Shown here: positions 1-64,000 of the stretch, piece after piece
How positions within the stretch are numbered: position 1 is the first letter of the stretch
Layout: each line of letters starts with the position of its first letter
Assembly: GCA_001636495.1 (NCBI GenBank)
Contig: KV440964.1
Location: 3,674,666-3,738,665, forward strand
Source of the DNA: Sutcliffiella horikoshii
GTDB lineage: Bacteria; Bacillota; Bacilli; Bacillales; Bacillaceae_I
DNA length: 64,000 bases
Direction of reading: 5' to 3'
Notes under the pieces: model-generated
What the model was told of the DNA's origin: nothing
The model's database searches: none
Seen by the model: the letters and a program-made list of their open reading frames with translations, nothing else
Position numbers and translations under genes: made by a program

Positions 1-283
1 GTATAACCCCATATATCAGCACCATCAACCCATATTCCGATCCTACCAAAAATTCACCTGATGCAGCCGCCACTTCTGCAAGAAAAGCGACACCAGCTTT
101 CCTAATCAGTAGATAAGCAACCGTCGCGGCAATGAACCACATGCCATATGTTAATTCTTGAAGCTGCAGGCCGAATGGCGCCAACACGTTGTAAACCGGA
201 GCCCATATTTTATAAACAATCCCGAATACCAATGCAATAATGACCGTCACCAATATATCTGTAAGCTTTAATCCCTTGTTCAT
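1..283 (-). CDS. YkoE-like thiamine-related ECF transporter substrate-binding subunit (partial)
   Basis: The gene enters the window from the left, so only the first 94 codons (N-terminus) are visible. The start is the ATG at 283-281, preceded by a run of six G that serves as ribosome binding site. The visible protein is hydrophobic, beginning MNKGLKLTDILVTVII, with a first membrane segment at about residues 8-25 and a second around 45-60. This matches the S component YkoE, which captures hydroxymethylpyrimidine or thiamine-related compounds for an ECF-type ABC importer. It starts 12 bases after the tenA stop, under the same TPP riboswitch, which supports a thiamine salvage role. The rest of the transporter would lie left of the window. 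The family call is by recognition of sequence and context; the exact substrate is not shown. Confidence 0.72.
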   Translation of the reverse strand, partial: MNKGLKLTDILVTVIIALVFGIVYKIWAPVYNVLAPFGLQLQELTYGMWFIAATVAYLLIRKAGVAFLAEVAAASGEFLVGSEYGLMVLIYGVI

Positions 284-295
284 AAAAATGCCCCC

Positions 296-979
296 CTAGG
301 CCTTCACTGCCGTTTCTACTACCGGCCACTTCTCCAATGTGTAAGCCATTTCCCAGAAGGAATATTCATACTGGCTGCTGATAATGAAATACTCTAGCAT
401 TCTAGCTTTCTCTTCTTCTGTAGCTTTCTCAGCCAGTTCATCCAATCTATTGATTTGCTCTTCCACAAGCTCCTTGAACCATTCCCCACCATAAGCTGCA
501 ATCCACTCCTGATAGATTGGTTCAGCCGGAGTGCAGTCTTTTAATCTCTCACCAATTTCATAATATAGCCAGTAGCAAGGAAGCAGTGCTGCAATCACTT
601 CTCCCAACCCACCGGTCAATACAGCACGATACATATGGGAAGTATAAGCGTGTGCGGTCGGAGCTGCCTGGAATGCCGCCTTTTCTGCCTCTGTCACCCC
701 TAGACGTTTTGAAAAATTTTCGTGCAGGGATAATTCTGCTTCATATGTACCTTGCGCATGTGCTGCTAGTCTTGCTGTCGTTTGTAAATCAAAAGCCTTT
801 GCTCCCGCATATGCTTGAACTTTTGCAAAATGGCTTAAATAATAGGCATCCTGCAGTACATAATATTTAAACGACTCCAATGATAAAGTTCCATCTGCTA
901 TCCCTTTTACAAATGGATGATGGAAGCTCGCCTCCCAAATGTGATCCGCTTTTTCTCTTACAAGTTGTGAAAATTTCAT
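296..979 (-). CDS. tenA: Aminopyrimidine aminohydrolase / thiaminase II TenA
   Basis: TenA hydrolyses aminomethyl-pyrimidine breakdown products of thiamine to hydroxymethylpyrimidine for salvage, and can cleave thiamine itself. The 227-residue length is normal for the family. Residues Asp44, Tyr112, Cys135 (nucleophile), Tyr163 and Glu205 fall at the same positions as the catalytic set known for the Bacillus subtilis enzyme, so the protein should be active. The all-helical cytosolic protein has no signal peptide. It is the first gene after the TPP riboswitch and is followed after 12 bases by a YkoE-like transporter subunit. The ribosome binding site reads AGGAGGAATGG before the ATG at 979. 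Regulation by thiamine pyrophosphate through transcription termination is visible upstream. Confidence 0.95.
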   Translation of the reverse strand: MKFSQLVREKADHIWEASFHHPFVKGIADGTLSLESFKYYVLQDAYYLSHFAKVQAYAGAKAFDLQTTARLAAHAQGTYEAELSLHENFSKRLGVTEAEKAAFQAAPTAHAYTSHMYRAVLTGGLGEVIAALLPCYWLYYEIGERLKDCTPAEPIYQEWIAAYGGEWFKELVEEQINRLDELAEKATEEEKARMLEYFIISSQYEYSFWEMAYTLEKWPVVETAVKA

Positions 980-1010
980 TCTCCATTCCTCCTAAAATTG
1001 TTAGTAAATG

Positions 1011-1048
1011 CAAAAAACCACCTTCCTCGCTTGCGCAAAGAAGGTGGT
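1011..1048 (-). terminator. Riboswitch-controlled terminator before tenA
   Basis: A nine-base-pair stem (1017-1025 with 1040-1048) is followed on the minus strand by a T run. It lies between the TPP aptamer and tenA, so it is the likely expression platform: ligand binding would favour this hairpin and stop transcription. Confidence 0.85.
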
Positions 1049-1089
1049 GAATTCACTAGTACAGCTAAACATAATAAGTATAGTGTTTC

Positions 1090-1186
1090 GACCCCACTTC
1101 CCTACGCTGGTGTTAACCAGATCAGGTTCTAAGAGTCTTGAAGTCACACTTCAATCTCAGCCTTATAAAGGCACCCCTAGTGGTAG
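1090..1186 (-). promoter_or_regulatory. TPP (thiamine pyrophosphate) riboswitch
   Basis: On the minus strand the conserved TPP aptamer elements appear in order: GGGGTGCC, CTGAGA, ACCTGATCTGG and CAGCGTAGGGAAGTGG. The ends CCACT and AGTGG can form the closing P1 helix. The aptamer lies about 110 bases before tenA with a terminator hairpin between them, which fits transcriptional shut-off of thiamine salvage when TPP is plentiful. Confidence 0.96.
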
Positions 1187-1261
1187 ATTCGTATAAAGTT
1201 GTCGGAAAGCAATTTCTGATACCTATCTTAATCAGCTTTTTCCATTTTGTCAAAGAATAAT

Positions 1262-2542
1262 TTACACGGTAGCGGAATTCTCCAATCCTTCAGGCGCCTC
1301 TTCCTCCTCTGTAGCATGTTTCGGCAAAGTAAACATATAAAACAATCCGACAAACAACAAGCAACCACCGACAAGAAGGTGAAGCACTTCCACCGTAAGC
1401 ATTTTTTGAAAAGTCAGTGCTATGATTCCAAGAGTAATGGATTGAGATAACATCATTAATGGAGTAATCCAACCCTGTACTCTACCCATCATTTTAGGAT
1501 CTACAATCCTAGGTAACCAACCACCTATTCCAATATTGACAAAAGGCAGACCTAGGCCAATTAAAGCAGTAAATGCTAAATAGTAATACATATCCGGACT
1601 ATATCCACTAGCTACGACAAATGCTCCAGAAACACCCAAACCAATTATGACCATTTGATACAGCTTCAGCTTCTTCGCCATCATAGAAGCAACAATACTT
1701 CCAACCAAAACCGAGATGCCAAATACTACTCCCATCACCATCATGAGCTGCTCATAGTCTGTTGGAGCAAGTTTATATTTAAGTATATAGGCTGGCATGA
1801 CGGAGAGCCCCCCGTTCACAATTCCAAAAACAAAGAAACCAATGATAAGGTAGATCAGCAAAGGATTTTTCAAAATATAAAGCATCCCATCTTTAAAGTC
1901 ATTTGCCACAAATTTAACATTAAGCTGATTCCACTTGTGTCGGCCATTTGGTAGGACAACAGTCTCTTCTAACTTACAAGCGCGAATTAGTATCGCACTG
2001 ACCATATACGTGACAAAACATACAAATATTGCACCCTGGAGCCCTACCGTCCAGTAGATGAAAATTCCTAGCGCGTTTCCAAACAGCATGAACAAACTGC
2101 TTGTCATCTGGTTTAGTCCCGCAGCAATCGTGTACTCATCCTTCGTCAGAATCCCTTGAATGATCGCAGCTTGGGCTGGGTGGAAGAATTTCGATACGGC
2201 ACTTCTTAAGAACAACAATGCGAATACGAGCGGCATCCAATCAATATAAATGGCCCCCATAAGCGCAAGCGATAAAATGGCACAAATCACATCACTGTAA
2301 ACCGCAATCTTCTGACGATCCATTCTGTCTGCTAATACCCCTACCAGGAAGAATACCGCGAGTGTCGGCAAGGAATACATCAGTTCCGTCAATGCAGCAT
2401 AGAACGGTTGATCTGTGTAGCGGTCCAACAAATACAGCATTAATGCGGCTATACCGACGATGCTTCCCATTGTGGATGTAAAGGAAGACCAGAACAGCAG
2501 GCTGTAATTTGGTTTCTTGAATATGGCAATCATATTTTTCAT
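1262..2542 (-). CDS. MFS transporter (drug exporter-like)
   Basis: A 426-residue major facilitator superfamily protein with about 12 membrane segments. The loop between helices 2 and 3 carries the MFS motif GVLADRMDRQK (near residues 75-85). No substrate can be named; the general resemblance is to proton-driven exporters of small drugs. The start chosen is the ATG at 2542, because GTGGAGGACAAACG precedes it at good spacing; a longer in-frame start at 2563 lacks a ribosome binding site. A perfect 15-base palindrome 60 bases upstream may bind a repressor. The C-terminus is acidic (EEEEAPEG). The gene appears monocistronic. Confidence 0.85.
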   Translation of the reverse strand: MKNMIAIFKKPNYSLLFWSSFTSTMGSIVGIAALMLYLLDRYTDQPFYAALTELMYSLPTLAVFFLVGVLADRMDRQKIAVYSDVICAILSLALMGAIYIDWMPLVFALLFLRSAVSKFFHPAQAAIIQGILTKDEYTIAAGLNQMTSSLFMLFGNALGIFIYWTVGLQGAIFVCFVTYMVSAILIRACKLEETVVLPNGRHKWNQLNVKFVANDFKDGMLYILKNPLLIYLIIGFFVFGIVNGGLSVMPAYILKYKLAPTDYEQLMMVMGVVFGISVLVGSIVASMMAKKLKLYQMVIIGLGVSGAFVVASGYSPDMYYYLAFTALIGLGLPFVNIGIGGWLPRIVDPKMMGRVQGWITPLMMLSQSITLGIIALTFQKMLTVEVLHLLVGGCLLFVGLFYMFTLPKHATEEEEAPEGLENSATV

Positions 2543-2601
2543 CGTTTGTCCTCCACTAATCATTTTCTAAAATAAGTTTAACTTTTTTCAAAATCGCCGG
2601 T

Positions 2602-2616
2602 AACCGACTGTCGGTT
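2602..2616. promoter_or_regulatory. Perfect palindrome, candidate repressor operator
   Basis: AACCGACTGTCGGTT is a perfect inverted repeat of two 7-base arms around one central base. It sits between the divergent MFS and SDR genes, 60 bases from the MFS start. Size and symmetry resemble TetR-family operators. The regulator is not encoded next to it. Inference only. Confidence 0.5.
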
Positions 2617-2727
2617 CTTTTTCCCTAGGTCTGGAGGTGGAGAACAAGCAGCAAAATAATTGCATAAACCAAGTTATCACTGAAATATACATATAGTTGT
2701 GCAAAGAAAGATCAAAGGAGGTTTTAG

Positions 2728-3708
2728 ATGGACTCATTTGACAAGCATCGGAATATGGAGGAGCTAAGGCAGTATCAAGATTGGTTTGAATTGAATAAAC
2801 AAAAAGATCCTTACCTCTTATATCCTAATTATGGAAAAATTACAAAATATCAAGAAATACCAATCAACTTTCCGGAACAGCGCCAGTTACAACAACCAGG
2901 ATTGGAAAAATACATGGTTCCAAAGCCCATTATTGAAAATCCAAATTATAAGGGCAGTGGTAAGCTGAAGGGAAAGGTTGCACTCATTACTGCCGGGGAT
3001 AGCGGGATTGGTGCAGCGACAGCGATTTCTTATGCGAAAGAAGGGGCAGATCTAGCCATCTCTTATCTTGATGAGCATGAAGATGCGAACCGAACAAAAA
3101 CTAGAATTGAAGAGTTGGGGCAACGTTGTATTCTTATGCCTGGGGATTTAAGAGAGAAGAATCAATGTGTGGCAATTGTAGAGCAAACAGTTCAAGCTTT
3201 CGAAAGGTTGGATATTCTGGTGAACCATGTGGGAATACAATTTCAACAACTAAGTTTGCTTGATATAACGGATGAACAGTTTGACGACACGTTCAAGGTG
3301 AATATTTACTCCCATTTCTATACAACCAGAGCTGCTCTGCCCTACTTAAAACCCGGCAGTTCCATCATAAATACCGCCTCCGTAGTGGCTTATGCGGGGG
3401 AAAAACAGTTGATTGATTATACTGCTACAAAGGCAGCAAACGTCGGTTTTACACGTGCACTTGCCAACAGTCTCGTTGACCAAGGGATTCGCGTAAATGC
3501 TGTCGCCCCTGGAAGAACCTGGACTCCACTCATCCCTGCAAGCTTTTCATCGGATCAAGTAGCAGTGTTTGGTGCATTTAACCCAATGAATCGGGCGGCT
3601 CAACCATTCGAATTAGCACCAACCTATGTTTATCTCGCATCTGATGACTCCCGATTTGTTACAGGGCAGGTGCTCCATGTAAACGGCGGAGAGTTTACAA
3701 CTTCTTGA
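2728..3708 (+). CDS. SDR family oxidoreductase with N-terminal extension (YhdF/YhxC type)
   Basis: A 326-residue short-chain dehydrogenase with an N-terminal extension of about 75 residues, typical of the Bacillus YhdF/YhxC subgroup of stress-related SDRs annotated as glucose-1-dehydrogenase-like. The cofactor motif TAGDSGIG is at residues 88-95, the catalytic Ser at 218 and the YTATK active site at Tyr231/Lys235. The C-terminal end HVNGGEFTT is the usual SDR finish. It is a cytosolic NAD(P)-dependent enzyme of unknown substrate. The start ATG follows AAGGAGGTTTTAG, an excellent ribosome binding site. It lies divergent from the MFS gene, with a small ORF after it on the same strand. Confidence 0.9.
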
Positions 3709-3754
3709 TTAGAGGGAACATCCAATAAAATGAATAGTAGCTAAGGAGTCGATC

Positions 3755-3922
3755 ATGTTGCGTTACGAATTTAATCCTGAAGTCAAACTATTGTTGATTA
3801 ATGAATCTGATGCTAAAGTCCAAATGGTTTACCAACCAAATAAATGGCCGATGCCAAAAATCGGCCCTCGTCCCCCATACTACACAGACCCAATATATGA
3901 AGCAGAATATCCTGTTATTTAG
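3755..3922 (+). CDS. Small hypothetical protein (55 aa)
   Basis: A 55-residue ORF starting at the ATG at 3755 behind TAAGGAGTCGATC, a good ribosome binding site, and ending at 3922 just before a strong terminator. The product starts MLRYEFNPEVKLLL and ends in a Pro- and Tyr-rich tail (PRPPYYTDPIYEAEYPVI). It has no membrane segment or signal peptide. The ribosome binding site, terminator and clean reading frame make it likely real. I do not recognise the family. It could be cotranscribed with the SDR gene 46 bases upstream. Confidence 0.65.
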   Translation: MLRYEFNPEVKLLLINESDAKVQMVYQPNKWPMPKIGPRPPYYTDPIYEAEYPVI

Positions 3923-3939
3923 CTCTAAGAACCATATAA

Positions 3940-3966
3940 AAGCCCCCTTGGTTTAGGGGGCTTTAC
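3940..3966. terminator. Bidirectional intrinsic terminator
   Basis: AGCCCCC and GGGGGCT form a stem around a short loop, flanked by A and T runs on either side. It separates the convergent 55-residue ORF and the eRF1-like gene and can serve both. Confidence 0.85.
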
Positions 3967-3972
3967 TAAAAG

Positions 3973-4779
3973 TTAGGCTAATAACTTTTCTAGTACAGTA
4001 TTCTCATTTTCGTTTAAAAGGTTCTTCTGAATAATGGCATCCACCTTTTTATTCATATATCTTTCAAGCGATTCTGCTTCTCCTTTGTCTCCCACTAATA
4101 TTATTTTCTCCCACTGCTTATCCGCTGCCTTTTTGTCAAGCATGCTGCCAAGGCTCTTTACCCATCTCTTTTGATTTGCATTGATGCGGTCTTCGTAATG
4201 ATCCACCTGGCTGGCGGTTTTAATGGCTCCACTGCCCATACTGGAACTGTGATGAGATGGACCTTGATGCATTCTCCAGTCATCGATTTCCAAATCAAAT
4301 TCCATCGATTCGCTTTCTTCAATCAGGGAAAAGACCGATGTAAGAATTTTGATTTCATTCTGTTGCATAAGGATAAAACCTGTTAAAGGGTAAGCCTGAT
4401 ACATCTTTTGAAGCTCGTCGAGTACAGGATATTCCTCCCAATAAAAGTTGGTAGGAACAGAAACCTGTAATTCAAACGTCTCCCATAGTCCGCTATCTGC
4501 AGATGCAAAGATGATTAGGCCTCTCGGCATTTTACGTTCCATGCTTTCTACATACTTTTCAACATCCTTACGAATGGAACGCAATCTTTCTAACTCATCC
4601 TCACTGCTAGCTTCTATATATTCCTCTAATCGATTAAATCCATTTTTTAATGCTATCTTCCATTCGCCACCTTGTTGGTCGGGATGGCTGCGATCGGTGT
4701 GCAAATATAAGCTTAATACTTTGTCAGGTTTAGTAAATTTCATGTTAGAAAGTTTCTCCATTGTCTTATGATAAGTCAA
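3973..4779 (-). CDS. VLRF1/baeRF family (bacterial eRF1-like release-factor homologue) protein
   Basis: A 268-residue cytosolic protein that I assign to the bacterial homologues of the archaeo-eukaryotic release factor (baeRF/VLRF1 group) from its overall pattern: an N-terminal half with VLSLYLHTDRSHPD (about residue 20-33) and a C-terminal Rossmann-like part with KIILVGDKGEAESLERYM. The classic GGQ loop of eRF1 is not obvious; the middle segment instead has MHQGPSHHSSSMGSGAIK. Such proteins are thought to act on ribosome-stalled peptidyl-tRNA, but the job of this subgroup is not established. The start is a TTG at 4779 behind GGAGGGG. It stands alone, convergent with the 55-residue ORF. Confidence 0.6.
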   Translation of the reverse strand: MTYHKTMEKLSNMKFTKPDKVLSLYLHTDRSHPDQQGGEWKIALKNGFNRLEEYIEASSEDELERLRSIRKDVEKYVESMERKMPRGLIIFASADSGLWETFELQVSVPTNFYWEEYPVLDELQKMYQAYPLTGFILMQQNEIKILTSVFSLIEESESMEFDLEIDDWRMHQGPSHHSSSMGSGAIKTASQVDHYEDRINANQKRWVKSLGSMLDKKAADKQWEKIILVGDKGEAESLERYMNKKVDAIIQKNLLNENENTVLEKLLA

Positions 4780-4845
4780 AAAATCCCCTCCATTTAACTT
4801 GTGGTTTAATAGTCTTTATCACAAAAGTGGATGATCTAAACATTG

Positions 4846-4883
4846 TAAAAAAACCTTCCCCCTATTACCAGGGGAAGGTTTTT
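4846..4883 (-). terminator. Terminator after the penicillin-binding protein gene
   Basis: AAACCTTCCCC pairs with GGGGAAGGTTT (4851-4861 with 4871-4881), followed on the minus strand by a T run. It starts five bases after the PBP stop codon. Confidence 0.88.
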
Positions 4884-4887
4884 ACTG

Positions 4888-6942
4888 TTAGTCATCGTCA
4901 TCCTTGTCTTTCTTCTTGCCACGTTCTTTCTTTTCTTTTTTCTTTTCATCTTTTTTCTTCTTTTGTTCTTTTTTCTTTTCTTCCTTTTTCTGTTCCTCTC
5001 TTTTACGAGGCTGTTCTTGCTCCTGCTTTTTCTCTTCCTTCTTTGCAGAGGTTTTCTTTTTCTCCAGGCTTGATGGGAGGTTGAAGGATTCCACCGGTTC
5101 CCCTTCTAGCGCTTCACTTACCACCTGCTGGAACACTTTGGCTGAAGGACTGCCTGCTCCTGAGATGATAGGAAGGACATTTTCTGAAGACTCTTTATCG
5201 AAACCAATCCAGAATGCTCCGACTATTTGTGGTGTATAGCCTACAAACCATTGGTTGGAAGTGGCACCGTGGTTGTTATCATTTGTCTGGGTGGAACCTG
5301 TTTTACCGGCAACTTCACGGCCGTCTATGATGGCATTCTTTCCGCTTCCCTCTTCGACAACCCCTTTGAGCATGAAATTCATTTTTTCTACAGTTTCTTC
5401 AGAGAAGACCCGCTCTTTGTCTTCTTCAAATGATGCTACTTCTTGTCCTGTGACCGTCTCAATTTTAACGATTGCATGTGATTCAATGATTTCTCCATTA
5501 TTGGCATAGACCGAATACGCTTCTGCCATATGCTTAGGGGAAACCCCGTAAAAACCACCTAAAGCTAGGTTTCCTAAAGTCCTGTCCTCTTTTTCGTCAA
5601 CCGGCAAATACAGCTTCTTAGCTGCATCCATGCCTTTTTGAATTCCCATATCATAAAGCAGTGATACGGCAGGAATATTATAGGAATTTAACACCGCGTC
5701 ATACATCGATACTTCCCCTCGAAAATCCAATGTATGATTCTGTGGAGTATAATCACCGAATTCTGTCGGAGAGTCATTCAGCATATCATAGACATCATAT
5801 CCTTCTTCAAGAGCAGGTGAATATACTAACAATGGCTTCGCTGTTGATCCCGGCGGCTTTTTCAATCTGGACGCACGGTTGAAATCACGGAATTGATAGT
5901 CTCTTCCACCAATCATCCCTAGAATCCCGCCTGACTTAGGATCAAGCAGAACTCCACTGCTTTGCGCCACCTCTCCGGTGGGTGCAGTAGGGAAATTCTC
6001 GGGATTTTCGTACACTTTTTCAAGAGCTTCCTGCACTTTCGGCTCCAAAGTGGTGTACACCCGGTACCCACCAGCAAGAAGTTCACTTTCGCTGATTCCG
6101 TACATCTTTTCGGCTTCATCAATTATGTAATCCGTAAAGCTAGGGTACTTAGCTTTATACGGATCAACGTGCCTTGTTTCAAGTTTCAATTCTTCCTGTT
6201 TCGCCTCTTCCACTTCTTCCGCAGATACAAAACCTTGTTTGTGCATCAAGGAGAGCACCAGGTTTCTGCGTTGAATGGAGCGCTCCTCATTATTTAATGG
6301 GGACAGGGCGGATGGTGCTTTAATCAGCCCAGCCAATGTAGCAGCTTCCGCCAGTGTCAGATCCTTAGGTTCTTTGGCAAAATAAACCGCGGCCGCCCGC
6401 TTGATACCCCAGGCGCCTTCCCCAAAATAGATCTGGTTGAGATAAAGACTGATTATCTGATCTTTTGAATAGGATTTTTCCACTTTCTTTGCCAAAAAGA
6501 ATTCGTCTGTTTTCCGTTTTAAAGTTTTATCATGTGATAAAAAGACGTTCTTAGCTAACTGCTGGGTGATGGTGCTTCCACCCTGCACATAGCCACCTGC
6601 TTTTACATTTGTAGTCAGGGCACGCACAGTCCCTACAAAATCAAACCCGTCATGCTCATAAAAACGCTGGTCTTCTACCGCTACAACCGCCTGTTTTAAC
6701 ACTTCCGGAATTTCATCTGATGGAACGCCCTCTATTTGATTGGACGTAATCCTGCTTGCCACTTCCCCGTGGCGGTCATATATGACAGAGGATTGTGGCA
6801 ATGGATCAGTCAATGCACTGACATCCCTCGTGTTGATATAAAATTGCATTCCTAACAGTATAATCAATGCCAATAAACCAGCAATAAGTAGCAATGCTCT
6901 GAAACTCACTCTACGTTTTAGCTTACTTGCTCTTTCAGCCAT
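4888..6942 (-). CDS. Class A penicillin-binding protein (bifunctional transglycosylase/transpeptidase)
   Basis: A 684-residue membrane-anchored enzyme that polymerises and cross-links peptidoglycan on the outer face of the membrane. One membrane segment lies at about residues 14-35. The glycosyltransferase domain has catalytic Glu90 in VAVEDQRFYEH and GGSTITQQLAKN at 121-132. The transpeptidase domain has Ser366 in STAK, SYN at 420-422 and KTGS at 547-550. All active-site motifs are present, so it should be active. After residue 627 comes a very lysine- and glutamate-rich tail of about 57 residues ending in four Asp, as in some Bacillus PBP1-type proteins; no PASTA domain is seen. The start follows a GGGGGTT site. 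It is monocistronic with its own terminator. Which paralogue (PbpD, PbpF, PbpG type) is unclear. Confidence 0.93.
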   Translation of the reverse strand: MAERASKLKRRVSFRALLLIAGLLALIILLGMQFYINTRDVSALTDPLPQSSVIYDRHGEVASRITSNQIEGVPSDEIPEVLKQAVVAVEDQRFYEHDGFDFVGTVRALTTNVKAGGYVQGGSTITQQLAKNVFLSHDKTLKRKTDEFFLAKKVEKSYSKDQIISLYLNQIYFGEGAWGIKRAAAVYFAKEPKDLTLAEAATLAGLIKAPSALSPLNNEERSIQRRNLVLSLMHKQGFVSAEEVEEAKQEELKLETRHVDPYKAKYPSFTDYIIDEAEKMYGISESELLAGGYRVYTTLEPKVQEALEKVYENPENFPTAPTGEVAQSSGVLLDPKSGGILGMIGGRDYQFRDFNRASRLKKPPGSTAKPLLVYSPALEEGYDVYDMLNDSPTEFGDYTPQNHTLDFRGEVSMYDAVLNSYNIPAVSLLYDMGIQKGMDAAKKLYLPVDEKEDRTLGNLALGGFYGVSPKHMAEAYSVYANNGEIIESHAIVKIETVTGQEVASFEEDKERVFSEETVEKMNFMLKGVVEEGSGKNAIIDGREVAGKTGSTQTNDNNHGATSNQWFVGYTPQIVGAFWIGFDKESSENVLPIISGAGSPSAKVFQQVVSEALEGEPVESFNLPSSLEKKKTSAKKEEKKQEQEQPRKREEQKKEEKKKEQKKKKDEKKKEKKERGKKKDKDDDD

Positions 6943-7227
6943 AAGAACCCCCTATAATGTGCAACAAAATATCATAGTCATTCGAAATGTACCATCTCTT
7001 TTTTAGGGTAACCGTGCATAAAGCCCATCATGTACCATTAGAATATTTAAAGGCCATTCACTTGTTGATGATAACATTCCTATAACTTAAACACTATTAC
7101 ATACCCTTTTTCAACAAAAGTGAACCCCTTTGCCCATATTCGAAATTTTTCGCCAATACATTCGCACTTGACTCCCATTCCTTCCCCCTTCTATAATGAG
7201 GAACAATTAACTAAGCTCTTTTCTCAA

Positions 7228-7410
7228 GGCTCTTTTCTCAAAGATTGTTGCTATTTCCTTGTAAAAAGTCGGCAATTGGACTTTTTACCGCATAAAGACT
7301 TTAAGGTAGGCATAAATCCTATCCGGATAGCCCGGAAAAGAGCAAGATTGCAAGGAATATTAAGGTTGGCTTAAAAATATGAAAAAGCAACAAAGTTTAC
7401 GAAAATAGCC
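7228..7410. mobile_element. MITE-like element, copy 1
   Basis: A 183-base noncoding element with terminal inverted repeats of about 29 bases (22 of 29 matching), each starting GGCT and containing TTGTTGCT. It is flanked by an 8-base direct repeat TTTCTCAA (7220-7227 and 7411-7418), the expected target-site duplication. The interior holds the hairpin AAAAAGTC/GACTTTTT. A second copy in opposite orientation lies at 28211-28395. There is no coding capacity, so movement would depend on a transposase encoded elsewhere. The preceding gap (6943-7219) holds nothing else I can name. Confidence 0.8.
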
Positions 7411-7442
7411 TTTCTCAAATATTAAAAATACTCAAATAGCAC

Positions 7443-7512
7443 TACTCGTATAATCTTGGAGATATGGTCCATAAGTTTCTACCAAACTGCCGTAAAGAGT
7501 TTGACTACGAGA
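7443..7512 (+). promoter_or_regulatory. Purine (guanine-type) riboswitch upstream of adenine deaminase
   Basis: The P1 helix CTCGTA/TACGAG encloses the purine aptamer core with ATAATCTTGG, ATATGG, GTTTCTACC and CCGTAAA. The junction J3/1 reads ACTA, giving C at position 74, the base that selects guanine over adenine in this class. The 3' strand GAGTTTGAC (7497-7505) can pair with GTCAAACTC at 7550-7558, which overlaps the terminator stem, so it can act as antiterminator when ligand is absent. Confidence 0.95.
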
Positions 7513-7551
7513 ATACCCCATCTTATTTAAATTGGGGTAGATCTCTCTTGT

Positions 7552-7582
7552 CAAACTCCAAGTTACTGCTTGGAGTTTTATT
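7552..7582 (+). terminator. Riboswitch terminator before ade
   Basis: AAACTCCAAG (7553-7562) pairs with CTTGGAGTTT (7569-7578), then TATTTATT. It competes with the aptamer's antiterminator pairing. An extra helix of CTACCCC type lies between aptamer and terminator. Confidence 0.88.
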
Positions 7583-7602
7583 TATTCTTGGAGGGAAAAA
7601 CA

Positions 7603-9319
7603 ATGAAACAAAACTTAGAAAATATGATTAAAGCCGCTGCAAAGCAAACAAAAGCCGATCTAGTCATTAAAAATGGAAGAATAATAGATGTCTTTAATCT
7701 AGAAATAATAGAAGAGAATCTTGCAATAAAGGACGGAATGATTATAGGGATGGGAGATTATGAGGGAAAAGAGGTGTTGGATGCAGAGGGGGCTTACATT
7801 TGCCCTGGCCTCATAGACGGCCATGTCCATATGGAATCCTCCATGATCCATCCTCACTATTTTACTAGCACAATTCTTTCTCATGGGGTCACCACTATTA
7901 TCACAGACCCCCATGAGATTGCGAACGTAAGTGGCACGGACGGGATACAGTTCATGCTAGATGCAACCGAAAACGTACCTGTTGATGTTTTTTTCATGCT
8001 CCCCTCCTGTGTACCTGCAACCTCTTTTGAACATAATGGGGCAACCATACAGGCATCTGACCTGGAACATTTTTATCAACACGATAGAGTCATCGGACTG
8101 GCGGAAGTGATGGATTTTCCTGCAGTTCGTGACAGAGATGGTGCCATGCTAGCCAAGCTTTCTCAGGCTACCCAACATAAAAAGCAGATAGATGGCCATG
8201 GAGCAGGATTAGGAGCAGAAGAGTTGAACATCTATGCATCTGCCAACATAAAAACAGACCATGAATGCGTTACCGCTCAAGAAGCAAAAGAAAGAATCAA
8301 ACGGGGAATGTATGTGATGATGCGGGAAGGTTCTGTTGCAAAAGATGTCAAAGCCATCCTTCCTCTGGTAACCGAACGGAACGCACGCCGTTTTCTCTTC
8401 TGTACAGATGACAAACATCTCGATGACTTAGTGAATGAGGGAAGCATCGACCACAATATCCGAATTGCAATCGAAGAAGGGCTTAATCCTCTTCTTGCTA
8501 TACAGATTGCTACGTTGAATGCAGCCGAATGCTTCTCGCTGACGGACAGAGGCGCAGTGGCGCCAGGATATCGTGCTGACTTTCTTTTCTTAGAAGAACT
8601 TGAGCGTTTCACCATCAAAGATGTCTTTAAAGAAGGTATTAAAGTAGATCGCAACACCTCCATGAGCCTACCTTTTCAAATACCTGATATGGTTCTCGAG
8701 TCTGTCAACATAGCACCATTAACTAAAAACGATCTCCAAATAAAAGTTGATCCAAAAAAAACCTTGCAACATTATCGAGATTATTCCAAACAGCCTCGTA
8801 ACCAAACATAAATGTGAAATGGTATCCACAAAGGAAGGTCGATTTGTTTCTAATATGAAACAAGATCAATTGAAGCTGGCTGTCATGGAAAGACACCGTC
8901 AAACTGGTCATATCGGCCTTGGCATTGTAAAAGGGTTTCAAATAAGTGATGGTGCCATGGCATCAACCGTTGCTCATGACTCTCACAATATCGTGACGGT
9001 GGGGACGAATGATGAAGACATGTTACTTGCGGTCCGGACACTTGAACAGATGCAAGGCGGCCTAGTTGTGGTAAAAAACGGAAAAATTGCGGCCTCATTG
9101 GCACTACAGATTTCAGGCTTGATGGCTAGTATGCCTACCGAAAAAGTTCTTCAATCCCTACAAGAACTTCACCATGCACTAGATCTGATTGGAAGCCAGA
9201 ATACCTTCAATCCCTTTGTGGCACTTTCTTTTTTGAGCCTACCCGTAATACCTGCTTTAAAACTGACAACTTCAGGCTTGTTTGATGTAAGCCGTTTTGA
9301 ACATATTTCTATTCAATAG
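7603..9319 (+). pseudogene. ade: Adenine deaminase, split by a frameshift in an A8 run
   Basis: Adenine deaminase converts adenine to hypoxanthine. The ATG at 7603 follows CTTGGAGGGAAAAACA; an upstream in-frame TTG lies inside the terminator and is unlikely. The first frame (7603-8811, 402 residues) carries the amidohydrolase metal site DGHVHMESSM and ADFLFL near its end, then leaves frame and stops at 8811. The second frame (from about 8747 to 9319) carries the C-terminal domain starting NIIEIIPNSLVTKH. Joining the frames at the eight-A run at 8754-8761 gives one protein of about 570 residues, the usual length. One A fewer would restore the frame. It is therefore either a sequencing error, a true inactivating indel, or a slippage site. 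Confidence 0.85.
8747..9319 (+). CDS. C-terminal part of adenine deaminase (second frame)
   Basis: This reading frame holds the C-terminal domain of the split adenine deaminase above, with SDGAMASTVAHDSHNIV and GGLVVVKNGKIAASLALQISGLM, both typical of the family. No convincing ribosome binding site precedes any of its ATG codons (for example 8855), so it is probably not translated by itself. Confidence 0.6.
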   Translation: MIQKKPCNIIEIIPNSLVTKHKCEMVSTKEGRFVSNMKQDQLKLAVMERHRQTGHIGLGIVKGFQISDGAMASTVAHDSHNIVTVGTNDEDMLLAVRTLEQMQGGLVVVKNGKIAASLALQISGLMASMPTEKVLQSLQELHHALDLIGSQNTFNPFVALSFLSLPVIPALKLTTSGLFDVSRFEHISIQ

Positions 9320-9395
9320 CCGTCCCCTATACGTTATACCATTCGTTTTTTTGGGGGTTAAATCAAATTTTCATTCTTCTACTTCTTATCTTTAC

Positions 9396-9420
9396 GTTTA
9401 AAAGTTGTTGCAGAGGGTAC
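9396..9420 (+). promoter_or_regulatory. Candidate sigma-B promoter of the universal stress gene
   Basis: GTTTAA (9396-9401), a 13-base spacer and GGGTAC (9415-9420) match the general-stress sigma-B consensus GTTTAA/GGGTAT at correct spacing, 53 bases before the start codon of the universal stress protein. Confidence 0.65.
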
Positions 9421-9472
9421 TTAATTTACAACAATAACTTACACAAAACAGTTGAAAAGGAGTAGATGAATA

Positions 9473-9988
9473 ATGGGACCTTTTACAAATATACTGATTG
9501 CCTATGACGGTTCTCAGAGCAGCTTAAAAGCTGTGATGATGGGCATTGACATGAAAAAGAAGCTGCAATCCAATATTACGATCCTACATGTATTGGAAGA
9601 AACATCTGTTAATGTTCCAATTCCTGCAACAAGACCGGATGCAATGCCAGCAGGGGGAATGGGAAATGTGGATGGATTGAACATTTACACACAAAATGTG
9701 AAAGAACGGGTACCATCAAAGCAGCATGTTGCTACAGCTGAACATAAAGGCACAGAACAAGCATTAAATGAAATCCATGCCCTTCTTTCCCAAGAAAGAG
9801 TGGAAGCCCCTGTAGAGGTAATGCAAGGCGACCCTGCAAAAACCATCTGCAATTTCGCAGATACTCAGGAAAGCGACTTGATTATTATTGGAAGCAGAGG
9901 CCTTGGCGGCTTGAAAAAGCTGATTTTGGGCAGTGTAAGTGATAAAGTTACGAACACCGCGAACTGTCCGGTACTAATTGCAAAATAA
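9473..9988 (+). CDS. Universal stress protein (UspA family)
   Basis: A 171-residue cytosolic UspA-fold protein. The N-terminus ILIAYDGSQSS and the C-terminal ATP-binding signature GSRGLGGLKKLILGSVS (G-2x-G-9x-G-S pattern, about residues 142-158) are intact, so it probably binds ATP. An insert of about 25 residues (rich in Pro, Ala, Gly, Met) follows the second strand. The start ATG follows AAAAGGAG at slightly long spacing. A sigma-B-like promoter upstream and a terminator right after it make a one-gene stress unit. The specific partner is unknown. Confidence 0.92.
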   Translation: MGPFTNILIAYDGSQSSLKAVMMGIDMKKKLQSNITILHVLEETSVNVPIPATRPDAMPAGGMGNVDGLNIYTQNVKERVPSKQHVATAEHKGTEQALNEIHALLSQERVEAPVEVMQGDPAKTICNFADTQESDLIIIGSRGLGGLKKLILGSVSDKVTNTANCPVLIAK

Positions 9989-10003
9989 CTGAAATTTAGA
10001 TTG

Positions 10004-10035
10004 TAGCAGGGTCCATTAAGGACCCTGCTATTTTT
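10004..10035 (+). terminator. Terminator after the universal stress gene
   Basis: TAGCAGGGTCC pairs with GGACCCTGCTA around a 5-base loop, followed by TTTTTA. Confidence 0.9.
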
Positions 10036-10097
10036 AATTCACCAACCTCTGGGCATATGCATACCGTATAGAGAATTTACTAGAAGGGAGAAACCCT

Positions 10098-10550
10098 ATG
10101 TATCCTTATCGTCAACTTAATTTCCCACCATTCGGACCGCCTCCCGGTGGTGGCGGCCAAGGTCCTGGCTTCGGACCACCTTCTGGAGGACCGCCTGGTT
10201 TCGGACCACCTGGGGGACCTGGCTTTGGACCACCTGGAGGAGGACCCGGAGGACCAGGTGGTGGACCTAGCAGTGGACCTCCATCAGGACCACCACCATC
10301 CAGCCCGCCGCCGCAAACTGCTGCAAGCTTAGGTGCACCAGGTGGACCAACTGCATTTGCGGTGGATCCAGGAGCATTTTTCGGCTGTTTGTATCGTTTT
10401 ACTTGGGTCAGGTTAAACAACGGGGAACAGTTCTGGTTCTATCCTACATTTATCGGAAGAAGGTCTGTCGCAGGCTATAGATGGTTCTTCTTTACATGGG
10501 TGTACTTCGGAATTGATACTAACCGCATTCGCTCTTTCCAATGCATCTAA
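10098..10550 (+). CDS. Gly/Pro-rich protein with conserved aromatic C-terminal segment
   Basis: A 150-residue protein. Residues about 10-75 are a low-complexity tract of GP, PG and FGPPGG units, and residues about 95-150 form a compact aromatic, Cys-containing segment (FFGCLYRFTWVRLNNG to RIRSFQCI). No signal peptide or membrane helix is evident. Proteins of this plan occur in Bacillus and are often of unknown function; a surface or spore-coat role is possible but not shown. The ATG at 10098 follows AGAAGGGAGAAACCCT. It has its own terminator. The repeat tract is purine/pyrimidine-biased and may vary in length. Confidence 0.7.
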   Translation: MYPYRQLNFPPFGPPPGGGGQGPGFGPPSGGPPGFGPPGGPGFGPPGGGPGGPGGGPSSGPPSGPPPSSPPPQTAASLGAPGGPTAFAVDPGAFFGCLYRFTWVRLNNGEQFWFYPTFIGRRSVAGYRWFFFTWVYFGIDTNRIRSFQCI

Positions 10551-10569
10551 GTAATTGGGTTCAGAGCAC

Positions 10570-10606
10570 AACAAAACACACCACATTTCTGCGGTGTGTT
10601 TTGTTA
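10570..10606. terminator. Bidirectional terminator
   Basis: ACAAAACACACC pairs with GGTGTGTTTTGT around a 10-base loop. It separates the Gly/Pro-rich gene from the convergent small basic gene. Confidence 0.85.
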
Positions 10607-10933
10607 TCCCTGTATCTTTTTCGCTTCAATATTTACCTCTTCATCATTTTCCTTCATCTTGTTGACCATATTATGAAAGGCGCTCCATTTTGAAAGCTTA
10701 TCAATCGCTTCCTTTTCTGAATTAACACCAGTCACCTTGAAGGTATTTTCATTCACCGAAACCTCATAAGCAGGTTGAGCTGCTTTTTGCTCTTTTCTAT
10801 TTTTCTCCCGCTCCATGTGCCGATTGATTCTCCGGACGCTCTTTGCATCTTTCTTCAGCCCAGAACCCTCTTCTGCATATTTGGCCTTTTCCATTAAATC
10901 CTGATTTTTCTTTTTTAATGTGTTTTCACCCAA
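10604..10933 (-). CDS. Hypothetical highly charged protein (109 aa)
   Basis: A 109-residue cytosolic protein, very rich in Lys, Glu and Asn. The first 55 residues look helical and basic (coiled-coil-like); the second half (YEVSVNENTFKVTGVNS) looks like a small strand-rich fold, followed by an amphipathic helix. I do not recognise a named family. The TTG start at 10933 is chosen because AAGGAGG lies 8 bases upstream. It follows another small basic ORF by 13 bases, so the two probably form an operon. Confidence 0.6.
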   Translation of the reverse strand: MGENTLKKKNQDLMEKAKYAEEGSGLKKDAKSVRRINRHMEREKNRKEQKAAQPAYEVSVNENTFKVTGVNSEKEAIDKLSKWSAFHNMVNKMKENDEEVNIEAKKIQG

Positions 10934-10946
10934 AGTAGTAACCTCC

Positions 10947-11105
10947 TTATTGTTGCTGTTCTTTTGGTGTAGGTCGATGTGTATTGCTTTGAGCTCTCTG
11001 ACGTGAGGCTACTAACCGATTGGTATGTCCAATGGCCCGGTGCTCAGATTGTGATTTGAATAGAGCCTGCCTCTTCTCCAACTTAGCTTTTAAACGTTTT
11101 TTCAC
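10947..11105 (-). CDS. Small basic hypothetical protein (52 aa)
   Basis: A 52-residue ORF starting with GTG at 11105 behind GAGGGAGGAATTGAT and ending at 10947, where its stop overlaps the ribosome binding site region of the next gene. The product is strongly basic (MKKRLKAKLEKRQALFKSQS) with a Gln- and Pro-rich end. No membrane segment. It may bind nucleic acid, but that is a guess from charge. Expression together with the 109-residue gene is likely. Confidence 0.6.
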   Translation of the reverse strand: MKKRLKAKLEKRQALFKSQSEHRAIGHTNRLVASRQRAQSNTHRPTPKEQQQ

Positions 11106-11171
11106 ATCAATTCCTCCCTCATCTCTTATGGTATAAATACCCCATTGTCGAGATATAAAACCCTAATAGAT

Positions 11172-11226
11172 TTGATTTTCCCCACCACCTATCATATAAT
11201 GTCATCATAACCTAACGAACGGTAGG
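11172..11226 (+). promoter_or_regulatory. Promoter and candidate TetR operator of the SMR operon
   Basis: TTGATT (11172-11177), 17 bases, TATAAT (11195-11200) is a strong sigma-A promoter. Just downstream, CCTAACGAACGGTAGG (11211-11226) is an imperfect palindrome (12 of 16 symmetric) placed where a repressor would block transcription; autoregulation by the TetR product is inferred. Confidence 0.65.
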
Positions 11227-11254
11227 TAGTTAAATCTAATAAGGGAATGATAAT

Positions 11255-11848
11255 ATGTCTACTTCCACATCAGAACGAATTAAGCATAGCGCCCTTCAGC
11301 TTTTTGCCCAAAAAGGGTATTACGGAACATCGCTGAATGAGGTGGCAACAATGGTCGGAATAAAAAAACCCTCATTGTATGCACATTTTAAAAACAAAGA
11401 TGATTTGTATCTCTCTATCCTGAAGGAACTGATGGATACATTTATAGAACGGATAAACATCGACGCTTCTCTTCGGAATCAACATTCAACCAAAGAGCTA
11501 TTAAACCGTTTCTTGAAAAACATGGTGGGCTTTTGGAAGGATGAAACACTGGGACTTTTGTATAAGAGGACACTCCTTTTTCCTGAGGAACATTTTCGCA
11601 CTTATATACAGGAACAATTCATTGAAACAGAAGCTCATACGACGGATATCCTTAGAGATATTATTCAAAAGGGACAGCTAAAAGGGGAGCTTCCTACTCA
11701 GTCAATGGAGCCATTAATCGACTCTTTTTATTGCCTGATCGACGGCCTCTTTGTACAGCGGTTCTTTTATTCCTTACCTGAATATGACAAAAAGGTTGAA
11801 CATGCCTTCGAGCACTTTTGGAAAGCAGCAGAGATTGGAGGAAATTAA
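11255..11848 (+). CDS. TetR/AcrR family transcriptional regulator
   Basis: A 197-residue repressor with an N-terminal TetR helix-turn-helix (residues about 5-50: IKHSALQLFAQKGYYGTSLNEVA, then KPSLYAHFKNKDDLY) and an all-helical ligand domain after it. It is the first gene of an operon with two small multidrug resistance subunits; the next gene starts two bases after its stop. The gene order regulator, SMR, SMR resembles yvdT-yvdS-yvdR of Bacillus subtilis. It probably represses the operon and is released by an exported cationic compound; the inducer is unknown. Confidence 0.9.
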   Translation: MSTSTSERIKHSALQLFAQKGYYGTSLNEVATMVGIKKPSLYAHFKNKDDLYLSILKELMDTFIERINIDASLRNQHSTKELLNRFLKNMVGFWKDETLGLLYKRTLLFPEEHFRTYIQEQFIETEAHTTDILRDIIQKGQLKGELPTQSMEPLIDSFYCLIDGLFVQRFFYSLPEYDKKVEHAFEHFWKAAEIGGN

Positions 11849-11850
11849 TC

Positions 11851-12198
11851 ATGCAATGGGTGTATATTTTCATAGCAGGACTTTTAGAAATAGTTTGGGT
11901 TTTGGGATTAAGGTTTTCCGAGGGATTTACAGTTCTAGTCCCGAGCATTGTGACAGTTATCACTTTAACAATCAGCTTTTATTTGTTTTCGAAGTCTCTT
12001 AAATTTATCCCGATCGGAACAGCTTATGCCATTTTCACCGGTTTTGGAGCTGCCGGTACTGCTGTTGTCGGCATATTGTTCTTTGGAGAATCGTCCAGCT
12101 TTTCTAAGTTATTCTTCATTGGACTTATGCTGGTTGGAATTATAGGTTTAAAAATGACCACTCCTAATGAAGACAAAGAATATAAGGAGGGGATTTGA
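11851..12198 (+). CDS. SMR family efflux subunit (first of pair)
   Basis: A 115-residue, four-helix small multidrug resistance protein. The first helix carries the essential membrane Glu in AGLLEIVWVLGLRFSEGF, a pattern close to the SugE/Gdx (guanidinium) branch. The ATG at 11851 is two bases after the TetR stop, with GGAGGAAAT as ribosome binding site inside that gene. It is followed at once by a second SMR gene, so the working exporter is probably a heterodimer driven by protons. Substrate is inferred only. Confidence 0.88.
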   Translation: MQWVYIFIAGLLEIVWVLGLRFSEGFTVLVPSIVTVITLTISFYLFSKSLKFIPIGTAYAIFTGFGAAGTAVVGILFFGESSSFSKLFFIGLMLVGIIGLKMTTPNEDKEYKEGI

Positions 12199-12199
12199 G

Positions 12200-12514
12200 A
12201 TGGCATGGTTATTTCTTATGATAGCCGGTATTTGTGAAATTGGCGCAGTAGCTTCATTGAAAATGGCTGATGGATTCAAAAAACTCTATCCTTCCATCAG
12301 TTTCGCCGTCATAGGAATGTTGAGTTTTTATTTTCTTTCTCTTGCTTTGAAAGAAATTCCAATGGGCACAGCCTATGCGGTATGGACTGGCATCGGTTCG
12401 GCCGGCAGTGTACTCCTTGGGATGATTTTGTTTAAGGAATCCAAAGATCGAATTCGAATTGTTTTACTCTCCCTCATCATAATTGGTGTAGTCGGATTGA
12501 AAATTACGCAGTAA
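12200..12514 (+). CDS. SMR family efflux subunit (second of pair)
   Basis: A 104-residue, four-helix SMR protein with the conserved Glu in AGICEIGAVASLKMADGF. It starts one base after the first SMR gene's stop, behind AAGGAGGGGATTTGAG. The pair likely assembles as a heterodimer in opposite membrane orientations, as in other paired SMR systems. It is followed by a strong terminator, which closes the operon. Confidence 0.88.
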   Translation: MAWLFLMIAGICEIGAVASLKMADGFKKLYPSISFAVIGMLSFYFLSLALKEIPMGTAYAVWTGIGSAGSVLLGMILFKESKDRIRIVLLSLIIIGVVGLKITQ

Positions 12515-12541
12515 CCTAACTGACAAGCTATTTTTTTAAAC

Positions 12542-12582
12542 AAAAAGCCATCCCGGAAAGTTTAATCCAGGATGGCTTTTTC
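12542..12582. terminator. Bidirectional terminator
   Basis: AAAAAGCCATCC pairs with GGATGGCTTTTT. It separates the SMR operon from the convergent symporter gene. Confidence 0.9.
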
Positions 12583-12583
12583 T

Positions 12584-13840
12584 TTATATTTTTTGTTCCT
12601 CTGGTATTTTGATTTCGCCTTCTTCGGATCTTGCCACGATAAAGGCACATGCTGCATCACCTGTAATGTTAACAGCTGTTCGCGTCATATCAAGTAAACG
12701 GTCAATCCCAAGAATGAGGGCAATTCCTTCAACCGGAAGACCAACCTGGCCAAGAACCATGGCAAGCAGGATAAATCCTACCCCCGGAACACCAGCTGTA
12801 CCGATACTCGCTACAACCGCCAGGCCTACTACTGTCAGCAACTGAGTCAATGAAAGATCAATTCCATAGACCTGTGCAATAAAGACAGTGGCAACACCTT
12901 GCATGATTGCTGTACCATCCATGTTAATGGTGGCACCGAGCGGCTGTACGAAACTGCTGATCCGCTTAGGTACACCGAGGTTTTCCTGGGCCACATCCAT
13001 GGACACAGGAAGGGTAGCATTACTGCTTGATGTACTGAATGCCACACTCATAGCCGGGATGAAGCGTTTAAAGAACGTGAACGGATTGATTTTCCCTAAT
13101 AGGAATAGGGCACCTCCGTATGTGATAAAGAAATGCAGGAACAATGCGATTAGTACAACAACAAAATAGGCACCCATCGCTTTGATTGCATCAATTCCAA
13201 GTCCGCCAACCGCTGAAGCGATTAAACCGAATGCCCCATATGGAGCTGTTTTAATGACGATATGAACGAGGAGCATGACGATATCATTCGCCTGTTCGAG
13301 CAAGGTCTTGACCTTGCCCGCCTTTTCCCCTAGGGCATTTATCGCAAAACCAAGTAATACTGAAAAGGAGATAATTTGCAGCATTTCACCTTCTGCCATT
13401 GCCTTGATAGGGTTCGTTGGGATGATATTCAATAGGGTTTCCATAACTGGTGGAGCTTCTTCTGGTTTTTCTTCTTCAGACAGTTCATCCACCATCAAAT
13501 TTTCAAAGTCACCTGCAAGTCCCGGTTGGATCACAGAAGCAAGGGAAAGTCCGATTGTTATGGCGATACAAGTGGTAATCATGAAGAACAATATCGTTTT
13601 TAGCCCGATTGTTCCAAGTTTCTTCGTATCACCTAGCCCCACAACACCAAGCGTAATGGAGATCAGTACGATAGGAACAACCAGCATGGTAATAAGGTTT
13701 AAAAAGATTTTCCCAAGTGGTTGAAAGAGATATGTATCAAATGGATCAAAGAGAGATGGTGCATACATATTTAATGCAAGCCCAACTAAAATACCTAATA
13801 TGAGACCGATAATTATTTTTTTGGTTAATGTCATTTTCAC
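12584..13840 (-). CDS. Dicarboxylate/amino acid:cation symporter (GltT/DctA family)
   Basis: A 418-residue membrane protein of the glutamate/aspartate:proton-sodium symporter family. Diagnostic motifs are the serine-rich hairpin STSSSNATLPVS (about residue 276-287) and NMDGTA (about 314-319), both parts of the substrate site. An acidic extracellular insert (DELSEEEKPEEAPP) follows helix 4, the usual variable region. A short charged tail ends the protein. The gene is monocistronic and begins behind GGAGGAATTTC. The upstream gap to 14148 (308 bases) is AT-rich; I see only likely promoter sequence there. Glutamate/aspartate is the likely substrate, not proven. Confidence 0.92.
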   Translation of the reverse strand: MKMTLTKKIIIGLILGILVGLALNMYAPSLFDPFDTYLFQPLGKIFLNLITMLVVPIVLISITLGVVGLGDTKKLGTIGLKTILFFMITTCIAITIGLSLASVIQPGLAGDFENLMVDELSEEEKPEEAPPVMETLLNIIPTNPIKAMAEGEMLQIISFSVLLGFAINALGEKAGKVKTLLEQANDIVMLLVHIVIKTAPYGAFGLIASAVGGLGIDAIKAMGAYFVVVLIALFLHFFITYGGALFLLGKINPFTFFKRFIPAMSVAFSTSSSNATLPVSMDVAQENLGVPKRISSFVQPLGATINMDGTAIMQGVATVFIAQVYGIDLSLTQLLTVVGLAVVASIGTAGVPGVGFILLAMVLGQVGLPVEGIALILGIDRLLDMTRTAVNITGDAACAFIVARSEEGEIKIPEEQKI

Positions 13841-14148
13841 ATGAAATTCCTCCCTTTTGCAATACTAATATAATTTCTTTTTTCAGAATCCTTTGATATA
13901 TTCTACAATTCGACAAAAGGCGACTTTTTTCATTCTACGTGGTATTTTTAAATCTGTAAAGTGATTTATGATAGACCACTGTCTTCCTGTCTGTTATAAT
14001 ACACAATAAAAAGTCCAAAAGTCGTATTGTTTTCCTTTCTTATTTTTGATATATTTAACAACGATTTTCTACTTTTATTTACCCATTATTTTAACTTTTA
14101 TAGCATTTACAAATAGAAAATTTTTCATGCAATGATGGAGGGGTTCAA

Positions 14149-14379
14149 ATGAAATTACTTTGGAGAGTTATTGTGGCAATATTTACACTTGTTGCGGCTA
14201 AAGTTGCCATTGATTCTTATCAAATTATTAAAGTGGCTGCAGGCGGGGAACATGTTAGAATAGATCCTTCTCTTTACTTTAACTTATCGTATGTCATTTT
14301 CGGTTGTGTCGCTTTAATGTTTTTCTCGGACATTTACAAAAAGTTCGTAGAAAAGAGAAACAACCAGTTCAAATTTTAA
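14149..14379 (+). CDS. Small membrane protein (76 aa)
   Basis: A 76-residue protein with two predicted membrane helices (about residues 5-22 and 45-63) and a basic C-terminal tail (KKFVEKRNNQFKF). It follows ATGGAGGGGTTCAA, a strong ribosome binding site, and is followed by a terminator. No family is recognised. Confidence 0.65.
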   Translation: MKLLWRVIVAIFTLVAAKVAIDSYQIIKVAAGGEHVRIDPSLYFNLSYVIFGCVALMFFSDIYKKFVEKRNNQFKF

Positions 14380-14420
14380 TGGAAACATATCCATATTATG
14401 TATCCGGAATATGGACAAAA

Positions 14421-14456
14421 AAACAAAACCAGGACAATCGTCCCGGTTTTTTTATT
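14421..14456. terminator. Bidirectional terminator
   Basis: AAACCAGGAC pairs with GTCCCGGTTT around AATC, followed by seven T on the plus strand. It serves the small membrane protein and possibly the convergent reductase gene. Confidence 0.85.
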
Positions 14457-14471
14457 ATTAAAATATAACAA

Positions 14472-15374
14472 TCAAGCCACTTCATTTCCCTTGGAAGCTT
14501 CAAGGATTTCAAACCATTGCTGTCTCGACAACTTGAGTTCCAAAGCGTCCGCCGCGGACTTTACTCGATCCAGTTTCCCTGATCCTACTATCGGTATAAT
14601 GTTGGCAGGGTGCGTTAGTAACCAGGCATATAATACTTGATCAATAGACGCAGCCCCTGTTTCCTCTTTTATTTTCTCCAAACTATTTCGTACTCGCAAA
14701 GCCTTCTCATCAGTACTGGTGAAAATACTCCCTCCACCTAGCGGAGACCATGCCATTGGAGAGATACGATCGATTAGGCATTGTTCCATCGTTCCATTCT
14801 CAAAATGCTCCAAATATGTTGCGGAAATCTCGATTTGATTGGTCACCAACGGATCTTCCAAATAGGAATTAAGCATTTTGTATTGGGATGGAAGAAAGTT
14901 GGATACACCAAAACGCTTCACCTTCCCCTCCCTTTTCAAGCAAGTAAAAGCTTCTGCCACTTCACTTGGGTCCATCATGGGATCTGGTCTATGTAACAAC
15001 AATACATCAATATAATCTGTCTTAAAGTTCATTAAAGATTGGTCTACAGACTGGATGATATGCTCCCTGCTTGTATCATAATGTTTGATGCTATGCGCTG
15101 GTCGTTTGGAAGAAATCAATTTAATTCCACATTTTGTAACCAACTCCATCTGGTCTCTTAAAGATGGCTTCAGTGCCAGTGCTTGACCAAACTGCTCTTC
15201 CACCGTGTAATTTCCATATATATCAGCATGATCAAAGGATGTAATACCCATATACAAACAGCTCTCGATGAAGTTCAATGTCTCCTCCTTGCTGTATCCC
15301 CAATCATTTAGCCGCCACATGCCGTGAACAATCCTAGAAAGTGACACATCTTCCGCTAACTGAATTCGCTCCAT
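14472..15374 (-). CDS. Aldo/keto reductase (YcsN-like)
   Basis: A 300-residue cytosolic NADPH-dependent reductase with the aldo/keto reductase tetrad: Asp48 and Tyr53 in FDHADIYG, Lys81 in VTKCG and His128 in LLLHRPD. The C-terminal IPIVGSGKLDRV (about residues 262-273) is the NADPH phosphate-binding strand. Length and sequence pattern fit YcsN of Bacillus subtilis. No substrate can be given. It is a single gene; the ATG at 15374 follows AGGAGTGTTGAA. Confidence 0.9.
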   Translation of the reverse strand: MERIQLAEDVSLSRIVHGMWRLNDWGYSKEETLNFIESCLYMGITSFDHADIYGNYTVEEQFGQALALKPSLRDQMELVTKCGIKLISSKRPAHSIKHYDTSREHIIQSVDQSLMNFKTDYIDVLLLHRPDPMMDPSEVAEAFTCLKREGKVKRFGVSNFLPSQYKMLNSYLEDPLVTNQIEISATYLEHFENGTMEQCLIDRISPMAWSPLGGGSIFTSTDEKALRVRNSLEKIKEETGAASIDQVLYAWLLTHPANIIPIVGSGKLDRVKSAADALELKLSRQQWFEILEASKGNEVA

Positions 15375-15494
15375 TTCAACACTCCTATCTTTTCATCATT
15401 TTAAGATTATACCCCTTTAAGGCTTTATTTGCCAAAATTACTGCTTTCTTTCTATTTAACAATTAAAATATATACTTCTTTTTCACTTTTCTTT

Positions 15495-15515
15495 AAAATA
15501 GATAGTATCTATTTT
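15495..15515. promoter_or_regulatory. Perfect 21-base palindrome upstream of the RsbR-like gene
   Basis: Arms AAAATAGATA and TATCTATTTT flank a single central G. It lies 29 bases before the start codon, in the promoter or leader region, and could be an operator or an RNA hairpin next to the ribosome binding site. Confidence 0.5.
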
Positions 15516-15543
15516 GCTTTTGAAGAAAGAAAGGGATCCTACA

Positions 15544-16371
15544 ATGACAATGACGGCACAAACACTATTAGGAAATAAATTGATAGATTCACAGGATGAG
15601 GTAGCAGCAAACATACTATTGGAAATTCAGAATACCTATCCAGATAATCCGCAATACCAGGATGAAGAGACAGAAGAAAAGATAAAGGAAATCTTCCAGA
15701 CCCTCATCCAATTTCTTGGAGAATATGTTTTGGATCCTGAAAAATCTGTATTGGACCGTGCGAAGGATTGGGGGGAATCGATAGGCTTCACGTCCGTACA
15801 TGCTGGTGGCTCTTTAGAGGACACCCTTTCCAATATGACGTTATATAAAAGATGTCTGTGGACATTTATACAACGTGAAGGGACAGCAGAAGGATACCAT
15901 ATGGAACAGATCACGGAGATTTTCATCCGGATAGATGAGTTGTTCAACATTATTGTTTATGGATTCAGTCAGGCCTTTTCTATTGCAACCGAACAGAAAA
16001 TTCTAGATTCCAGGGCTTCCATGATCAGACTATCCATTCCGATTGTCCCGCTTTTGCAAGGAATGGCAGTCCTCCCCCTTGTTGGGGAGATTGATGATGT
16101 ACGTGCAGGGATCCTGATCGAAGAGACATTGGAAAAATGCAAAAACCTATCCATCTCCAAACTTGTCATCGATTTTTCCGGTGTCTACCAATTGGATGGT
16201 ACTGTCCTGCACACGATGGACCTCCTCCTCCGCGCCTTAAAACTGATCGGCATTACACCCATCATAACAGGACTGCGCCCGGAACTAAGCCTGCAATTCA
16301 TCCACTCAGGCCTTATACTTCGCGACATCCACATCAGCGGTTCGATTGAACAGGTATTACAAGAACAATAA
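15544..16371 (+). CDS. RsbR paralogue (non-haem globin-like + STAS domain protein)
   Basis: A 275-residue cytosolic protein with a helical N-terminal region (about 1-150) like the non-haem globin domain of RsbR proteins and a C-terminal STAS domain (about 155-270). Such proteins build the stressosome, which controls sigma-B. In RsbRA, as I remember it, the two phosphorylated threonines lie in VVDTM and in RPEIAQT; here the matching stretches are QLDGTVL and RPELSLQ, so both sites appear changed. The start is taken as the ATG at 15544 behind AGAAAGGG; a TTG at 15514 would add ten residues. No RsbS or RsbT is adjacent. A perfect palindrome overlaps its leader. Confidence 0.8.
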   Translation: MTMTAQTLLGNKLIDSQDEVAANILLEIQNTYPDNPQYQDEETEEKIKEIFQTLIQFLGEYVLDPEKSVLDRAKDWGESIGFTSVHAGGSLEDTLSNMTLYKRCLWTFIQREGTAEGYHMEQITEIFIRIDELFNIIVYGFSQAFSIATEQKILDSRASMIRLSIPIVPLLQGMAVLPLVGEIDDVRAGILIEETLEKCKNLSISKLVIDFSGVYQLDGTVLHTMDLLLRALKLIGITPIITGLRPELSLQFIHSGLILRDIHISGSIEQVLQEQ

Positions 16372-16373
16372 TA

Positions 16374-16408
16374 ATTCCTGCCGGGGTCAGACCCCGGCAG
16401 GAATTTTT
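16374..16408 (+). terminator. Terminator with perfect 31-base palindrome
   Basis: 15-base arms around a central A (16374-16404), then TTTTC. The core GGGGTCAGACCCC recurs as a dispersed motif in many Bacillus genomes. It ends the RsbR-like gene. Confidence 0.85.
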
Positions 16409-16479
16409 CACTTCATGTCGAACCCCCAAAAACCACATCAACATTCACAAGATATTTTGCCATTTAAATGTCTTGCCAT

Positions 16480-16507
16480 TTGCGTATGTTTCCTTTATGA
16501 TTATACT
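16480..16507 (+). promoter_or_regulatory. Candidate promoter of nrdAB
   Basis: TTGCGT (16480-16485), 16 bases, TATACT (16502-16507). It lies just upstream of the NrdR-like box and about 80 bases before the cobalamin riboswitch. Confidence 0.45.
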
Positions 16508-16521
16508 ATCATTCGAGAATA

Positions 16522-16537
16522 ACACTATATATTGTGT
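16522..16537 (+). promoter_or_regulatory. Candidate NrdR box
   Basis: ACACTATATATTGTGT is close to the consensus of the ribonucleotide reductase repressor NrdR (ACACWATATNTWGTGT pattern, from memory). It sits just downstream of the candidate -10 element. A weaker palindrome, ATCACTATATTGCGAT, lies at 16572-16587; the 50-base spacing is larger than usual for paired boxes. Confidence 0.55.
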
Positions 16538-16588
16538 CGAAACAGTATAAAATAATCTACATACAGTATTTATCACTATATTGCGATA

Positions 16589-16762
16589 AAGGTGTCTTTT
16601 AATAGACTTAATAGGGAATCCGGTGAAAATCCGGAACTGTCCCCGCAACTGTAAGTGCAGACGATCTTGAATAACCACTGTATAAGCAGGCTTAACGGCT
16701 CTTATATGGGAAGGATCAAGATAGGAAGAAGCACGAGTCAGGAGACCTGCCTTTAGCGATTA
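16589..16762 (+). promoter_or_regulatory. Cobalamin (adenosylcobalamin-type) riboswitch
   Basis: Conserved pieces appear in order: CCGGTGAAAATCCGG, ACTGTCCCCGCAACTGTAAG and the B12 box GAGTCAGGAGACCTGCC (about 16736-16752). It precedes nrdAB, a B12-independent ribonucleotide reductase. A terminator stands between the aptamer and the first gene. Confidence 0.95.
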
Positions 16763-16899
16763 GTTTCTATTTCTTCGGGAGTTGAGAAGATGAAACGATC
16801 CATAGAACCTTGTGGAAAGAGCAGGTATATCTGACTTCAACATTTTGTTGACAATGTTCCGGATACCGCCCCTCCTTTCTACTTTTCTATGATCGTTTG

Positions 16900-16930
16900 A
16901 TCCACTCAGCTGCCTGAGTGGATTTTTTTA
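16900..16930 (+). terminator. Riboswitch terminator before nrdA
   Basis: ATCCACTCAG and CTGAGTGGAT form a 10-base-pair stem with loop CTGC, followed by seven T. Just upstream, AAACGATCCATAGAA (about 16792-16806) can pair with TTCTATGATCGTTT (16885-16898), a possible alternative helix of the expression platform. Confidence 0.88.
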
Positions 16931-16996
16931 TTTCCGGCCATTAAGCCTAAATAAAGAATTTGCCTTTACCTTACTTTCGAAATGGAGTGAAATAAT

Positions 16997-19258
16997 ATGA
17001 CCATACATACTGAAACACAAAACAAAGGAAAACTTCCATACTCACAAACCTTTCAAGTATTACTTGAATCAACACTAAGAGAATTCCCTTCTCTTGAAGC
17101 AGATGTTTTTATACAAAAAGCCAAGAGGCTGTCCGAGAAGCTGTTGCCCCTAAACCAAGTACAAGAACTTTATAATCAACTCATCCTCGAAGCACTCTCT
17201 CATTTGACGGAAAAGGAGCCTGATTGGACATATGTAGCTTCAAGATTGCTTGTTCATAAGCTTCAACAGGAAATTTGCCATATTAGGAAGACTGTCATTC
17301 CTTATACTGACCTATACCAATTATTAGAGGCGCTAACCAATCAGGGGATCTATCATTCCGAGCTTTTAGAGTTGTATTCAAAAAAGGAAATACAAGAATT
17401 GGAGTCTGTCCTTCAACCTGAAAGAGACCATCTTTTCACCTACATCGGCTTGAAGACTCTCTCAGATCGATACTTAACGCGTGACCACAACAAACAGCTT
17501 TGGGAGCTTCCACAAGAACGGTTCATGATCATCGCCATGACACTTATGAGAAAGGAACAGCAAAACAGACTTCAGTATGTGAAAAAAGCATACTGGGCAT
17601 TGAGCAATTTGTATATGACAGTTGCCACCCCTACCTTTGCCAATGCTGGTAAAACATATGGGCAGCTTTCAAGTTGTTTTATCGATACAGTAGATGATAG
17701 TTTACAAGGAATCTATGACAGCAATACGGATATTGCAAACCTCTCCAAATCCGGTGGAGGAATCGGGGTTTACCTTGGAAAAATTCGAAGCCGCGGCAGC
17801 GATATACGTGGTTTTAAAGGAGTATCGAGTGGCGTCATTCCATGGATGAAGCAGTTGAACAATACAGCTGTCAGTGTCGACCAGCTTGGCCAGCGGAAAG
17901 GTGCCATATCGGTCTACCTGGACGTATGGCATAAAGACATCTTTTCTTTTCTCGACAGCAAGCTGAATAACGGAGATGAACGGATGCGCACACACGACCT
18001 TTTCAATGGAGTCTGTATTCCCGACATCTTTATGGAGCAGGTTGAGAAACGAGGTGATTGGTACCTATTCGATCCCCATGAAGTCAGAAAGACGATGGGA
18101 TACTCCCTGGAGGATTCGTTTGATGAGGTAAGGGGCTCCGGTAGCTTCCGGATAAGATATGAAGAATGCGTGAACCATCCTGATCTTGCAAAAGAAAAAG
18201 TGGCGGCCATCGACATCATGAAATCCATTATGAGGGGGCAGCTTGAAACGGGAAGCCCGTTTATGTTCTACCGTGACGAGGTCAACCGGATGAATCCAAA
18301 CCAGCATAAAGGGATGATCTATTGTACCAATCTATGTACGGAAATCACCCAGAACCAAAGTGCCACGGTAACCAACACTCAGCTTGTGAAAGACGGAAGT
18401 ATCATCACCGTCAAAACGCCAGGGGATTTTGTTGTTTGCAATCTCTCTTCCATTAACCTTGCAAGAGCTGTCCAAGCTGATGTGCTAGAGCAGCTTATTC
18501 CCATTCAGGTGCGTATGCTCGATAACGTAATTGATTTAAATGACATCCCTGTTCTCCAGGCAAAATTGACCAATGAGAAGTATCGTGCCGTTGGCTTGGG
18601 GACCTTTGGCTGGCATCATTTACTGGCTTTAAAAGGAATCAAATGGGAATCGGAAGAGGCGATAAAATACGCGGATGTTTTATATGAGAAAATCGCCTTC
18701 TACACGATTCAAGCAAGTGCGCTTCTTGCCGAAGAAAAAGGCGCTTATCCTGCATTTGAAGGATCTGATTGGCAAACTGGAGAATATTTTATAAAAAGAA
18801 ACTATCATCCTTCAGCAAGATTGGACTGGCAAGGATTGCAAAACAAAGTGTCCACTACCGGGATCCGGAACGGTTACTTGATGGCAGTTGCACCAAATGC
18901 GACCACATCGATCATTGCCGGCAGCACTGCAAGCATCGATCCTATTTTCCTGAAAGTATATTCAGAAGAGAAAAAAGACTACAAGATACCTGTTACCGCA
19001 CCTGACTTAAATGCCGAGACTACCTGGTTCTATAAATCAGCCTATCATATCGATCAGCATTGGAGCATCGCCCAGAACGCAGCAAGACAAAAGCATGTCG
19101 ACCAGGCGATTTCCTTCAACTTATATGTCACGAACACTGTTAAAGCAAAGGCTTTATTGGATCTGCATGTGGATGCTTGGAAGCAAGGGCTAAAAACCAC
19201 CTACTACGTTCGGTCCACATCAACGGATATAGAAGAATGCGATTCATGCGCAAGCTAA
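16997..19258 (+). CDS. nrdA: Class I ribonucleoside-diphosphate reductase, alpha subunit
   Basis: The large catalytic subunit (753 residues) that reduces ribonucleotides to deoxyribonucleotides. Active-site residues are present: Cys227 in LSSCFID, Asn445/Cys447/Glu449 in NLCTEI, Cys481 in VVCNLSS, the radical-transfer pair in TTYYVRS, and the C-terminal redox pair Cys748/Cys751 in ECDSCAS. The N-terminus lacks a recognisable ATP-cone, so overall activity may not be switched off by dATP through that domain. The start follows AAATGGAGTGAAATAAT. It is followed by nrdB after 15 bases. Control by a cobalamin riboswitch suggests the cell also has a B12-dependent (class II) enzyme, which is not in this window. 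Confidence 0.95.
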   Translation: MTIHTETQNKGKLPYSQTFQVLLESTLREFPSLEADVFIQKAKRLSEKLLPLNQVQELYNQLILEALSHLTEKEPDWTYVASRLLVHKLQQEICHIRKTVIPYTDLYQLLEALTNQGIYHSELLELYSKKEIQELESVLQPERDHLFTYIGLKTLSDRYLTRDHNKQLWELPQERFMIIAMTLMRKEQQNRLQYVKKAYWALSNLYMTVATPTFANAGKTYGQLSSCFIDTVDDSLQGIYDSNTDIANLSKSGGGIGVYLGKIRSRGSDIRGFKGVSSGVIPWMKQLNNTAVSVDQLGQRKGAISVYLDVWHKDIFSFLDSKLNNGDERMRTHDLFNGVCIPDIFMEQVEKRGDWYLFDPHEVRKTMGYSLEDSFDEVRGSGSFRIRYEECVNHPDLAKEKVAAIDIMKSIMRGQLETGSPFMFYRDEVNRMNPNQHKGMIYCTNLCTEITQNQSATVTNTQLVKDGSIITVKTPGDFVVCNLSSINLARAVQADVLEQLIPIQVRMLDNVIDLNDIPVLQAKLTNEKYRAVGLGTFGWHHLLALKGIKWESEEAIKYADVLYEKIAFYTIQASALLAEEKGAYPAFEGSDWQTGEYFIKRNYHPSARLDWQGLQNKVSTTGIRNGYLMAVAPNATTSIIAGSTASIDPIFLKVYSEEKKDYKIPVTAPDLNAETTWFYKSAYHIDQHWSIAQNAARQKHVDQAISFNLYVTNTVKAKALLDLHVDAWKQGLKTTYYVRSTSTDIEECDSCAS

Positions 19259-19273
19259 TGGGGAGGAAGTAAA

Positions 19274-20317
19274 ATGAGCAATCACCTGAAAACACGTTCC
19301 ATCATGGACAGCCAAGCACCTAATCGATCGACCAAAATTATCAATGGGGAAAGCTCCAATGTGCTGAACTGGGATGACGTTGCCTTTTCATGGGCCTATC
19401 CCAAATACAAGAAAATGCTCGCCAATTTCTGGTCCCCCTTTGAAATCAATATGTCCCAGGATATCAAACAATTCCCGGGACTATCACAGAAGGAACAGGA
19501 TGCTTTCCTCAAGATCATCGGCCTTCTTGCACTGTTGGACAGTATTCAGACCGATTATGCAGGAAAAGTGGCAGATTATTTGACTGACTCCAGTCTGAAC
19601 GCATTGATGATCATGCTTGCCCAACAGGAGGTGGTACATAACCACTCCTACTCTTATGTGCTATCAAGCCTTGTGACCCGTACAAAACAGGAGGAAGTTT
19701 TCGAATACTGGCGTACGGAAACTACCTTGAGAAAGCGGAATGATTTCATTACGGATGGCTATAAAGCATTTGCAGAAAATCCCACAGTCGAAAACCTTTT
19801 ACGTTCCATTATTTATGATGTGATTTTGGAAGGACTATTTTTCTATTCAGGATTCGCTTTCTTTTACCACATTGCCAGAAACCAGAAAATGGTTGCTTCT
19901 AGCACGATGATTAATTATATCAACCGGGATGAGCAGATTCATGTCGATCTGTTCGTCAAGATTTTTCAAGAGGTACTAAGGGAATATCCTGAACATGATA
20001 CAGTGGAGCTCGCTCAGTTTGTGGAAGAGACGTTTAAGCAAGCAGCAGAACTGGAGATAGATTGGGCGAGACAAATAATCGGAAATCGTTTTACAGGTAT
20101 CGAATTGGAGGATGTGGAAGCCTATATCAAATTCTACGCCAATGTCCGCTCCAATCAGCTTGGATTCAGCCGTCCTTTTGAAGGGTACCGAACCAATCCT
20201 TTAAAATGGATAAAGGCCTATGAGGATGTGGACCTTGGCAAGTCCGACTTTTTTGAGCAAAAATCGAGGCAATACACGAAAGTGAACGTCGTGGATAATG
20301 GTTTTGATGATTTGTAA
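19274..20317 (+). CDS. nrdB: Class I ribonucleoside-diphosphate reductase, beta subunit
   Basis: The 347-residue radical-generating subunit. Metal ligands can be placed at Asp89, Glu119, His122, Glu186, Glu220 and His223 (motifs QQEVVHNHSY, LEGLFFYSG, RDEQIHVD), and Tyr126 occupies the position of the stable tyrosyl radical. It is therefore a normal tyrosyl-radical enzyme, not a Phe-variant class Ic. The C-terminus NVVDNGFDDL is the likely docking peptide to the alpha subunit. It begins 15 bases after nrdA behind GGGGAGGAAGTAAA and ends before a hairpin terminator. No nrdI or thioredoxin-like gene is linked. Confidence 0.95.
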   Translation: MSNHLKTRSIMDSQAPNRSTKIINGESSNVLNWDDVAFSWAYPKYKKMLANFWSPFEINMSQDIKQFPGLSQKEQDAFLKIIGLLALLDSIQTDYAGKVADYLTDSSLNALMIMLAQQEVVHNHSYSYVLSSLVTRTKQEEVFEYWRTETTLRKRNDFITDGYKAFAENPTVENLLRSIIYDVILEGLFFYSGFAFFYHIARNQKMVASSTMINYINRDEQIHVDLFVKIFQEVLREYPEHDTVELAQFVEETFKQAAELEIDWARQIIGNRFTGIELEDVEAYIKFYANVRSNQLGFSRPFEGYRTNPLKWIKAYEDVDLGKSDFFEQKSRQYTKVNVVDNGFDDL

Positions 20318-20328
20318 CAAACCTTCTC

Positions 20329-20360
20329 GCCGTGGACCAATACAGTCCACGGCCACTTTT
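20329..20360 (+). terminator. Terminator after nrdB
   Basis: GCCGTGGAC pairs with GTCCACGGC around a 7-base loop, then CCACTTTTACC. The T run is short, so termination may be partial. Confidence 0.6.
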
Positions 20361-20619
20361 ACCAGATAGGGTAGACAAAAAAAGAAAAAGCGATATAGAA
20401 GAACCCCATGAGCATATAGCCCAAATAGCTTTGTTTTTCCAAAATCAGTCTTTCGAACCCCCTGATTAGAAAAGCACCTGCAAACAGCCAAAACATCCAC
20501 CCCAAATGTGTTGGACTATCAAGATACGCTCCCATCCCCCCAAGAACGAGACCGCTGACAACCAGCAGCAGTTGAAGAATAACAATAGGTTTTTTTCTTG
20601 TTTTTATATCTTTGAACAC
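20359..20619 (-). CDS. Small membrane protein (86 aa)
   Basis: An 86-residue protein with a basic start (MFKDIKTRKKP) and three hydrophobic segments (about 12-30, 38-54 and 65-84). The compact pattern resembles the DUF3953-type Bacillus proteins, but this is uncertain. The ribosome binding site is GGGGGAGTATTCTG. It converges with nrdB and precedes no other gene on its strand. Confidence 0.6.
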   Translation of the reverse strand: MFKDIKTRKKPIVILQLLLVVSGLVLGGMGAYLDSPTHLGWMFWLFAGAFLIRGFERLILEKQSYLGYMLMGFFYIAFSFFVYPIW

Positions 20620-20682
20620 AGAATACTCCCCCTTTGTCCTCCCTTCATAATAACAGAATGTTTCGTCAAAATAAAAATCGAA

Positions 20683-21462
20683 TTAAAATAATCCCAAATA
20701 TTGAAGGCTTAGTACCACAATTCCCAGTACCCACACATACACCGCAAAAGTACGGAGAGAATGCTTCTTCAAATAATTGATCATCCATTTTACGGCAATG
20801 TAACCAAAGAAACATGAAGCAAGGATCCCAATCATCAACGAAGTCAGTGATATATCCTCCCTGCCTACCTGTGCGACCTCTACCGTCTGAAGAAATACCG
20901 CTCCTGCAATGGCAGGTGTGGAAAGTAAGAAGGAAAAGTAAGCAGCCGTTTCTCTATCTAGCTTTCGGAACAGGCCTGCTACAATGGTCAGTCCTGAGCG
21001 GGAAATGGCGGGGAAAATGGCAGCTGCTTGAAAAGAGCCAATAAACAAAGCATCCTTCCATGTGATATCATCCATTTTCTTTGCACCTTTTTTGATGGAA
21101 TCCGCAAACCACAGAAAGGCCCCCGTAATCAGAAATTCCCACCCGATTGTCACGCCTGTTTTAGAGATATCCTCAAAATAATCTTTGAAAGCTAGCCCTA
21201 TAACAACTGCTGGTATTGTCCCTATAATCAAAAGGAAGGACAACTTATGAAAAGGGTTGCGAATGATTTTGATAAACTCTTCCCGATAAAAATAAAGGAC
21301 AGCAATCAGTGTCCCAAAATGCAGCATCGTATCCAGCAACAACCCTGCTTCCTGCAGTCCGAACAGATTCCGTCCCAAATACAAGTGCCCTGTACTTGAA
21401 ATCGGAAGAAATTCCGTTAGTCCTTGAATAATTCCTAAAATAAGCGCTTCGATTTTGGACAT
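20683..21462 (-). CDS. uppP: Undecaprenyl-diphosphate phosphatase (UppP/BacA family), copy 1
   Basis: A 259-residue integral membrane enzyme that removes a phosphate from undecaprenyl diphosphate so the lipid carrier can be reused in cell-wall synthesis. The family motifs are present: QGLTEFLPISSTGHL (about 14-28) with its Glu and Ser-Ser, and PAISRSGLT (about 151-159). It confers bacitracin tolerance in many bacteria. It starts 12 bases after a DedA-family gene, with AGGGGGGAAGAGT as ribosome binding site, so the two form an operon. A second UppP lies at 32389-33201; this copy is shorter and clearly diverged from it. Confidence 0.92.
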   Translation of the reverse strand: MSKIEALILGIIQGLTEFLPISSTGHLYLGRNLFGLQEAGLLLDTMLHFGTLIAVLYFYREEFIKIIRNPFHKLSFLLIIGTIPAVVIGLAFKDYFEDISKTGVTIGWEFLITGAFLWFADSIKKGAKKMDDITWKDALFIGSFQAAAIFPAISRSGLTIVAGLFRKLDRETAAYFSFLLSTPAIAGAVFLQTVEVAQVGREDISLTSLMIGILASCFFGYIAVKWMINYLKKHSLRTFAVYVWVLGIVVLSLQYLGLF

Positions 21463-21474
21463 ACTCTTCCCCCC

Positions 21475-22062
21475 CTATTCCGTTCGTTTCCTATCAAATA
21501 CAAAATAAGTGATGGCCCCTAAAATGATCAAAATCATCAAAGGGATAATGAGCGGCTGGGCGGCGTGCTTGATCTCGCGCCAGTTTTCACCCAATTGAAG
21601 ACCTATATACAGGAACAGTACCGTCCAAGGTATGACCGCTGCCACCGTATATAGAAGAAAAGGCAAGAACTTCATTTTTGCAATGCCAGCCGGTATAGAT
21701 ATGGCATGCCTGACCACCGGAATAAAACGGGCTGTAAAGATCACAATCGGCCCATAGTTCTCAAACCACTTTTCAGAAATATCCAAGTGCTTCGGCTTAA
21801 TCAATATGTACTTTCCATACTTTTCAAGAAAAGGCCGACCTCCAATGCTCCCCGCCCAGTACAAAAAAAGCTGCGCAAGAGTTCCCCCTGTTACGCCTGC
21901 CAAAAGAGCTCCTGTAAAGCCTATCTCTCCAATGGAAATCAAATAGCCTCCATAGCCCAATACAATTTCGCTAGGAATGACTTCCACCATCAAGCCCAGA
22001 GCGATTCCCCAAACCCCCATTGTCGTGAAAAATTCAAAAATAGATAAAAAAAAGTGCTCCAT
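21475..22062 (-). CDS. DedA family membrane protein
   Basis: A 195-residue protein with about five membrane segments and the DedA/VTT signature: an amphipathic re-entrant part with GYGGYLISIGEIGFTGALLAG and the FTARFIPVVRHAISIPAG motif (about residues 110-127), whose Arg residues are essential in the family. Some DedA proteins (UptA type) carry undecaprenyl phosphate back across the membrane. Its operon partner is UppP, 12 bases downstream, so one gene makes undecaprenyl phosphate and the other may return it. The functional link is inferred from position. Confidence 0.9.
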   Translation of the reverse strand: MEHFFLSIFEFFTTMGVWGIALGLMVEVIPSEIVLGYGGYLISIGEIGFTGALLAGVTGGTLAQLFLYWAGSIGGRPFLEKYGKYILIKPKHLDISEKWFENYGPIVIFTARFIPVVRHAISIPAGIAKMKFLPFLLYTVAAVIPWTVLFLYIGLQLGENWREIKHAAQPLIIPLMILIILGAITYFVFDRKRTE

Positions 22063-22228
22063 ATCCTCGCCTCATTTGTAAGAGAGTTGTCCCTAACAAT
22101 GTATGAAGGCAAGTCCATGAAAAGCACCAAAAAACGAATGTAGTTTTATTCTGTTGTAAATAAAATTAGGAATAAGAAAAGGAATTCCCAAAAATATGTC
22201 GAATAATTACTATTGGAGGTGCTGTAGC

Positions 22229-22582
22229 ATGAAGAAACTTTTTCTTCTATCCCTATTCCTCCTTTTTCTAACAGCCTGTGGTATGCCAACATACATCCCA
22301 GATCGTTTTTCTTACATCGAAATTGTCGACCAGAAAGAAGAGGCATCATTGTCTGAAATTGAAGATCTCGACCTTATTCTGAAGGACAGTGAAGTGGTAG
22401 TCGGATTGGATGAGGCAATGGAGAATTACCCCAAGTATAATATCGAACAAACTCCTGCTTATATAATATTTGAATATACAGGGTATCTTACCGACGACAT
22501 GATTCTATTCACCTACGATAAGGAAGAGGCTGTATCGTTATTGAAAGATAAGATTCAAGACGAGAAAGAAAAAGCGGAATAA
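22229..22582 (+). CDS. Putative lipoprotein (117 aa)
   Basis: The product begins MKKLFLLSLFLLFLTACG, a lipoprotein signal with lipobox LTAC and Cys17 as the lipid-attached residue. The mature part is acidic, about 100 residues, and of no family I recognise. The ATG at 22229 follows TTGGAGGTGCTGTAGC; an upstream in-frame start lacks these features. It is probably anchored on the outer face of the membrane. It stands divergent from the DedA-UppP operon. Confidence 0.7.
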   Translation: MKKLFLLSLFLLFLTACGMPTYIPDRFSYIEIVDQKEEASLSEIEDLDLILKDSEVVVGLDEAMENYPKYNIEQTPAYIIFEYTGYLTDDMILFTYDKEEAVSLLKDKIQDEKEKAE

Positions 22583-22648
22583 ACAAAAAGTCGAGTCGAG
22601 GACGTAATTTGAGAATAGTCCCTGGTTCGGCTTTGCTAATGCACAATT

Positions 22649-22664
22649 TTGTAAACGCTTACTT
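22649..22664 (+). promoter_or_regulatory. Candidate CcpA cre site
   Basis: TTGTAAACGCTTACTT matches the catabolite-responsive element consensus WTGNAARCGNWWWCAW with one mismatch. It lies 61 bases before the start of a 37-residue membrane peptide and may control it or the following genes. Confidence 0.55.
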
Positions 22665-22724
22665 TTAGGAATAAAGGAATTTCCTTTCTCATATCATAAA
22701 AAAATTGTTCATTGGAGGGCATAT

Positions 22725-22838
22725 ATGGGGAAACTATGTCTACAAACTTCTTGCGTCGGTTATGATTTGATTCTGATTACTTTAGGCTGCTTGATTGTTA
22801 TATATATCGGTTACCGGTTTCTTGGTCATGAAGACTGA
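22725..22838 (+). CDS. Small membrane peptide (37 aa)
   Basis: A 37-residue ORF behind ATTGGAGGGCATAT. The peptide (MGKLCLQTSCVGYDLIL then a hydrophobic stretch) has one membrane segment at about residues 14-30, three cysteines and the charged end RFLGHED. It is too short for a family call. The good ribosome binding site and an upstream cre-like site support expression. Confidence 0.5.
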   Translation: MGKLCLQTSCVGYDLILITLGCLIVIYIGYRFLGHED

Positions 22839-22891
22839 ATCCCCTCATTATTTCACCTCTTTTGCTCCATACTAATATAGAGGTGATAAAA

Positions 22892-23305
22892 ATGAGAAAA
22901 ATCTTCTTTTTACTACTGCTTACCTGGGGCGCTTTGACTTTCACCGTATCGGCACAGTCCCTTCAAATAGAAGTGTTTGATGTAACACAGAGTAAGGTTA
23001 TTAAGTCGATTCCTTTGGATGAAAAAAGCCGGTCAGAGGCCCTGAAACTTGTAAAAAGTGCGGACGCCCTCTATCCAAAGCTTAACCCTACACCCAAGAC
23101 CGGCTTTATGGTAAAGGTACCTTTTGAACCAGCAGAAGAAGTAGATACCAACGTCTTGAAACAATCCGTTAAACAGGTAATTTTTATCTTCCCTGAGGGT
23201 GAAAAGCCGTATTTGCTTATTTTCAATGAAAAAGAACAGCCAATGTTCTATTATTTCAGTGAAGATTTCGCACCCTTTTTAGACATACTCGGAATGAATA
23301 ATTAA
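22892..23305 (+). CDS. Secreted hypothetical protein (137 aa)
   Basis: Starting at the ATG at 22892 (behind AGAGGTGATAAAA), the protein has a clear signal peptide, MRKIFFLLLLTWGALTFTVSA, with a likely cut after Ala21. The mature part of about 115 residues is soluble, with no cysteines. Family not recognised. It is one of a run of exported or membrane proteins between 22.2 and 25.5 kb, none of which looks co-transcribed. Confidence 0.68.
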   Translation: MRKIFFLLLLTWGALTFTVSAQSLQIEVFDVTQSKVIKSIPLDEKSRSEALKLVKSADALYPKLNPTPKTGFMVKVPFEPAEEVDTNVLKQSVKQVIFIFPEGEKPYLLIFNEKEQPMFYYFSEDFAPFLDILGMNN

Positions 23306-23363
23306 GAAAATGGAATAATGGGTACACTATCTTCAACTTGAACCTTACTGGGAGGGGTTTTAT

Positions 23364-24035
23364 TTGAGAAATGTACTCATTATTCTTTTTATTAGTATCT
23401 TGATTTCAGCCATTCCTATTGGGTGTGGTACTGCAATTGAAAGTGTTCCGGGTAAAGCAGAAGAACCACCTCCACTGCTACCATCATCCGGGGACTATAC
23501 CTTTCAAAGATATATTGAAGATAAAGAGCATACAGAATACAGAGTGCTCTACAGTAAAGTACCTGACAGCAACATTGTCCAGGTGAAAACGGTTGTGCAT
23601 CTAGGTTCGGAAGATTCTTCAACAGATACTTCGGAAACGATTAATTTTTATGAAGAAAAGAAAGATGGAATTTATGGGTATATCGTTTTATCAGAAGATT
23701 TTCCATCAGAATGGGGTGCTGATGATATAAAAAAATTCCCCAAAACGAAGATTATCGCCTACCCGTTAGAAAAAAGTAAGCGATGGACAGAAACAATAGA
23801 GGATTTCGACCTGGATATTGCCTACCATATCAGAGAAACAGAGGTTGAAATCGAAACACCTGCCGATACTTTCAAGGATTGTATCATTATTGATTTTGAA
23901 GAAAAAGATCAAGATGGCAATACATTGCGGAAAGGAAGTTCGGTTTTCGCACCACAGGTAGGATGGATCAGGCATGAGATTAAAGAGGAAGTATTAAAAG
24001 ACATTCACAAGTTAATAAAGATTAATGAAAGATAA
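23364..24035 (+). CDS. Putative lipoprotein (223 aa)
   Basis: A 223-residue protein starting with TTG at 23364 behind GGGAGGGGTTTTAT. The N-terminal signal ends in the lipobox IPIGC (Cys21), followed by a Pro-rich linker (EEPPPLLPSSGD). The rest is a strand-rich, acidic domain resembling DUF-type Bacillus lipoproteins with a 'FKDCIIIDFEEKD' core. No function is known to me. A perfect 12-base hairpin overlaps its stop and ends the transcript. Confidence 0.7.
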   Translation: MRNVLIILFISILISAIPIGCGTAIESVPGKAEEPPPLLPSSGDYTFQRYIEDKEHTEYRVLYSKVPDSNIVQVKTVVHLGSEDSSTDTSETINFYEEKKDGIYGYIVLSEDFPSEWGADDIKKFPKTKIIAYPLEKSKRWTETIEDFDLDIAYHIRETEVEIETPADTFKDCIIIDFEEKDQDGNTLRKGSSVFAPQVGWIRHEIKEEVLKDIHKLIKINER

Positions 24036-24058
24036 TTTGACTTATCTTTCATTTTTTT
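24024..24058 (+). terminator. Terminator overlapping the lipoprotein stop codon
   Basis: AATGAAAGATAA pairs perfectly with TTATCTTTCATT around TTTGAC, followed by TTTTT. The stop TAA is inside the stem. Confidence 0.85.
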
Positions 24059-24281
24059 GGTTACCATTTGATGAATATTCCTCCTACTGAAGAACCTTTA
24101 TAACGTTCTAATCGTCTTATTAATTGAATCCTTCGTTTTACGAAGATTTTACATAACTGTAATGAAGAGATAATCATATTTATAGTATAATTACACACAT
24201 ATCATTCCCTAATCATGGGTATATAGATACCGAAAGCCATTTATTATGTTATACTTCTATAATTAAGGAGGAGATGTACCA

Positions 24282-24476
24282 TTGAGTTTGAGTAAGATTA
24301 TTTTCGTTATTAGCATTATGGCTAGCTTTCTTATGCTTGTTGCATCAGTTATAGCATTTGTGATCCATGATATCGGATATTTCTGGATGATGTTCGCTCT
24401 AATGGTGATTAGTATCCTTCAGAATATATCAGTATACAAACACATCTCCACAAGTGAAACCCCTGTGAAAAGTTAG
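24282..24476 (+). CDS. Small membrane protein (64 aa)
   Basis: A 64-residue protein with two hydrophobic segments (about 5-28 and 32-48), starting with TTG at 24282 behind AAGGAGGAGATGTACCA. Family unknown. The preceding 220 bases hold the small inverted repeats CTTCGT/ACGAAG (about 24131-24145) and GGTAT/ATACC (24218-24231), which may be promoter elements or operators. Confidence 0.6.
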   Translation: MSLSKIIFVISIMASFLMLVASVIAFVIHDIGYFWMMFALMVISILQNISVYKHISTSETPVKS

Positions 24477-24502
24477 ACCGCTATGCAACATTCCAGCGAA
24501 TG

Positions 24503-25513
24503 CTAGCTTTTCATCTCTGTTCGTATATAGTTCCCTTCTTTATCATAAAAGTGAAATTTTTTTACGAGGTTATCGTCTGATTCCAGAATCTCCGGGAGCG
24601 AAATATGAATCAAGAACTGGTCGGCGACCACCATGCTTGAAAACTTATAAATCACTTTTTCTTTCCGCTCAACCTCCAGCACTACTTTTTGGACCTTATC
24701 AGATGGTGGCACCAATCCATGAAAATATGTATGTTCAACAGGATGTGCACTCACCTTTTTCTCTTCGTAACAAAAGCTTTTTTCTCCATTCATAGAGTAG
24801 AAGTTCGGCTCTTCCACTCCTGTAATCATAAACCCATCATCGTTTTGTTGATAGCCACCCAAAACCGTTTTTAACACTGCATTTTTCTCGGAATAAATCA
24901 AAAAGGATTGATTGCTTTCGTCTACAAACATCAATTCCATCCCTTCTAACTCACTTGCGCTACCCACGATCGCTCCTTTTAAGTTTCGGTACATGTAATT
25001 TGGGTCTGCATTGATTTTCACGGCATCTTCCAGTTTACTTATGTGGGTGAAATATTTTTGTGGCGGGATCGCTATTTTCACTCTAACACCTTGGTTGACA
25101 ATGTCCGTTTCAATTGTCTTTACAGATGTTTGCAGGTTTTCCCCTATGAAAAGGGTTATGGCCCCTTCCTTTGTAGGGATAACTTCCGAATAGTAGGTGT
25201 TGTCGAGGAGAAATTTTTCTAGTTTCAATTTTCCATATAATCCTTTTATAAAAATGGCAGCTCCTAATTTATCTTGATCATATTCAAATGTGGCAACCAC
25301 TCTGTTCGTATCTTCTATTTGAAATGCCTCTAAAAGCAATGGCTCCTCTTGTTTTGATCCCAAGTGCTCATGGATGAATCCTGTAATGGCTCTTTCGGAG
25401 TTTTTTAAGGTGTAATGTGTATATTCATAGATGGAATAACTTCCAAGTGCTAGTAGACTTGTTAATGACATGATTATAAATAACCTTTTCAACGTCGTTA
25501 CCCCCTGTTTCAT
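24503..25513 (-). CDS. Hypothetical membrane-anchored protein (336 aa)
   Basis: A 336-residue protein with one N-terminal membrane segment (about residues 8-30) and a large extracytoplasmic domain rich in strands. No catalytic motif stands out and I do not recognise the family. Two starts are possible: the ATG at 25513 (AGAGGTAGTA upstream) or the TTG at 25492, which has a stronger GGGGG site. It is monocistronic. Confidence 0.65.
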   Translation of the reverse strand: MKQGVTTLKRLFIIMSLTSLLALGSYSIYEYTHYTLKNSERAITGFIHEHLGSKQEEPLLLEAFQIEDTNRVVATFEYDQDKLGAAIFIKGLYGKLKLEKFLLDNTYYSEVIPTKEGAITLFIGENLQTSVKTIETDIVNQGVRVKIAIPPQKYFTHISKLEDAVKINADPNYMYRNLKGAIVGSASELEGMELMFVDESNQSFLIYSEKNAVLKTVLGGYQQNDDGFMITGVEEPNFYSMNGEKSFCYEEKKVSAHPVEHTYFHGLVPPSDKVQKVVLEVERKEKVIYKFSSMVVADQFLIHISLPEILESDDNLVKKFHFYDKEGNYIRTEMKS

Positions 25514-25757
25514 TACTACCTCTTAGGAAAATAAAACTAAAATAGTTCCATAGCCCTACCTATAATCTTAAGACAAATATTACTTGGAGGCTATTGGGAA
25601 AGTGAAATTGGAATATCAGTAGTTATTCAATGTTTTAGTTGAACACTTTCCTAAAACAAAGTATATTTGAAATTTCTACCTCCATTAAAAAAATAATACA
25701 TTTCCGAACTTCATAATTTATCCACATACTTTTATTCGTGTTTTTAGAGGAAACCCC

Positions 25758-25786
25758 TTTTCAAATTCCCCTTTTTCCTATATAAT
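25758..25786 (+). promoter_or_regulatory. Candidate promoter of the xpt operon
   Basis: TTTTCA (25758-25763), 17 bases, TATAAT (25781-25786), about 35 bases before the guanine riboswitch. The rest of the 300-base gap from 25514 shows nothing else. Confidence 0.5.
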
Positions 25787-25819
25787 CACTTCATAATCCA
25801 AACAATTCAACATAAGCAT

Positions 25820-25890
25820 AACTCGTATAATAGTAGGAATATGGCCTACGAGTCTCTACCAAGCTACCGTAAATGGCTTGACTACGAGTG
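25820..25890 (+). promoter_or_regulatory. Guanine riboswitch upstream of xpt
   Basis: The P1 helix ACTCGTA/TACGAGT surrounds the purine aptamer with GTAGGAATATGGCCTAC, GTCTCTACC and ACCGTAAAT. The J3/1 junction reads ACTA, so position 74 is C and the ligand should be guanine or hypoxanthine/xanthine. Confidence 0.96.
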
Positions 25891-25891
25891 A

Positions 25892-26617
<726 letters not shown>

Positions 26618-26636
26618 GACAAATGGAGGTCATCTA

Positions 26637-28166
26637 ATGAAAACAACGACTGTTAACTATCCTTGGTATAAAAAAGAAGATACTGATGCCTTCTTCGCAC
26701 TCTTCCAAAATAACTTGGCTAACTTTGTTATCATTGCTGTGACAATGCTTGGCATGGGCTTTCCGGCAAGCATCGTATTCGGCAAAGTCATCCCTGGTGC
26801 TGCTGTTGCCGTAATGGTAGGTAACCTTTATTACGCGTTTATGGCAAAGCGTTTGGCAATAAAAGAAGGACGGACAGATGTCACTGCCCTCTCCTATGGG
26901 ATCAGCACTCCTGTCATGTTTGTTTTCCTATTTGGTGTTTTGGCGCCTGCAAATGCATTGACCGGTGATCCGGAACTTGCATGGAAGATTGCAGTTGCTG
27001 CTGCATTTTTGAGTGGATTGATTGAGACATTGGTAAGTTTCACTGGCAACTGGGTTCGAAACCAACTGCCGCGAGCCGCCATGCTTGGCGCACTTGCCGG
27101 GGTTGCCCTTACCTTTATTGCTGGAGAAATGCTATTTAATACTTTTTCCATCCCGGTTGTAGGGTTAGTTGCACTTGTAATCATCATTGTCGGTGTTGTC
27201 GGGAAGATGTCGATGCCATTTAAAATTCCCGCTTCCTTGTTTGCTGTCATTATTGGGACAGTTCTGGCATTCTCGTTAGGCTATCAATCACCATCACAAA
27301 TTTCTGACGGACTTGCCAATATTGGATTTTATCCTATTCTACCTACACTGGCGGCTTTTGAAGGAATGACTTACCTGTTCGGAACTCTTATTGGACTATT
27401 GGCTATCATCCTACCTATCACTCTTTATAACGCGATTGAAACAATGAACAATGTGGATGCCATGTCTGCAGCAGGGGATTCGTATGATGTTCGTGAATGT
27501 CAGGCAGTAGATGGAGTAGGCACGATGCTTGGAGCTGTTTTTGGCGGTCTCTTCCCTACTACCGTTTATATTGCGACAGTCGGTTCGAAATGGATGGGTG
27601 CCGGCAGAGGATACAGCATCCTAAACGCCATCGTTTTTGGAATCGCAGCCATGACAGGTGTGATCGCAGCTCTCGCTGCCATCATTCCGCTTGCCGCAGT
27701 AGCTCCAATCTTGGTATTTGTCGGAATTTCCATGGTGGCAACCGCATTCCAATCTAATGACAAAAAGTATTTTCCTGCCGTTGCAATTGCCATGCTTCCT
27801 TACTTTGCAAACTATGTAATGACCCGCTTCAACAATAGTGCAGGAGAAGTGGTTTCCGGCATTTCTGAGGGAATTGTCCCTCTTGGTCAAGGTGCCATGT
27901 TTACAGCCATCGTGCTTGGTGCTATCACTGTTTATATTATTGATCAAGACTACCGCCGAGCATCTTACTTCGCTTTGATTGGGGCATTCCTATCGTTCGT
28001 CGGATTCATGCATGCACCAAGGCTAGCTGTGAATGCCGCTCCAGATTTCGCGTTAGGCTATGTGCTAGTGGCTGTATTCTTGGTTTACTGTTCGTACCAA
28101 CGTGCATCAAATATGGTCAAGCATACTGAACAAAAAGTTTCTGTGAAACAGCGGGTTGCTTCATAG
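26637..28166 (+). CDS. NCS2-type purine permease (AzgA-like, 509 aa)
   Basis: A 509-residue integral membrane protein with about 13-14 membrane segments. It belongs to the nucleobase:cation symporter-2 superfamily, probably the AzgA-like hypoxanthine/adenine/guanine branch; it is longer than the PbuX xanthine permease that usually partners xpt. Recognisable segments include FGLFPTTVYIATVG-like GGLFPTTVYIATVGSKW and ETMNNVDAMSAAGDSYDVRE. The gene starts behind AATGGAGGTCATCTA. Its place in a guanine-riboswitch operon with xpt points to uptake of a purine base, probably xanthine, hypoxanthine or guanine. Confidence 0.85.
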   Translation: MKTTTVNYPWYKKEDTDAFFALFQNNLANFVIIAVTMLGMGFPASIVFGKVIPGAAVAVMVGNLYYAFMAKRLAIKEGRTDVTALSYGISTPVMFVFLFGVLAPANALTGDPELAWKIAVAAAFLSGLIETLVSFTGNWVRNQLPRAAMLGALAGVALTFIAGEMLFNTFSIPVVGLVALVIIIVGVVGKMSMPFKIPASLFAVIIGTVLAFSLGYQSPSQISDGLANIGFYPILPTLAAFEGMTYLFGTLIGLLAIILPITLYNAIETMNNVDAMSAAGDSYDVRECQAVDGVGTMLGAVFGGLFPTTVYIATVGSKWMGAGRGYSILNAIVFGIAAMTGVIAALAAIIPLAAVAPILVFVGISMVATAFQSNDKKYFPAVAIAMLPYFANYVMTRFNNSAGEVVSGISEGIVPLGQGAMFTAIVLGAITVYIIDQDYRRASYFALIGAFLSFVGFMHAPRLAVNAAPDFALGYVLVAVFLVYCSYQRASNMVKHTEQKVSVKQRVAS

Positions 28167-28178
28167 GATAAATATTTC

Positions 28179-28210
28179 AAGCCGAGAGTTCCCCTCTCGG
28201 CTTTTTTTTT
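28179..28210 (+). terminator. Terminator of the xpt operon
   Basis: AGCCGAGAG pairs with CTCTCGGCT, followed by nine T. The MITE copy 2 begins right after the T run. Confidence 0.93.
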
Positions 28211-28395
28211 GGCTGTTTTCGTAAACTTTGTTGCTTTTTCGTTTTAACAAACTAACCGCTATATACCTTACTGTCGTGCTCTTTTCCCTGTTTTACTGTA
28301 TATTCTACTTGCTTATTTTAGAGTTTGTAAGAGGACAAAAAGTCCAAATGCCGACTTTTTGCTAGTGATTAGCAACAATCTTTTAGAAAAGAGCC
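28211..28395. mobile_element. MITE-like element, copy 2 (inverted relative to copy 1)
   Basis: 185 bases, aligned along most of its length with the reverse complement of 7228-7410. The ends read GGCTGTTTTCGTAAAC and, on the other strand, GGCTCTTTTCTAAAAG. The interior hairpin AAAAAGTC/GACTTTTT is kept. Flanks TTTTTTTT (28203-28210) and TTTTGTTT (28396-28403) fit an 8-base target duplication with one change. No coding capacity. Confidence 0.8.
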
Positions 28396-28523
28396 TTTTG
28401 TTTCCACTTTAATGATTTTTATATCCCTTTATCATAGAAATTTTCCGCTAACAGGGCATTTGCCCACGAATTTTGGACGAATGCACATACAATACAAAGT
28501 AGGCAGAGTTAGGAGGAGAACGA

Positions 28524-29039
28524 ATGTATTCACAAAATCATATGTACGGCATATCTCAACTTGGACAGCGCTCCATTGGACCAGGGTATGGAAGGAGGCC
28601 AGGATATGGTGGTATCGGCTTTGGTGGCTTTGGATTTCCTTTGCTAGGAGGGATTGCCGGGGGACTGCTGGGCAGCGCCATTTTCAATAACTTCGGATAC
28701 GGTGGAGGTTTTGGTGGTGGTCCGGGATACGGTGGCTATCCTGGGGTTGGCTTTGGTGGACCTGGATTCGGCGGTCCTGGATTTGGCGGTGGTCCTGGGT
28801 TCGGCGGTGGTCCCGGATTTGGCGGTGGTCCTGGGTTCGGCGGTGGTCCTGGATTTGGCGGTGGTCCCGGATTTGGCGGTGGTCCCGGATTTGGCGGTGG
28901 TCCTGGGTTCGGCGGTGATCCTGGATTTGGCGGTGGTCCCGGATTTGGTGGCGGTCCCGGATTTGGTGGCGGTCAACAAACATTCGGCGGGAGCCAAGGT
29001 TTCACGGGCAGCCAAGGAAATCAAGGCGGATTTCAATAA
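28524..29039 (+). CDS. Gly-rich GFGGGP-repeat protein (171 aa)
   Basis: A 171-residue protein made mostly of glycine, with a central hydrophobic part (FPLLGGIAGGLLGSAIFNN, about residues 38-56) and then about a dozen hexapeptide units GFGGGP. The end is Gln/Gly-rich. The ATG at 28524 follows GTTAGGAGGAGAACGA. Similar repeats occur in Bacillus spore-coat or surface proteins, but no function is shown. The 18-base DNA units differ only at wobble positions, so length changes by slippage are likely. Confidence 0.75.
   Translation: MYSQNHMYGISQLGQRSIGPGYGRRPGYGGIGFGGFGFPLLGGIAGGLLGSAIFNNFGYGGGFGGGPGYGGYPGVGFGGPGFGGPGFGGGPGFGGGPGFGGGPGFGGGPGFGGGPGFGGGPGFGGGPGFGGDPGFGGGPGFGGGPGFGGGQQTFGGSQGFTGSQGNQGGFQ
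28756..28976 (+). repeat. 18-base tandem repeat array coding GFGGGP
   Basis: About twelve copies of an 18-base unit such as GGATTTGGCGGTGGTCCC, with wobble changes (TTT/TTC, CCC/CCT) and shorter first units. It lies inside the Gly-rich gene. Confidence 0.85.
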
Positions 29040-29048
29040 ATCAATAAA

Positions 29049-29080
29049 TAGCCCTCATCCTAGATCTGTGAGGGCCTTTC
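29049..29080 (+). terminator. Terminator after the Gly-rich gene
   Basis: GCCCTCA (29051-29057) pairs with TGAGGGC (29069-29075), then CTTTCTT. Confidence 0.75.
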
Positions 29081-29111
29081 TTAACTATCTTCAACGACAG
29101 GACTGATCAGT

Positions 29112-29498
29112 ATGGAAAAGGAGAAGCAAGAATTAGAACAGCGCCTCCAAGAAAATATAGCATTCGCTGTATGGTTACAGGTAATAGGTCAATTACTGGA
29201 GGCAGTAAATCTCACCAAGCTATATAACATAACAGATGGACAATCTGATGTAGAGAAAGGGATTCTGACAGGTGTTTGGGTACAGGCAATCGGAGATATT
29301 GTCGGAGCTATCGGCACTACTGCCGAGGTTTTGTCCGATGATCCACAAACGGAGTTAAGGGCTCAGGTTGTGGCTACTCAAGGGCTATGGATTCAGACAT
29401 TTGGTTCAGGTATTGAAGCAACAAGTGCTACAGAGGCAATTAAAAGGGAACTGCAAACTACGCCTCCGCTTCCGACCATTTTTATTCCTGGTTCTTAA
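29112..29498 (+). CDS. Hypothetical protein (128 aa, DUF6944-like)
   Basis: A 128-residue protein with amphipathic helices containing repeated WLQVIGQ, VWVQAIGDIVGAIGTT and LWIQTFGSGIEATSAT units, about 40 residues apart, so it may be built from three related helical repeats. Resembles the Bacillus DUF6944 proteins, uncertainly. No signal peptide. The start ATG at 29112 has only a weak upstream site (GGACTGATCAGT). Confidence 0.6.
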   Translation: MEKEKQELEQRLQENIAFAVWLQVIGQLLEAVNLTKLYNITDGQSDVEKGILTGVWVQAIGDIVGAIGTTAEVLSDDPQTELRAQVVATQGLWIQTFGSGIEATSATEAIKRELQTTPPLPTIFIPGS

Positions 29499-29569
29499 CT
29501 GGAAAGTGCATCAATTTCTTGTAAATAGAAAAACTAATGGTATCTTTTATAACGAGAGCAGGCCATTCT

Positions 29570-30124
29570 ATGTCGATTCAGCAACAATACATTGAAATTT
29601 ATTCTAAAAATCAATCGTCCGTCCAATCCCATATGAATTTCTGGCTTGAGCATGTGGTATTCTCTTGGCAGTGGTGGATAATGGTCAGTACACTTATACT
29701 CTTATGGACACTGTTTTGGAAACTTAAAAAAACAGAGGTGCTCCCCAGAATCACCATCTTCGGGCTATTATGGATAATTGTCGCCTCCAATCTGGACGGA
29801 TTGGGTTATGAACTGGGGCTTTGGGGTTACACTTACAATCTTAGTCCATTCCTACCTAAATCATATGTATTTGATTATTGCCTCATCCCTATTACATACA
29901 TGCTGCTCTATCAATACTTCCCTAGAGGAAAGAGTTTCTTTTATTCAAATGTTGTTTTGGCGCTTGGAGCCTCTTTGATTGCTGAGCCTGTGGCAGAAAA
30001 GCTCGACCTTTACATCCCGTTCCATTGGAGCGTATTCATATCCATTCCCTTATATATAATGATTTCCTACCTTCTCAAATTCATCACTGAACGGATATGT
30101 CGTTCCATTAGTCATGAAAAATAG
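29570..30124 (+). CDS. CBO0543-family membrane protein
   Basis: A 184-residue integral membrane protein with about five membrane segments and many Trp and Tyr residues (HMNFWLEHVVFSWQWWIMV, SNLDGLGYELGLWGYT, FDYCLIPITYMLLYQYFP). This pattern is that of the CBO0543 family, common in spore formers and of unknown function. The start ATG at 29570 has a weak ribosome binding site (GAGAGCAGG). It ends just before a strong terminator. Confidence 0.75.
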   Translation: MSIQQQYIEIYSKNQSSVQSHMNFWLEHVVFSWQWWIMVSTLILLWTLFWKLKKTEVLPRITIFGLLWIIVASNLDGLGYELGLWGYTYNLSPFLPKSYVFDYCLIPITYMLLYQYFPRGKSFFYSNVVLALGASLIAEPVAEKLDLYIPFHWSVFISIPLYIMISYLLKFITERICRSISHEK

Positions 30125-30152
30125 GATAACCAAAGTGGTTATCCTATTTTTC
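30117..30152. terminator. Bidirectional terminator
   Basis: AAAATAGGATAACC pairs with GGTTATCCTATTTT around AAAGT. It serves the CBO0543 gene and the convergent antiporter gene. Confidence 0.9.
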
Positions 30153-31704
30153 ACACCGTTTCTTTTATCTCCTCTTTATTCGAATCTTCTTCCTCATTGT
30201 CCGGCTCTTTTTCATTAATGACAGGATCTGGTACTTTCTTCTTTTTTAAGAATTCTTCTAATTCTAGTTTACTCTTTCTGGCAGTCAGAATGTATAAGAA
30301 ATCCTTGTCCCTTATTACTGTATCACCTGATGGCGTTACAAGTATTCCAGCCCTAATGATCGCATTGATTAGTGTTTTATCCGGGAATTCCAACTCAGCT
30401 AGTGTTTTTCCGACCATATCCAAATCCTTTTCCACCTGGAACTCGATAATTTCCGCATTTGCTTTTCCGATGGATACAAGCTCCAATGAATGAATTGGTG
30501 CTATTTTCTTTGGACCCGTAAGATTTAGTTTTCTTGCAAGCATCGTAATGGTCGATCCTTGGACTAAAGTGGAGGTCAACACGACGAAGAATACGACATT
30601 AAAGAACAGTTGAGCATTTGGTATGCCTGCAATCATCGGGAATGTAGCGAGAACGATTGGTACCGCTCCGCGAAGACCTGCCCATGATAAAAATACCTTC
30701 TCTTTGATGCTGAAATCCATGCCTATCGTAGAAAGGAATACCGCAACAGGTCTTGCAACAACAATCAAGATCACTGAGAGCAACAAGCCTTTGAGCATAA
30801 TATCCCACTGGAATAATTGGCCTGGGAAAACCAATAATCCTAGAATAATAAACATCAGAATTTGCATCATCCATGCAAACCCTTCATTGAAACGGAAGAT
30901 AGATTGACGATAGGTAAGTTCATTGTTACCAATTATTAAAGCTGCCACATATACCGCCAATAGTCCGCTTGCCCCCATCAATGCAGCGATACTGTAAGTT
31001 AAAAGCGCGAATGCCATGGCAAAGACAGGGTACAGGCCAGAGGAATCAAGATTTATCTTGTTGATGGAAAGAGAAGCGAGCTTACCAAGTCCCAACCCCA
31101 AGAGTAAACCAATTCCCATCTGCCAGAAGAAGCTTCCAATAAATCCTATGTAACTAGGATTGGAGGCTGTAATCAGCTCAATGAAGGACAAAGTCAAAAA
31201 TACGGCCATCGGATCATTCGTACCGGATTCCGCCTCAAGGGTTGCCCCCATCCGAGCTTTAATGTTTTGCCCTTTGAGCACGGCAAAAACTGCAGCTGCA
31301 TCGGTGGAACCGACAATGGCACCGAAAAGAAAGGCTTCCAACCAAGTAACACCTAGAATTAGTTTAGCTGCCACCGCTACCAACGCAGAAGTTAGGATAA
31401 CTCCAATCGTTGCCAATGATAGAGAAGGTTTGACAACCTTTCGAACAGTCGTCCATTTGGTTTGAAGACCACCTTCAAACAAAATGATGACTAGAGCGAA
31501 GATACCGATCAATTGGGCATATTTCACATTATCAAAATAGATGAATCCTAAACCGTCACTGCCTGCCATCATGCCGACAATGATGAACAGAACAAGTGCA
31601 GGTACACCTAGTCTTGAGGAAAACTTAGTGGTAATGACTCCAACAATTAATAGAAATGCGGTTAATAAAATAAAATAATCTACATTAAATGCGCCTTGAA
31701 GCAT
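30151..31704 (-). CDS. Potassium/proton antiporter (CPA1 family with RCK-C domain)
   Basis: A 517-residue protein: about 12-13 membrane segments (residues 1-390) of the cation/proton antiporter-1 fold, with the transport motif GSTDAAAVFAVLKG (about 131-144) and SGTNDPMAVF (about 159-168), then a cytosolic TrkA-C (RCK_C) domain (about 400-485) and an acidic tail. This plan fits NhaP2/CvrA-type K+/H+ antiporters; RCK_C domains in Firmicutes often bind c-di-AMP, which would link it to the ktrAB riboswitch nearby (inference). It begins behind AAGGGGGGATAAA, 11 bases after a recombinase gene on the same strand. Confidence 0.9.
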   Translation of the reverse strand: MLQGAFNVDYFILLTAFLLIVGVITTKFSSRLGVPALVLFIIVGMMAGSDGLGFIYFDNVKYAQLIGIFALVIILFEGGLQTKWTTVRKVVKPSLSLATIGVILTSALVAVAAKLILGVTWLEAFLFGAIVGSTDAAAVFAVLKGQNIKARMGATLEAESGTNDPMAVFLTLSFIELITASNPSYIGFIGSFFWQMGIGLLLGLGLGKLASLSINKINLDSSGLYPVFAMAFALLTYSIAALMGASGLLAVYVAALIIGNNELTYRQSIFRFNEGFAWMMQILMFIILGLLVFPGQLFQWDIMLKGLLLSVILIVVARPVAVFLSTIGMDFSIKEKVFLSWAGLRGAVPIVLATFPMIAGIPNAQLFFNVVFFVVLTSTLVQGSTITMLARKLNLTGPKKIAPIHSLELVSIGKANAEIIEFQVEKDLDMVGKTLAELEFPDKTLINAIIRAGILVTPSGDTVIRDKDFLYILTARKSKLELEEFLKKKKVPDPVINEKEPDNEEEDSNKEEIKETV

Positions 31705-31715
31705 TTTATCCCCCC

Positions 31716-32264
31716 TTATAAATTGACATCGATTTTAACTTTTATATTTTCTTGTTTATTGATTCCCAAATAGCGGAGTGTTTCTGAAGGTGTGGCGTGA
31801 TGAAAGTGTTTTTGGAGTAAAGAGACAGCTACACCACTTCTGTATGCATGGTAGCCGAAGGTTTTGCGCAAGGTGTGAGTTCCTACTTTCCCGGGCACTC
31901 CAACATCTTTTGCAGCTTTATTGATAATGCGGTATGCCTGCTGTCGCGTGATCGGAGAAGCGCATTTTTGTGATTTAAATAAGTAGTCTGTTGCGTTAAG
32001 CTTCCTTTTATGAAGGTATTCTGTAATAGCCAGCTTGACATGTTTGTTCATGTAGATACAAGGCTCATTATCTTGAAAATAAAAATCTTTAACCTTCCCA
32101 TCTTCTGTTACATCCTCCACTTTAACATGGAGAAGCTCACTGAGCCGTAGACCCATATTAATTCCCATAACAAAAAACAAGTAATCTCTTAAGGAGTAGT
32201 TTTTTAAGTATTCTTTTATTAGCTGGATATATTTTCGATCTTTTAATGCTTCTACATATTCCAC
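31716..32264 (-). CDS. Minimal tyrosine recombinase (YoeC-like integrase)
   Basis: A 182-residue protein made only of the catalytic domain of tyrosine recombinases. Residues Arg40 (GLRLSELL), His130 and Arg133 (THTLRKTFG), His156 and Tyr165 (HHATPSETLRYLG) form the full catalytic set; the nucleophile Tyr is thus present. The N-terminal core-binding domain is absent, as in YoeC of Bacillus subtilis, which has about the same length. There is no sign of a phage or island around it. The start follows AGGAGGTGTTCTAG. Its promoter region is framed by an inverted repeat. It may be co-transcribed with the antiporter 11 bases downstream. Confidence 0.88.
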   Translation of the reverse strand: MEYVEALKDRKYIQLIKEYLKNYSLRDYLFFVMGINMGLRLSELLHVKVEDVTEDGKVKDFYFQDNEPCIYMNKHVKLAITEYLHKRKLNATDYLFKSQKCASPITRQQAYRIINKAAKDVGVPGKVGTHTLRKTFGYHAYRSGVAVSLLQKHFHHATPSETLRYLGINKQENIKVKIDVNL

Positions 32265-32278
32265 TAGAACACCTCCTT

Positions 32279-32320
32279 AATGTTACTTAACTTAATTATA
32301 ACATATATATATGTAACATT
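32279..32320. promoter_or_regulatory. Promoter region of the recombinase gene inside an inverted repeat
   Basis: AATGTTAC (32279-32286) and GTAACATT (32313-32320) form a perfect 8-base inverted repeat. Between them the minus strand has ATATATATATG and TTATAAT, a good -10 element. The repeat could be an operator, or a recombination core for the encoded enzyme. Confidence 0.5.
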
Positions 32321-32352
32321 TTAATGATATGCACCACAAAAAGAAATTCATA

Positions 32353-32378
32353 CAAAAAACACCGCTCGAAAGCGGTGC
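32353..32378 (-). terminator. Terminator after the second uppP
   Basis: CACCGCT (32360-32366) and AGCGGTG (32371-32377) with loop CGAA, followed on the minus strand by TTTTTT. It lies ten bases beyond the uppP stop. Confidence 0.85.
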
Positions 32379-32388
32379 TTTATTTGCA

Positions 32389-33201
32389 CTATAAGAAAAG
32401 AACCACAAGCGTACCTACGATAAAACAATAGATGGAGAAATAAATCAAATTCCCTTTCGCCATAATCCCCATAAACCATTTTAATGAAAAATAAGACGCA
32501 ATCAATGACGCGATAAATGCCAATGAATATGGCAGAATGATTTCATTTAAGTTATCCATTCCAAGTATATCCTTTATCGCCAACAGGATACTTCCGACAC
32601 TTACCGGGATGAATAGAAGGAATGAAAACCTTAAAGCAGTTTCTTGTTTCATCCCCCGTGCCATTGCCGCCACAATCGTTGCACCTGATCTACTAACCCC
32701 AGGAATCAATGCTACCGCTTGGGCAAGACCGACAATAATTGCATCGAGTGTGGATAGCTCTGCATCATTTTTTCTCCCTCTAAGATTACGAATCAACCAA
32801 AGGGCAATACCTGTAGCAATTAGTGTTATACCAATTACTTTAATATTCTCCAATGCTCCTGCAATCACATCGCCATACACCACTCCAATGATACCCGCCG
32901 GAATGGTCCCTATAATCAGATACACAACAAACATGAAGTCCGCTTTATCTTCCTTGTCTTTTTTGGCAACGAAACGCAGCGCCCCGAAGAAGAGCCTTGA
33001 AATGGATTCACGATAAATAATCAGGATGGCTATCAGAGATGCTGCGTTTACCACAATTTCAAATGTGAGACCTTCTAGCCTCATTCCCAGAAGCTCTTGC
33101 AAAATCATGACATGACCGCTTGAAGAGACTGGAATCGGTTCTGTAATACCTTGAAAAATTCCAAGGAAAATGTACTTTAATAAATTTAAGATATCTTCCA
33201 T
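32389..33201 (-). CDS. uppP: Undecaprenyl-diphosphate phosphatase (UppP/BacA family), copy 2
   Basis: A 270-residue membrane enzyme of the same family as the gene at 20683, with [15 protein letters not shown] (about 19-33) and PGVSRSGAT (about 168-176) active-site motifs. Its length and sequence are closer to YubB, the standard UppP of Bacillus, than copy 1. It lies 12 bases after a calcium/sodium exchanger gene on the same strand, so the two are probably cotranscribed, and ends at a terminator. Start ATG at 33201, with TTGAGGTTTAACTTGT upstream. Confidence 0.93.
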
Positions 33202-33213
33202 ACAAGTTAAACC

Positions 33214-34167
33214 TCAATTTCTAATAATAATAAATACCAAGTATACCACATATGCTACTGCTAAAAAGCTGCCTTCTATTTTACCTATGCGATAGTTCGT
33301 CCGTGAGAATACAAGCAGGATGACAGTCAAGATCAGCATCAGGCCGATATCCACAAAGACTTTGCTGTTTACTGGCAACGGGGTAATTAAAGAAGATGTT
33401 CCCAGCACAAAGAATATGTTGAATATGTTACTCCCGACGATATTTCCAAGTGCAATCTCACTCTGCTTCTTGATGGCCGCCATGATGGAAGTTACAAGCT
33501 CCGGTAAAGAGGTACCAATCGCGACGATGGTCAAACCGACTAGCGTTTCGCTCATGCCAAGGGATACGGCGATATCCGTACTGTTCCTGACAACAAGTTC
33601 TCCGCCAAATATGATGGCGGCAAGACCGACAACTGTGCGAATACTGTTCTTTCCCCAAGCCGCTTTCTCAGAAGATTCTACCGCTTCCATCTTGTCACGG
33701 CTATTTCTCGCAACCTCAAAAATATAATACATGAAGATACTAAAAATCAACAGAAATATTAATCCATCACTTCTCGTAATAAGGTTTTCGGTAAATCCTT
33801 GCAGGACCACATCACTGATCAGAACAAGTAGGACCGTACTACCTAGCAGGGTGAAAGGAATTTCCTTTCTAATCGTTTCGCTTTCCACTTTAAGTGGATT
33901 TAATAATGCCGTTAGTCCCACTACCAGGGTGATGTTGAATATATTACTCCCTATGACATTCCCTAACGAAACCTCTGCACTTCCATCAAGTGCCGCCAAT
34001 ATACTTACCGTCGCTTCGGGTGAACTTGTTCCAAATGCAACAATGGTCAAACCGATTAATAACGGTGAGATGCGGAGAATTTTCGCTATTTGAGAGGCAC
34101 CTTCCACAAACCAATCCGCCCCTTTAATCAACAAAGCGAATCCGACAACCAATAGTAAATACGCCAT
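33214..34167 (-). CDS. Calcium/sodium antiporter (YrbG/CaCA family)
   Basis: A 317-residue membrane protein made of two inverted halves, each with the exchanger motif: AFGTSSPEA (about residues 44-52) with GNVIGSNIFNI, and AIGTSLPEL (about 216-224) with GNIVGSNIFNI. These acidic residues bind the cations in CaCA proteins. About ten membrane segments. It probably exports Ca2+ in exchange for Na+ or H+. The start at 34167 follows GGAAGGGAATATAAAATC. A uppP gene follows 12 bases later. Confidence 0.92.
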   Translation of the reverse strand: MAYLLLVVGFALLIKGADWFVEGASQIAKILRISPLLIGLTIVAFGTSSPEATVSILAALDGSAEVSLGNVIGSNIFNITLVVGLTALLNPLKVESETIRKEIPFTLLGSTVLLVLISDVVLQGFTENLITRSDGLIFLLIFSIFMYYIFEVARNSRDKMEAVESSEKAAWGKNSIRTVVGLAAIIFGGELVVRNSTDIAVSLGMSETLVGLTIVAIGTSLPELVTSIMAAIKKQSEIALGNIVGSNIFNIFFVLGTSSLITPLPVNSKVFVDIGLMLILTVILLVFSRTNYRIGKIEGSFLAVAYVVYLVFIIIRN

Positions 34168-34206
34168 GATTTTATATTCCCTTCCTGGAAAATAAAAGCT
34201 AATTCC

Positions 34207-34938
34207 TTATTCCGCGTTACCAGACAGCTTCTCTAATTGATGATACCAATCTTTTGTTTGTTCTGCACTTTTGGAGTTAATGAAAATTTTATCACTATCT
34301 GTTTCGATATATAAATAGGGAGAATTACCTTTATAGATGAACAGCAGACTGCTTCCAAAATCTTTGACTTTAAAATGCCCTTTGGAGATGGATTGCATAC
34401 CGTATCCGTTTGTTCTAAGCGTCACTTCCGGCATCTCATCCAACAGTTCCATATGAATGATCTCTTCGTAGGACCACTCATCTCCATACACCCCTGTTAC
34501 CTCAAACGAGTCCTCCTTTAGTAACATTTCTGGATCCTGAAACCCTAAATAGAAAATGACCGCTAAGAAGCCCAAAGTAATGAATGCGATGGAACTACTA
34601 ATGATATAGCTTTTCTTTCGTTTTTTTGGTATTTCATATTTGGAAAGGTAAATGAAGCCTCCCAGTAATAGAACAACCATTACTGCTATCTGCACTTCTA
34701 AGGCATATGGGAATGATGTAAACAGTAAAGGTAGCAAAAAGAGCAAAACCATCCCAGTTGCAAGAAGTAGTTTTCCTGTTTTTTGCGGATAACCATTGCG
34801 GATGAGCTCCTCTTTCTCTTCTTGCGGACGTGATTTGAAGCTGGAAATTAATCCGTAAGCTTCTTTTTTAACTATGGCCCACCCTATCAATAGAAAAACG
34901 AGCACCACTGCTAGCTGGATGAAAAAAAACAACCACAT
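34207..34938 (-). CDS. DUF3784-type membrane protein with PH-like C-terminal domain
   Basis: A 243-residue protein with a first membrane segment (residues 3-22), a short cytosolic piece (FKSRPQEEKEELIRNGYPQKTG), two more segments (55-73, 78-97), a fourth (110-130) and a C-terminal domain (about 145-235) that resembles a bacterial PH fold (EVTGVYGDEWSYEEIIHMELL, SSLLFIYKGNSPYLYI). This DUF3784-plus-PH plan is common in Bacillus. Function unknown. Start behind GGGGAGGAAGGAAC. Confidence 0.72.
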   Translation of the reverse strand: MWLFFFIQLAVVLVFLLIGWAIVKKEAYGLISSFKSRPQEEKEELIRNGYPQKTGKLLLATGMVLLFLLPLLFTSFPYALEVQIAVMVVLLLGGFIYLSKYEIPKKRKKSYIISSSIAFITLGFLAVIFYLGFQDPEMLLKEDSFEVTGVYGDEWSYEEIIHMELLDEMPEVTLRTNGYGMQSISKGHFKVKDFGSSLLFIYKGNSPYLYIETDSDKIFINSKSAEQTKDWYHQLEKLSGNAE

Positions 34939-35053
34939 GTTCCTTCCTCCCCTTTCTACTTTCTTTTCTACTCATACGTATTTCGGAGTCTATAAGTTTC
35001 AAATCATAAATATCTTATTAATAGCTCTATTAATGGAGGTGATTGGTGAATAC

Positions 35054-35533
35054 ATGAGTTTACTTATAGTCTTAATTCCTATTTTTATATTACTTCTTAC
35101 GTTTTTACTGGTCGTGTTTCTGATCAGTAGGGGATCGAACACATTTGATGAGAAAAGGAGTGCCGGTATGATAAGAGTAGTTTATTATTATGTGATATTG
35201 TTTATGACATTGATGATGACCATTGGGGGAAGCGTGGCAGCTTTCATGGCCATTGCCGATATTGTTTCCCCATCCAGTTACTATCAGACCTATGTTGATT
35301 ATAAAGAAATGAAAATAGCGAACAAGACTAAGTATGATGAGTCCGGCAAGCCCATCTCCGTCCCTGAATTGGATGAAGCTGAGCTTCTTGCCGAATACAA
35401 TACCGTTGTGGCCCAAGAAAAAGAACGTAACAGAGAGATGGCTTGGAACAGCTTGATTAAGAGTTTTGGTTGGATTATCATTCCGCTTCCAGTATTTATT
35501 TTTTACCAGAGAAAGGTTAGGCGGAATGAGTAG
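35054..35533 (+). CDS. Hypothetical membrane protein (159 aa)
   Basis: A 159-residue protein with membrane segments at about 3-25, 42-70 and 135-152, and a charged loop between them (DYKEMKIANKTKYDESGKP). Family not recognised; it has some similarity in plan to DUF5671-like proteins. ATG at 35054 with GGAGGTG 12 bases upstream; an ATG at 35033 within the site is less likely. It lies divergent from the DUF3784 gene and is followed by a large intergenic repeat. Confidence 0.62.
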   Translation: MSLLIVLIPIFILLLTFLLVVFLISRGSNTFDEKRSAGMIRVVYYYVILFMTLMMTIGGSVAAFMAIADIVSPSSYYQTYVDYKEMKIANKTKYDESGKPISVPELDEAELLAEYNTVVAQEKERNREMAWNSLIKSFGWIIIPLPVFIFYQRKVRRNE

Positions 35534-35553
35534 GTAGAATCTAGTTATGCACC

Positions 35554-35683
35554 GCTGTTCCTTTCCGCAAATGGCTGCGCTTTCCGCGGGGCGACCTTGA
35601 GCCTCCTCGGCAAGCCTGCGGGGTCTCAAGATTGTCGCTACTCCCCCGCTGGAGTCTTCGCCATTTGCTCCAATCCACAGCTG
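35554..35683. repeat. Bacillus-type long intergenic repeat element
   Basis: A GC-rich 130-base element with several nested complementary parts: GCAAATGGC/GCCATTTGC at the ends and CTTGAG/CTCAAG inside, along with CTTTCCGCGGGGCGA and GAGCCTCCTCGGC. Sequences of this pattern (GGAGCGAATGGCGAAGACTCC...GCGGAAAGCG on the other strand) are dispersed in many Bacillus genomes. It is clearly higher in GC than its neighbours and can fold as a branched structure. No function is known to me. Confidence 0.8.
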
Positions 35684-35733
35684 AAAATTTCGAAATAGAA
35701 AACTTAATGCTTTTTTCAGATAGCTTAATTTAA

Positions 35734-35788
35734 AAAAGGGCCATCTAGCATTGCTGCAAATAGCAACTGCGAGGTGGCCCTTCTTTTT
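35734..35788. terminator. Bidirectional terminator
   Basis: AAGGGCCATCT and AGGTGGCCCTT form a long stem with an inner GCA/TGC region, followed by TTTTT. It separates the repeat from the RND gene. Confidence 0.8.
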
Positions 35789-35831
35789 AATCATTGTGGT
35801 CATAAAGTATTAGCTTTTCTTTCCGCTGCAC

Positions 35832-38800
35832 TCATTTGTTACTATCGATCTTGGCCAATTTCTTTTTCTCCTGCCTGCTCGTCAACAAGCTGTAGATAAC
35901 AGGGATAACAACCAAGGTCAGAACAGTGGAACTCATTAATCCACCAATAACAGCGATAGCCATTGGAGCCTGCAACTCGGTTCCTTCTCCCAAACCGATT
36001 GCCAATGGTAATAAACCTAGCATCGTTGTCAGTGCTGTCATGATTATCGGTCGTAGACGTGTTGCCCCTGCCTGAATTAACGCTTCACGCACCAGCATCC
36101 CTTTTGCTCGAAGCTGATTTGTATAATCAATAAACACGATTGCGTTGTTTACTACTATTCCTACCAGTATGATGATTCCAATGAAGGCAGTAACACCAAA
36201 TGCATAACCTGTTACAAACAAGCCAAGTATCACTCCGATGATTGCCAGTGGTAATGTGAACATGATGATGAATGGCTGCAACAATGATTCGAATTGACTT
36301 GCCATTACCATGTAAACAAATACAACCGCCAAGACGACAGCCAATAATAAGCTAGCGAAGGCATCGTCCATCATTTCCGCTCCGCCGCCGGTTTTGATGG
36401 TGTACTGGTCGGTATTGATATCAAGATCCTTCACCATTTCATTGATGGTGTTCTGGACATTCATCGCTACCGATCCCATGTCTTTCCCTTCAAAAGTTGC
36501 CGTAAGCATAATCGAATCCTGCTGATTTTCACGTACGACCGTTACAGGACCTTCTCCTCTAGTAACCTCTCCAATATCCTTCAATGCCACTTCCTGACCG
36601 GATTGGTTAGGTATCATTAGGTTTTCAAGCTCCTCTTTCGAATTGGAGATTCCATCCATATGAACTCTTACATCTGTGTCATAGATGGTAGCTGCAACAT
36701 TTCCTTGCAGTGATTCGTTGATGAAGTTACCGACCTGTCCTGCCGTCAGACCGTATTTAAAGGCTTCCTCTTTATTAAGAATAAATTGGTATTCAGGTTT
36801 CCCGGTTTGGACACTGTCCGTTACAGAACGAATCTCTTCCAATTCATTCAAACGATCCGAAAGCTCTGCTGTGTACGCTTCTAACTTTTCTTTATCATTA
36901 CCAAGCAGCATCACTTCCACAGCATTTTGTGCCCCACTCATTGCCTCCATGGAATTGCTAAGGTTGAAGGTCAAAGTTGCTTCCTCTTCCCACTTCACCA
37001 TATCATCTTTTACTGCATTCATGACCTGTTCTGTAGAACGGTCCCGGTCTTCTGCTCCAACAAGCTTCACCGTCAAGCTACCTTGATTTTCCCCGCTTCC
37101 AGTTGCAGCGGCCATCAAGGCATCGGCATTACCGACTGAAGCTGTCACGATATCCACTTCCTCAATGGCTAATAGTCCCTCTTCCATTCCTTCTACAACT
37201 TCCAATGTACGTTCAAAAGAAGCTCCTTCGGGAAGTTCCACTTCAACCGTGAACGTTCCTTCGTCTTGTGAAGGCATGAATTCTGTTCCGATTCTAGGAG
37301 CCAAGAAAAAGGATCCCACTAATGTCCCTATTGCTAAAAGAATGATGATCAAACGGTGATCCAGTGCCCATGTGATCACTTTCTTATAGGCCTTATTCTC
37401 CTTCTTTTCTTTCACTTTATCGGATTTCAAGAGTATCCCTGCAAGCGCAGGAACAACTGTCAATGCTACTGCCCAAGATGCAAGCAATGCAAATGTCACC
37501 GTTAATGCAAGCTCTCTGAAAATATCCCCTATCATTCCTCCGACAAACACCATCGGTAAGAAAACGGAGAGGGTTGTCAGCATGGATGCTGTAACAGCTC
37601 CACTTACTTCTGTTGCTCCATGGATAGCCGCATCTTTACGAGATCCGCCTTTAGAAAGGTGACGATAGATATTTTCGATAACCACAATCGCGTTATCAAC
37701 CAACATTCCCACACCGAGGGCCAAGCCTCCAAGAGACATGATATTCAATGTCATACCCGAGAAATACATCAATACAAAGGTTGCGACGACAGAGAAAGGA
37801 ATCGCTATGCCAACTATAAGCGTCGCTGCAGCAGAACGCAGGAAAACAATAATGACTGCTACTGCAAAAAGGCCGCCAAATACTAGAGCAAGTGTCACAT
37901 TAGAAATGGACTGCTTAATGACTTCACCTTGGTCCATCGCTACATCAAAGGTAAGGTCTTTATTGGCGCTTCCAATGGAATCCAATCTTTCCTGCACTGC
38001 TGCAGATACCTCTGCCGTATTGGCTGTCCCCTCTTTCTGGATGCTAACCATCAAACTTTCTGTTCCGTTGGTTCTGGCAAAGGATGTAACATCTTTAGGT
38101 GACAGCTCTACTTCTGCCACTTCACCAAGGGTGACCACTTCCATTTCCTGCCCGTTTGGTTGCATGCTAACCGGAAGCTCCCTTAATGCATCCACTGTTT
38201 CCACTTTGGCAAGAATGCGAAGGTTCAGTTTTTCGCCACCCTCTTCAATGACACCTCCAGGAAGCGTCAAATTGTTTCCTTGAATCAACTGTACTATTTG
38301 TGATTGTGTTAAATTATTTTCTTCAAGAGCCTCTTTATTCAATGTTACTTTGATTTCTTCTTCAAAGCCGCCTGTCACATTAACACTTGCCACTCCATCA
38401 ATGTTCTGCAATTGCGGCACGATAAGATCGTTCACCGTTTCCTGAAGAGCTTGAACTTCCTCCCCACTTGACACGGAAAATTGGACAATAGGCATCATGG
38501 TAGGATCAAATTTAATGATCGTCGGTTTGCCCACTGCGTCAGGCAATTGCACCATATTCAGAGAAGAACTGAGGTCTTCCCTAACTTCCGAAATATCAGT
38601 TCCCCACTCATATTGTGCAATGATGAGCGAAGAGTTGGAGCTACTCCGGGATTGCAGCGACTGTAGACCGGCACTTGTACCTACTACATCTTCTATCGGT
38701 TTAGTTACGATGTCCGCCACTTCTTCCGGCCCTGCTCCAGGGTAAGTTGTCATCACGGCAAGGACAGGCGGGTTGATATTTGGCATTAGATCCATTTTCA

Positions 38801-38894
38801 AATTCGTTAAGGATACAAAACCCAATAACAGCACCAGCAACATCATCATTATGGTTGTAACGGGTCTTTTGACTGCAATTTTTGGTATTTTCAT
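35832..38894 (-). CDS. RND family efflux transporter permease (SwrC/AcrB-like)
   Basis: A 1020-residue inner-membrane transporter with the RND plan: membrane segment 1 near residue 10-30, a large outer loop, segments 2-6 (about 325-510), a second large loop and segments 8-12 (about 850-1005). Proton-relay residues occur in LGVGMLVDNAIVVIEN (two acidic positions in helix 4). It exports amphiphilic compounds, as SwrC (surfactin) in Bacillus. No membrane-fusion protein is linked. The ATG at 38894 (MKIPKIAVKRPVTTI) is preferred; GGAGG lies 12 bases upstream. A TVP38-type gene ends 41 bases before it, so the two may be cotranscribed. Confidence 0.92.
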   Translation of the reverse strand: MKIPKIAVKRPVTTIMMMLLVLLLGFVSLTNLKMDLMPNINPPVLAVMTTYPGAGPEEVADIVTKPIEDVVGTSAGLQSLQSRSSSNSSLIIAQYEWGTDISEVREDLSSSLNMVQLPDAVGKPTIIKFDPTMMPIVQFSVSSGEEVQALQETVNDLIVPQLQNIDGVASVNVTGGFEEEIKVTLNKEALEENNLTQSQIVQLIQGNNLTLPGGVIEEGGEKLNLRILAKVETVDALRELPVSMQPNGQEMEVVTLGEVAEVELSPKDVTSFARTNGTESLMVSIQKEGTANTAEVSAAVQERLDSIGSANKDLTFDVAMDQGEVIKQSISNVTLALVFGGLFAVAVIIVFLRSAAATLIVGIAIPFSVVATFVLMYFSGMTLNIMSLGGLALGVGMLVDNAIVVIENIYRHLSKGGSRKDAAIHGATEVSGAVTASMLTTLSVFLPMVFVGGMIGDIFRELALTVTFALLASWAVALTVVPALAGILLKSDKVKEKKENKAYKKVITWALDHRLIIILLAIGTLVGSFFLAPRIGTEFMPSQDEGTFTVEVELPEGASFERTLEVVEGMEEGLLAIEEVDIVTASVGNADALMAAATGSGENQGSLTVKLVGAEDRDRSTEQVMNAVKDDMVKWEEEATLTFNLSNSMEAMSGAQNAVEVMLLGNDKEKLEAYTAELSDRLNELEEIRSVTDSVQTGKPEYQFILNKEEAFKYGLTAGQVGNFINESLQGNVAATIYDTDVRVHMDGISNSKEELENLMIPNQSGQEVALKDIGEVTRGEGPVTVVRENQQDSIMLTATFEGKDMGSVAMNVQNTINEMVKDLDINTDQYTIKTGGGAEMMDDAFASLLLAVVLAVVFVYMVMASQFESLLQPFIIMFTLPLAIIGVILGLFVTGYAFGVTAFIGIIILVGIVVNNAIVFIDYTNQLRAKGMLVREALIQAGATRLRPIIMTALTTMLGLLPLAIGLGEGTELQAPMAIAVIGGLMSSTVLTLVVIPVIYSLLTSRQEKKKLAKIDSNK

Positions 38895-38935
38895 TAGAAA
38901 TTTATTCCTCCATATAAATGACGGCAAGAGAGACT

Positions 38936-39589
38936 TCAGCCGCCTCTTACCTTTCTTTTCTTAGGTTCTACTATGTTAGATTTCTGTTTCAAATAACGGT
39001 AAAGATAAATGCTTGGAAGTAATGCGAGCAACAATGCTACTAAAAGATAACCCTCTATTTTCGCTGACAATAATCCGTTGGCTATGAAGCTCAATAATAG
39101 TAGATAAAGAGCATTTCCAATAAATGTAGCTGTCAGGAAGGGAGCAATTCGGATGGAACTTACACCTCCGGTTAAATTAATTAAACTAGATGGAATGAAA
39201 GGAATGATCCGAAGTAACAATACGAAAATAAAACCATTTTGTTCTAGTTTCTCGAGGTGCTCTTTTTTCACCTTGTGGATAAGAAGGGATTGAAACCAAT
39301 AACGAAAGACGATAAAAGCTACCAGGCCACCTATCATGCTAGAAGCAAGACTCCATAAGTACCCATTGACAAACCCAAACAAAGCAATATTAATAACGAT
39401 TATTCCTACAATCGGTATGAGCGTAAACAGGTTTTGAATAAGCATCAGAACTAGGGTTATAAACAAGATGGAGAATATTTCTTCTTGCAGGAACTGCTGT
39501 ATTCCTTCTATATCACCACTTTTAAAAATGGAAAACCATTCTGTTTGCACAACCCATACCAATGAACTTGCTACTGCCAAAAAGGACAA
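38936..39589 (-). CDS. TVP38/TMEM64 (VTT domain) family membrane protein
   Basis: A membrane protein of about 217 residues with the VTT/DedA-like core: FTLIPIVGIIVINIALFGFV and the RIIPFIPSSLINLTGG motif (about residues 126-141). It is related to DedA proteins and to eukaryotic TMEM41/VMP1 scramblase-like proteins, so lipid movement is a fair but unproven guess. The start is uncertain: the TTG at 39589 is only 3 bases from GGAGGAT, and another TTG 9 bases downstream is possible. A two-component system lies upstream on the same strand. Confidence 0.8.
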   Translation of the reverse strand: MSFLAVASSLVWVVQTEWFSIFKSGDIEGIQQFLQEEIFSILFITLVLMLIQNLFTLIPIVGIIVINIALFGFVNGYLWSLASSMIGGLVAFIVFRYWFQSLLIHKVKKEHLEKLEQNGFIFVLLLRIIPFIPSSLINLTGGVSSIRIAPFLTATFIGNALYLLLLSFIANGLLSAKIEGYLLVALLLALLPSIYLYRYLKQKSNIVEPKKRKVRGG

Positions 39590-39715
39590 TATCCTCCAAA
39601 TTTTTCGATTGTGTATGAAAGCTCCCTCCCTTCTTCACTCCTAGTAAAATACAATTACTGACTTCTACCTTATACATGTTACTAGGTGAATATGAACACA
39701 AAATGAACAATGACA

Positions 39716-41128
39716 TCACTTTTCAACTTTATTTGCCAAGGGGACGGAAAAAGTAAAGGTTGTTCCTCTTCCAAAGGTGCTCTTCACCGATATTGCTATC
39801 CCGTGTTGGTCAAGGATATGCTTTACAATGGATAACCCGATGCCAGTCCCCAGTTTGCTGGATCTTGCTTTATCTACCTTAAAGAATCGATCCCAAATAT
39901 ATGGGAGATCTTTTTCACTGATACCTTTGCCATTGTCCTTGATGGTAACGAGAGCCACGTTTTCCTTTTCTGTAAGGATTACTTCTAACTTGCTTCCTTT
40001 TGGAGAGAAATGAATCCCATTTTGAATAAGGTTTGTTAAGACCTGTTCCATCCTATCTGAATCGGCAAGAACCTCTAGTTCATTTTCGCTGTCCAAAAAA
40101 TCTATCTCAATTTGATATTTGATCAGTTCAGGTTCCATTTTCGCAATCACTCTTCGAAGTTGTTCGGAAATGTTATAGGCTTTAAGGGACAACTTAATCT
40201 GATTTGATTCCATCTGTGTCATATCAAGTAGGTCATTGACCAGTTTAATTAACCGGTCTGTCTCGTGCTTCATTATGGTTAAATAGTGATCTCTTCGGTG
40301 TTCGGGAATGGTTCCATCCTGCATTGCCACTAGAAATCCTTTAATGGAGGTTAACGGGGACCGCAAATCATGAGAAACATTCGCTACAAACTCTCTCCTT
40401 GCCTGTTCCATACCAGCAAGCTCTTTAGCCATATAGTTTACAGACGCTCCCAATTGACCTATTTCATCTTTTCTGTCAATGGTCACCTCCTTAGAAAAAT
40501 CCCCCTTTGCAAATTCAAGAACATTTTCATTTAATTCCCGAAGCGGTGCTGTGATTTTTCTAGAAGCAAAAAAGATAATAATCCCTGTCACTAATATGGT
40601 GATGAATATGGCTCCAAAGTTCAAGAGCCTGATTGGGTTAACATCTCGATCAAATCCATGGAAAACCACGACCATTGCATGGTTGGGATTTGCTTCTGAT
40701 TCAATTTTCATCGGGATGGCAGTGATGAACATATGGCGGTCATTTACTTTTACTTTCTTAATTACCTCTTCATTCTTCAATGCTTTATCCACATATTCCC
40801 TATCAACCATTTGCAGGATTTCCTGATGAGAGTCCTTTAAAAACTTTAGCTTTCCATCCGGTCCGAAAATGAAAGTGGTTTGATCATCCTTATCCATACT
40901 AAGTGCCAAAGAGGAATAGAAAGTGTCTTCATCCAAGCCTTGATTTGATACCTCATTAATGTAAGTAGTAAGTTGATCCCTCTGATAGTAGAGGGATTCC
41001 TGGTAATTTTTGAAGAGCACACTATGCAAAAGATAGTTAAAAATGACAGCGAAGAGTAAAAATGAGACAAACAGGATGAGCAACGAAGTTAAAAAGAGTT
41101 TAATGAAAATAGACTTCCTGTTTATCAA
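39716..41128 (-). CDS. Sensor histidine kinase
   Basis: A 470-residue membrane kinase: segments at about 8-33 and 170-188 enclose an extracytoplasmic sensor of about 135 residues; then HAMP (190-240), HisKA with His253 in VSHDLRSPLTS, and the ATPase domain with N box LTNLIQNGIHFS, G1 DNGKGIS and G2 GTGIGLSIV. Its start overlaps the response regulator by four bases (ATGA), so the two are translated together. The signal is not evident; targets could include the TVP38 and RND genes that follow (inference). Confidence 0.95.
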   Translation of the reverse strand: MINRKSIFIKLFLTSLLILFVSFLLFAVIFNYLLHSVLFKNYQESLYYQRDQLTTYINEVSNQGLDEDTFYSSLALSMDKDDQTTFIFGPDGKLKFLKDSHQEILQMVDREYVDKALKNEEVIKKVKVNDRHMFITAIPMKIESEANPNHAMVVVFHGFDRDVNPIRLLNFGAIFITILVTGIIIFFASRKITAPLRELNENVLEFAKGDFSKEVTIDRKDEIGQLGASVNYMAKELAGMEQARREFVANVSHDLRSPLTSIKGFLVAMQDGTIPEHRRDHYLTIMKHETDRLIKLVNDLLDMTQMESNQIKLSLKAYNISEQLRRVIAKMEPELIKYQIEIDFLDSENELEVLADSDRMEQVLTNLIQNGIHFSPKGSKLEVILTEKENVALVTIKDNGKGISEKDLPYIWDRFFKVDKARSSKLGTGIGLSIVKHILDQHGIAISVKSTFGRGTTFTFSVPLANKVEK

Positions 41129-41817
41129 TGTTTATTCACCTCTAATTTGTAGCCAATTCCTCGTATCGTTTTCAAAGCCCAGCTGGTTGATTCTTCTTCC
41201 AGCTTTTCTCGAATTCTTTTTATGTGCACGTCAATCGTACGGGGATCCCCATCGTAATCATAGCCCCATATCTTGTCCAACAGCTGTTGCCTCGTAAAAA
41301 CCTGATTCGGATTCAAAGCCAGAAAATATAATATCTCCATTTCTTTTGGTGGCATCATCAATTCTTTATCTTTGTAAAAGGCTTTATATTCACTAATATT
41401 GATATTCAAATCAGGGAGGGAGATGGATTCTCTCCTATTTATAGGATGCGTTCTCCTAAGGATTGCTTTCACCCTTGCAATCAATTCATTTGGATCAAAT
41501 GGCTTTACAACATAGTCATCTGCCCCTATATCAAGTCCCCTAATTTTGTCATAGCTCTCCCCTTTACCGGTGAGCATAATAATGGGAACGCTAGGGTTGT
41601 CTCTTCTTACTTCCTTACACACTTCCCATCCATCCATTTCCGGTAGCATGATATCCAAAATGATAAAATCCGGATTTTTGTCGAAATACAAGGATAGGCC
41701 CATTTCTCCATCCTCTGCACATATAGCACACAATCCTTCTTTTTCTATATATAAAGAGATGAGGTCAGATATATTTGGATCATCTTCAACAATTAATACT
41801 TTCAACGGCTTTTGCAT
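41125..41817 (-). CDS. OmpR-family response regulator
   Basis: A 230-residue DNA-binding regulator: receiver domain with phosphorylated Asp55 (ILDIMLPEMDG), acidic pocket EDD at 11-13 and Lys near 105 (VVKPFD), then a winged helix with DKIWGYDYDGDPRTIDVHIKRIR-type core (about 185-210). It is the first gene of the two-component operon, with the kinase start overlapping its stop. Start codon ATG at 41817 behind AAGAAAGGGGTAGTT. Confidence 0.95.
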   Translation of the reverse strand: MQKPLKVLIVEDDPNISDLISLYIEKEGLCAICAEDGEMGLSLYFDKNPDFIILDIMLPEMDGWEVCKEVRRDNPSVPIIMLTGKGESYDKIRGLDIGADDYVVKPFDPNELIARVKAILRRTHPINRRESISLPDLNINISEYKAFYKDKELMMPPKEMEILYFLALNPNQVFTRQQLLDKIWGYDYDGDPRTIDVHIKRIREKLEEESTSWALKTIRGIGYKLEVNKH

Positions 41818-41931
41818 AACTACCCCTTTCTTCCATAACAGAACGTATATTTTTATTATAGCCAGACTATATGAACAAATGGTTAACAGACTAGAAGAAA
41901 GCGCTTTACATATTTTTTACAAAATCCCCTA

Positions 41932-41959
41932 TTGACGAAGTGAAAAAAGGGGAGTAAAT
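41932..41959 (+). promoter_or_regulatory. Candidate promoter of ktrAB
   Basis: TTGACG (41932-41937), 16 bases, TAAATT (41954-41959), about 30 bases upstream of the c-di-AMP riboswitch. Confidence 0.5.
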
Positions 41960-41987
41960 TAAGTATCATCGTTCATTACATTTTAAC

Positions 41988-42132
41988 CTATTGCTTAATC
42001 TTTACAGAGCGGGGGAACCATAGTGATATCCAGATAAGAATCCGGAATATCTTGGGGTGAATCGTACATATTGCGAAGAGGACTCTCATCCTCTAACCCG
42101 ACAGCTAACCTCGTAAGCGTATTGAGAGAAGG
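41988..42132 (+). promoter_or_regulatory. c-di-AMP (ydaO/yuaA) riboswitch
   Basis: Conserved ydaO elements are seen in order: GCTTAATCT, AGAGCGGGGGAACC, GGGGTGAATC, GAGGACTCTCATCCTC, CCGACAGCTAACCTCGTAAGCG and GAGAGAAGG. It precedes ktrAB, a known target: high c-di-AMP shuts down potassium uptake. Confidence 0.97.
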
Positions 42133-42149
42133 GTCTAATCGTCATATAT

Positions 42150-42187
42150 GAGACCATTCTTTGAGTTGCAAAGATTGGTCTTTTTCT
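42150..42187 (+). terminator. Riboswitch terminator before ktrA
   Basis: AGACCATTCTTTG pairs with CAAAGATTGGTCT around AGTTG, then TTTTTC. Its left arm can also pair with AGAGAAGGGTCT at the 3' end of the aptamer (about 42124-42135), giving the antiterminator when c-di-AMP is low. Confidence 0.92.
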
Positions 42188-42223
42188 AATTTCCACCTAT
42201 TTTTCAAGAGAGAAGGAATAAAC

Positions 42224-42880
42224 ATGAAAAAGCAATTTGTTGTCATAGGCTTAGGCCGTTTCGGAGGAAGTATCGTCGAAGAATTCTCCACCTTGGGAGT
42301 CGAAGTACTCGCCATAGACAAAGACGAAGACAACATCAACAAAATAAGCAAATATGCCACACACGCCGTACAAGCAAACGCTACAGATGAAGCCACCTTG
42401 AATTCACTAGGTATCCGCAACTTTGACCATGCGATCGTTTCCATGGGCGACGATATCGAATCAAGCATCCTCGCAAGCCTATTGTTGAAAGAAATGGGCA
42501 TCAAGCAAGTGTGGGTTAAAGCGACAAATAAGTATCATCAAAAGGTATTGGAGAAAATAGGAGTGGACCGCATCATCCAGCCTGAACGCGATATGGCGAA
42601 AAGGGTCGCCCATCATGTAGTGTCCGATAAAATCTTTGATTATATCGAGCTTTCCGATAACCATAGCATCGCAGAACTTTTTGCATCCAAAAAAGTAAGC
42701 AACAAAAGCCTTTCCGATTTGGACTTGCGTGCAAGATTTGGCTGCACACTAATCGGCATCCAAAGAGACGGGGATATCATCATCTCCCCTGCAGCTGATG
42801 AAGTAATATTAGAAGGAGATTTACTTATCGTTCTTGGACGAAACGAAGACATCCATCGCTTTGAAGATGTGGGTGTATAA
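42224..42880 (+). CDS. ktrA: Potassium uptake regulatory subunit KtrA (RCK domain)
   Basis: A 218-residue cytosolic gating ring subunit. The N-terminal RCK-N Rossmann domain has GLGRFGG (residues 9-15) for nucleotide binding and the acidic AIDKDEDN; the C-terminal RCK-C domain (about 135-218) is the c-di-AMP binding part in KtrA/KtrC. It binds KtrB and opens the channel with ATP. The start ATG at 42224 follows AGAGAGAAGGAATAAAC. KtrB begins two bases after its stop. Regulation by c-di-AMP occurs twice: through the riboswitch and probably through this protein. Confidence 0.96.
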   Translation: MKKQFVVIGLGRFGGSIVEEFSTLGVEVLAIDKDEDNINKISKYATHAVQANATDEATLNSLGIRNFDHAIVSMGDDIESSILASLLLKEMGIKQVWVKATNKYHQKVLEKIGVDRIIQPERDMAKRVAHHVVSDKIFDYIELSDNHSIAELFASKKVSNKSLSDLDLRARFGCTLIGIQRDGDIIISPAADEVILEGDLLIVLGRNEDIHRFEDVGV

Positions 42881-42882
42881 GC

Positions 42883-44205
42883 ATGATTGGCCGTTCTTTT
42901 ATCAAATTGAATCCCCCTCAGTTACTGGTTGTGGTATTTGTCTTTTTCGCGCTACTAGGAATGTTTTTGTTAAAGCTTCCTTTTTCAACTATGGATTCAA
43001 TCACATTAATTGACGCCCTTTTCACTGCAACATCTGCCATGACAGTTACTGGCCTTGTGGTTGTGGATACAGGATCGACTTTCACCTTTTTTGGTCAAGT
43101 TATTATCCTGTTCCTAATTCAAATCGGCGGAATTGGGATAATGACATTTGCAGTTCTAATCTTTATGATGCTTGGGAAAAAAATCGGCTTTCAGGAAAGG
43201 TTGATCCTACAACAGGCACTGAACCAGACCTCTTTAGGGGGAATCATCTTACTGGTTAGAAGGATAATTATCTTTGCATTTCTTATAGAAGGAATGGCTA
43301 TACTACTCTTATCTTACAGATGGATACCGGAGTACGGCTGGATTGATGGTTTTTATTATAGTGTTTTCCATGCTATTTCTGCCTTCAACAATGCTGGATT
43401 TTCCATCTGGTCAGACAGTTTGATGCGATATGTCGGAGATCCTGTTGTGAACATTGTCATCTCCTTCTTATTCATTATAGGTGGAATTGGATTCACTGTC
43501 CTGACAGACCTTTGGTACACAAAGGAATTTCGTAAACTGACCTTGCACACGAAAATCATGTTGTTTGGAACTTTAGGAATAAATTTGTTAGCAATGTTTG
43601 TTCTTTTTGTTCTCGAATACTCTAATCCTGCTACTCTTGCAAACTTCAGTTTTGTGGAAAAACTATGGGCCTCCTATTTTCAGGCTGTGACAACCAGAAC
43701 TGCAGGATTTAATTCTATAGATATCGGCTCAATGGAGACTGCTTCTATCATATGGATGCTTCTGTTGATGTTTGTGGGAGCAGGCAGCACCTCTACTGGG
43801 GGTGGAATCAAACTTACGACCTTCATCATCATCATCCTTGCTGTGAACACCTTCATTAAAGGCAAGCATGAGATAGTTGTGTTCAGACGGTCCATTCATC
43901 AGCACTATGTTTTGAAAGCTCTTGCCATTTCAACCATTAGCATCCTATTTATCTTTGGGTCGTTATTTATTTTGACTATAACGGAACAAGCAGACTTCTT
44001 GTTACTTCTATTTGAGGTGATATCTGCTTTTGGTACAGTAGGGTTATCCATGGGGATCACAGCAGATTTAACAGATATCGGAAAGGGAATTATCGTATTC
44101 ATAATGCTACTTGGGAAGCTCGGCCCTTTAACTCTTGCCTATTCCCTTGCAAAACCTCGCCCAGCAAAGGTTCGATACCCAAATGAAGACCTTTTAACGG
44201 GATAA
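42883..44205 (+). CDS. ktrB: Potassium uptake channel subunit KtrB
   Basis: A 440-residue Trk/Ktr/HKT-type potassium channel made of four M1-P-M2 repeats. Selectivity-loop segments are visible: TSAMTVTGL, SAFNNAGFS, TTRTAGFNSI and SAFGTVGLSMG. The gating loop in the third repeat is Gly- and Ser-rich (VGAGSTSTGGG). It pairs with KtrA, whose gene ends two bases before. A strong terminator follows. Confidence 0.96.
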   Translation: MIGRSFIKLNPPQLLVVVFVFFALLGMFLLKLPFSTMDSITLIDALFTATSAMTVTGLVVVDTGSTFTFFGQVIILFLIQIGGIGIMTFAVLIFMMLGKKIGFQERLILQQALNQTSLGGIILLVRRIIIFAFLIEGMAILLLSYRWIPEYGWIDGFYYSVFHAISAFNNAGFSIWSDSLMRYVGDPVVNIVISFLFIIGGIGFTVLTDLWYTKEFRKLTLHTKIMLFGTLGINLLAMFVLFVLEYSNPATLANFSFVEKLWASYFQAVTTRTAGFNSIDIGSMETASIIWMLLLMFVGAGSTSTGGGIKLTTFIIIILAVNTFIKGKHEIVVFRRSIHQHYVLKALAISTISILFIFGSLFILTITEQADFLLLLFEVISAFGTVGLSMGITADLTDIGKGIIVFIMLLGKLGPLTLAYSLAKPRPAKVRYPNEDLLTG

Positions 44206-44210
44206 TGAAG

Positions 44211-44247
44211 AAAGCTCCCCAGCATTAACTTGCTGGGGAGCTTTTTC
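44211..44247. terminator. Bidirectional terminator after ktrB
   Basis: AAAGCTCCCCAGCA pairs with TGCTGGGGAGCTTT around TTAACT, then T run. It also lies next to the stop of the convergent gene. Confidence 0.93.
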
Positions 44248-44251
44248 ACTC

Positions 44252-44728
44252 TTAATAGTAACGTTTACGGAAACCTTCTTCCATCAGGTACTGTTTTGCT
44301 TCATTATAGGAAGGAAACGTTCCATCAAGGTTCTTACCTGCATACACATTCCACATGTCATCTTCAAGGACGACGTGCAAAGTATGGCCCTCATCATTTG
44401 CCCATTTCTCTTGTTCAAAAGTTTCTTCGTTTGTTTCCACTACTTCATAATCCTTACTTAGTTGCTCAATCGATTTCCCGATTAATTCCTTCAGCTCATC
44501 CGCTGCAAATTCACGGATATTTACCATTCCCTTATCATCCGTATTAAAGCCTTTGATCCCTTTTGCATAGACAAATCCATTGCCATTTGGGTGAAGGTGA
44601 TAAACGACGTTCTTTTTATCACTAAGACTCTCTTCGTATTGGAAGTTGACCCGCTTTAGGGACACATCTTTTCTTGTCAATTGCGGAAAGGATTCTATGA
44701 TTTCAAGCTTTTGTTCAAAAGTTAGCAT
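44252..44728 (-). CDS. Hypothetical protein (158 aa)
   Basis: A 158-residue soluble protein (MLTFEQKLEIIESFPQLTRK to EGFRKRYY) with no cysteines in the visible pattern and a mixed helix-strand composition. I do not recognise the family. The ATG at 44728 follows CATGGAGGCAAT, which rules out a long upstream extension. It lies 103 bases after azoR on the same strand and shares the terminator with ktrB. Confidence 0.62.
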   Translation of the reverse strand: MLTFEQKLEIIESFPQLTRKDVSLKRVNFQYEESLSDKKNVVYHLHPNGNGFVYAKGIKGFNTDDKGMVNIREFAADELKELIGKSIEQLSKDYEVVETNEETFEQEKWANDEGHTLHVVLEDDMWNVYAGKNLDGTFPSYNEAKQYLMEEGFRKRYY

Positions 44729-44831
44729 ATTGCCTCCATGTACATTTTTTATTTTCAGTACATTATAGCATTTGCTGAGATTGAAGAAAAGGAGCCGTCC
44801 CGTTAAAGGGAGAACTCCATGGTTGTATTTT

Positions 44832-45467
44832 TTAGAATGTGTGAGCTGCGTCTTTCGCACGGGCAATTGCATCCGCTTTGATTGCCTCTGCTTTATCAGG
44901 CATAGCAGCATGCCCTTCCACAAACAGTCCTTCAAAGGAAGGCACTCCAAAGAATTGCATAAGAACAGTCAGATAACGATGTCCCATTTCCATGCCAGCT
45001 GCAGGACCTTCAGAATAAATACCTCCACGTGCCTGAATATGGATAGCTTTCTTGTCAGTCAATAGACCAACAGGACCTTCTGCCGTATATTTGAACGTTT
45101 TTCCTGCCACTGCAACGGAGTCAAGGTAAGCCTTCATTACCGGAGGAAACGAGAAGTTCCAAAGTGGTGTCACAAAGACATATTTATCTGCACCGATAAA
45201 TTGTTCTGTCAATTCGGAAAGGCGACTAACCTTTCCTTTCTCTTCTTCAGAAAGCTCTTCAAACCCTTTACCTGTTTGCAGTTTCCCCCATCCACTGAAT
45301 ACATCAGCATCAATATGCGGGATGTGTTCTTTGTAAAGGTCCACAAGAACAATTTCATCTGCTGGATTAGCTTCCTTATATGTGTCAATAAATGCTTTTC
45401 CCACTGCCATACTGTAGGACTGTGTGTCATCATGCGGATGAGCCGTGATGTATAAAACTTTTGCCAT
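44832..45467 (-). CDS. azoR: FMN-dependent NADH-azoreductase
   Basis: A 211-residue flavodoxin-fold enzyme that reduces quinones and azo compounds with NADH. The FMN-binding parts are visible: N-terminal [35 protein letters not shown] (about 97-114) and [13 protein letters not shown] (about 149-161). It is cytosolic and detoxifies quinones. Upstream is a 13-base-arm palindrome like the MhqR operator, which controls an azoreductase in Bacillus subtilis, so induction by quinones or catechol is likely. The ATG at 45467 follows GAGAGGAAAGATACAAC. Confidence 0.93.
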
Positions 45468-45535
45468 GTTGTATCTTTCCTCTCTTGTTTAACGTATTTA
45501 TTGTAGTTTGTTACCTAAAGACATATCTTACCAAC

Positions 45536-45568
45536 TATCTCGAATTAAATTATTCTTAATTCGAGATA
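45536..45568. promoter_or_regulatory. MhqR-like operator upstream of azoR
   Basis: TATCTCGAATTAA and TTAATTCGAGATA are perfect 13-base arms around a 7-base centre. Each arm carries the ATCTCGAAT half-site of the MhqR (MarR-family) operator as I remember it, though the spacing here is larger than in the compact palindrome. Confidence 0.6.
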
Positions 45569-45611
45569 ATGATACAAGATTCTCCTGCGTTTTGCAAGTA
45601 ACTTGCTTCAT

Positions 45612-45650
45612 ATAAAAAAAAAGACCTGTCAAATTCCTCGACAAATCTTA
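45612..45650 (-). terminator. Terminator of a small minus-strand gene
   Basis: On the minus strand AAGATTTGTC pairs (with G-U) with GACAGGTCTT around GAGGAATTT, followed by a run of T. It stands 13 bases beyond the stop of the 49-residue ORF and supports that ORF being real. Confidence 0.75.
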
Positions 45651-45662
45651 TTTTATCTCTTC

Positions 45663-45812
45663 CTATTCTTCATTATGCAGGATATATGGATTTCCGCCAA
45701 TATTTTTCCTCATATCATCAGTTATTACAAAAGACCCATTTCCTACTTCTGCTACATTCTCTTTCACATCGCCCTGAACACTGCCATCATAGTGATTTGG
45801 CTTACCTTCCAT
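45663..45812 (-). CDS. Small hypothetical protein (49 aa)
   Basis: A 49-residue ORF with ATG at 45812 behind TTGGGGGTGTTGTGG and a terminator 13 bases after its stop. The product is acidic and hydrophilic (MEGKPNHYDGSVQGDVKENV). A longer form starting with TTG at 45905 would add 31 residues, partly hydrophobic, but has no good ribosome binding site. Family unknown. Confidence 0.5.
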   Translation of the reverse strand: MEGKPNHYDGSVQGDVKENVAEVGNGSFVITDDMRKNIGGNPYILHNEE

Positions 45813-46004
45813 CCACAACACCCCCAACAATAGTATGATTAGTTTATACAACCATTGTACTATTTTATTCTTTGTCTTAATAGATATTTTTGGATTAGAA
45901 TGCAAAATTACCCAACCTTACCATGAGGCAAATTAGTGTTAGTTTCATACATTATAAAAGATTGTTTTTAATCCGCTGTATGTATGAAGGAGGAGATGTA
46001 TATC

Positions 46005-46730
46005 ATGCACTTCCATGAGAATCTTGTATACCATGGCACCAACCTTTTTTCTGCAAAATTGATTGAACAGCATGGTGTATGGATCTATGCACAAAGGGAA
46101 GCAACGGACTTTGGGAGAGGCTATTATCTTACGGATAATCTTGAACAGGCCGTTGACTGGGCCAAAGTGCGCTCTTTGACCCCACAGATATCCAGATCCA
46201 CCTTATCCATGATTGGATGCACAAAGAAGGAATTCTTGCATCATCCGGACACAAAAGTCCCTGCACTCCTTCAGTACCGTATTCATCCATCAGAACTCAT
46301 CAAGCTGAATGGTCTCATATTCCCACTTCCTTCCCACCCTGACTGGCAGGTAGCTTCTAAGGTATGGCATAGTTTTGTCACACTCAATCGTAAAGGGGGA
46401 AATCTCCATTCCTTTGACTATGTGTTCGGACCTGTCAGCAAAAATAAGATTTCTCCAAATGGAATGATTGATTACTTCCCTGAAAAAAACCAACTATCCC
46501 TCCATACAGCAAGCTCGTTGCAAAGCTTAATGGACATAAAAATATTCACTGTGGGATTTCCAGAAGAGAAAGAGTCTATTGAGATATCTCCTCCCCTTTC
46601 AGCCTATTACAAATTTATAAAAAATCGACTGCTCCAAAAATCACGCATTTCTCCCCTTTTATCTTTTCCTAGCCAGTCGGTTCTCGAAGAACCTCCTTCC
46701 TATTGGGCCGATCTGTTGAATGATCAATAA
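46005..46730 (+). CDS. DUF3990 domain protein (ADP-ribosyltransferase-like fold)
   Basis: A 241-residue protein. The N-terminal half carries the DUF3990 pattern: LVYHGTN (about residues 7-13, like the H/R-G-T of ADP-ribosyltransferases), then DFGRGYYLTDNLEQAVDWA (about 34-52). The family is placed in the ADP-ribosyl superfamily, so NAD-dependent transfer is possible; a third catalytic residue cannot be fixed here (a candidate is in FDYVFGP near 143). No signal peptide, so a cytosolic protein. The ATG at 46005 follows AAGGAGG. It converges, 9 bases apart, with a zeta-toxin-like kinase gene. No clear antitoxin lies next to it. Confidence 0.8.
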   Translation: MHFHENLVYHGTNLFSAKLIEQHGVWIYAQREATDFGRGYYLTDNLEQAVDWAKVRSLTPQISRSTLSMIGCTKKEFLHHPDTKVPALLQYRIHPSELIKLNGLIFPLPSHPDWQVASKVWHSFVTLNRKGGNLHSFDYVFGPVSKNKISPNGMIDYFPEKNQLSLHTASSLQSLMDIKIFTVGFPEEKESIEISPPLSAYYKFIKNRLLQKSRISPLLSFPSQSVLEEPPSYWADLLNDQ

Positions 46731-46739
46731 CCATTGCTA

Positions 46740-47408
46740 TTAGATTCCCTTCCTGAGAAATGCAGGATATAGTCTCTTATCCAAGTGTGTATTGGAGAAG
46801 AATAAGGTATATCCCTTCTGTGTATCAAACAATTGATAGGTATGGACAAGATGTTTAAGTAAAAGAAAGCTACGTGGAATTTGTTTATGTGTATTGTTTA
46901 TGACAGAATCAGGAACGCGTCTTCCCGTTTCTTTTTCACGATTTTTCGCACGTTTTCTTGCCACTTCTAGGGGAACATCTGCTATCCATACGTGAATCAG
47001 ATAGTCAGCTTCCTTCAGCTTCATAATTAATTCCAAGTAGTTCCTGTATTTAGTCATGGTGCCTTCATATATAAACGATGTGCGTTCCTGTATTAGTTTG
47101 TTCAAGGCAAGGTCTCTTATATGAGTGGATTCTTTATGGACTAACGCTGCAGCTTGACTGGGGTTGGTAACGAGGAGTTCATGATAATGAGGCAAATGCA
47201 GCTTTATTTCATCTGCATCAACCAAGGTATAAGATAAGTTATTTTTCTTTAATTCTTTTTCTATTATTTCTTTCCGAAGCTGGGATTTCCCGCTGGCAGT
47301 TCCTCCGCCCACCAAGATTGCAAAAGGATGAGTCCCCTTTTCTTTCTTACCATCCGTAGCAGTTATAGCTGAAACAATTTTTTCATGAAGGACATCAGTC
47401 TTATGCAA
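46740..47408 (-). CDS. Zeta-toxin family kinase-like protein
   Basis: A 222-residue P-loop protein. Walker A GGGTASGKS (about residues 34-42), VDADEIKLHLPHY (about 64-76) with the catalytic Asp and substrate site, FIYEGTMT and RAKNREKETGRRV (about 155-167) with likely phosphate-binding Arg residues follow the zeta/AAA-33 kinase plan. Zeta toxins phosphorylate UDP-N-acetylglucosamine, but many chromosomal members have other targets. The TTG at 47408 behind GGGGGTG is the better start; a longer frame to 47438 lacks one. No epsilon antitoxin is seen. It converges with the DUF3990 gene. Confidence 0.82.
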   Translation of the reverse strand: MHKTDVLHEKIVSAITATDGKKEKGTHPFAILVGGGTASGKSQLRKEIIEKELKKNNLSYTLVDADEIKLHLPHYHELLVTNPSQAAALVHKESTHIRDLALNKLIQERTSFIYEGTMTKYRNYLELIMKLKEADYLIHVWIADVPLEVARKRAKNREKETGRRVPDSVINNTHKQIPRSFLLLKHLVHTYQLFDTQKGYTLFFSNTHLDKRLYPAFLRKGI

Positions 47409-47423
47409 GGTATCACCCCCGTC

Positions 47424-47461
47424 ACTAAAAAAGAACAACCGTTATGCAACAGCTGCTCTTC
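47424..47461 (-). terminator. Weak terminator after the YrzF-like gene
   Basis: On the minus strand AGAGCAGC pairs with GTTGTTCT (two G-U pairs), then TTTTTT. It would end the kinase gene at 47501. Confidence 0.5.
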
Positions 47462-47500
47462 TATACATACATGACTCCCCTATAAAGTATTCCTTCATGA

Positions 47501-48145
47501 TTAAGTGATGAATCGACTTAATAGGTTTCTTTTATATATAAATGCTAAAAACAATAATATCTTGCGGTGCAGCTTCTTTGGAAACAGCCGCTTTCTATAA
47601 TACTTATCGTAGCCCCTCTTCAAATCTTCCCATTGAGTGCAATGTTTGATCTGATCAAATCGGACAACATCAATTAACTTTACCTCGCCATCAGTAGTGA
47701 GCAGTATATTGTGCAGGTGGATATCGGAGGGATTTAGCCCTCGTTGTCTCGCAGTCGCAATGGACCGGTCCACCTCCTCCACAACTCTACCACTTATGGG
47801 AATCCCTTTCACTAGGCATTCAAAAAGGGTGTGCCCTTCAATATAGTCAATAACAATGTAATTTTCACCAGAGTCATAAAGTACCGGAAATGACGAAATG
47901 CCTTTTAGCTTGTCATAGACTTCCGCTTCTTTTTTTGCAAGATGTTCAAAGGGGGGATAGAAAACCTTTAAAGCTTTGTTCGACCCCTCCAATTTAAATA
48001 CATAGGCACTTCTTCCAGAACCAATCATGGAAAGTTGTTTTTCATTAAATGATTCCACTTGCACCACTGCATTGCTTCGTTTAAACACGACAGACTCAAC
48101 TAATTGTTGATAAGGTGTGGTAATGCTCTTTGTCGTTCCCTTCAT
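47501..48145 (-). CDS. yrzF: YrzF-like serine/threonine protein kinase homologue
   Basis: A 214-residue short kinase-fold protein. A glycine-loop-like GSGRSAYVFKL (about residues 43-53), Lys in NKALKVFY (about 59), and a catalytic loop region NPSDIHLHNILL (about 137-148) with VKLIDVVRFDQ (about 154-164; DVV in place of DFG) are visible. The C-terminal lobe is short. Length and pattern match YrzF of Bacillus subtilis. Activity is not certain. It is monocistronic; the ATG at 48145 follows AGAGAGTGAGAGATGACGG. Confidence 0.8.
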   Translation of the reverse strand: MKGTTKSITTPYQQLVESVVFKRSNAVVQVESFNEKQLSMIGSGRSAYVFKLEGSNKALKVFYPPFEHLAKKEAEVYDKLKGISSFPVLYDSGENYIVIDYIEGHTLFECLVKGIPISGRVVEEVDRSIATARQRGLNPSDIHLHNILLTTDGEVKLIDVVRFDQIKHCTQWEDLKRGYDKYYRKRLFPKKLHRKILLFLAFIYKRNLLSRFIT

Positions 48146-48187
48146 CCGTCATCTCTCACTCTCTTTAGGGAATCCATTTACATCTAT

Positions 48188-48625
48188 TTAACCACCTAAA
48201 TCCTCAAGAAGATTCATCATGGTGGTGACCTCATTGATCAAAGTAAACAGTTCAGATTCCTGCAGATTATCCAGCGCTAACTCGCCGTTTTCCATTGAAC
48301 TCTCAATTACTCCTTTAAGCGCTTCATTCTTTTCAACGATTTGCTGATGGATGCCTTCCGCAATGGCTGGCGCATCCGTACTGTTGAATTCATCTATTTC
48401 GTTGAGAAGCGTGTTCAACTCTGCTTCCAGTTCTTCTTTGGCATTGGCATTCGTAGCTGCCTCTTGTATCATTTGAGGGGCTTCCTGGCCGAAATCCTGC
48501 CAAGTATTAATGTGTTCCGTCGCCTTGTTGACGTATGCCAATGAACTGTTGACCTCCTCTAGAACCGAACAACCACTTAATAATATGGATGATAGCAGTG
48601 TTGTAACAAGTATAAGTTTACGCAT
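48188..48625 (-). CDS. yybP: YybP-like lipoprotein (DUF6376), Mn-riboswitch controlled
   Basis: A 145-residue lipoprotein: MRKLILVTTLLSSILLSGCS with lipobox LSGC (Cys19), then a long helical, acidic domain (NSSLAYVNKATEHINTWQDFG onward) to LLEDLGG. The ATG at 48625 follows AGGAGGGACTTAT. It matches the size and pattern of YybP, the gene after which the Mn2+ riboswitch class is named. The upstream 36-residue ORF ends inside its ribosome binding site, so translation is probably coupled. Its role may be in metal or envelope homeostasis. Confidence 0.75.
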   Translation of the reverse strand: MRKLILVTTLLSSILLSGCSVLEEVNSSLAYVNKATEHINTWQDFGQEAPQMIQEAATNANAKEELEAELNTLLNEIDEFNSTDAPAIAEGIHQQIVEKNEALKGVIESSMENGELALDNLQESELFTLINEVTTMMNLLEDLGG

Positions 48626-48636
48626 ATAAGTCCCTC

Positions 48637-48747
48637 CTACTTTTTCATTCTTTTTTTGACTTCTTTCATTACAACCGGCAATACTTTCTTTTGGGCAAGT
48701 GTGACACCTTTTTTCAATATCAAAGCTTTTATCAATTTTTTTATCAT
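48637..48747 (-). CDS. Small basic peptide (36 aa) coupled to yybP
   Basis: A 36-residue ORF with ATG at 48747 behind TGGAGGTCATCATT; its TAG overlaps the ribosome binding site of yybP. The peptide (MIKKLIKALILKKGVTLAQK, then KVLPVVMKEVKKRMKK) is strongly basic and amphipathic. It is the first ORF after the Mn2+ riboswitch. Confidence 0.65.
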   Translation of the reverse strand: MIKKLIKALILKKGVTLAQKKVLPVVMKEVKKRMKK

Positions 48748-48788
48748 AATGATGACCTCCAGATATTTTTTTCATCGCAATATAAAGA

Positions 48789-48821
48789 AAGGACCCTTCA
48801 CCAGTATGGCGAAAGGTCCTT
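48789..48821 (-). terminator. Second hairpin of the Mn2+ riboswitch leader
   Basis: On the minus strand AAGGACCTTTCGCC pairs with GGTGAAGGGTCCTT around ATACT, followed by TCTTTATA. The left arm can instead pair with GGCAAAGGTC of the upstream terminator, so the two are mutually exclusive. Confidence 0.65.
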
Positions 48822-48831
48822 GAATACAAAA

Positions 48832-48867
48832 AGACCTTTGCCAGACTAATGATACTGACAAAGGTCT
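48832..48867 (-). terminator. Mn2+ riboswitch terminator
   Basis: On the minus strand AGACCTTTGTC (the 3' end of the aptamer, 48867-48857) pairs with GGCAAAGGTCT (48842-48832), then TTTTTG. Formation of P1 in the Mn2+-bound aptamer sequesters the first arm. Confidence 0.85.
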
Positions 48868-48955
48868 CGCTAACAACTTATCGTTGCCAACAAAGCCGAG
48901 GACTATGTGTCCCGTAATGACGACTTTGTTGCATGAGCTACTCCCCTTTGGGATG
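48857..48955 (-). promoter_or_regulatory. Manganese (yybP-ykoY) riboswitch
   Basis: On the minus strand AAAGGGGAGTAGC, CAACAAAGTCGTC, CCTCGGCTTTGTTG and TTAGCGAGACCTTTG match the yybP-ykoY class in order. It lies upstream of a YybP-like lipoprotein, as in Bacillus subtilis. Confidence 0.95.
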
Positions 48956-48976
48956 AACGTTTAAAATTGTACTTTT

Positions 48977-49005
48977 ATAATAGCCCAGATTCTTCTAAAG
49001 GTCAA
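48977..49005 (-). promoter_or_regulatory. Promoter of the Mn2+ riboswitch transcript
   Basis: On the minus strand TTGACC (49005-49000), 17 bases, TATTAT (48982-48977), about 25 bases before the aptamer. Confidence 0.7.
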
Positions 49006-49050
49006 CCATATGAGAGTTTGTAAAGCTTTTGTAAAGTTTTATTGTACCTG

Positions 49051-49101
49051 TTGGGACATACTAAATCTTATGTTATAGTAATATCGAAAACCGATATCGG
49101 T
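49051..49101 (+). promoter_or_regulatory. Promoter and PadR-like operator of padR-chrA
   Basis: TTGGGA (49051-49056), 17 bases, TATAGT (49074-49079), followed by the perfect palindrome ACCGATATCGGT (49090-49101) around the expected transcription start. The palindrome is a likely site for the PadR-type repressor encoded next. Confidence 0.65.
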
Positions 49102-49131
49102 ATACGCTTTTGGCAAGAGGGGGGCTTTCTT

Positions 49132-49461
49132 TTGGAAGAAAAAGTACTTCGTAAACTATTCCTTGGATTTATACAGATTCATATTCTCCACCACGCAAAA
49201 GAACATCCAGTCTATGGGGCATGGATGCTTGAAGAACTTCGGGATCACGGCTACTCAATCAGTGCGGGTACCCTCTACCCCATCCTTCATTCCATGGAAA
49301 AGGACGGGCTCCTTACAAAAGAGGATTTGAACGTTGAGGGGAAAATCAGGAAAAATTATTCCATCACAGAAAAAGGTGACATAATCTTAAAAGAAGCAAG
49401 AAGCAAAGCTTATGAACTATTCAAAGAAATCAAGGAAGGTGATCATCATGAGAAAGAATAG
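49132..49461 (+). CDS. PadR family transcriptional regulator
   Basis: A 109-residue winged-helix repressor. The PadR core HPVYGAWMLEELRDHGYSIS, then AGTLYPILHSMEKDGLL and GKIRKNYSITEKGD, is complete; the C-terminal dimerising helix follows. The TTG at 49132 is the start, behind AGGGGGG. Its 3' end overlaps chrA by 14 bases, so the two are translated together. It probably represses the operon and responds to chromate or a related signal. Confidence 0.9.
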   Translation: MEEKVLRKLFLGFIQIHILHHAKEHPVYGAWMLEELRDHGYSISAGTLYPILHSMEKDGLLTKEDLNVEGKIRKNYSITEKGDIILKEARSKAYELFKEIKEGDHHEKE

Positions 49462-50632
49462 AGGAATTAAATCATTACTAGAAATCCTTATTGTATCAAC
49501 CAGATTGGGACTTACTTCCTTTGGTGGACCTGTAGCACACCTTGGTTACTTCCACACAGAATATGTCCGTCGCAGAAAATGGATGGATGAGAAAAGTTAT
49601 GCTGACCTTGTTGCCTTATGTCAGTTCTTGCCCGGACCTGCAAGCAGTCAGGTCGGGATTGGGATTGGGGTTATGCGAGCAGGAGTACTTGGAGGTATTG
49701 TGTCCTTTCTTGGCTTTACTCTTCCTTCGGTTCTTGCACTTATTATTTTCGCGATTATTCTGCAGGGATTTGATGTGGGGAATGCCGGATGGATCCATGG
49801 CTTAAAGATTGTAGCAGTTGCCGTTGTCGCTCATGCAATCATGGGGATGGCAAATAATCTTACTCCTGATGTAAAAAGGAAGGCCATTGCTTTATTTGCA
49901 TTAGTTGCCACATTGTTGTGGCAGACTGCATTCTCTCAGGTTGGGGTTATACTAATTGCAGCTGTCATTGGTTTTCTGTTATTTAAACAAAATGTCTCAG
50001 AAGACGATTCTCGCTTAGAGTTTCCAATCTCCAAACGGTTGGCAGTAATTTGTTTAACTCTATTTTTCGGACTTCTTGTTTTGTTACCAATTTTAAGAGA
50101 AGCCACTTCGCTTAACTGGGTGGCATTGTTTGATAGTTTCTATCGTTCAGGATCCCTTGTATTTGGTGGAGGCCATGTTGTCCTTCCATTATTAGAGCGG
50201 GAGTTTGTTCCAACAGGCTGGATCAGTGAGGAAGCATTTCTTGCTGGGTATGGTGCTGCACAGGCAGTTCCTGGTCCCCTGTTCACATTTGCTGCGTATA
50301 TCGGTGCTGTCATTGATGGCTGGAAGGGCGGTTTGTTAGCAACATTCGCTATCTTTCTCCCAGCATTCCTTTTAATTTTAGGTACGTTGCCGTTCTGGGA
50401 TTCCCTGCGTCGCAATTCAAAAGTGAAGGCTGCCTTAATGGGAGTGAATGCAGCAGTAGTCGGCATTTTAATTTCCGCATTCTATTTTCCGATTTGGACA
50501 AGTTCCATCTTAGCTCCGATTGATTTTGCTTTTGCTGCCATTCTGTTCAGCATGCTTGTCTATTGGAAGCTGCCACCTTGGATGATTGTATTAACAGGTG
50601 CCATCGGTGGGACATTGTTAGGATTGTTATAA
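49448..50632 (+). CDS. chrA: Chromate transporter ChrA (long-chain type)
   Basis: A 394-residue membrane protein formed of two CHR halves (about 10-180 and 205-390). Typical motifs are FGGPVAHLGYF (about 25-35), QFLPGPASSQ (about 59-68), FGGGHVVLP (about 240-248) and AVPGPLFTFAAY (about 275-286). It moves chromate out of the cell, or in general oxyanions. The ATG at 49448 lies within the end of padR with AAGGAAGGTGATCATC upstream. A terminator follows. Confidence 0.93.
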   Translation: MRKNRGIKSLLEILIVSTRLGLTSFGGPVAHLGYFHTEYVRRRKWMDEKSYADLVALCQFLPGPASSQVGIGIGVMRAGVLGGIVSFLGFTLPSVLALIIFAIILQGFDVGNAGWIHGLKIVAVAVVAHAIMGMANNLTPDVKRKAIALFALVATLLWQTAFSQVGVILIAAVIGFLLFKQNVSEDDSRLEFPISKRLAVICLTLFFGLLVLLPILREATSLNWVALFDSFYRSGSLVFGGGHVVLPLLEREFVPTGWISEEAFLAGYGAAQAVPGPLFTFAAYIGAVIDGWKGGLLATFAIFLPAFLLILGTLPFWDSLRRNSKVKAALMGVNAAVVGILISAFYFPIWTSSILAPIDFAFAAILFSMLVYWKLPPWMIVLTGAIGGTLLGLL

Positions 50633-50674
50633 AAAGCAACCGACCTCTCAACTCGAGAAGTCGGTTGCTTTTTC
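50631..50674. terminator. Bidirectional terminator
   Basis: AAAAAGCAACCGAC pairs with GTCGGTTGCTTTTT, with T runs on both sides. It lies between chrA and the convergent ferritin-like gene. Confidence 0.9.
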
Positions 50675-51119
50675 ATCCCTTGCTTTCCGTATAAAAATAC
50701 AAAAACCACACCGCATGATTCTGCTCATCTGCTGCTGCCCTTTTGAACACTCTCCTTATATACGGATTTTGCGTAGAATCGGCAATATCCAAATAAGCAT
50801 CCACTGTTTCCTGTTCATCCACCATCGATGATACCAAACCTTCCTGGTAATTATCCGAACACTCTTCCGATATCTCAGGAGTGGCAGGTTTCCCAGTTAA
50901 CGATTGATAGATTTGACTGAACGTATTATAGTGCTTGATTTCGTCTTCTCTTATTTCAGATATCCTCTTCTGTGTTTCCTCATCGGGTGCCATTTTGGCC
51001 AGTTTTTCGTAACAGGCAATGGCACTATACTCTCCATTAATGGCTTTTGAAATATTCTCTATTAGCGAGTCATCCTGTGGTGCCCTAGAATAATAAGGAT
51101 AATAATACCCGTTCATCAT
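50673..51119 (-). CDS. Ferritin-like domain protein
   Basis: A 148-residue four-helix protein. Metal-binding patterns are seen: EYSAIACYEKLA (about 33-44), EDEIKHY (about 62-68), DEQETVDAYLDIAD (about 102-115) and ADEQNHAVWF (about 131-140), giving two E-x-x-H pairs typical of rubrerythrin/ferritin-like di-iron sites. N-terminus MMNGYYYPYYSRAPQ is Tyr-rich. The ATG at 51119 follows AAGGAGGGGTAAA. Role may be iron storage or peroxide protection. Monocistronic. Confidence 0.85.
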   Translation of the reverse strand: MMNGYYYPYYSRAPQDDSLIENISKAINGEYSAIACYEKLAKMAPDEETQKRISEIREDEIKHYNTFSQIYQSLTGKPATPEISEECSDNYQEGLVSSMVDEQETVDAYLDIADSTQNPYIRRVFKRAAADEQNHAVWFLYFYTESKG

Positions 51120-51180
51120 TTTACCCCTCCTTTTTGTCAACAATTACTTATACTCTATGATGCGATGTTTTTATTCATAC

Positions 51181-51202
51181 CTACTAGTGGCTATACTAGT
51201 AG
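51181..51202. promoter_or_regulatory. Inverted repeat between ferritin-like and DUF421 genes
   Basis: CTACTAGT and ACTAGTAG are perfect 8-base arms around GGCTAT. It lies 38 bases before the DUF421 start and could be an operator for either divergent gene. Confidence 0.45.
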
Positions 51203-51239
51203 CACTAAACGCTAAGCGCTTCACAAAGGAGATGAATTC

Positions 51240-51950
51240 ATGCCTGAACACGTGGAAGTTGTCATCCGGTCCATTCTAGCTTTCAGCATCCTATTAATAG
51301 GTACAAGAATATTAGGAAAACAAACCATCTCACAGATGACATTATTTGATTTTATTGCAGGGATTTCTTTAGGGGCGATGACAGCCAACTTAGCTTTTAA
51401 CCTGACAATTGATATTCATCATTTCCTTATTTCTTTCTTTGTTTTTATATTAATTCTATTTGTTACTGCATACATCTCCATGAAAAGCAGAAGAGCCCGA
51501 AAGTTTCTTGCAGGGGACCCAACTGTCATTATTCAAGAAGGAAAAATACTGGAGGAAAACATGAGGAAGATGCGATATACTCTGGATTATTTAAACCAAC
51601 AATTAAGGGAAAAAGATGTCTTTGAAATAGAAGAAGTTTCATATGCAATGGTGGAACCGAACGGAACACTTACTGTATTGAAAAAGCCCCCATTTCGTAA
51701 CGTTACCTCCAAGGATCTTCATCTACAAACAAAGACTGAACAGTCGCTGGCCATTGAATTAATCATGGATGGCAAGATAATTACAAAGAATTTGGAGGAG
51801 CACGACCTTTCAGTGGAGTGGCTGGAGGGAGAAGTAAGGAAACGCAATATCAAACGGGAGAATGTGTTTTATGCAGTACTTTCCTCTAATGGACACCTTT
51901 ATTTTGACTTTTATAATGACCGCATCCCCTCTCCTGTGGACAAGGAATGA
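51240..51950 (+). CDS. DUF421 domain membrane protein (YetF family)
   Basis: A 236-residue protein with three N-terminal membrane segments (about 8-25, 38-57, 61-80) followed by the DUF421 cytosolic domain with GDPTVIIQEGKILEENMRKMRYTLD-type core (about 94-118). The family is found in many spore formers; function is not well known. The start ATG at 51240 follows AAAGGAGATGAATTC. A KdpD-type USP gene follows after 88 bases. Confidence 0.85.
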   Translation: MPEHVEVVIRSILAFSILLIGTRILGKQTISQMTLFDFIAGISLGAMTANLAFNLTIDIHHFLISFFVFILILFVTAYISMKSRRARKFLAGDPTVIIQEGKILEENMRKMRYTLDYLNQQLREKDVFEIEEVSYAMVEPNGTLTVLKKPPFRNVTSKDLHLQTKTEQSLAIELIMDGKIITKNLEEHDLSVEWLEGEVRKRNIKRENVFYAVLSSNGHLYFDFYNDRIPSPVDKE

Positions 51951-52038
51951 CTTTTTTTCAATCATTAACCATTTAATCAAGAAATTAGTATATTATGATA
52001 CTAAGTACTTCTTGTTATATGGACGAAGGGGGATATTA

Positions 52039-52674
52039 ATGAAAGAAAATATCTTAGTTTGTGTAAGCAATCCGAAGCATGTGGAGAAATTGATCCAACG
52101 GGGTAAGATCATTGCGGATACGTTCGGGGGAGGTTGCTTTGTTTTATTTGTTTATACCATTCCTTATGATGACTTGGACCTAAATCAAATTCGTACAAAG
52201 CAATTCTTCAAAAGCTTGGCTGCAAAATATAATGTACCAATGTTAATTGAATACTCCAAAGGCAAAAAAGTCTCGGCGGTCATTGCGGAAACCTCTATTA
52301 AGCACGGAATAACCCAAATCATATTAGGGCAGCCAATTCAGAGCAAATTGGAAATGATCGTTAAACATGCTTTGATTAATGAAATTTTCACAAAGGTTAA
52401 GGGCGTTGATATTCATGTAGTGGAAGTAGGACGTGAAAACATCCCACAACCTGAAGCCTATGACCGCGGATTGCATGCCCACTTGGTACCAAAAAATGAT
52501 ATTTATGAGCTCGCTTTCGACTCTCCTTGTGAGAATGCCATTAAAGGAATTTTCTTCAAACAATCATCCACAGATTTTCTAAATGGTTTTTTCGTCATTC
52601 ATGAAGGCGAGGAACATAAAGTTTTAAAAGTTAAAAATGGAGTTGTGGAATCAGAAGCACGCTCCTCTTCCTGA
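52039..52674 (+). CDS. KdpD-type universal stress (USP) domain protein
   Basis: A 211-residue cytosolic protein. The first about 135 residues form a UspA-like fold of the kind fused in KdpD (ILVCVSNPKHVEKLIQRGK, then GITQIILGQP), and the rest (about 140-211) is a separate small domain. Stand-alone KdpD-type USP proteins occur near kdp genes in some Firmicutes, but none is here. The ATG at 52039 follows AAGGGGGATATTA. It is close to the DUF421 gene; whether they work together is unknown. Confidence 0.78.
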   Translation: MKENILVCVSNPKHVEKLIQRGKIIADTFGGGCFVLFVYTIPYDDLDLNQIRTKQFFKSLAAKYNVPMLIEYSKGKKVSAVIAETSIKHGITQIILGQPIQSKLEMIVKHALINEIFTKVKGVDIHVVEVGRENIPQPEAYDRGLHAHLVPKNDIYELAFDSPCENAIKGIFFKQSSTDFLNGFFVIHEGEEHKVLKVKNGVVESEARSSS

Positions 52675-52675
52675 T

Positions 52676-52725
52676 AAAAAACACCTAGGTCAAGGATATT
52701 TCACATGCTCTTACCTGGGTGTTTT
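52676..52725. terminator. Terminator between convergent genes
   Basis: AACACCTAGGT (52679-52690) pairs with ACCTGGGTGTT (52713-52723) with one mismatch. The right arm lies inside the last codons of the minus-strand gene. Confidence 0.55.
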
Positions 52726-54203
52726 CCTTTAATCGCATCAGCTACCATCCATCCACTTAAGCTGCTTCCTAATGTACCTGCCCCTGGGAACACGGTATCT
52801 CCACAAAACCAAAGCCCTCCTATGCGAGAGTTCGGAGAGTAACTATTAAATAAACTAAACTTACTAGAAGGAATATAACCGCCTACTTTCCCCTTTTCGC
52901 GTTGGGTATAACGCTTAAATGTCACGGGAGTTCCGGCCATTTTCATATCGATATTGGAAGAAAAACCGGAATATCTCTTGTCTATGGTTTCTATGATTTT
53001 TTCCATATAAGCTTCTTTTCTACTTTCATACGTTTCCCTGTCCCACCACTTGCTAACATTTGTATGAGTAGAAATAGTAATGGACCTTTTTCCACCTGTA
53101 GCGAACTTCTCATCTCCCGCTTGGGACATGGAAAATAAGAACTGATTTCCTTCTGATAAAGGAGACTCATAGGATGAGATAAATTGATGAAATGGGATTG
53201 ATCTAGTTTCTGGCAACATAAAAGAAGGGTCGGCTCCAATATAGAGAGTAAAAGCTCCCCAAGCATCCTTGTTACTTTCTATATGTTCTTTGAATGGTAG
53301 GCTTCGATGCAGCTCAGGTTCCAGTAAGGAAAATACATTATGAATCGGGGCATTCAATATCACCTGTCTCGTTTTGAATACCTGACCACGTTTCGTCACA
53401 ACCGTCCAGACATCTCCCTGCTTGGCTATGCTGACAACCTTATGACGTACGCGCAGTTCCCCGCCAGAAGAACGGTAATTTTCCTCCAATGCATCGGTGA
53501 TAGAAGCCAAGCCTCCCTCCACATAGAAAGCACCCTTATGAAAAATACTTAATGCCATATATCCTAACAAGGAAGGACTATATGTTGCCGTCGTCTGAAC
53601 ACTATCCATCAGTTGCCCATTGATAAACGCCATAAATGGCCCATTATTCGTCAGATCGAACTTAGATAGCCGGTCCTGTACAGATTGAGTCAAATAGGGT
53701 GTCAATCCTAGAAGCTTCACATCTATACTTCTAAACAAGTTGAAGAACTCTAATGCCGTGGAAGGCGGAAAAATAGCACGTTTCTCTACAAAGTTCTGCA
53801 GTACTTCCGCTACTTTAAAGACTTCTTCAAAGAATGCAAGAATACGGTCATGATCACGGTCAAATTTATTTATGACTTCCTTATACCATTTCTCTTTATC
53901 CGAGAAGTAAGTAATTGTCCGATCAGGAAGATACACATTCATGATTTCATCAAGCTTTCTCATTGGAGGTATAGGTGCACCTAGCTCTTCAAAAAGGCTC
54001 TTTAACATTCCGCCCTTTTCAAAACCCATGCCAACTGTCGCACCAGCACTGAACCGGTATCCGTCACGGTCAAATTTGCCCGCACACCCGCCCAGCTCAC
54101 TTGCCGCTTCAAGCGTGAGCACATTGTATCCAGCTTTTGCAAGGAGTGCAGCCGCTGTAATTCCACCAAACCCTGTTCCAATAACGATTGCGTCTTTAAG
54201 CAT
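52701..54203 (-). CDS. FAD-dependent oxidoreductase, phytoene desaturase (CrtI/CrtN) family
   Basis: A 500-residue flavoprotein with the N-terminal dinucleotide-binding motif IGTGFGGITAAALLAKAG (about 8-25), EAASELGGCAGKF (about 32-44) and a C-terminal FAD motif FCGDTVFPGAGTLGSSLSG (about 467-485), all typical of phytoene desaturases and carotenoid isomerases. No other carotenoid gene is linked, so the substrate is open. The ATG at 54203 follows AGGAGGGGACAGC. Confidence 0.88.
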   Translation of the reverse strand: MLKDAIVIGTGFGGITAAALLAKAGYNVLTLEAASELGGCAGKFDRDGYRFSAGATVGMGFEKGGMLKSLFEELGAPIPPMRKLDEIMNVYLPDRTITYFSDKEKWYKEVINKFDRDHDRILAFFEEVFKVAEVLQNFVEKRAIFPPSTALEFFNLFRSIDVKLLGLTPYLTQSVQDRLSKFDLTNNGPFMAFINGQLMDSVQTTATYSPSLLGYMALSIFHKGAFYVEGGLASITDALEENYRSSGGELRVRHKVVSIAKQGDVWTVVTKRGQVFKTRQVILNAPIHNVFSLLEPELHRSLPFKEHIESNKDAWGAFTLYIGADPSFMLPETRSIPFHQFISSYESPLSEGNQFLFSMSQAGDEKFATGGKRSITISTHTNVSKWWDRETYESRKEAYMEKIIETIDKRYSGFSSNIDMKMAGTPVTFKRYTQREKGKVGGYIPSSKFSLFNSYSPNSRIGGLWFCGDTVFPGAGTLGSSLSGWMVADAIKGKHPGKSM

Positions 54204-54290
54204 GCTGTCCCCTCCTTTCTTCCATGTATAGTTCCTATTATATAGATTAGGTATAAAGTCTCTAACGTTGAATGTGCTTGAAAGTTTAAA

Positions 54291-54324
54291 AAGAAAAAGC
54301 GATGAGATATCTCATCACTTTTCC
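54291..54324 (-). terminator. Terminator of the fru operon
   Basis: GATGAGATATCTCATC is a perfect palindrome within a longer A-rich and T-rich stem, followed by a T run on the minus strand, 7 bases after fruA. Confidence 0.78.
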
Positions 54325-54330
54325 GAAAAA

Positions 54331-56199
54331 TCATATAGCAACTCTTTTTTTCAGCAGCCCGACCATTACCGCGGTAACAACAGCTCCAATCAAGATAGCC
54401 AACACATACATCAAAACTCCACCTGTAACAATCGGAATAACAAAAATTCCACCATGCGGAGCAGGAAGACCAATTCCAAATAACATAGCAAGTGCCCCTG
54501 CAACTGCCGAACCTACCACTGCAGAAGGAATGACACGTAATGGATCGGCCGCCGCAAACGGGATGGCACCCTCTGTAATAAAGGAAGCACCCATGACATA
54601 ACAAGTTTTTCCGGCTTCCCGCTCTTGCTTGTTAAATTTACTTTTGAAGAATGTAGTAGCAAGTGCCAACCCAAGTGGCGGCACCATACCTGCTGCCATG
54701 ATAGCTGCATGTGGTGCGTAGTTTCCGGCATCAATCATCGCAATACCGAATGTGAAAGCCGCTTTGTTGATAGGACCACCCATATCAATGGCCATCATCG
54801 CTCCTAAAATAATTCCTAATACAACAAGATTTCCTGAGCCTAAACCACCAAGCCAAGAAGTTAATCCCTCATTAAACGCTTTCAAAGGAATCACCAGCTG
54901 TAGCATGATCATACCTGTTAAAAAGATACCAAATAAGGGATAAAGCAGAACCGGCTTGATTCCTTCTAGTGATGCAGGCAGCGCACTGAATACTTTCTTT
55001 AAACCTAGAACAAGATAACCAGCAAGGAAACCTGCAATCAGACCACCCAAGAAACCAGCCTCACCCGTATATGCAATCAATCCCCCGACCATTCCTGCTG
55101 CAAAACCAGGGCGGTCCGCAATACTCATCGCAATAAAGCCTGCAAGTACCGGAATCATCAAATAAAAGGCATTCCCGCCACCAATAGTCATAAGTGCTTC
55201 TGCAAACCAATGGTAGCTAGGATCATTAGGGTCTGATGCATTGATACCAAACATGAAGGAAATAGCAATAAGGATACCACCACCAACAACAAACGGTAGC
55301 ATATTTGAAACACCGCTCATCAGGTGCTTATAAAAGCCGGAACGTCCCTTTTTCCCTTCCGTACTTGAGGTTCCTGTTCCTTTATATGTTTCCCCTTCTC
55401 CACGGCTTGCCTTTGTCAAAAGTTCCTCAGGCTTGCGAATCGCTTGGGCAACAGGAACCTGGATAATCTTTTTGCCATTAAACCGTTCCATCTCCACTTG
55501 CTTATCGGCAGCGACGATGATTCCGGACGCATTTTCAATTTCCTCTTGAGTCAATTGATTTTTCACTCCACTGGAACCATTCGTTTCTACCTTTAAATCT
55601 AAACCTAATTCCTTCGCCTTATGCTTTAACGCATCTGCCGCCATGTAAGTGTGGGCAATTCCAGTGGGACACGCCGTCACAGCAAGAATCAAACCTTTGT
55701 CCGCTGAAGAAGAGGCTGCTTCCACTTCTTCCTCTTCATACAATTCCTTTTCCTTCTTGTCTATCAATCTGATAATCTCTTCCTTTGTCGATGCATCTAA
55801 TAAGGATTGACGAAATTCAGTATCCATCAACATCGAAGACAAACGAGATAAAGTTTCCAAGTGTTCGTTGTTGGCTCCTTCACTTGCTGCAATCATGAAA
55901 AACAGTTGACTTGGCTGACCGTCCAAAGACTCATAATCAATGCCATCCTTTGCCACACCGAAGGCAATCGCCGGAGTCTTCACCGCATTCGTTTTCGCAT
56001 GTGGAATGGCTATCCCTTCCCCGATTCCAGTCGTACTCTGGGCCTCCCTTGCAAGAATTGCTTCTTCATACTTCCGTTTGTCCGCAAGCTTTCCGGCACG
56101 ATCCAGTAAGTCTATCAATTCCTTAATGACATCAGATTTATTTCCTGCTCTCAATTGAAGCGTAACTGTATCTTTCGTCAATAGATCTGTAATCTTCAC
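54331..56199 (-). CDS. fruA: PTS fructose transporter EIIABC
   Basis: A 622-residue fused transporter that brings in fructose as fructose-1-phosphate. EIIA (about 1-150) has the phosphorylated His67 in GIAIPHAK; EIIB (about 168-270) has Cys177 in VTACPTGIAHTYM; EIIC (about 290-622) is the membrane channel. The order A-B-C matches the Bacillus FruA. It starts 13 bases after fruK behind GAGGGGGAGAGAGTTG. It is the last gene of the operon. Confidence 0.96.
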   Translation of the reverse strand: MKITDLLTKDTVTLQLRAGNKSDVIKELIDLLDRAGKLADKRKYEEAILAREAQSTTGIGEGIAIPHAKTNAVKTPAIAFGVAKDGIDYESLDGQPSQLFFMIAASEGANNEHLETLSRLSSMLMDTEFRQSLLDASTKEEIIRLIDKKEKELYEEEEVEAASSSADKGLILAVTACPTGIAHTYMAADALKHKAKELGLDLKVETNGSSGVKNQLTQEEIENASGIIVAADKQVEMERFNGKKIIQVPVAQAIRKPEELLTKASRGEGETYKGTGTSSTEGKKGRSGFYKHLMSGVSNMLPFVVGGGILIAISFMFGINASDPNDPSYHWFAEALMTIGGGNAFYLMIPVLAGFIAMSIADRPGFAAGMVGGLIAYTGEAGFLGGLIAGFLAGYLVLGLKKVFSALPASLEGIKPVLLYPLFGIFLTGMIMLQLVIPLKAFNEGLTSWLGGLGSGNLVVLGIILGAMMAIDMGGPINKAAFTFGIAMIDAGNYAPHAAIMAAGMVPPLGLALATTFFKSKFNKQEREAGKTCYVMGASFITEGAIPFAAADPLRVIPSAVVGSAVAGALAMLFGIGLPAPHGGIFVIPIVTGGVLMYVLAILIGAVVTAVMVGLLKKRVAI

Positions 56200-56212
56200 A
56201 ACTCTCTCCCCC

Positions 56213-57124
56213 TCATAACTTTTCTATTTGTACCTGCTCTAATAATGGATTTACATCAGCCTTTTGACAGAGGTCATAGGAAAATGCTGTTGCACTGCCA
56301 GATGCGATTCCGTATCGAAGCGCCTCTTTAGTATTGTTTGAATTTACATATCCCGCAAGGAAACCTGCGACCAAAGAATCCCCTGCACCAACAGAATTCC
56401 TCACTTTTCCTTTAGGCGCTTTTGCTAAATAAACACCAGATTCTGTGTACAGAATAGCCCCTTCTCCTGCCATGGATACGACAACATTCTGGACTCCTTG
56501 TGCATGAATTTTCCCTGCGTAATGAATGACATCATCTATCGATTGAATCGCAACACCAAACAAATCACCAAGTTCATGGTGGTTCGGTTTAATGAAAAAA
56601 GGCTTATAAGACAGTAGCGCTTTTAACGTTGATCCTCCTGTATCAAGCACCACTTTTGCTTCGTGCTCCTGACACTTCAGAATAAGAGTTTCATAAATGT
56701 CAGAGGGCACTGTGCCAGGCACGCTTCCTGCCAGCACAACGATATCCTCTCTTGTAAGTTGGTTCAGTTGCTGAAGCAATCTTTTTACCGCATCATCATC
56801 TACCAACGGGCCGGTTCCGTTGATTTCTGTTTCCTTATCCGCCTTCAATTTCACATTAATACGGGAATGTCCCTCTACTTCCAGAAGCCTTACGGCGACT
56901 TGTTCCTCTATTAGCTTTTCTTTTATAAAATTACCGGTAAAACCTGCCGCATAGCCAAGTGCCATTGTATCTGCCCCGAGCCTTTTCAGTACCCTAGAAA
57001 CATTAATCCCTTTACCTCCAGGATAATACCTCGTTGCGCTCGCACGGTTAATGGTTCCTTCTTGAAACGACTCCACTTCCATCACATAATCAATGGAAGG
57101 ATTTAATGTGATTGTATAAATCAT
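56213..57124 (-). CDS. fruK: 1-phosphofructokinase
   Basis: A 303-residue PfkB-family kinase that phosphorylates fructose-1-phosphate to fructose-1,6-bisphosphate. The motifs GGKGINVSRVLKRLG (about 37-51) and GAGDSLVAGF (about 247-256, catalytic Asp) are present. Its start overlaps the fruR stop by four bases (ATGA) and fruA follows, so the operon is translated in a coupled way. Confidence 0.96.
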   Translation of the reverse strand: MIYTITLNPSIDYVMEVESFQEGTINRASATRYYPGGKGINVSRVLKRLGADTMALGYAAGFTGNFIKEKLIEEQVAVRLLEVEGHSRINVKLKADKETEINGTGPLVDDDAVKRLLQQLNQLTREDIVVLAGSVPGTVPSDIYETLILKCQEHEAKVVLDTGGSTLKALLSYKPFFIKPNHHELGDLFGVAIQSIDDVIHYAGKIHAQGVQNVVVSMAGEGAILYTESGVYLAKAPKGKVRNSVGAGDSLVAGFLAGYVNSNNTKEALRYGIASGSATAFSYDLCQKADVNPLLEQVQIEKL

Positions 57125-57873
57125 GACATCACCTCTATTACGATAGTACTGTCTCTAAATGCAGCTGAAATCGACTCATCCAAATAATCTATCATCAATG
57201 CAGCCGATTGAAGTGGGGCAATCTTAGCAAAAGTCACTTCATTGATTTTGGAGGAATCGGCAAGTATGAAAGCTTCGTTGGCAAGTTTGATTGCCAGACT
57301 TTTCACACTTGCTTCCTCAGGGTCTGGAGTCGTATACCCGCTTTTTAAATGGACTCCGTTAGCACCAATAAATGCTTTGTCGAAATTATATTCAAGTAAA
57401 GACTGGCTGGCTTTACTCCCGATGATGGCCCCGGTTTTATTTTTCATGAATCCACCCACGATATAAGTGGTAACTCCTCTTTCCATCAATGATTGAATAT
57501 GGGCAAAACCGTTGGTGACGACGGTAATCTGTTTGTTTTCAAGGTATGGAATCATTTGAAAAGTCGTGGTACCGGCATCAAGGAAAATGCAATCACCATC
57601 TTTCACAAGCTCTGCAGCCTTTTGGGCTATCTGTCTTTTTCCTAGAAGGTTTATGGAAGCCTTCTCAAAGATACTTAGCTCCTCCGCCTTTTTGTGAACT
57701 CTTGCAGCTCCCCCATGTACCCTTTTCAATTTGTTCGCTTCTTCAAGCTGACTTAGATCTCTACGTATAGTTGATTCTGATGCGCCTGTTGAATCTACAA
57801 AGTCCTGAAGCTTCACTACATCTTGTTTTTGTACTAGTTCAAGTATTTTCTGCTGTCTTTCTGGTGTTAACAT
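57121..57873 (-). CDS. fruR: DeoR family repressor FruR
   Basis: A 250-residue repressor with an N-terminal DeoR helix-turn-helix (about 18-45: VKLQDFVDSTGASESTIRRDL) and a sugar-phosphate sensing domain (DAGTTTFQMI about 96-105; NGVHLKSGYT). It responds to fructose-1-phosphate or fructose-1,6-bisphosphate. ATG at 57873 behind AAAAGGTGATTTCC; a GTG 9 bases upstream is less likely. Ten-base repeats and a cre site upstream fit self-control and catabolite repression. Confidence 0.95.
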   Translation of the reverse strand: MLTPERQQKILELVQKQDVVKLQDFVDSTGASESTIRRDLSQLEEANKLKRVHGGAARVHKKAEELSIFEKASINLLGKRQIAQKAAELVKDGDCIFLDAGTTTFQMIPYLENKQITVVTNGFAHIQSLMERGVTTYIVGGFMKNKTGAIIGSKASQSLLEYNFDKAFIGANGVHLKSGYTTPDPEEASVKSLAIKLANEAFILADSSKINEVTFAKIAPLQSAALMIDYLDESISAAFRDSTIVIEVMS

Positions 57874-57918
57874 GGAAATCACCTTTTCCCTAGTTCGTTT
57901 TAGTATATTTTAATTGTA

Positions 57919-57934
57919 ATGTAAGCTCTTACAA
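57919..57934 (-). promoter_or_regulatory. cre site of the fru operon
   Basis: ATGTAAGCTCTTACAA, nearly palindromic, matches the CcpA cre consensus except for one base in the central CG. It lies 46 bases before fruR. Confidence 0.7.
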
Positions 57935-57937
57935 AAA

Positions 57938-57987
57938 TCAATCATTATCAATCAAAAATAATCACATTCAATCAAAACCGACCAATC
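57938..57987 (-). promoter_or_regulatory. Helically phased FruR operator repeats
   Basis: Ten-base units start at 57938, 57948, 57958, 57968 and 57978: TCAATCATTA, TCAATCAAAA, ATAATCACAT, TCAATCAAAA, CCGACCAATC. The two identical units are exactly 20 bases apart. This is typical of DeoR-type operators and would place repressor on one DNA face. Confidence 0.65.
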
Positions 57988-58057
57988 CCACTTACATAAT
58001 AACAAAGGTATAAAACCTAACTATTTACTAAAACTACCAATAATAGGAGGTGTCAAG

Positions 58058-59131
58058 TTGAATACGAATCACCAGTTAATGAAGACTCTTACAGAAACAG
58101 AAGGCAATCCGGGGTTTGAAAAAAGAATCTATGATGTCATGAAAAAGGAAATATACAAGCATACGGACAAGATTATTACCGACAAACTGGGAAGTATTGT
58201 GGGGCAGGTCGGGTCAGATGGACCAAAGATTTTGATTGCTGGACATATGGATGAAGTCGGGTTTATGGTCAGCCATATCACTAAAAATGGGTTTTTGCGG
58301 ATTGTTCCATTAGGAGGCTGGTGGGGACATGTTCTTCTTTCCCAACGTGTGAAAGTATTGACGCAAAAAGGCGATCTAACTGGAGTTGTCGGTTCCAAAG
58401 CTCCCCATGTATTGACATTGGAAGAACGAAAAAAAGTGATGGATATTGACAAGATGTTTGTCGATATTGGAGCGTCTTCTAGGGAAGAAGCGGAGTCATT
58501 TGGAGTGGCGGTTGGGGACCCTGTATCTACCATCTGTCCATTTGAACCTTTATCTAATCCTAAGCTGCTGCTTAGTAGAACCTGGGACAATCGGGCCGGC
58601 TGCTATATTGCCTTAAGGGTGCTAGAAAAATTAAAGCAAAAAAGCGGACCAAATCAAGTCTTTTCTGGAGCAACGGTGCAAGAAGAGGTGGGTTTACGTG
58701 GTGCGGAAACCCTCGCTAATTTGATTCAGCCTGATATCGCTTTTGCTGTGGATGTTGGTGTAGCAGGTGATATTCCTGGCATGAATCCCGAAGAGGCAAG
58801 TGTTTCATTAGGAAAAGGACCAATCGTGGGCTTCATGGACCGTTCCATGATCCCACACAGAAAGCTAAGGGATCATGTCGTTTCCATAGCAAAAGAGCTT
58901 TCTATCCCTTATCAAATTGACATCATGACTGGAGGCGGCACAGATGCTGGGAAGTTCCATGTAACAAACAGCGGTGTACCAACCATGGTTGTAAGTGTCC
59001 CTTCTAGGTATATTCACAGTCACGTATCCGTAGTGCAAGAAGATGACTTAGAAAATGCCATTGAATTGTTGTATCAAGTTATTCTTACTCTCGACTCTAC
59101 AAAAGTAAAAAAGATGGAAGGATTGGAATAA
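58058..59131 (+). CDS. M42 family glutamyl/aminopeptidase
   Basis: A 357-residue metallopeptidase. Metal and catalytic residues fit M42: His63 and Asp65 (AGHMDEVG), Asp177 (WDNRAG), Glu209/Glu210 (VQEEVGLRG), Asp232 and His320 (RYIHSH). These enzymes form large hollow tetrahedral assemblies and trim peptides. Length equals YtoP of Bacillus subtilis. It starts with TTG at 58058 behind ATAGGAGGTGTCAAG. A YusW-like gene follows after 30 bases and may be cotranscribed. Confidence 0.92.
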   Translation: MNTNHQLMKTLTETEGNPGFEKRIYDVMKKEIYKHTDKIITDKLGSIVGQVGSDGPKILIAGHMDEVGFMVSHITKNGFLRIVPLGGWWGHVLLSQRVKVLTQKGDLTGVVGSKAPHVLTLEERKKVMDIDKMFVDIGASSREEAESFGVAVGDPVSTICPFEPLSNPKLLLSRTWDNRAGCYIALRVLEKLKQKSGPNQVFSGATVQEEVGLRGAETLANLIQPDIAFAVDVGVAGDIPGMNPEEASVSLGKGPIVGFMDRSMIPHRKLRDHVVSIAKELSIPYQIDIMTGGGTDAGKFHVTNSGVPTMVVSVPSRYIHSHVSVVQEDDLENAIELLYQVILTLDSTKVKKMEGLE

Positions 59132-59161
59132 GAGAAAATGCATAAAATGGAGGAATGGAAA

Positions 59162-59554
59162 ATGTTTAAAAAATCCTTAAAATCCGTATTGATTTTCACG
59201 ATCGCGTTAGTCGGCTTCGCAACAGCTACTACTGTACAAGCAGCACCTAATGTTATTGATTTCGAGCTTGAAATTGACTTAAAAGACCAGACAAAATATG
59301 ATTTGGAGTATGAAGTGAAAGGGAATTTTTTCGAGGCAAAATATCAAGTTCCTGCTAGCCCTGTTCTTTACGGACAAAATGCCAAAGCGAAAGTGGAAGA
59401 CTTCATTAAGCAACTAAATGTGTCACCTTCTTCGGATAAAAAAGCGTTAAAAGAACAAACGATAACACTACTAAAAGTGGACCCTAATAACATAGAAGAG
59501 TTTGAACTTGAAATAAAGTTTGACGATGGTCAAAAAATAGAAATAGACAATTAG
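59162..59554 (+). CDS. YusW-like secreted protein
   Basis: A 130-residue protein with a signal peptide (MFKKSLKSVLIFTIALVGFA to TTVQA, cut after about residue 27) and a mature domain of about 100 residues with two parallel phrases, DFELEIDLKDQTKYDLEYEVK and EFELEIKFDDGQKIE, as in the YusW family. Function unknown. The ATG at 59162 lies behind AATGGAGGAATGGAAA. Ends at a terminator. Confidence 0.75.
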   Translation: MFKKSLKSVLIFTIALVGFATATTVQAAPNVIDFELEIDLKDQTKYDLEYEVKGNFFEAKYQVPASPVLYGQNAKAKVEDFIKQLNVSPSSDKKALKEQTITLLKVDPNNIEEFELEIKFDDGQKIEIDN

Positions 59555-59561
59555 TCAATGG

Positions 59562-59596
59562 AGATCAACCTTGGAAAAATAAGGTTGATTTTTTCT
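59562..59596 (+). terminator. Terminator after the YusW-like gene
   Basis: ATCAACCTT pairs with AAGGTTGAT around an A-rich loop, then TTTTTTC. Confidence 0.88.
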
Positions 59597-59753
59597 TTGT
59601 TGTTAAATGTTTAACGTATTAAGATGTCCCTATTTTTCAAATAAAGATATATTACAAATACTTTTTAACTGTTCATGTTATAATGAAGTGGATATCCTCT
59701 AGGGAGATGAGTATCCTGTTTATTGCAGTTGAAATCAAAATACGTATTTAGAG

Positions 59754-60323
59754 GTGAGACGAATCACTACATCTTCAACCACAAATTTAGAGAATTTAAT
59801 GATAGGTCATGTCTATTATCTTTTTGAAGATAAAGACGTTTATTTAGAGAATTTGATATCATATGTTAATACTGGTATAAAAAATAGTCAAAATGTCTTA
59901 ATTATAGAGAGCATGAAAAATATCCCCAAGGTAAATGAGGCACTGAATAAACATTTTAACAGTGAAGAGCAATCGAACATTAGAATAGTAAATAATTTTG
60001 ATTACTATTTTGCTAGTGGGGACTTTAATACAAAAGCAATGTTGGATCATTTTGCAAAAGATGTGGTTTTATTTAATGAAAAAAATAATTCTATTCGCAC
60101 ATGGGCCAATGTAGAATGGGCTTCAGATGATCCTGATGCCGAAAATCTTAAAATTTACGAAGCAATCATTGATGATTTCGTGCTAAATAAAAATATGGTT
60201 TCAGTCTGCGCTTATTCTTTCAACTCCATAACCCCGACTTTCAATAGGATCTTGGAGCAGGTGCATAGTTACGTAATGACTGATAACAGTTTTGCTGTAT
60301 CAAACCGATATAAAAAAACTTGA
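59754..60323 (+). CDS. MEDS domain protein
   Basis: A 189-residue cytosolic protein consisting of a single MEDS (DcmR sensory) domain: GHVYYLFEDKDVYLENLISYV (about 18-38), NVLIIESMKNIPKV and VCAYSFNSITPTF near the end. In other organisms this domain senses halogenated or C1 compounds in front of kinases; stand-alone members are of unknown use. The start is uncertain: GTG at 59754 with a weak site, or ATG at 59799. An extended -10 (TGTTATAAT, 59676-59684) precedes it. The ATG-poor leader has a small inverted repeat. Confidence 0.75.
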   Translation: MRRITTSSTTNLENLMIGHVYYLFEDKDVYLENLISYVNTGIKNSQNVLIIESMKNIPKVNEALNKHFNSEEQSNIRIVNNFDYYFASGDFNTKAMLDHFAKDVVLFNEKNNSIRTWANVEWASDDPDAENLKIYEAIIDDFVLNKNMVSVCAYSFNSITPTFNRILEQVHSYVMTDNSFAVSNRYKKT

Positions 60324-60352
60324 GGTCATTCTTAGACCCCAAGTTTTTTTTG
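60312..60352 (+). terminator. Terminator after the MEDS gene
   Basis: AAAAAACTTGAGGTC pairs (one mismatch) with GACCCCAAGTTTTTT, followed by more T. Confidence 0.85.
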
Positions 60353-60370
60353 ATGTGCTTTTAGACTTTT

Positions 60371-61786
60371 CTATATATACTTCCGATGTACACTCTTCCC
60401 GTCATACGTAAACAGCACATTCTTCGTCTCAATTACCGATTCCATATGCACAGGTCGACCCCAGATTTGGAAGATATAGGGCATGACTTTCTCCAAATAC
60501 TTAAGGTCAAGTTCAATCCCTTCAAACCAGTGTTTAAGGTATAGCTCACCGGCTCTCAAATAATCTCCGTCATTCACCGTAATATATGGGAAGCCGCCAT
60601 TTACCCGCATGTTCACCAGCTGGTCACGTACGCCTTCCCAAGCCTTATCGACAATTTTATAATCTTTGCCCTGCTTCTGGAACAGATACATATCCTCCCG
60701 CATGACGAGATCTTTATTCAAATAGTTGCGCAAGAAGGAAATATCAGATTCCACTTCCCTTACCTCAAACATTTTTTCCCTACCTGATCCAGGCTTCACA
60801 CCATCCCGTTTCATTGCCTCGGATGGATTGTCGTAGCGCTCCTCGATATCTTCAAAAATTTTGATACCCAAGTAATATGGATTGATGCTTGTTTTGGAAG
60901 GCTGAACGACTCCGGCATTTAGCTTTGCGTATTCCAGTGCCTCGTCGCTTGTCAGGTCCATTTCACGAAGAATGCGTTGATGCCAGTAGGAAGCCCAGCC
61001 TTCGTTCATGATTTTCGTTTCCATCTGTGGCCAGAAGTAGAGCATTTCCTCGCGCATCATCGTCAGGATATCACGTTGCCAATCCTCAAGCTCGCTGCTA
61101 TATTGTTCAATGAAGAGGAGAATATCTTTTTCCGGCTGTGGCGGAAACTTCTTTTTCCTCTTTTTGGGGACTGCTCTAGGTTTATTCCTTTCATCCAAGT
61201 TCCAAAGATCATCATATTGGCTCGCCCTTTTCGGTGCCTCTTCCTCTTCTTCCATATCCTCCATGCTCCAAGCAAGCTTGGAACGAACTAAGGAAGGATC
61301 GATATGCTCTTGTATCGCCAGCACGGCATTAAGGAAGTCCTCTACTTCCTTTTTCCCATAATCTTGTTCATATTGCTTGATTCTCTCTGCCGTAGCCGCC
61401 ATGCTTTCCACCATATCCCTATTGGTATTCTGGAAACGGCAGTTGTTTTTGAAGAAGTCACAATGAGCCAGGACGTGTGCAACAATCAGCTTATTCTGTA
61501 TCAATGAGTTTGTATCCAGTAAAAAGGCATAGCAAGGATTAGAGTTAATCACCAGTTCATATATTTTGCTGAGCCCCAAGTCATAATGAAGTTTCATCTT
61601 GTGAAATTGTTTCCCAAAGCTCCAGTGGGAGAAGCGTGTCGGCATTCCATAGGCTCCAAAGGTATAGATGATGTCGGCCGGACAGATTTCATAACGCATC
61701 GGGTAAAAGTCCAGTCCAAACCCTTTTGCTATCTCGGTAATTTCATCAATTGCATGAAATAGGGCTTTTTCGTCATTTGCTCTCAT
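60371..61786 (-). CDS. spoVR: Stage V sporulation protein R
   Basis: A 471-residue cytosolic protein needed for normal spore cortex formation. Typical blocks are HWSFGKQF (about 55-62), [12 protein letters not shown] (about 78-89), [12 protein letters not shown] (about 101-112) and [11 protein letters not shown] (about 285-295). The His-Cys and Glu residues hint at metal binding. The ATG at 61786 follows GGGAGGTAGTTTTA; a longer frame to 61882 lacks a site. It is monocistronic. Its promoter could be of the sigma-E type, but the spacing I found is not good. Confidence 0.95.
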
Positions 61787-61944
61787 TAAAACTACCTCCC
61801 TTTTCCTCTTATCACAATGTATGAACAAGGTGACAATATCATGAGAAGGGATTGTTCGAAAACGACAATTTTCAGTCAGCAAACCAATTATTTGAAAAGC
61901 AATGGTATACTTTTCTCAAGTGATATTTAAAGGAGTTTACATAT

Positions 61945-62814
61945 ATGGAGCTTTTATTATTTATTCTTTTAGGTTTTTCGATCAGCATGCTTTCCGGCTT
62001 CTTTGGAATAGGCGGCGGTCTAGTACTGACACCAGTATTGCTTCTTATTGGGTACACACCCATAGAAGCGATTTCCACCAGTCTCCTTTATACCATCGGG
62101 ACATCCATGGCGGGGGTGTACGCCCATTTCAAAATGAAAAATATACAATGGAAAGCTGCACTAATTATCGGAGCAAGTGGAGTGCTTGCGACCCAAATCG
62201 CCTATCCAGTGGTCAGTTGGCTCGAATCAAAGGGATACGATACAACCGTTGTACCAATCCTTTATCTTGCCTTGCTAACCTATTTCGCTTATAAGATGTT
62301 GAAAAAGGATAAAGGGGACAAGCGAGCTGCGTATGATGCCTCTGTAAAAGGCCAAGGTATCTTAAAATTCATTTTCATCGGTATCATTGCCGGCTTTCTT
62401 TCTACCACGCTTGGTGTAGGTGGAGGGTTCATCATTGTGCCCCTGTTGATTGCTTACTACGCATTTTCTTCCAAACAGGCAGTCGCAACAAGTTTAGCGG
62501 GGGTCATCTTGATTGTCACTGCAGGATTCATTACATATGCGGTGAATAATCCAATCAATTTCAAGGTTGGACTGTTTTTGATCGCAGGAGCAATCATCGG
62601 CTCTCAGTTGGGTGCACGTGCCACTTCTTTTTTCAATAGCAGAAGCATTCAGAAACTGCTGGGATTCCTCTATATAGTGACCATGCTCAGTTTGATTTTG
62701 GAGATGATAGAGCTTTCTACAGTTGGTTTGGTAGCTTTGGGGTGTTATACCCTCTTCATCAATATCTTTTTAATAACAAGGCTCCTACAGAAGAAAGTGC
62801 AACCTTCGAATTGA
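61945..62814 (+). CDS. TauE/SafE family sulfite exporter-like permease
   Basis: A 289-residue membrane protein with about 8 membrane segments and two TauE halves, each starting with a glycine-rich pattern: SGFFGIGGGLVLTPVLLLIG (about 13-32) and STTLGVGGGFIIVPLLIA (about 153-170). The family exports sulfite or sulfoacetate-type anions; substrate here unknown. The ATG at 61945 follows AAAGGAGTTTACATAT. Divergent from spoVR. Confidence 0.9.
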   Translation: MELLLFILLGFSISMLSGFFGIGGGLVLTPVLLLIGYTPIEAISTSLLYTIGTSMAGVYAHFKMKNIQWKAALIIGASGVLATQIAYPVVSWLESKGYDTTVVPILYLALLTYFAYKMLKKDKGDKRAAYDASVKGQGILKFIFIGIIAGFLSTTLGVGGGFIIVPLLIAYYAFSSKQAVATSLAGVILIVTAGFITYAVNNPINFKVGLFLIAGAIIGSQLGARATSFFNSRSIQKLLGFLYIVTMLSLILEMIELSTVGLVALGCYTLFINIFLITRLLQKKVQPSN

Positions 62815-62816
62815 AG

Positions 62817-62873
62817 TAAAAAAGACCATCCTCGAACAGGTAATTACCTGATGATGAGGAGGTCTTTTTTGAT
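62817..62873. terminator. Bidirectional terminator
   Basis: AAAAAAGACC...TCCTC pairs with GAGGA...GGTCTTTTTT, with an inner CAGGTAATTACCTG palindrome. It lies between the TauE gene and mgtE. Confidence 0.85.
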
Positions 62874-64000
62874 TATGGCGTCAAATAAGAAAGGAATGCT
62901 GTAGCGATTCCGAAGTAAATCATTAATGATAGGATATCATTTAATGTAGTAATTAATGGACCAGAGGCGATTGCAGGGTCAATGTTAAGTTTGTATAAAA
63001 TTAACGGAATAATGGTTCCTGCCAATGTTCCAATTATTAAAGTCAAGAACAATGATGAGCCTACTACGACTCCTAAAATCCAATTTCCATCTTGCCAGAC
63101 ATACGCTATTAATGTAATTAAAATTGCGCACGTTACTCCTATTGTAATACCTACCCTAAATTCACGTAAAATCAGTTGAAAAACAACTTTCTTGTCAATT
63201 TCTCTTGAAATTAATCCACGTACAACAACTGCCAGTGATTGTGTTCCGGTATTACCAGTCATTCCAGCTATCATCGGCATGAAAAACGCCAATGCTACAA
63301 CTTCATCTAGAGTTGCTTCAAATCCACTTATAATACTTCCAGAAATGAGTCCAATAAATAATAATAATATTAACCATGGAAGCCTTCTTTTGGATGCCAC
63401 AAGTGCAGGGGTATCAAAATCAATATCCTTACCTGAGGCGGAAAGCTTTTCAATATCCTCATTCGCTTCCTGGATTACGACGTCAATGACATCATCGACC
63501 GTAACAATCCCAATTAATATTTTTTCATCGTCCACAACCGGTACCGCTAAGAAGTCATATCGTTCAATGATATTTGCCACTTCCTCTTGGTCCGTGTCCA
63601 CATGAACAGAAATGACCCTCGAAAACATGATTTCCTGAATCTTTTCATGAGCGTCTGCCAAGATAAGATCACGATAAGAGACAACTCCTACAAGCCTTTT
63701 CTCTTCGTCAATGACATATAAGTAGTTAATCGTTTCAGCAAGTTCCGCAAAAGATTTCAGCTTATCCACCACTTCACGGACTGTATACTCCTGAGGTATC
63801 CAAACATATCGGTTTGTCATTAATCTACCGGCAGTTTCCGCTTCGTATTTCATTAAGTCTTGAACTGCGGTGGATTCTTCTTTATTCATTTTTGCTAAAA
63901 ATCGGCCTTTGATCTCCGGATCCATTTCGTCAAATAAGGAAGCCAGGTCATCGTTGTCCATTCGGTCCATGACTTTTGCCGATTTTTCCACGCCGATTTT
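62873..64000 (-). CDS. mgtE: Magnesium transporter MgtE (partial, N-terminus beyond the window)
   Basis: About 375 residues are visible; the N-terminal part lies right of 64000. Visible regions are the end of the MgtE-N domain, two CBS domains (from TAGRLMTNRYVWIPQEYTV to the linker before SKRRLPWL) that sense Mg2+, and the membrane channel with five helices, including PMIAGMTGNTGTQSLAVVVRG and the pore region. MgtE closes when intracellular Mg2+ is high. Any riboswitch control region would be outside the window. Confidence 0.95.
   Translation of the reverse strand, partial: KIGVEKSAKVMDRMDNDDLASLFDEMDPEIKGRFLAKMNKEESTAVQDLMKYEAETAGRLMTNRYVWIPQEYTVREVVDKLKSFAELAETINYLYVIDEEKRLVGVVSYRDLILADAHEKIQEIMFSRVISVHVDTDQEEVANIIERYDFLAVPVVDDEKILIGIVTVDDVIDVVIQEANEDIEKLSASGKDIDFDTPALVASKRRLPWLILLLFIGLISGSIISGFEATLDEVVALAFFMPMIAGMTGNTGTQSLAVVVRGLISREIDKKVVFQLILREFRVGITIGVTCAILITLIAYVWQDGNWILGVVVGSSLFLTLIIGTLAGTIIPLILYKLNIDPAIASGPLITTLNDILSLMIYFGIATAFLSYLTP

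Follow-up and report, generated by a model that had tools for sequence, protein, structure and literature searches.

The adenine deaminase gene (ade, also adeC) in a 64,000-nucleotide stretch of the Sutcliffiella horikoshii chromosome (contig KV440964.1; the window) is divided between two reading frames at a run of eight As. The most probable explanation, though far from an assured one, is a recent inactivating single-base indel in this run, an ordinary frameshift. Both halves match a single protein family, the gene is intact in relatives, and no later decay has followed the break. The locus comprises the following features, in window coordinates:

7426 to 7527, forward strand: purine riboswitch aptamer (RF00167) in the ade leader (cmscan, 81.5 bits against a gathering threshold of 37).
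7553 to 7578, forward strand: intrinsic terminator-like hairpin, the riboswitch expression platform (terminator scan; 11 pairs and a T-rich tail).
7603 to 8811, forward strand: 5' part of ade/adeC with the amidohydrolase domain, frame 0 (Pfam, TIGR01178 and frame reading).
8754 to 8761, forward strand: A8 run and site of the frame change, one A above the in-frame count (sequence and junction alignment).
8762 to 9319, forward strand: 3' part of ade with the Adenine_deam_C domain, +1 frame, the open frame itself spanning 8747 to 9319 (PF13382, E 6.2e-63; TIGR01178 positions 371–552).
8819 to 8821, forward strand: first in-frame ATG of the C-terminal half, a possible restart judged from the sequence.

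The original prediction placed a clean ade frame from 7603 to the A8 run and a normal C-terminal domain in the next frame up to 9319, and both its coordinates and its description are right. The gene starts at an ATG at 7603 behind a ribosome site (GGAGGG, 7590–7595). The run occupies exactly 8754–8761 with a C on either side and is the longest homopolymer within ade, the rest of which is undamaged. Past the run, frame 0 adds 16 unrelated residues and closes at a TAA (8809–8811), 50 bases downstream, giving 402 residues counted from 7603. The +1 frame opens at a TTG at 8747 and encodes 190 residues.

The N-terminal half matches Pfam Amidohydro_1 (PF01979; E 3.8e-41), while the C-terminal half covers positions 2–169 of the 169 in Adenine_deam_C (PF13382), a complete domain. 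Both matches lie above cut-off and in the right order, but in two frames. The NCBIfam model TIGR01178 ('ade') behaves in the same way, with the first frame covering positions 1–371 of 552 and the second 371–552, complete and non-overlapping. The two frames score 438 and 207.4 bits against a curated cut-off of 472.5 for one protein, so that each half alone falls below it and no single reading frame of the window gene gives a full-length match above it. A second half belonging to another gene behind ade had been named as the outcome that would overturn the claim; this is rejected, as the same TIGR01178 model continues into the second frame. Chance would not place a complete Adenine_deam_C domain immediately after the first half and in register with it. 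Taken together, the halves correspond to the 571-residue enzyme of the closest congeners. The window gene agrees with known Ade/AdeC proteins (TIGR01178; PF01979 and PF13382; solved relative 3NQB/3T81/3T8L) in sequence and total length and has the same two domains in the same order, but here they lie in different frames.

The frame change is confined to one genome. The nearest named relatives of the window genome are S. horikoshii, S. rhizosphaerae and S. halmapala. None of the ~95 relative loci encoding both halves, a count that leaves out the window's own copies and includes every other Sutcliffiella locus tested, changes frame between them; one distant locus (L017) among them has an internal stop. 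A search of the genus found a full-length ade match above the family cut-off in 13 of 15 other genomes, and two pieces only in the window's genome. The remaining two carry no close ade, only a more distant paralogue; they are G009, a single contig at 99% completeness, and G010, which is 80% complete. This paralogue, which we take to be YerA-like in B. subtilis naming, is apparently present in all 16 genomes, the window's own included. The absence of ade from the complete congener G009 shows that the gene is dispensable and can be lost.

The A run itself is also private, being absent from all 15 aligned relatives. The junction sequence is GATTC-TGGAGAACC or GATTC-TGGAAAACC in the closest relatives and GATCCAAAAAAAACC in the window. 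The codons of the nearest relatives at the A8 position, such as GATTC-TGGAAAACC, are non-repetitive, which suggests that the run arose by substitutions on the window lineage and that the assembly then has one A extra.

Riboswitch, terminator, start codon and ribosome site are all intact, as would be expected if the event is recent. The purine riboswitch leader is common to the window gene and its congeners, with the aptamer preceding ade, and carrying GACTAC, in every one of the 12 relatives tested. Purine riboswitches are typed by the C74/U74 rule, and the window aptamer has GACUAC at the discriminating position, the C form, which presumably makes it guanine/hypoxanthine-type. Such an aptamer would suit an enzyme that makes hypoxanthine. 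A second purine riboswitch, also with a C-type discriminator, lies at 25803–25904. Together with TPP (1082–1188, reverse strand), cobalamin (16573–16768, forward) and c-di-AMP (41982–42133, forward) riboswitches, the window contains five in 64 kb. Other genes of the window include a small protein (10098–10550) whose N-terminal part is a long low-complexity stretch rich in Gly and Pro (FGPPGGP repeats), followed by a short C-terminal part of aromatic character. Judged from their translations, two overlapping SMR-type (small multidrug-resistance) transporter-like genes (11818–12514) lie behind a TetR-like regulator (11255–11848).

Pairwise Nei-Gojobori estimates give no measurable sign of relaxed selection in the C-terminal half, either in dN/dS against G015 and biET1 or in outgroup distances. 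The N-terminal half has a dN/dS of 0.12 between the window and G015 and 0.09 between the window and biET1, and the C-terminal half 0.14 and 0.13, respectively. The sister pair G015 and biET1 gives 0.13 and 0.18 for the two halves, and outgroups are no more distant from the C-terminal half of the window gene than from that of intact relatives. An old pseudogene is hence rejected. Unrelaxed selection and an intact riboswitch indicate that the break is either very young or an artefact.

Under the favoured explanation, a recent indel, the starting point would be a normal riboswitch-controlled adenine deaminase. The run would have drifted to seven As on the window lineage, and replication slippage from A7 to A8 would recently have inserted one A in the living strain. 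The message would then yield the 402-residue amidohydrolase part, ending in the 16-residue nonsense tail and lacking the C-terminal domain. Truncated in this way, the enzyme of the sequenced strain has most likely lost its activity. Intact homologues and a break in one genome only are the pattern of a singleton-indel pseudogene. The case is indistinguishable from the singleton class of the GeneTack survey, frameshift pseudogenes or homopolymer sequencing errors, in that the break occurs in one genome only, is confirmed by homology, lies in poly-A and has no conserved frameshift site (PMC3711429).

A single base-calling error would give the same picture, including the lack of further decay, which fits a very recent indel and a sequencing error equally. 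Here the strain would truly carry A7 and an intact 571-residue adenine deaminase, with one A over-called. This is a substantial possibility, if a less probable one than a real indel. The break falls exactly in the longest homopolymer of a gene without other damage, and both sides of it are under selection typical of a working gene. Moreover, the GeneTack survey, based on genomes from before 2013, expected that most singleton frameshifts confirmed by homology would be sequencing errors (PMC3711429).

The quality of the assembly speaks against such an error, as judged from 858 kb of the window's chromosome (20% of the genome) compared with 800 kb of G015. In this region 496 of 523 orthologues (identity of at least 60%) are full length. 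Unbroken orthologous coding sequence contains 15 A8 runs other than that of ade, along with 89 A7, 34 T7, three T8, one T9 and one T10; besides the 15 A8, some 160 long coding runs are unbroken. Clear mid-gene frameshifts affect only two genes, ade and a GNAT-like acetyltransferase, the latter outside any long run, and breaks in G015 are comparable in number. Homopolymers in general therefore appear to be read correctly. The original prediction had offered a homopolymer assembly error; as a general fault of the assembly this is excluded by the 15 unbroken A8 runs and the two clear frameshifts in 858 kb, while a lone error at this single A8 is possible.

The split acetyltransferase lies outside the window at G000:C1:3,907,780, its family being assigned from its translation. 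A third frameshift candidate, at about position 267 of the window, was rejected as no more than sequence upstream of a neighbouring gene. Most of the internal stops listed in the 858 kb survey are close to where the match begins and appear to reflect start codons chosen too far upstream.

Some full-length enzyme could instead be produced by transcriptional or translational slippage on the A8 run, although this is improbable. Some leakage by slippage on A8 is likely on general grounds. Runs of A8 to A9 can slip, and some insertion sequences are inferred to slip productively on eight As, with selection against slippage evident from nine As in many bacteria (PMC1088944). The CCA_AAA_AAA at the junction also includes a ribosomal slippery heptamer. 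However, the C-terminal half is in the +1 frame, which is restored only by the loss of one A or the gain of two (A7 or A10). One A gained, or a -1 ribosomal shift on A_AAA_AAA, leads to a stop after 12 codons; ribosomal -1 frameshifting is thus rejected as yielding the wrong frame. In E. coli and Buchnera transcripts, homopolymer errors genome-wide are mainly insertions and deletions inside homopolymers are rare (PMC5574713). No stimulatory RNA structure was found downstream of the run (z 0.33), which rejects that aid to frameshifting as well, and strong slippage on A8 in this genome is made less credible by the 15 further coding A8 runs that lie in working genes. Nor is the run conserved in any of the 15 aligned relatives (0/15), which argues against selected recoding. 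Genes known for poly-A slippage, among them insertion sequences, T. thermophilus dnaX (PMC1088944) and those of Blochmannia (PMC3017870), similarly have an A run joining two frames of one protein. Unlike them, the A8 of the window is unconserved and its repair requires one A lost or two gained, and no evidence points to productive slippage.

A more specific proposal is that a low rate of slippage in the transcript, from A8 to A7 or A10, at this private run caps the output of a riboswitch-controlled enzyme, giving two products, the amidohydrolase part alone and a little full-length protein; we consider this very unlikely. Restart at the ATG at 8819, 7 bases past the stop of the N-terminal half and lacking a Shine-Dalgarno sequence, is possible, but the product would miss the start of the Adenine_deam_C domain. 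The broken gene may still yield full-length enzyme in trace amounts, but nothing points to a selected mechanism.

Least probable of all, to the point of being negligible, is a phase-variable switch in which A7/A8 toggling of adenine deaminase is a selected trait. Homopolymer slippage is reversible in principle, and metabolic genes are occasionally phase-variable (PMC3711429). Against this, the run is a short one within the gene of a cytosolic enzyme. It is also private to the window's genome at the species level, whereas a phase-variable tract would be kept across strains or species with both on and off states. In addition, mutS and mutL are intact; both are full length, and a mutator strain arising through loss of mismatch repair is likewise rejected. 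An eleven-C run outside the window (G000:C1:3471535-3471545) lies just past the stop of a pseudouridine synthase-like gene, on whose strand it reads as G; it appears intergenic and so is not a coding phase-variation tract.

The original prediction left its four options unranked. A recent indel and a base-calling error fit everything seen, whereas phase variation and programmed slippage are disfavoured by a private run, the absence of a broken congener, a frame that common slippage does not reach and the lack of downstream RNA structure; recoding and phase variation jointly carry less than a tenth of the probability. The observed break is an ordinary frameshift and no new mechanism, and an A8 run flanked by undamaged gene sequence does not by itself point to recoding. 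The locus should be annotated as adeC with a frameshift, possibly a pseudogene or a base error, rather than as two genes, and beyond annotation it matters little. A real indel should leave the strain unable to convert adenine to hypoxanthine through AdeC.
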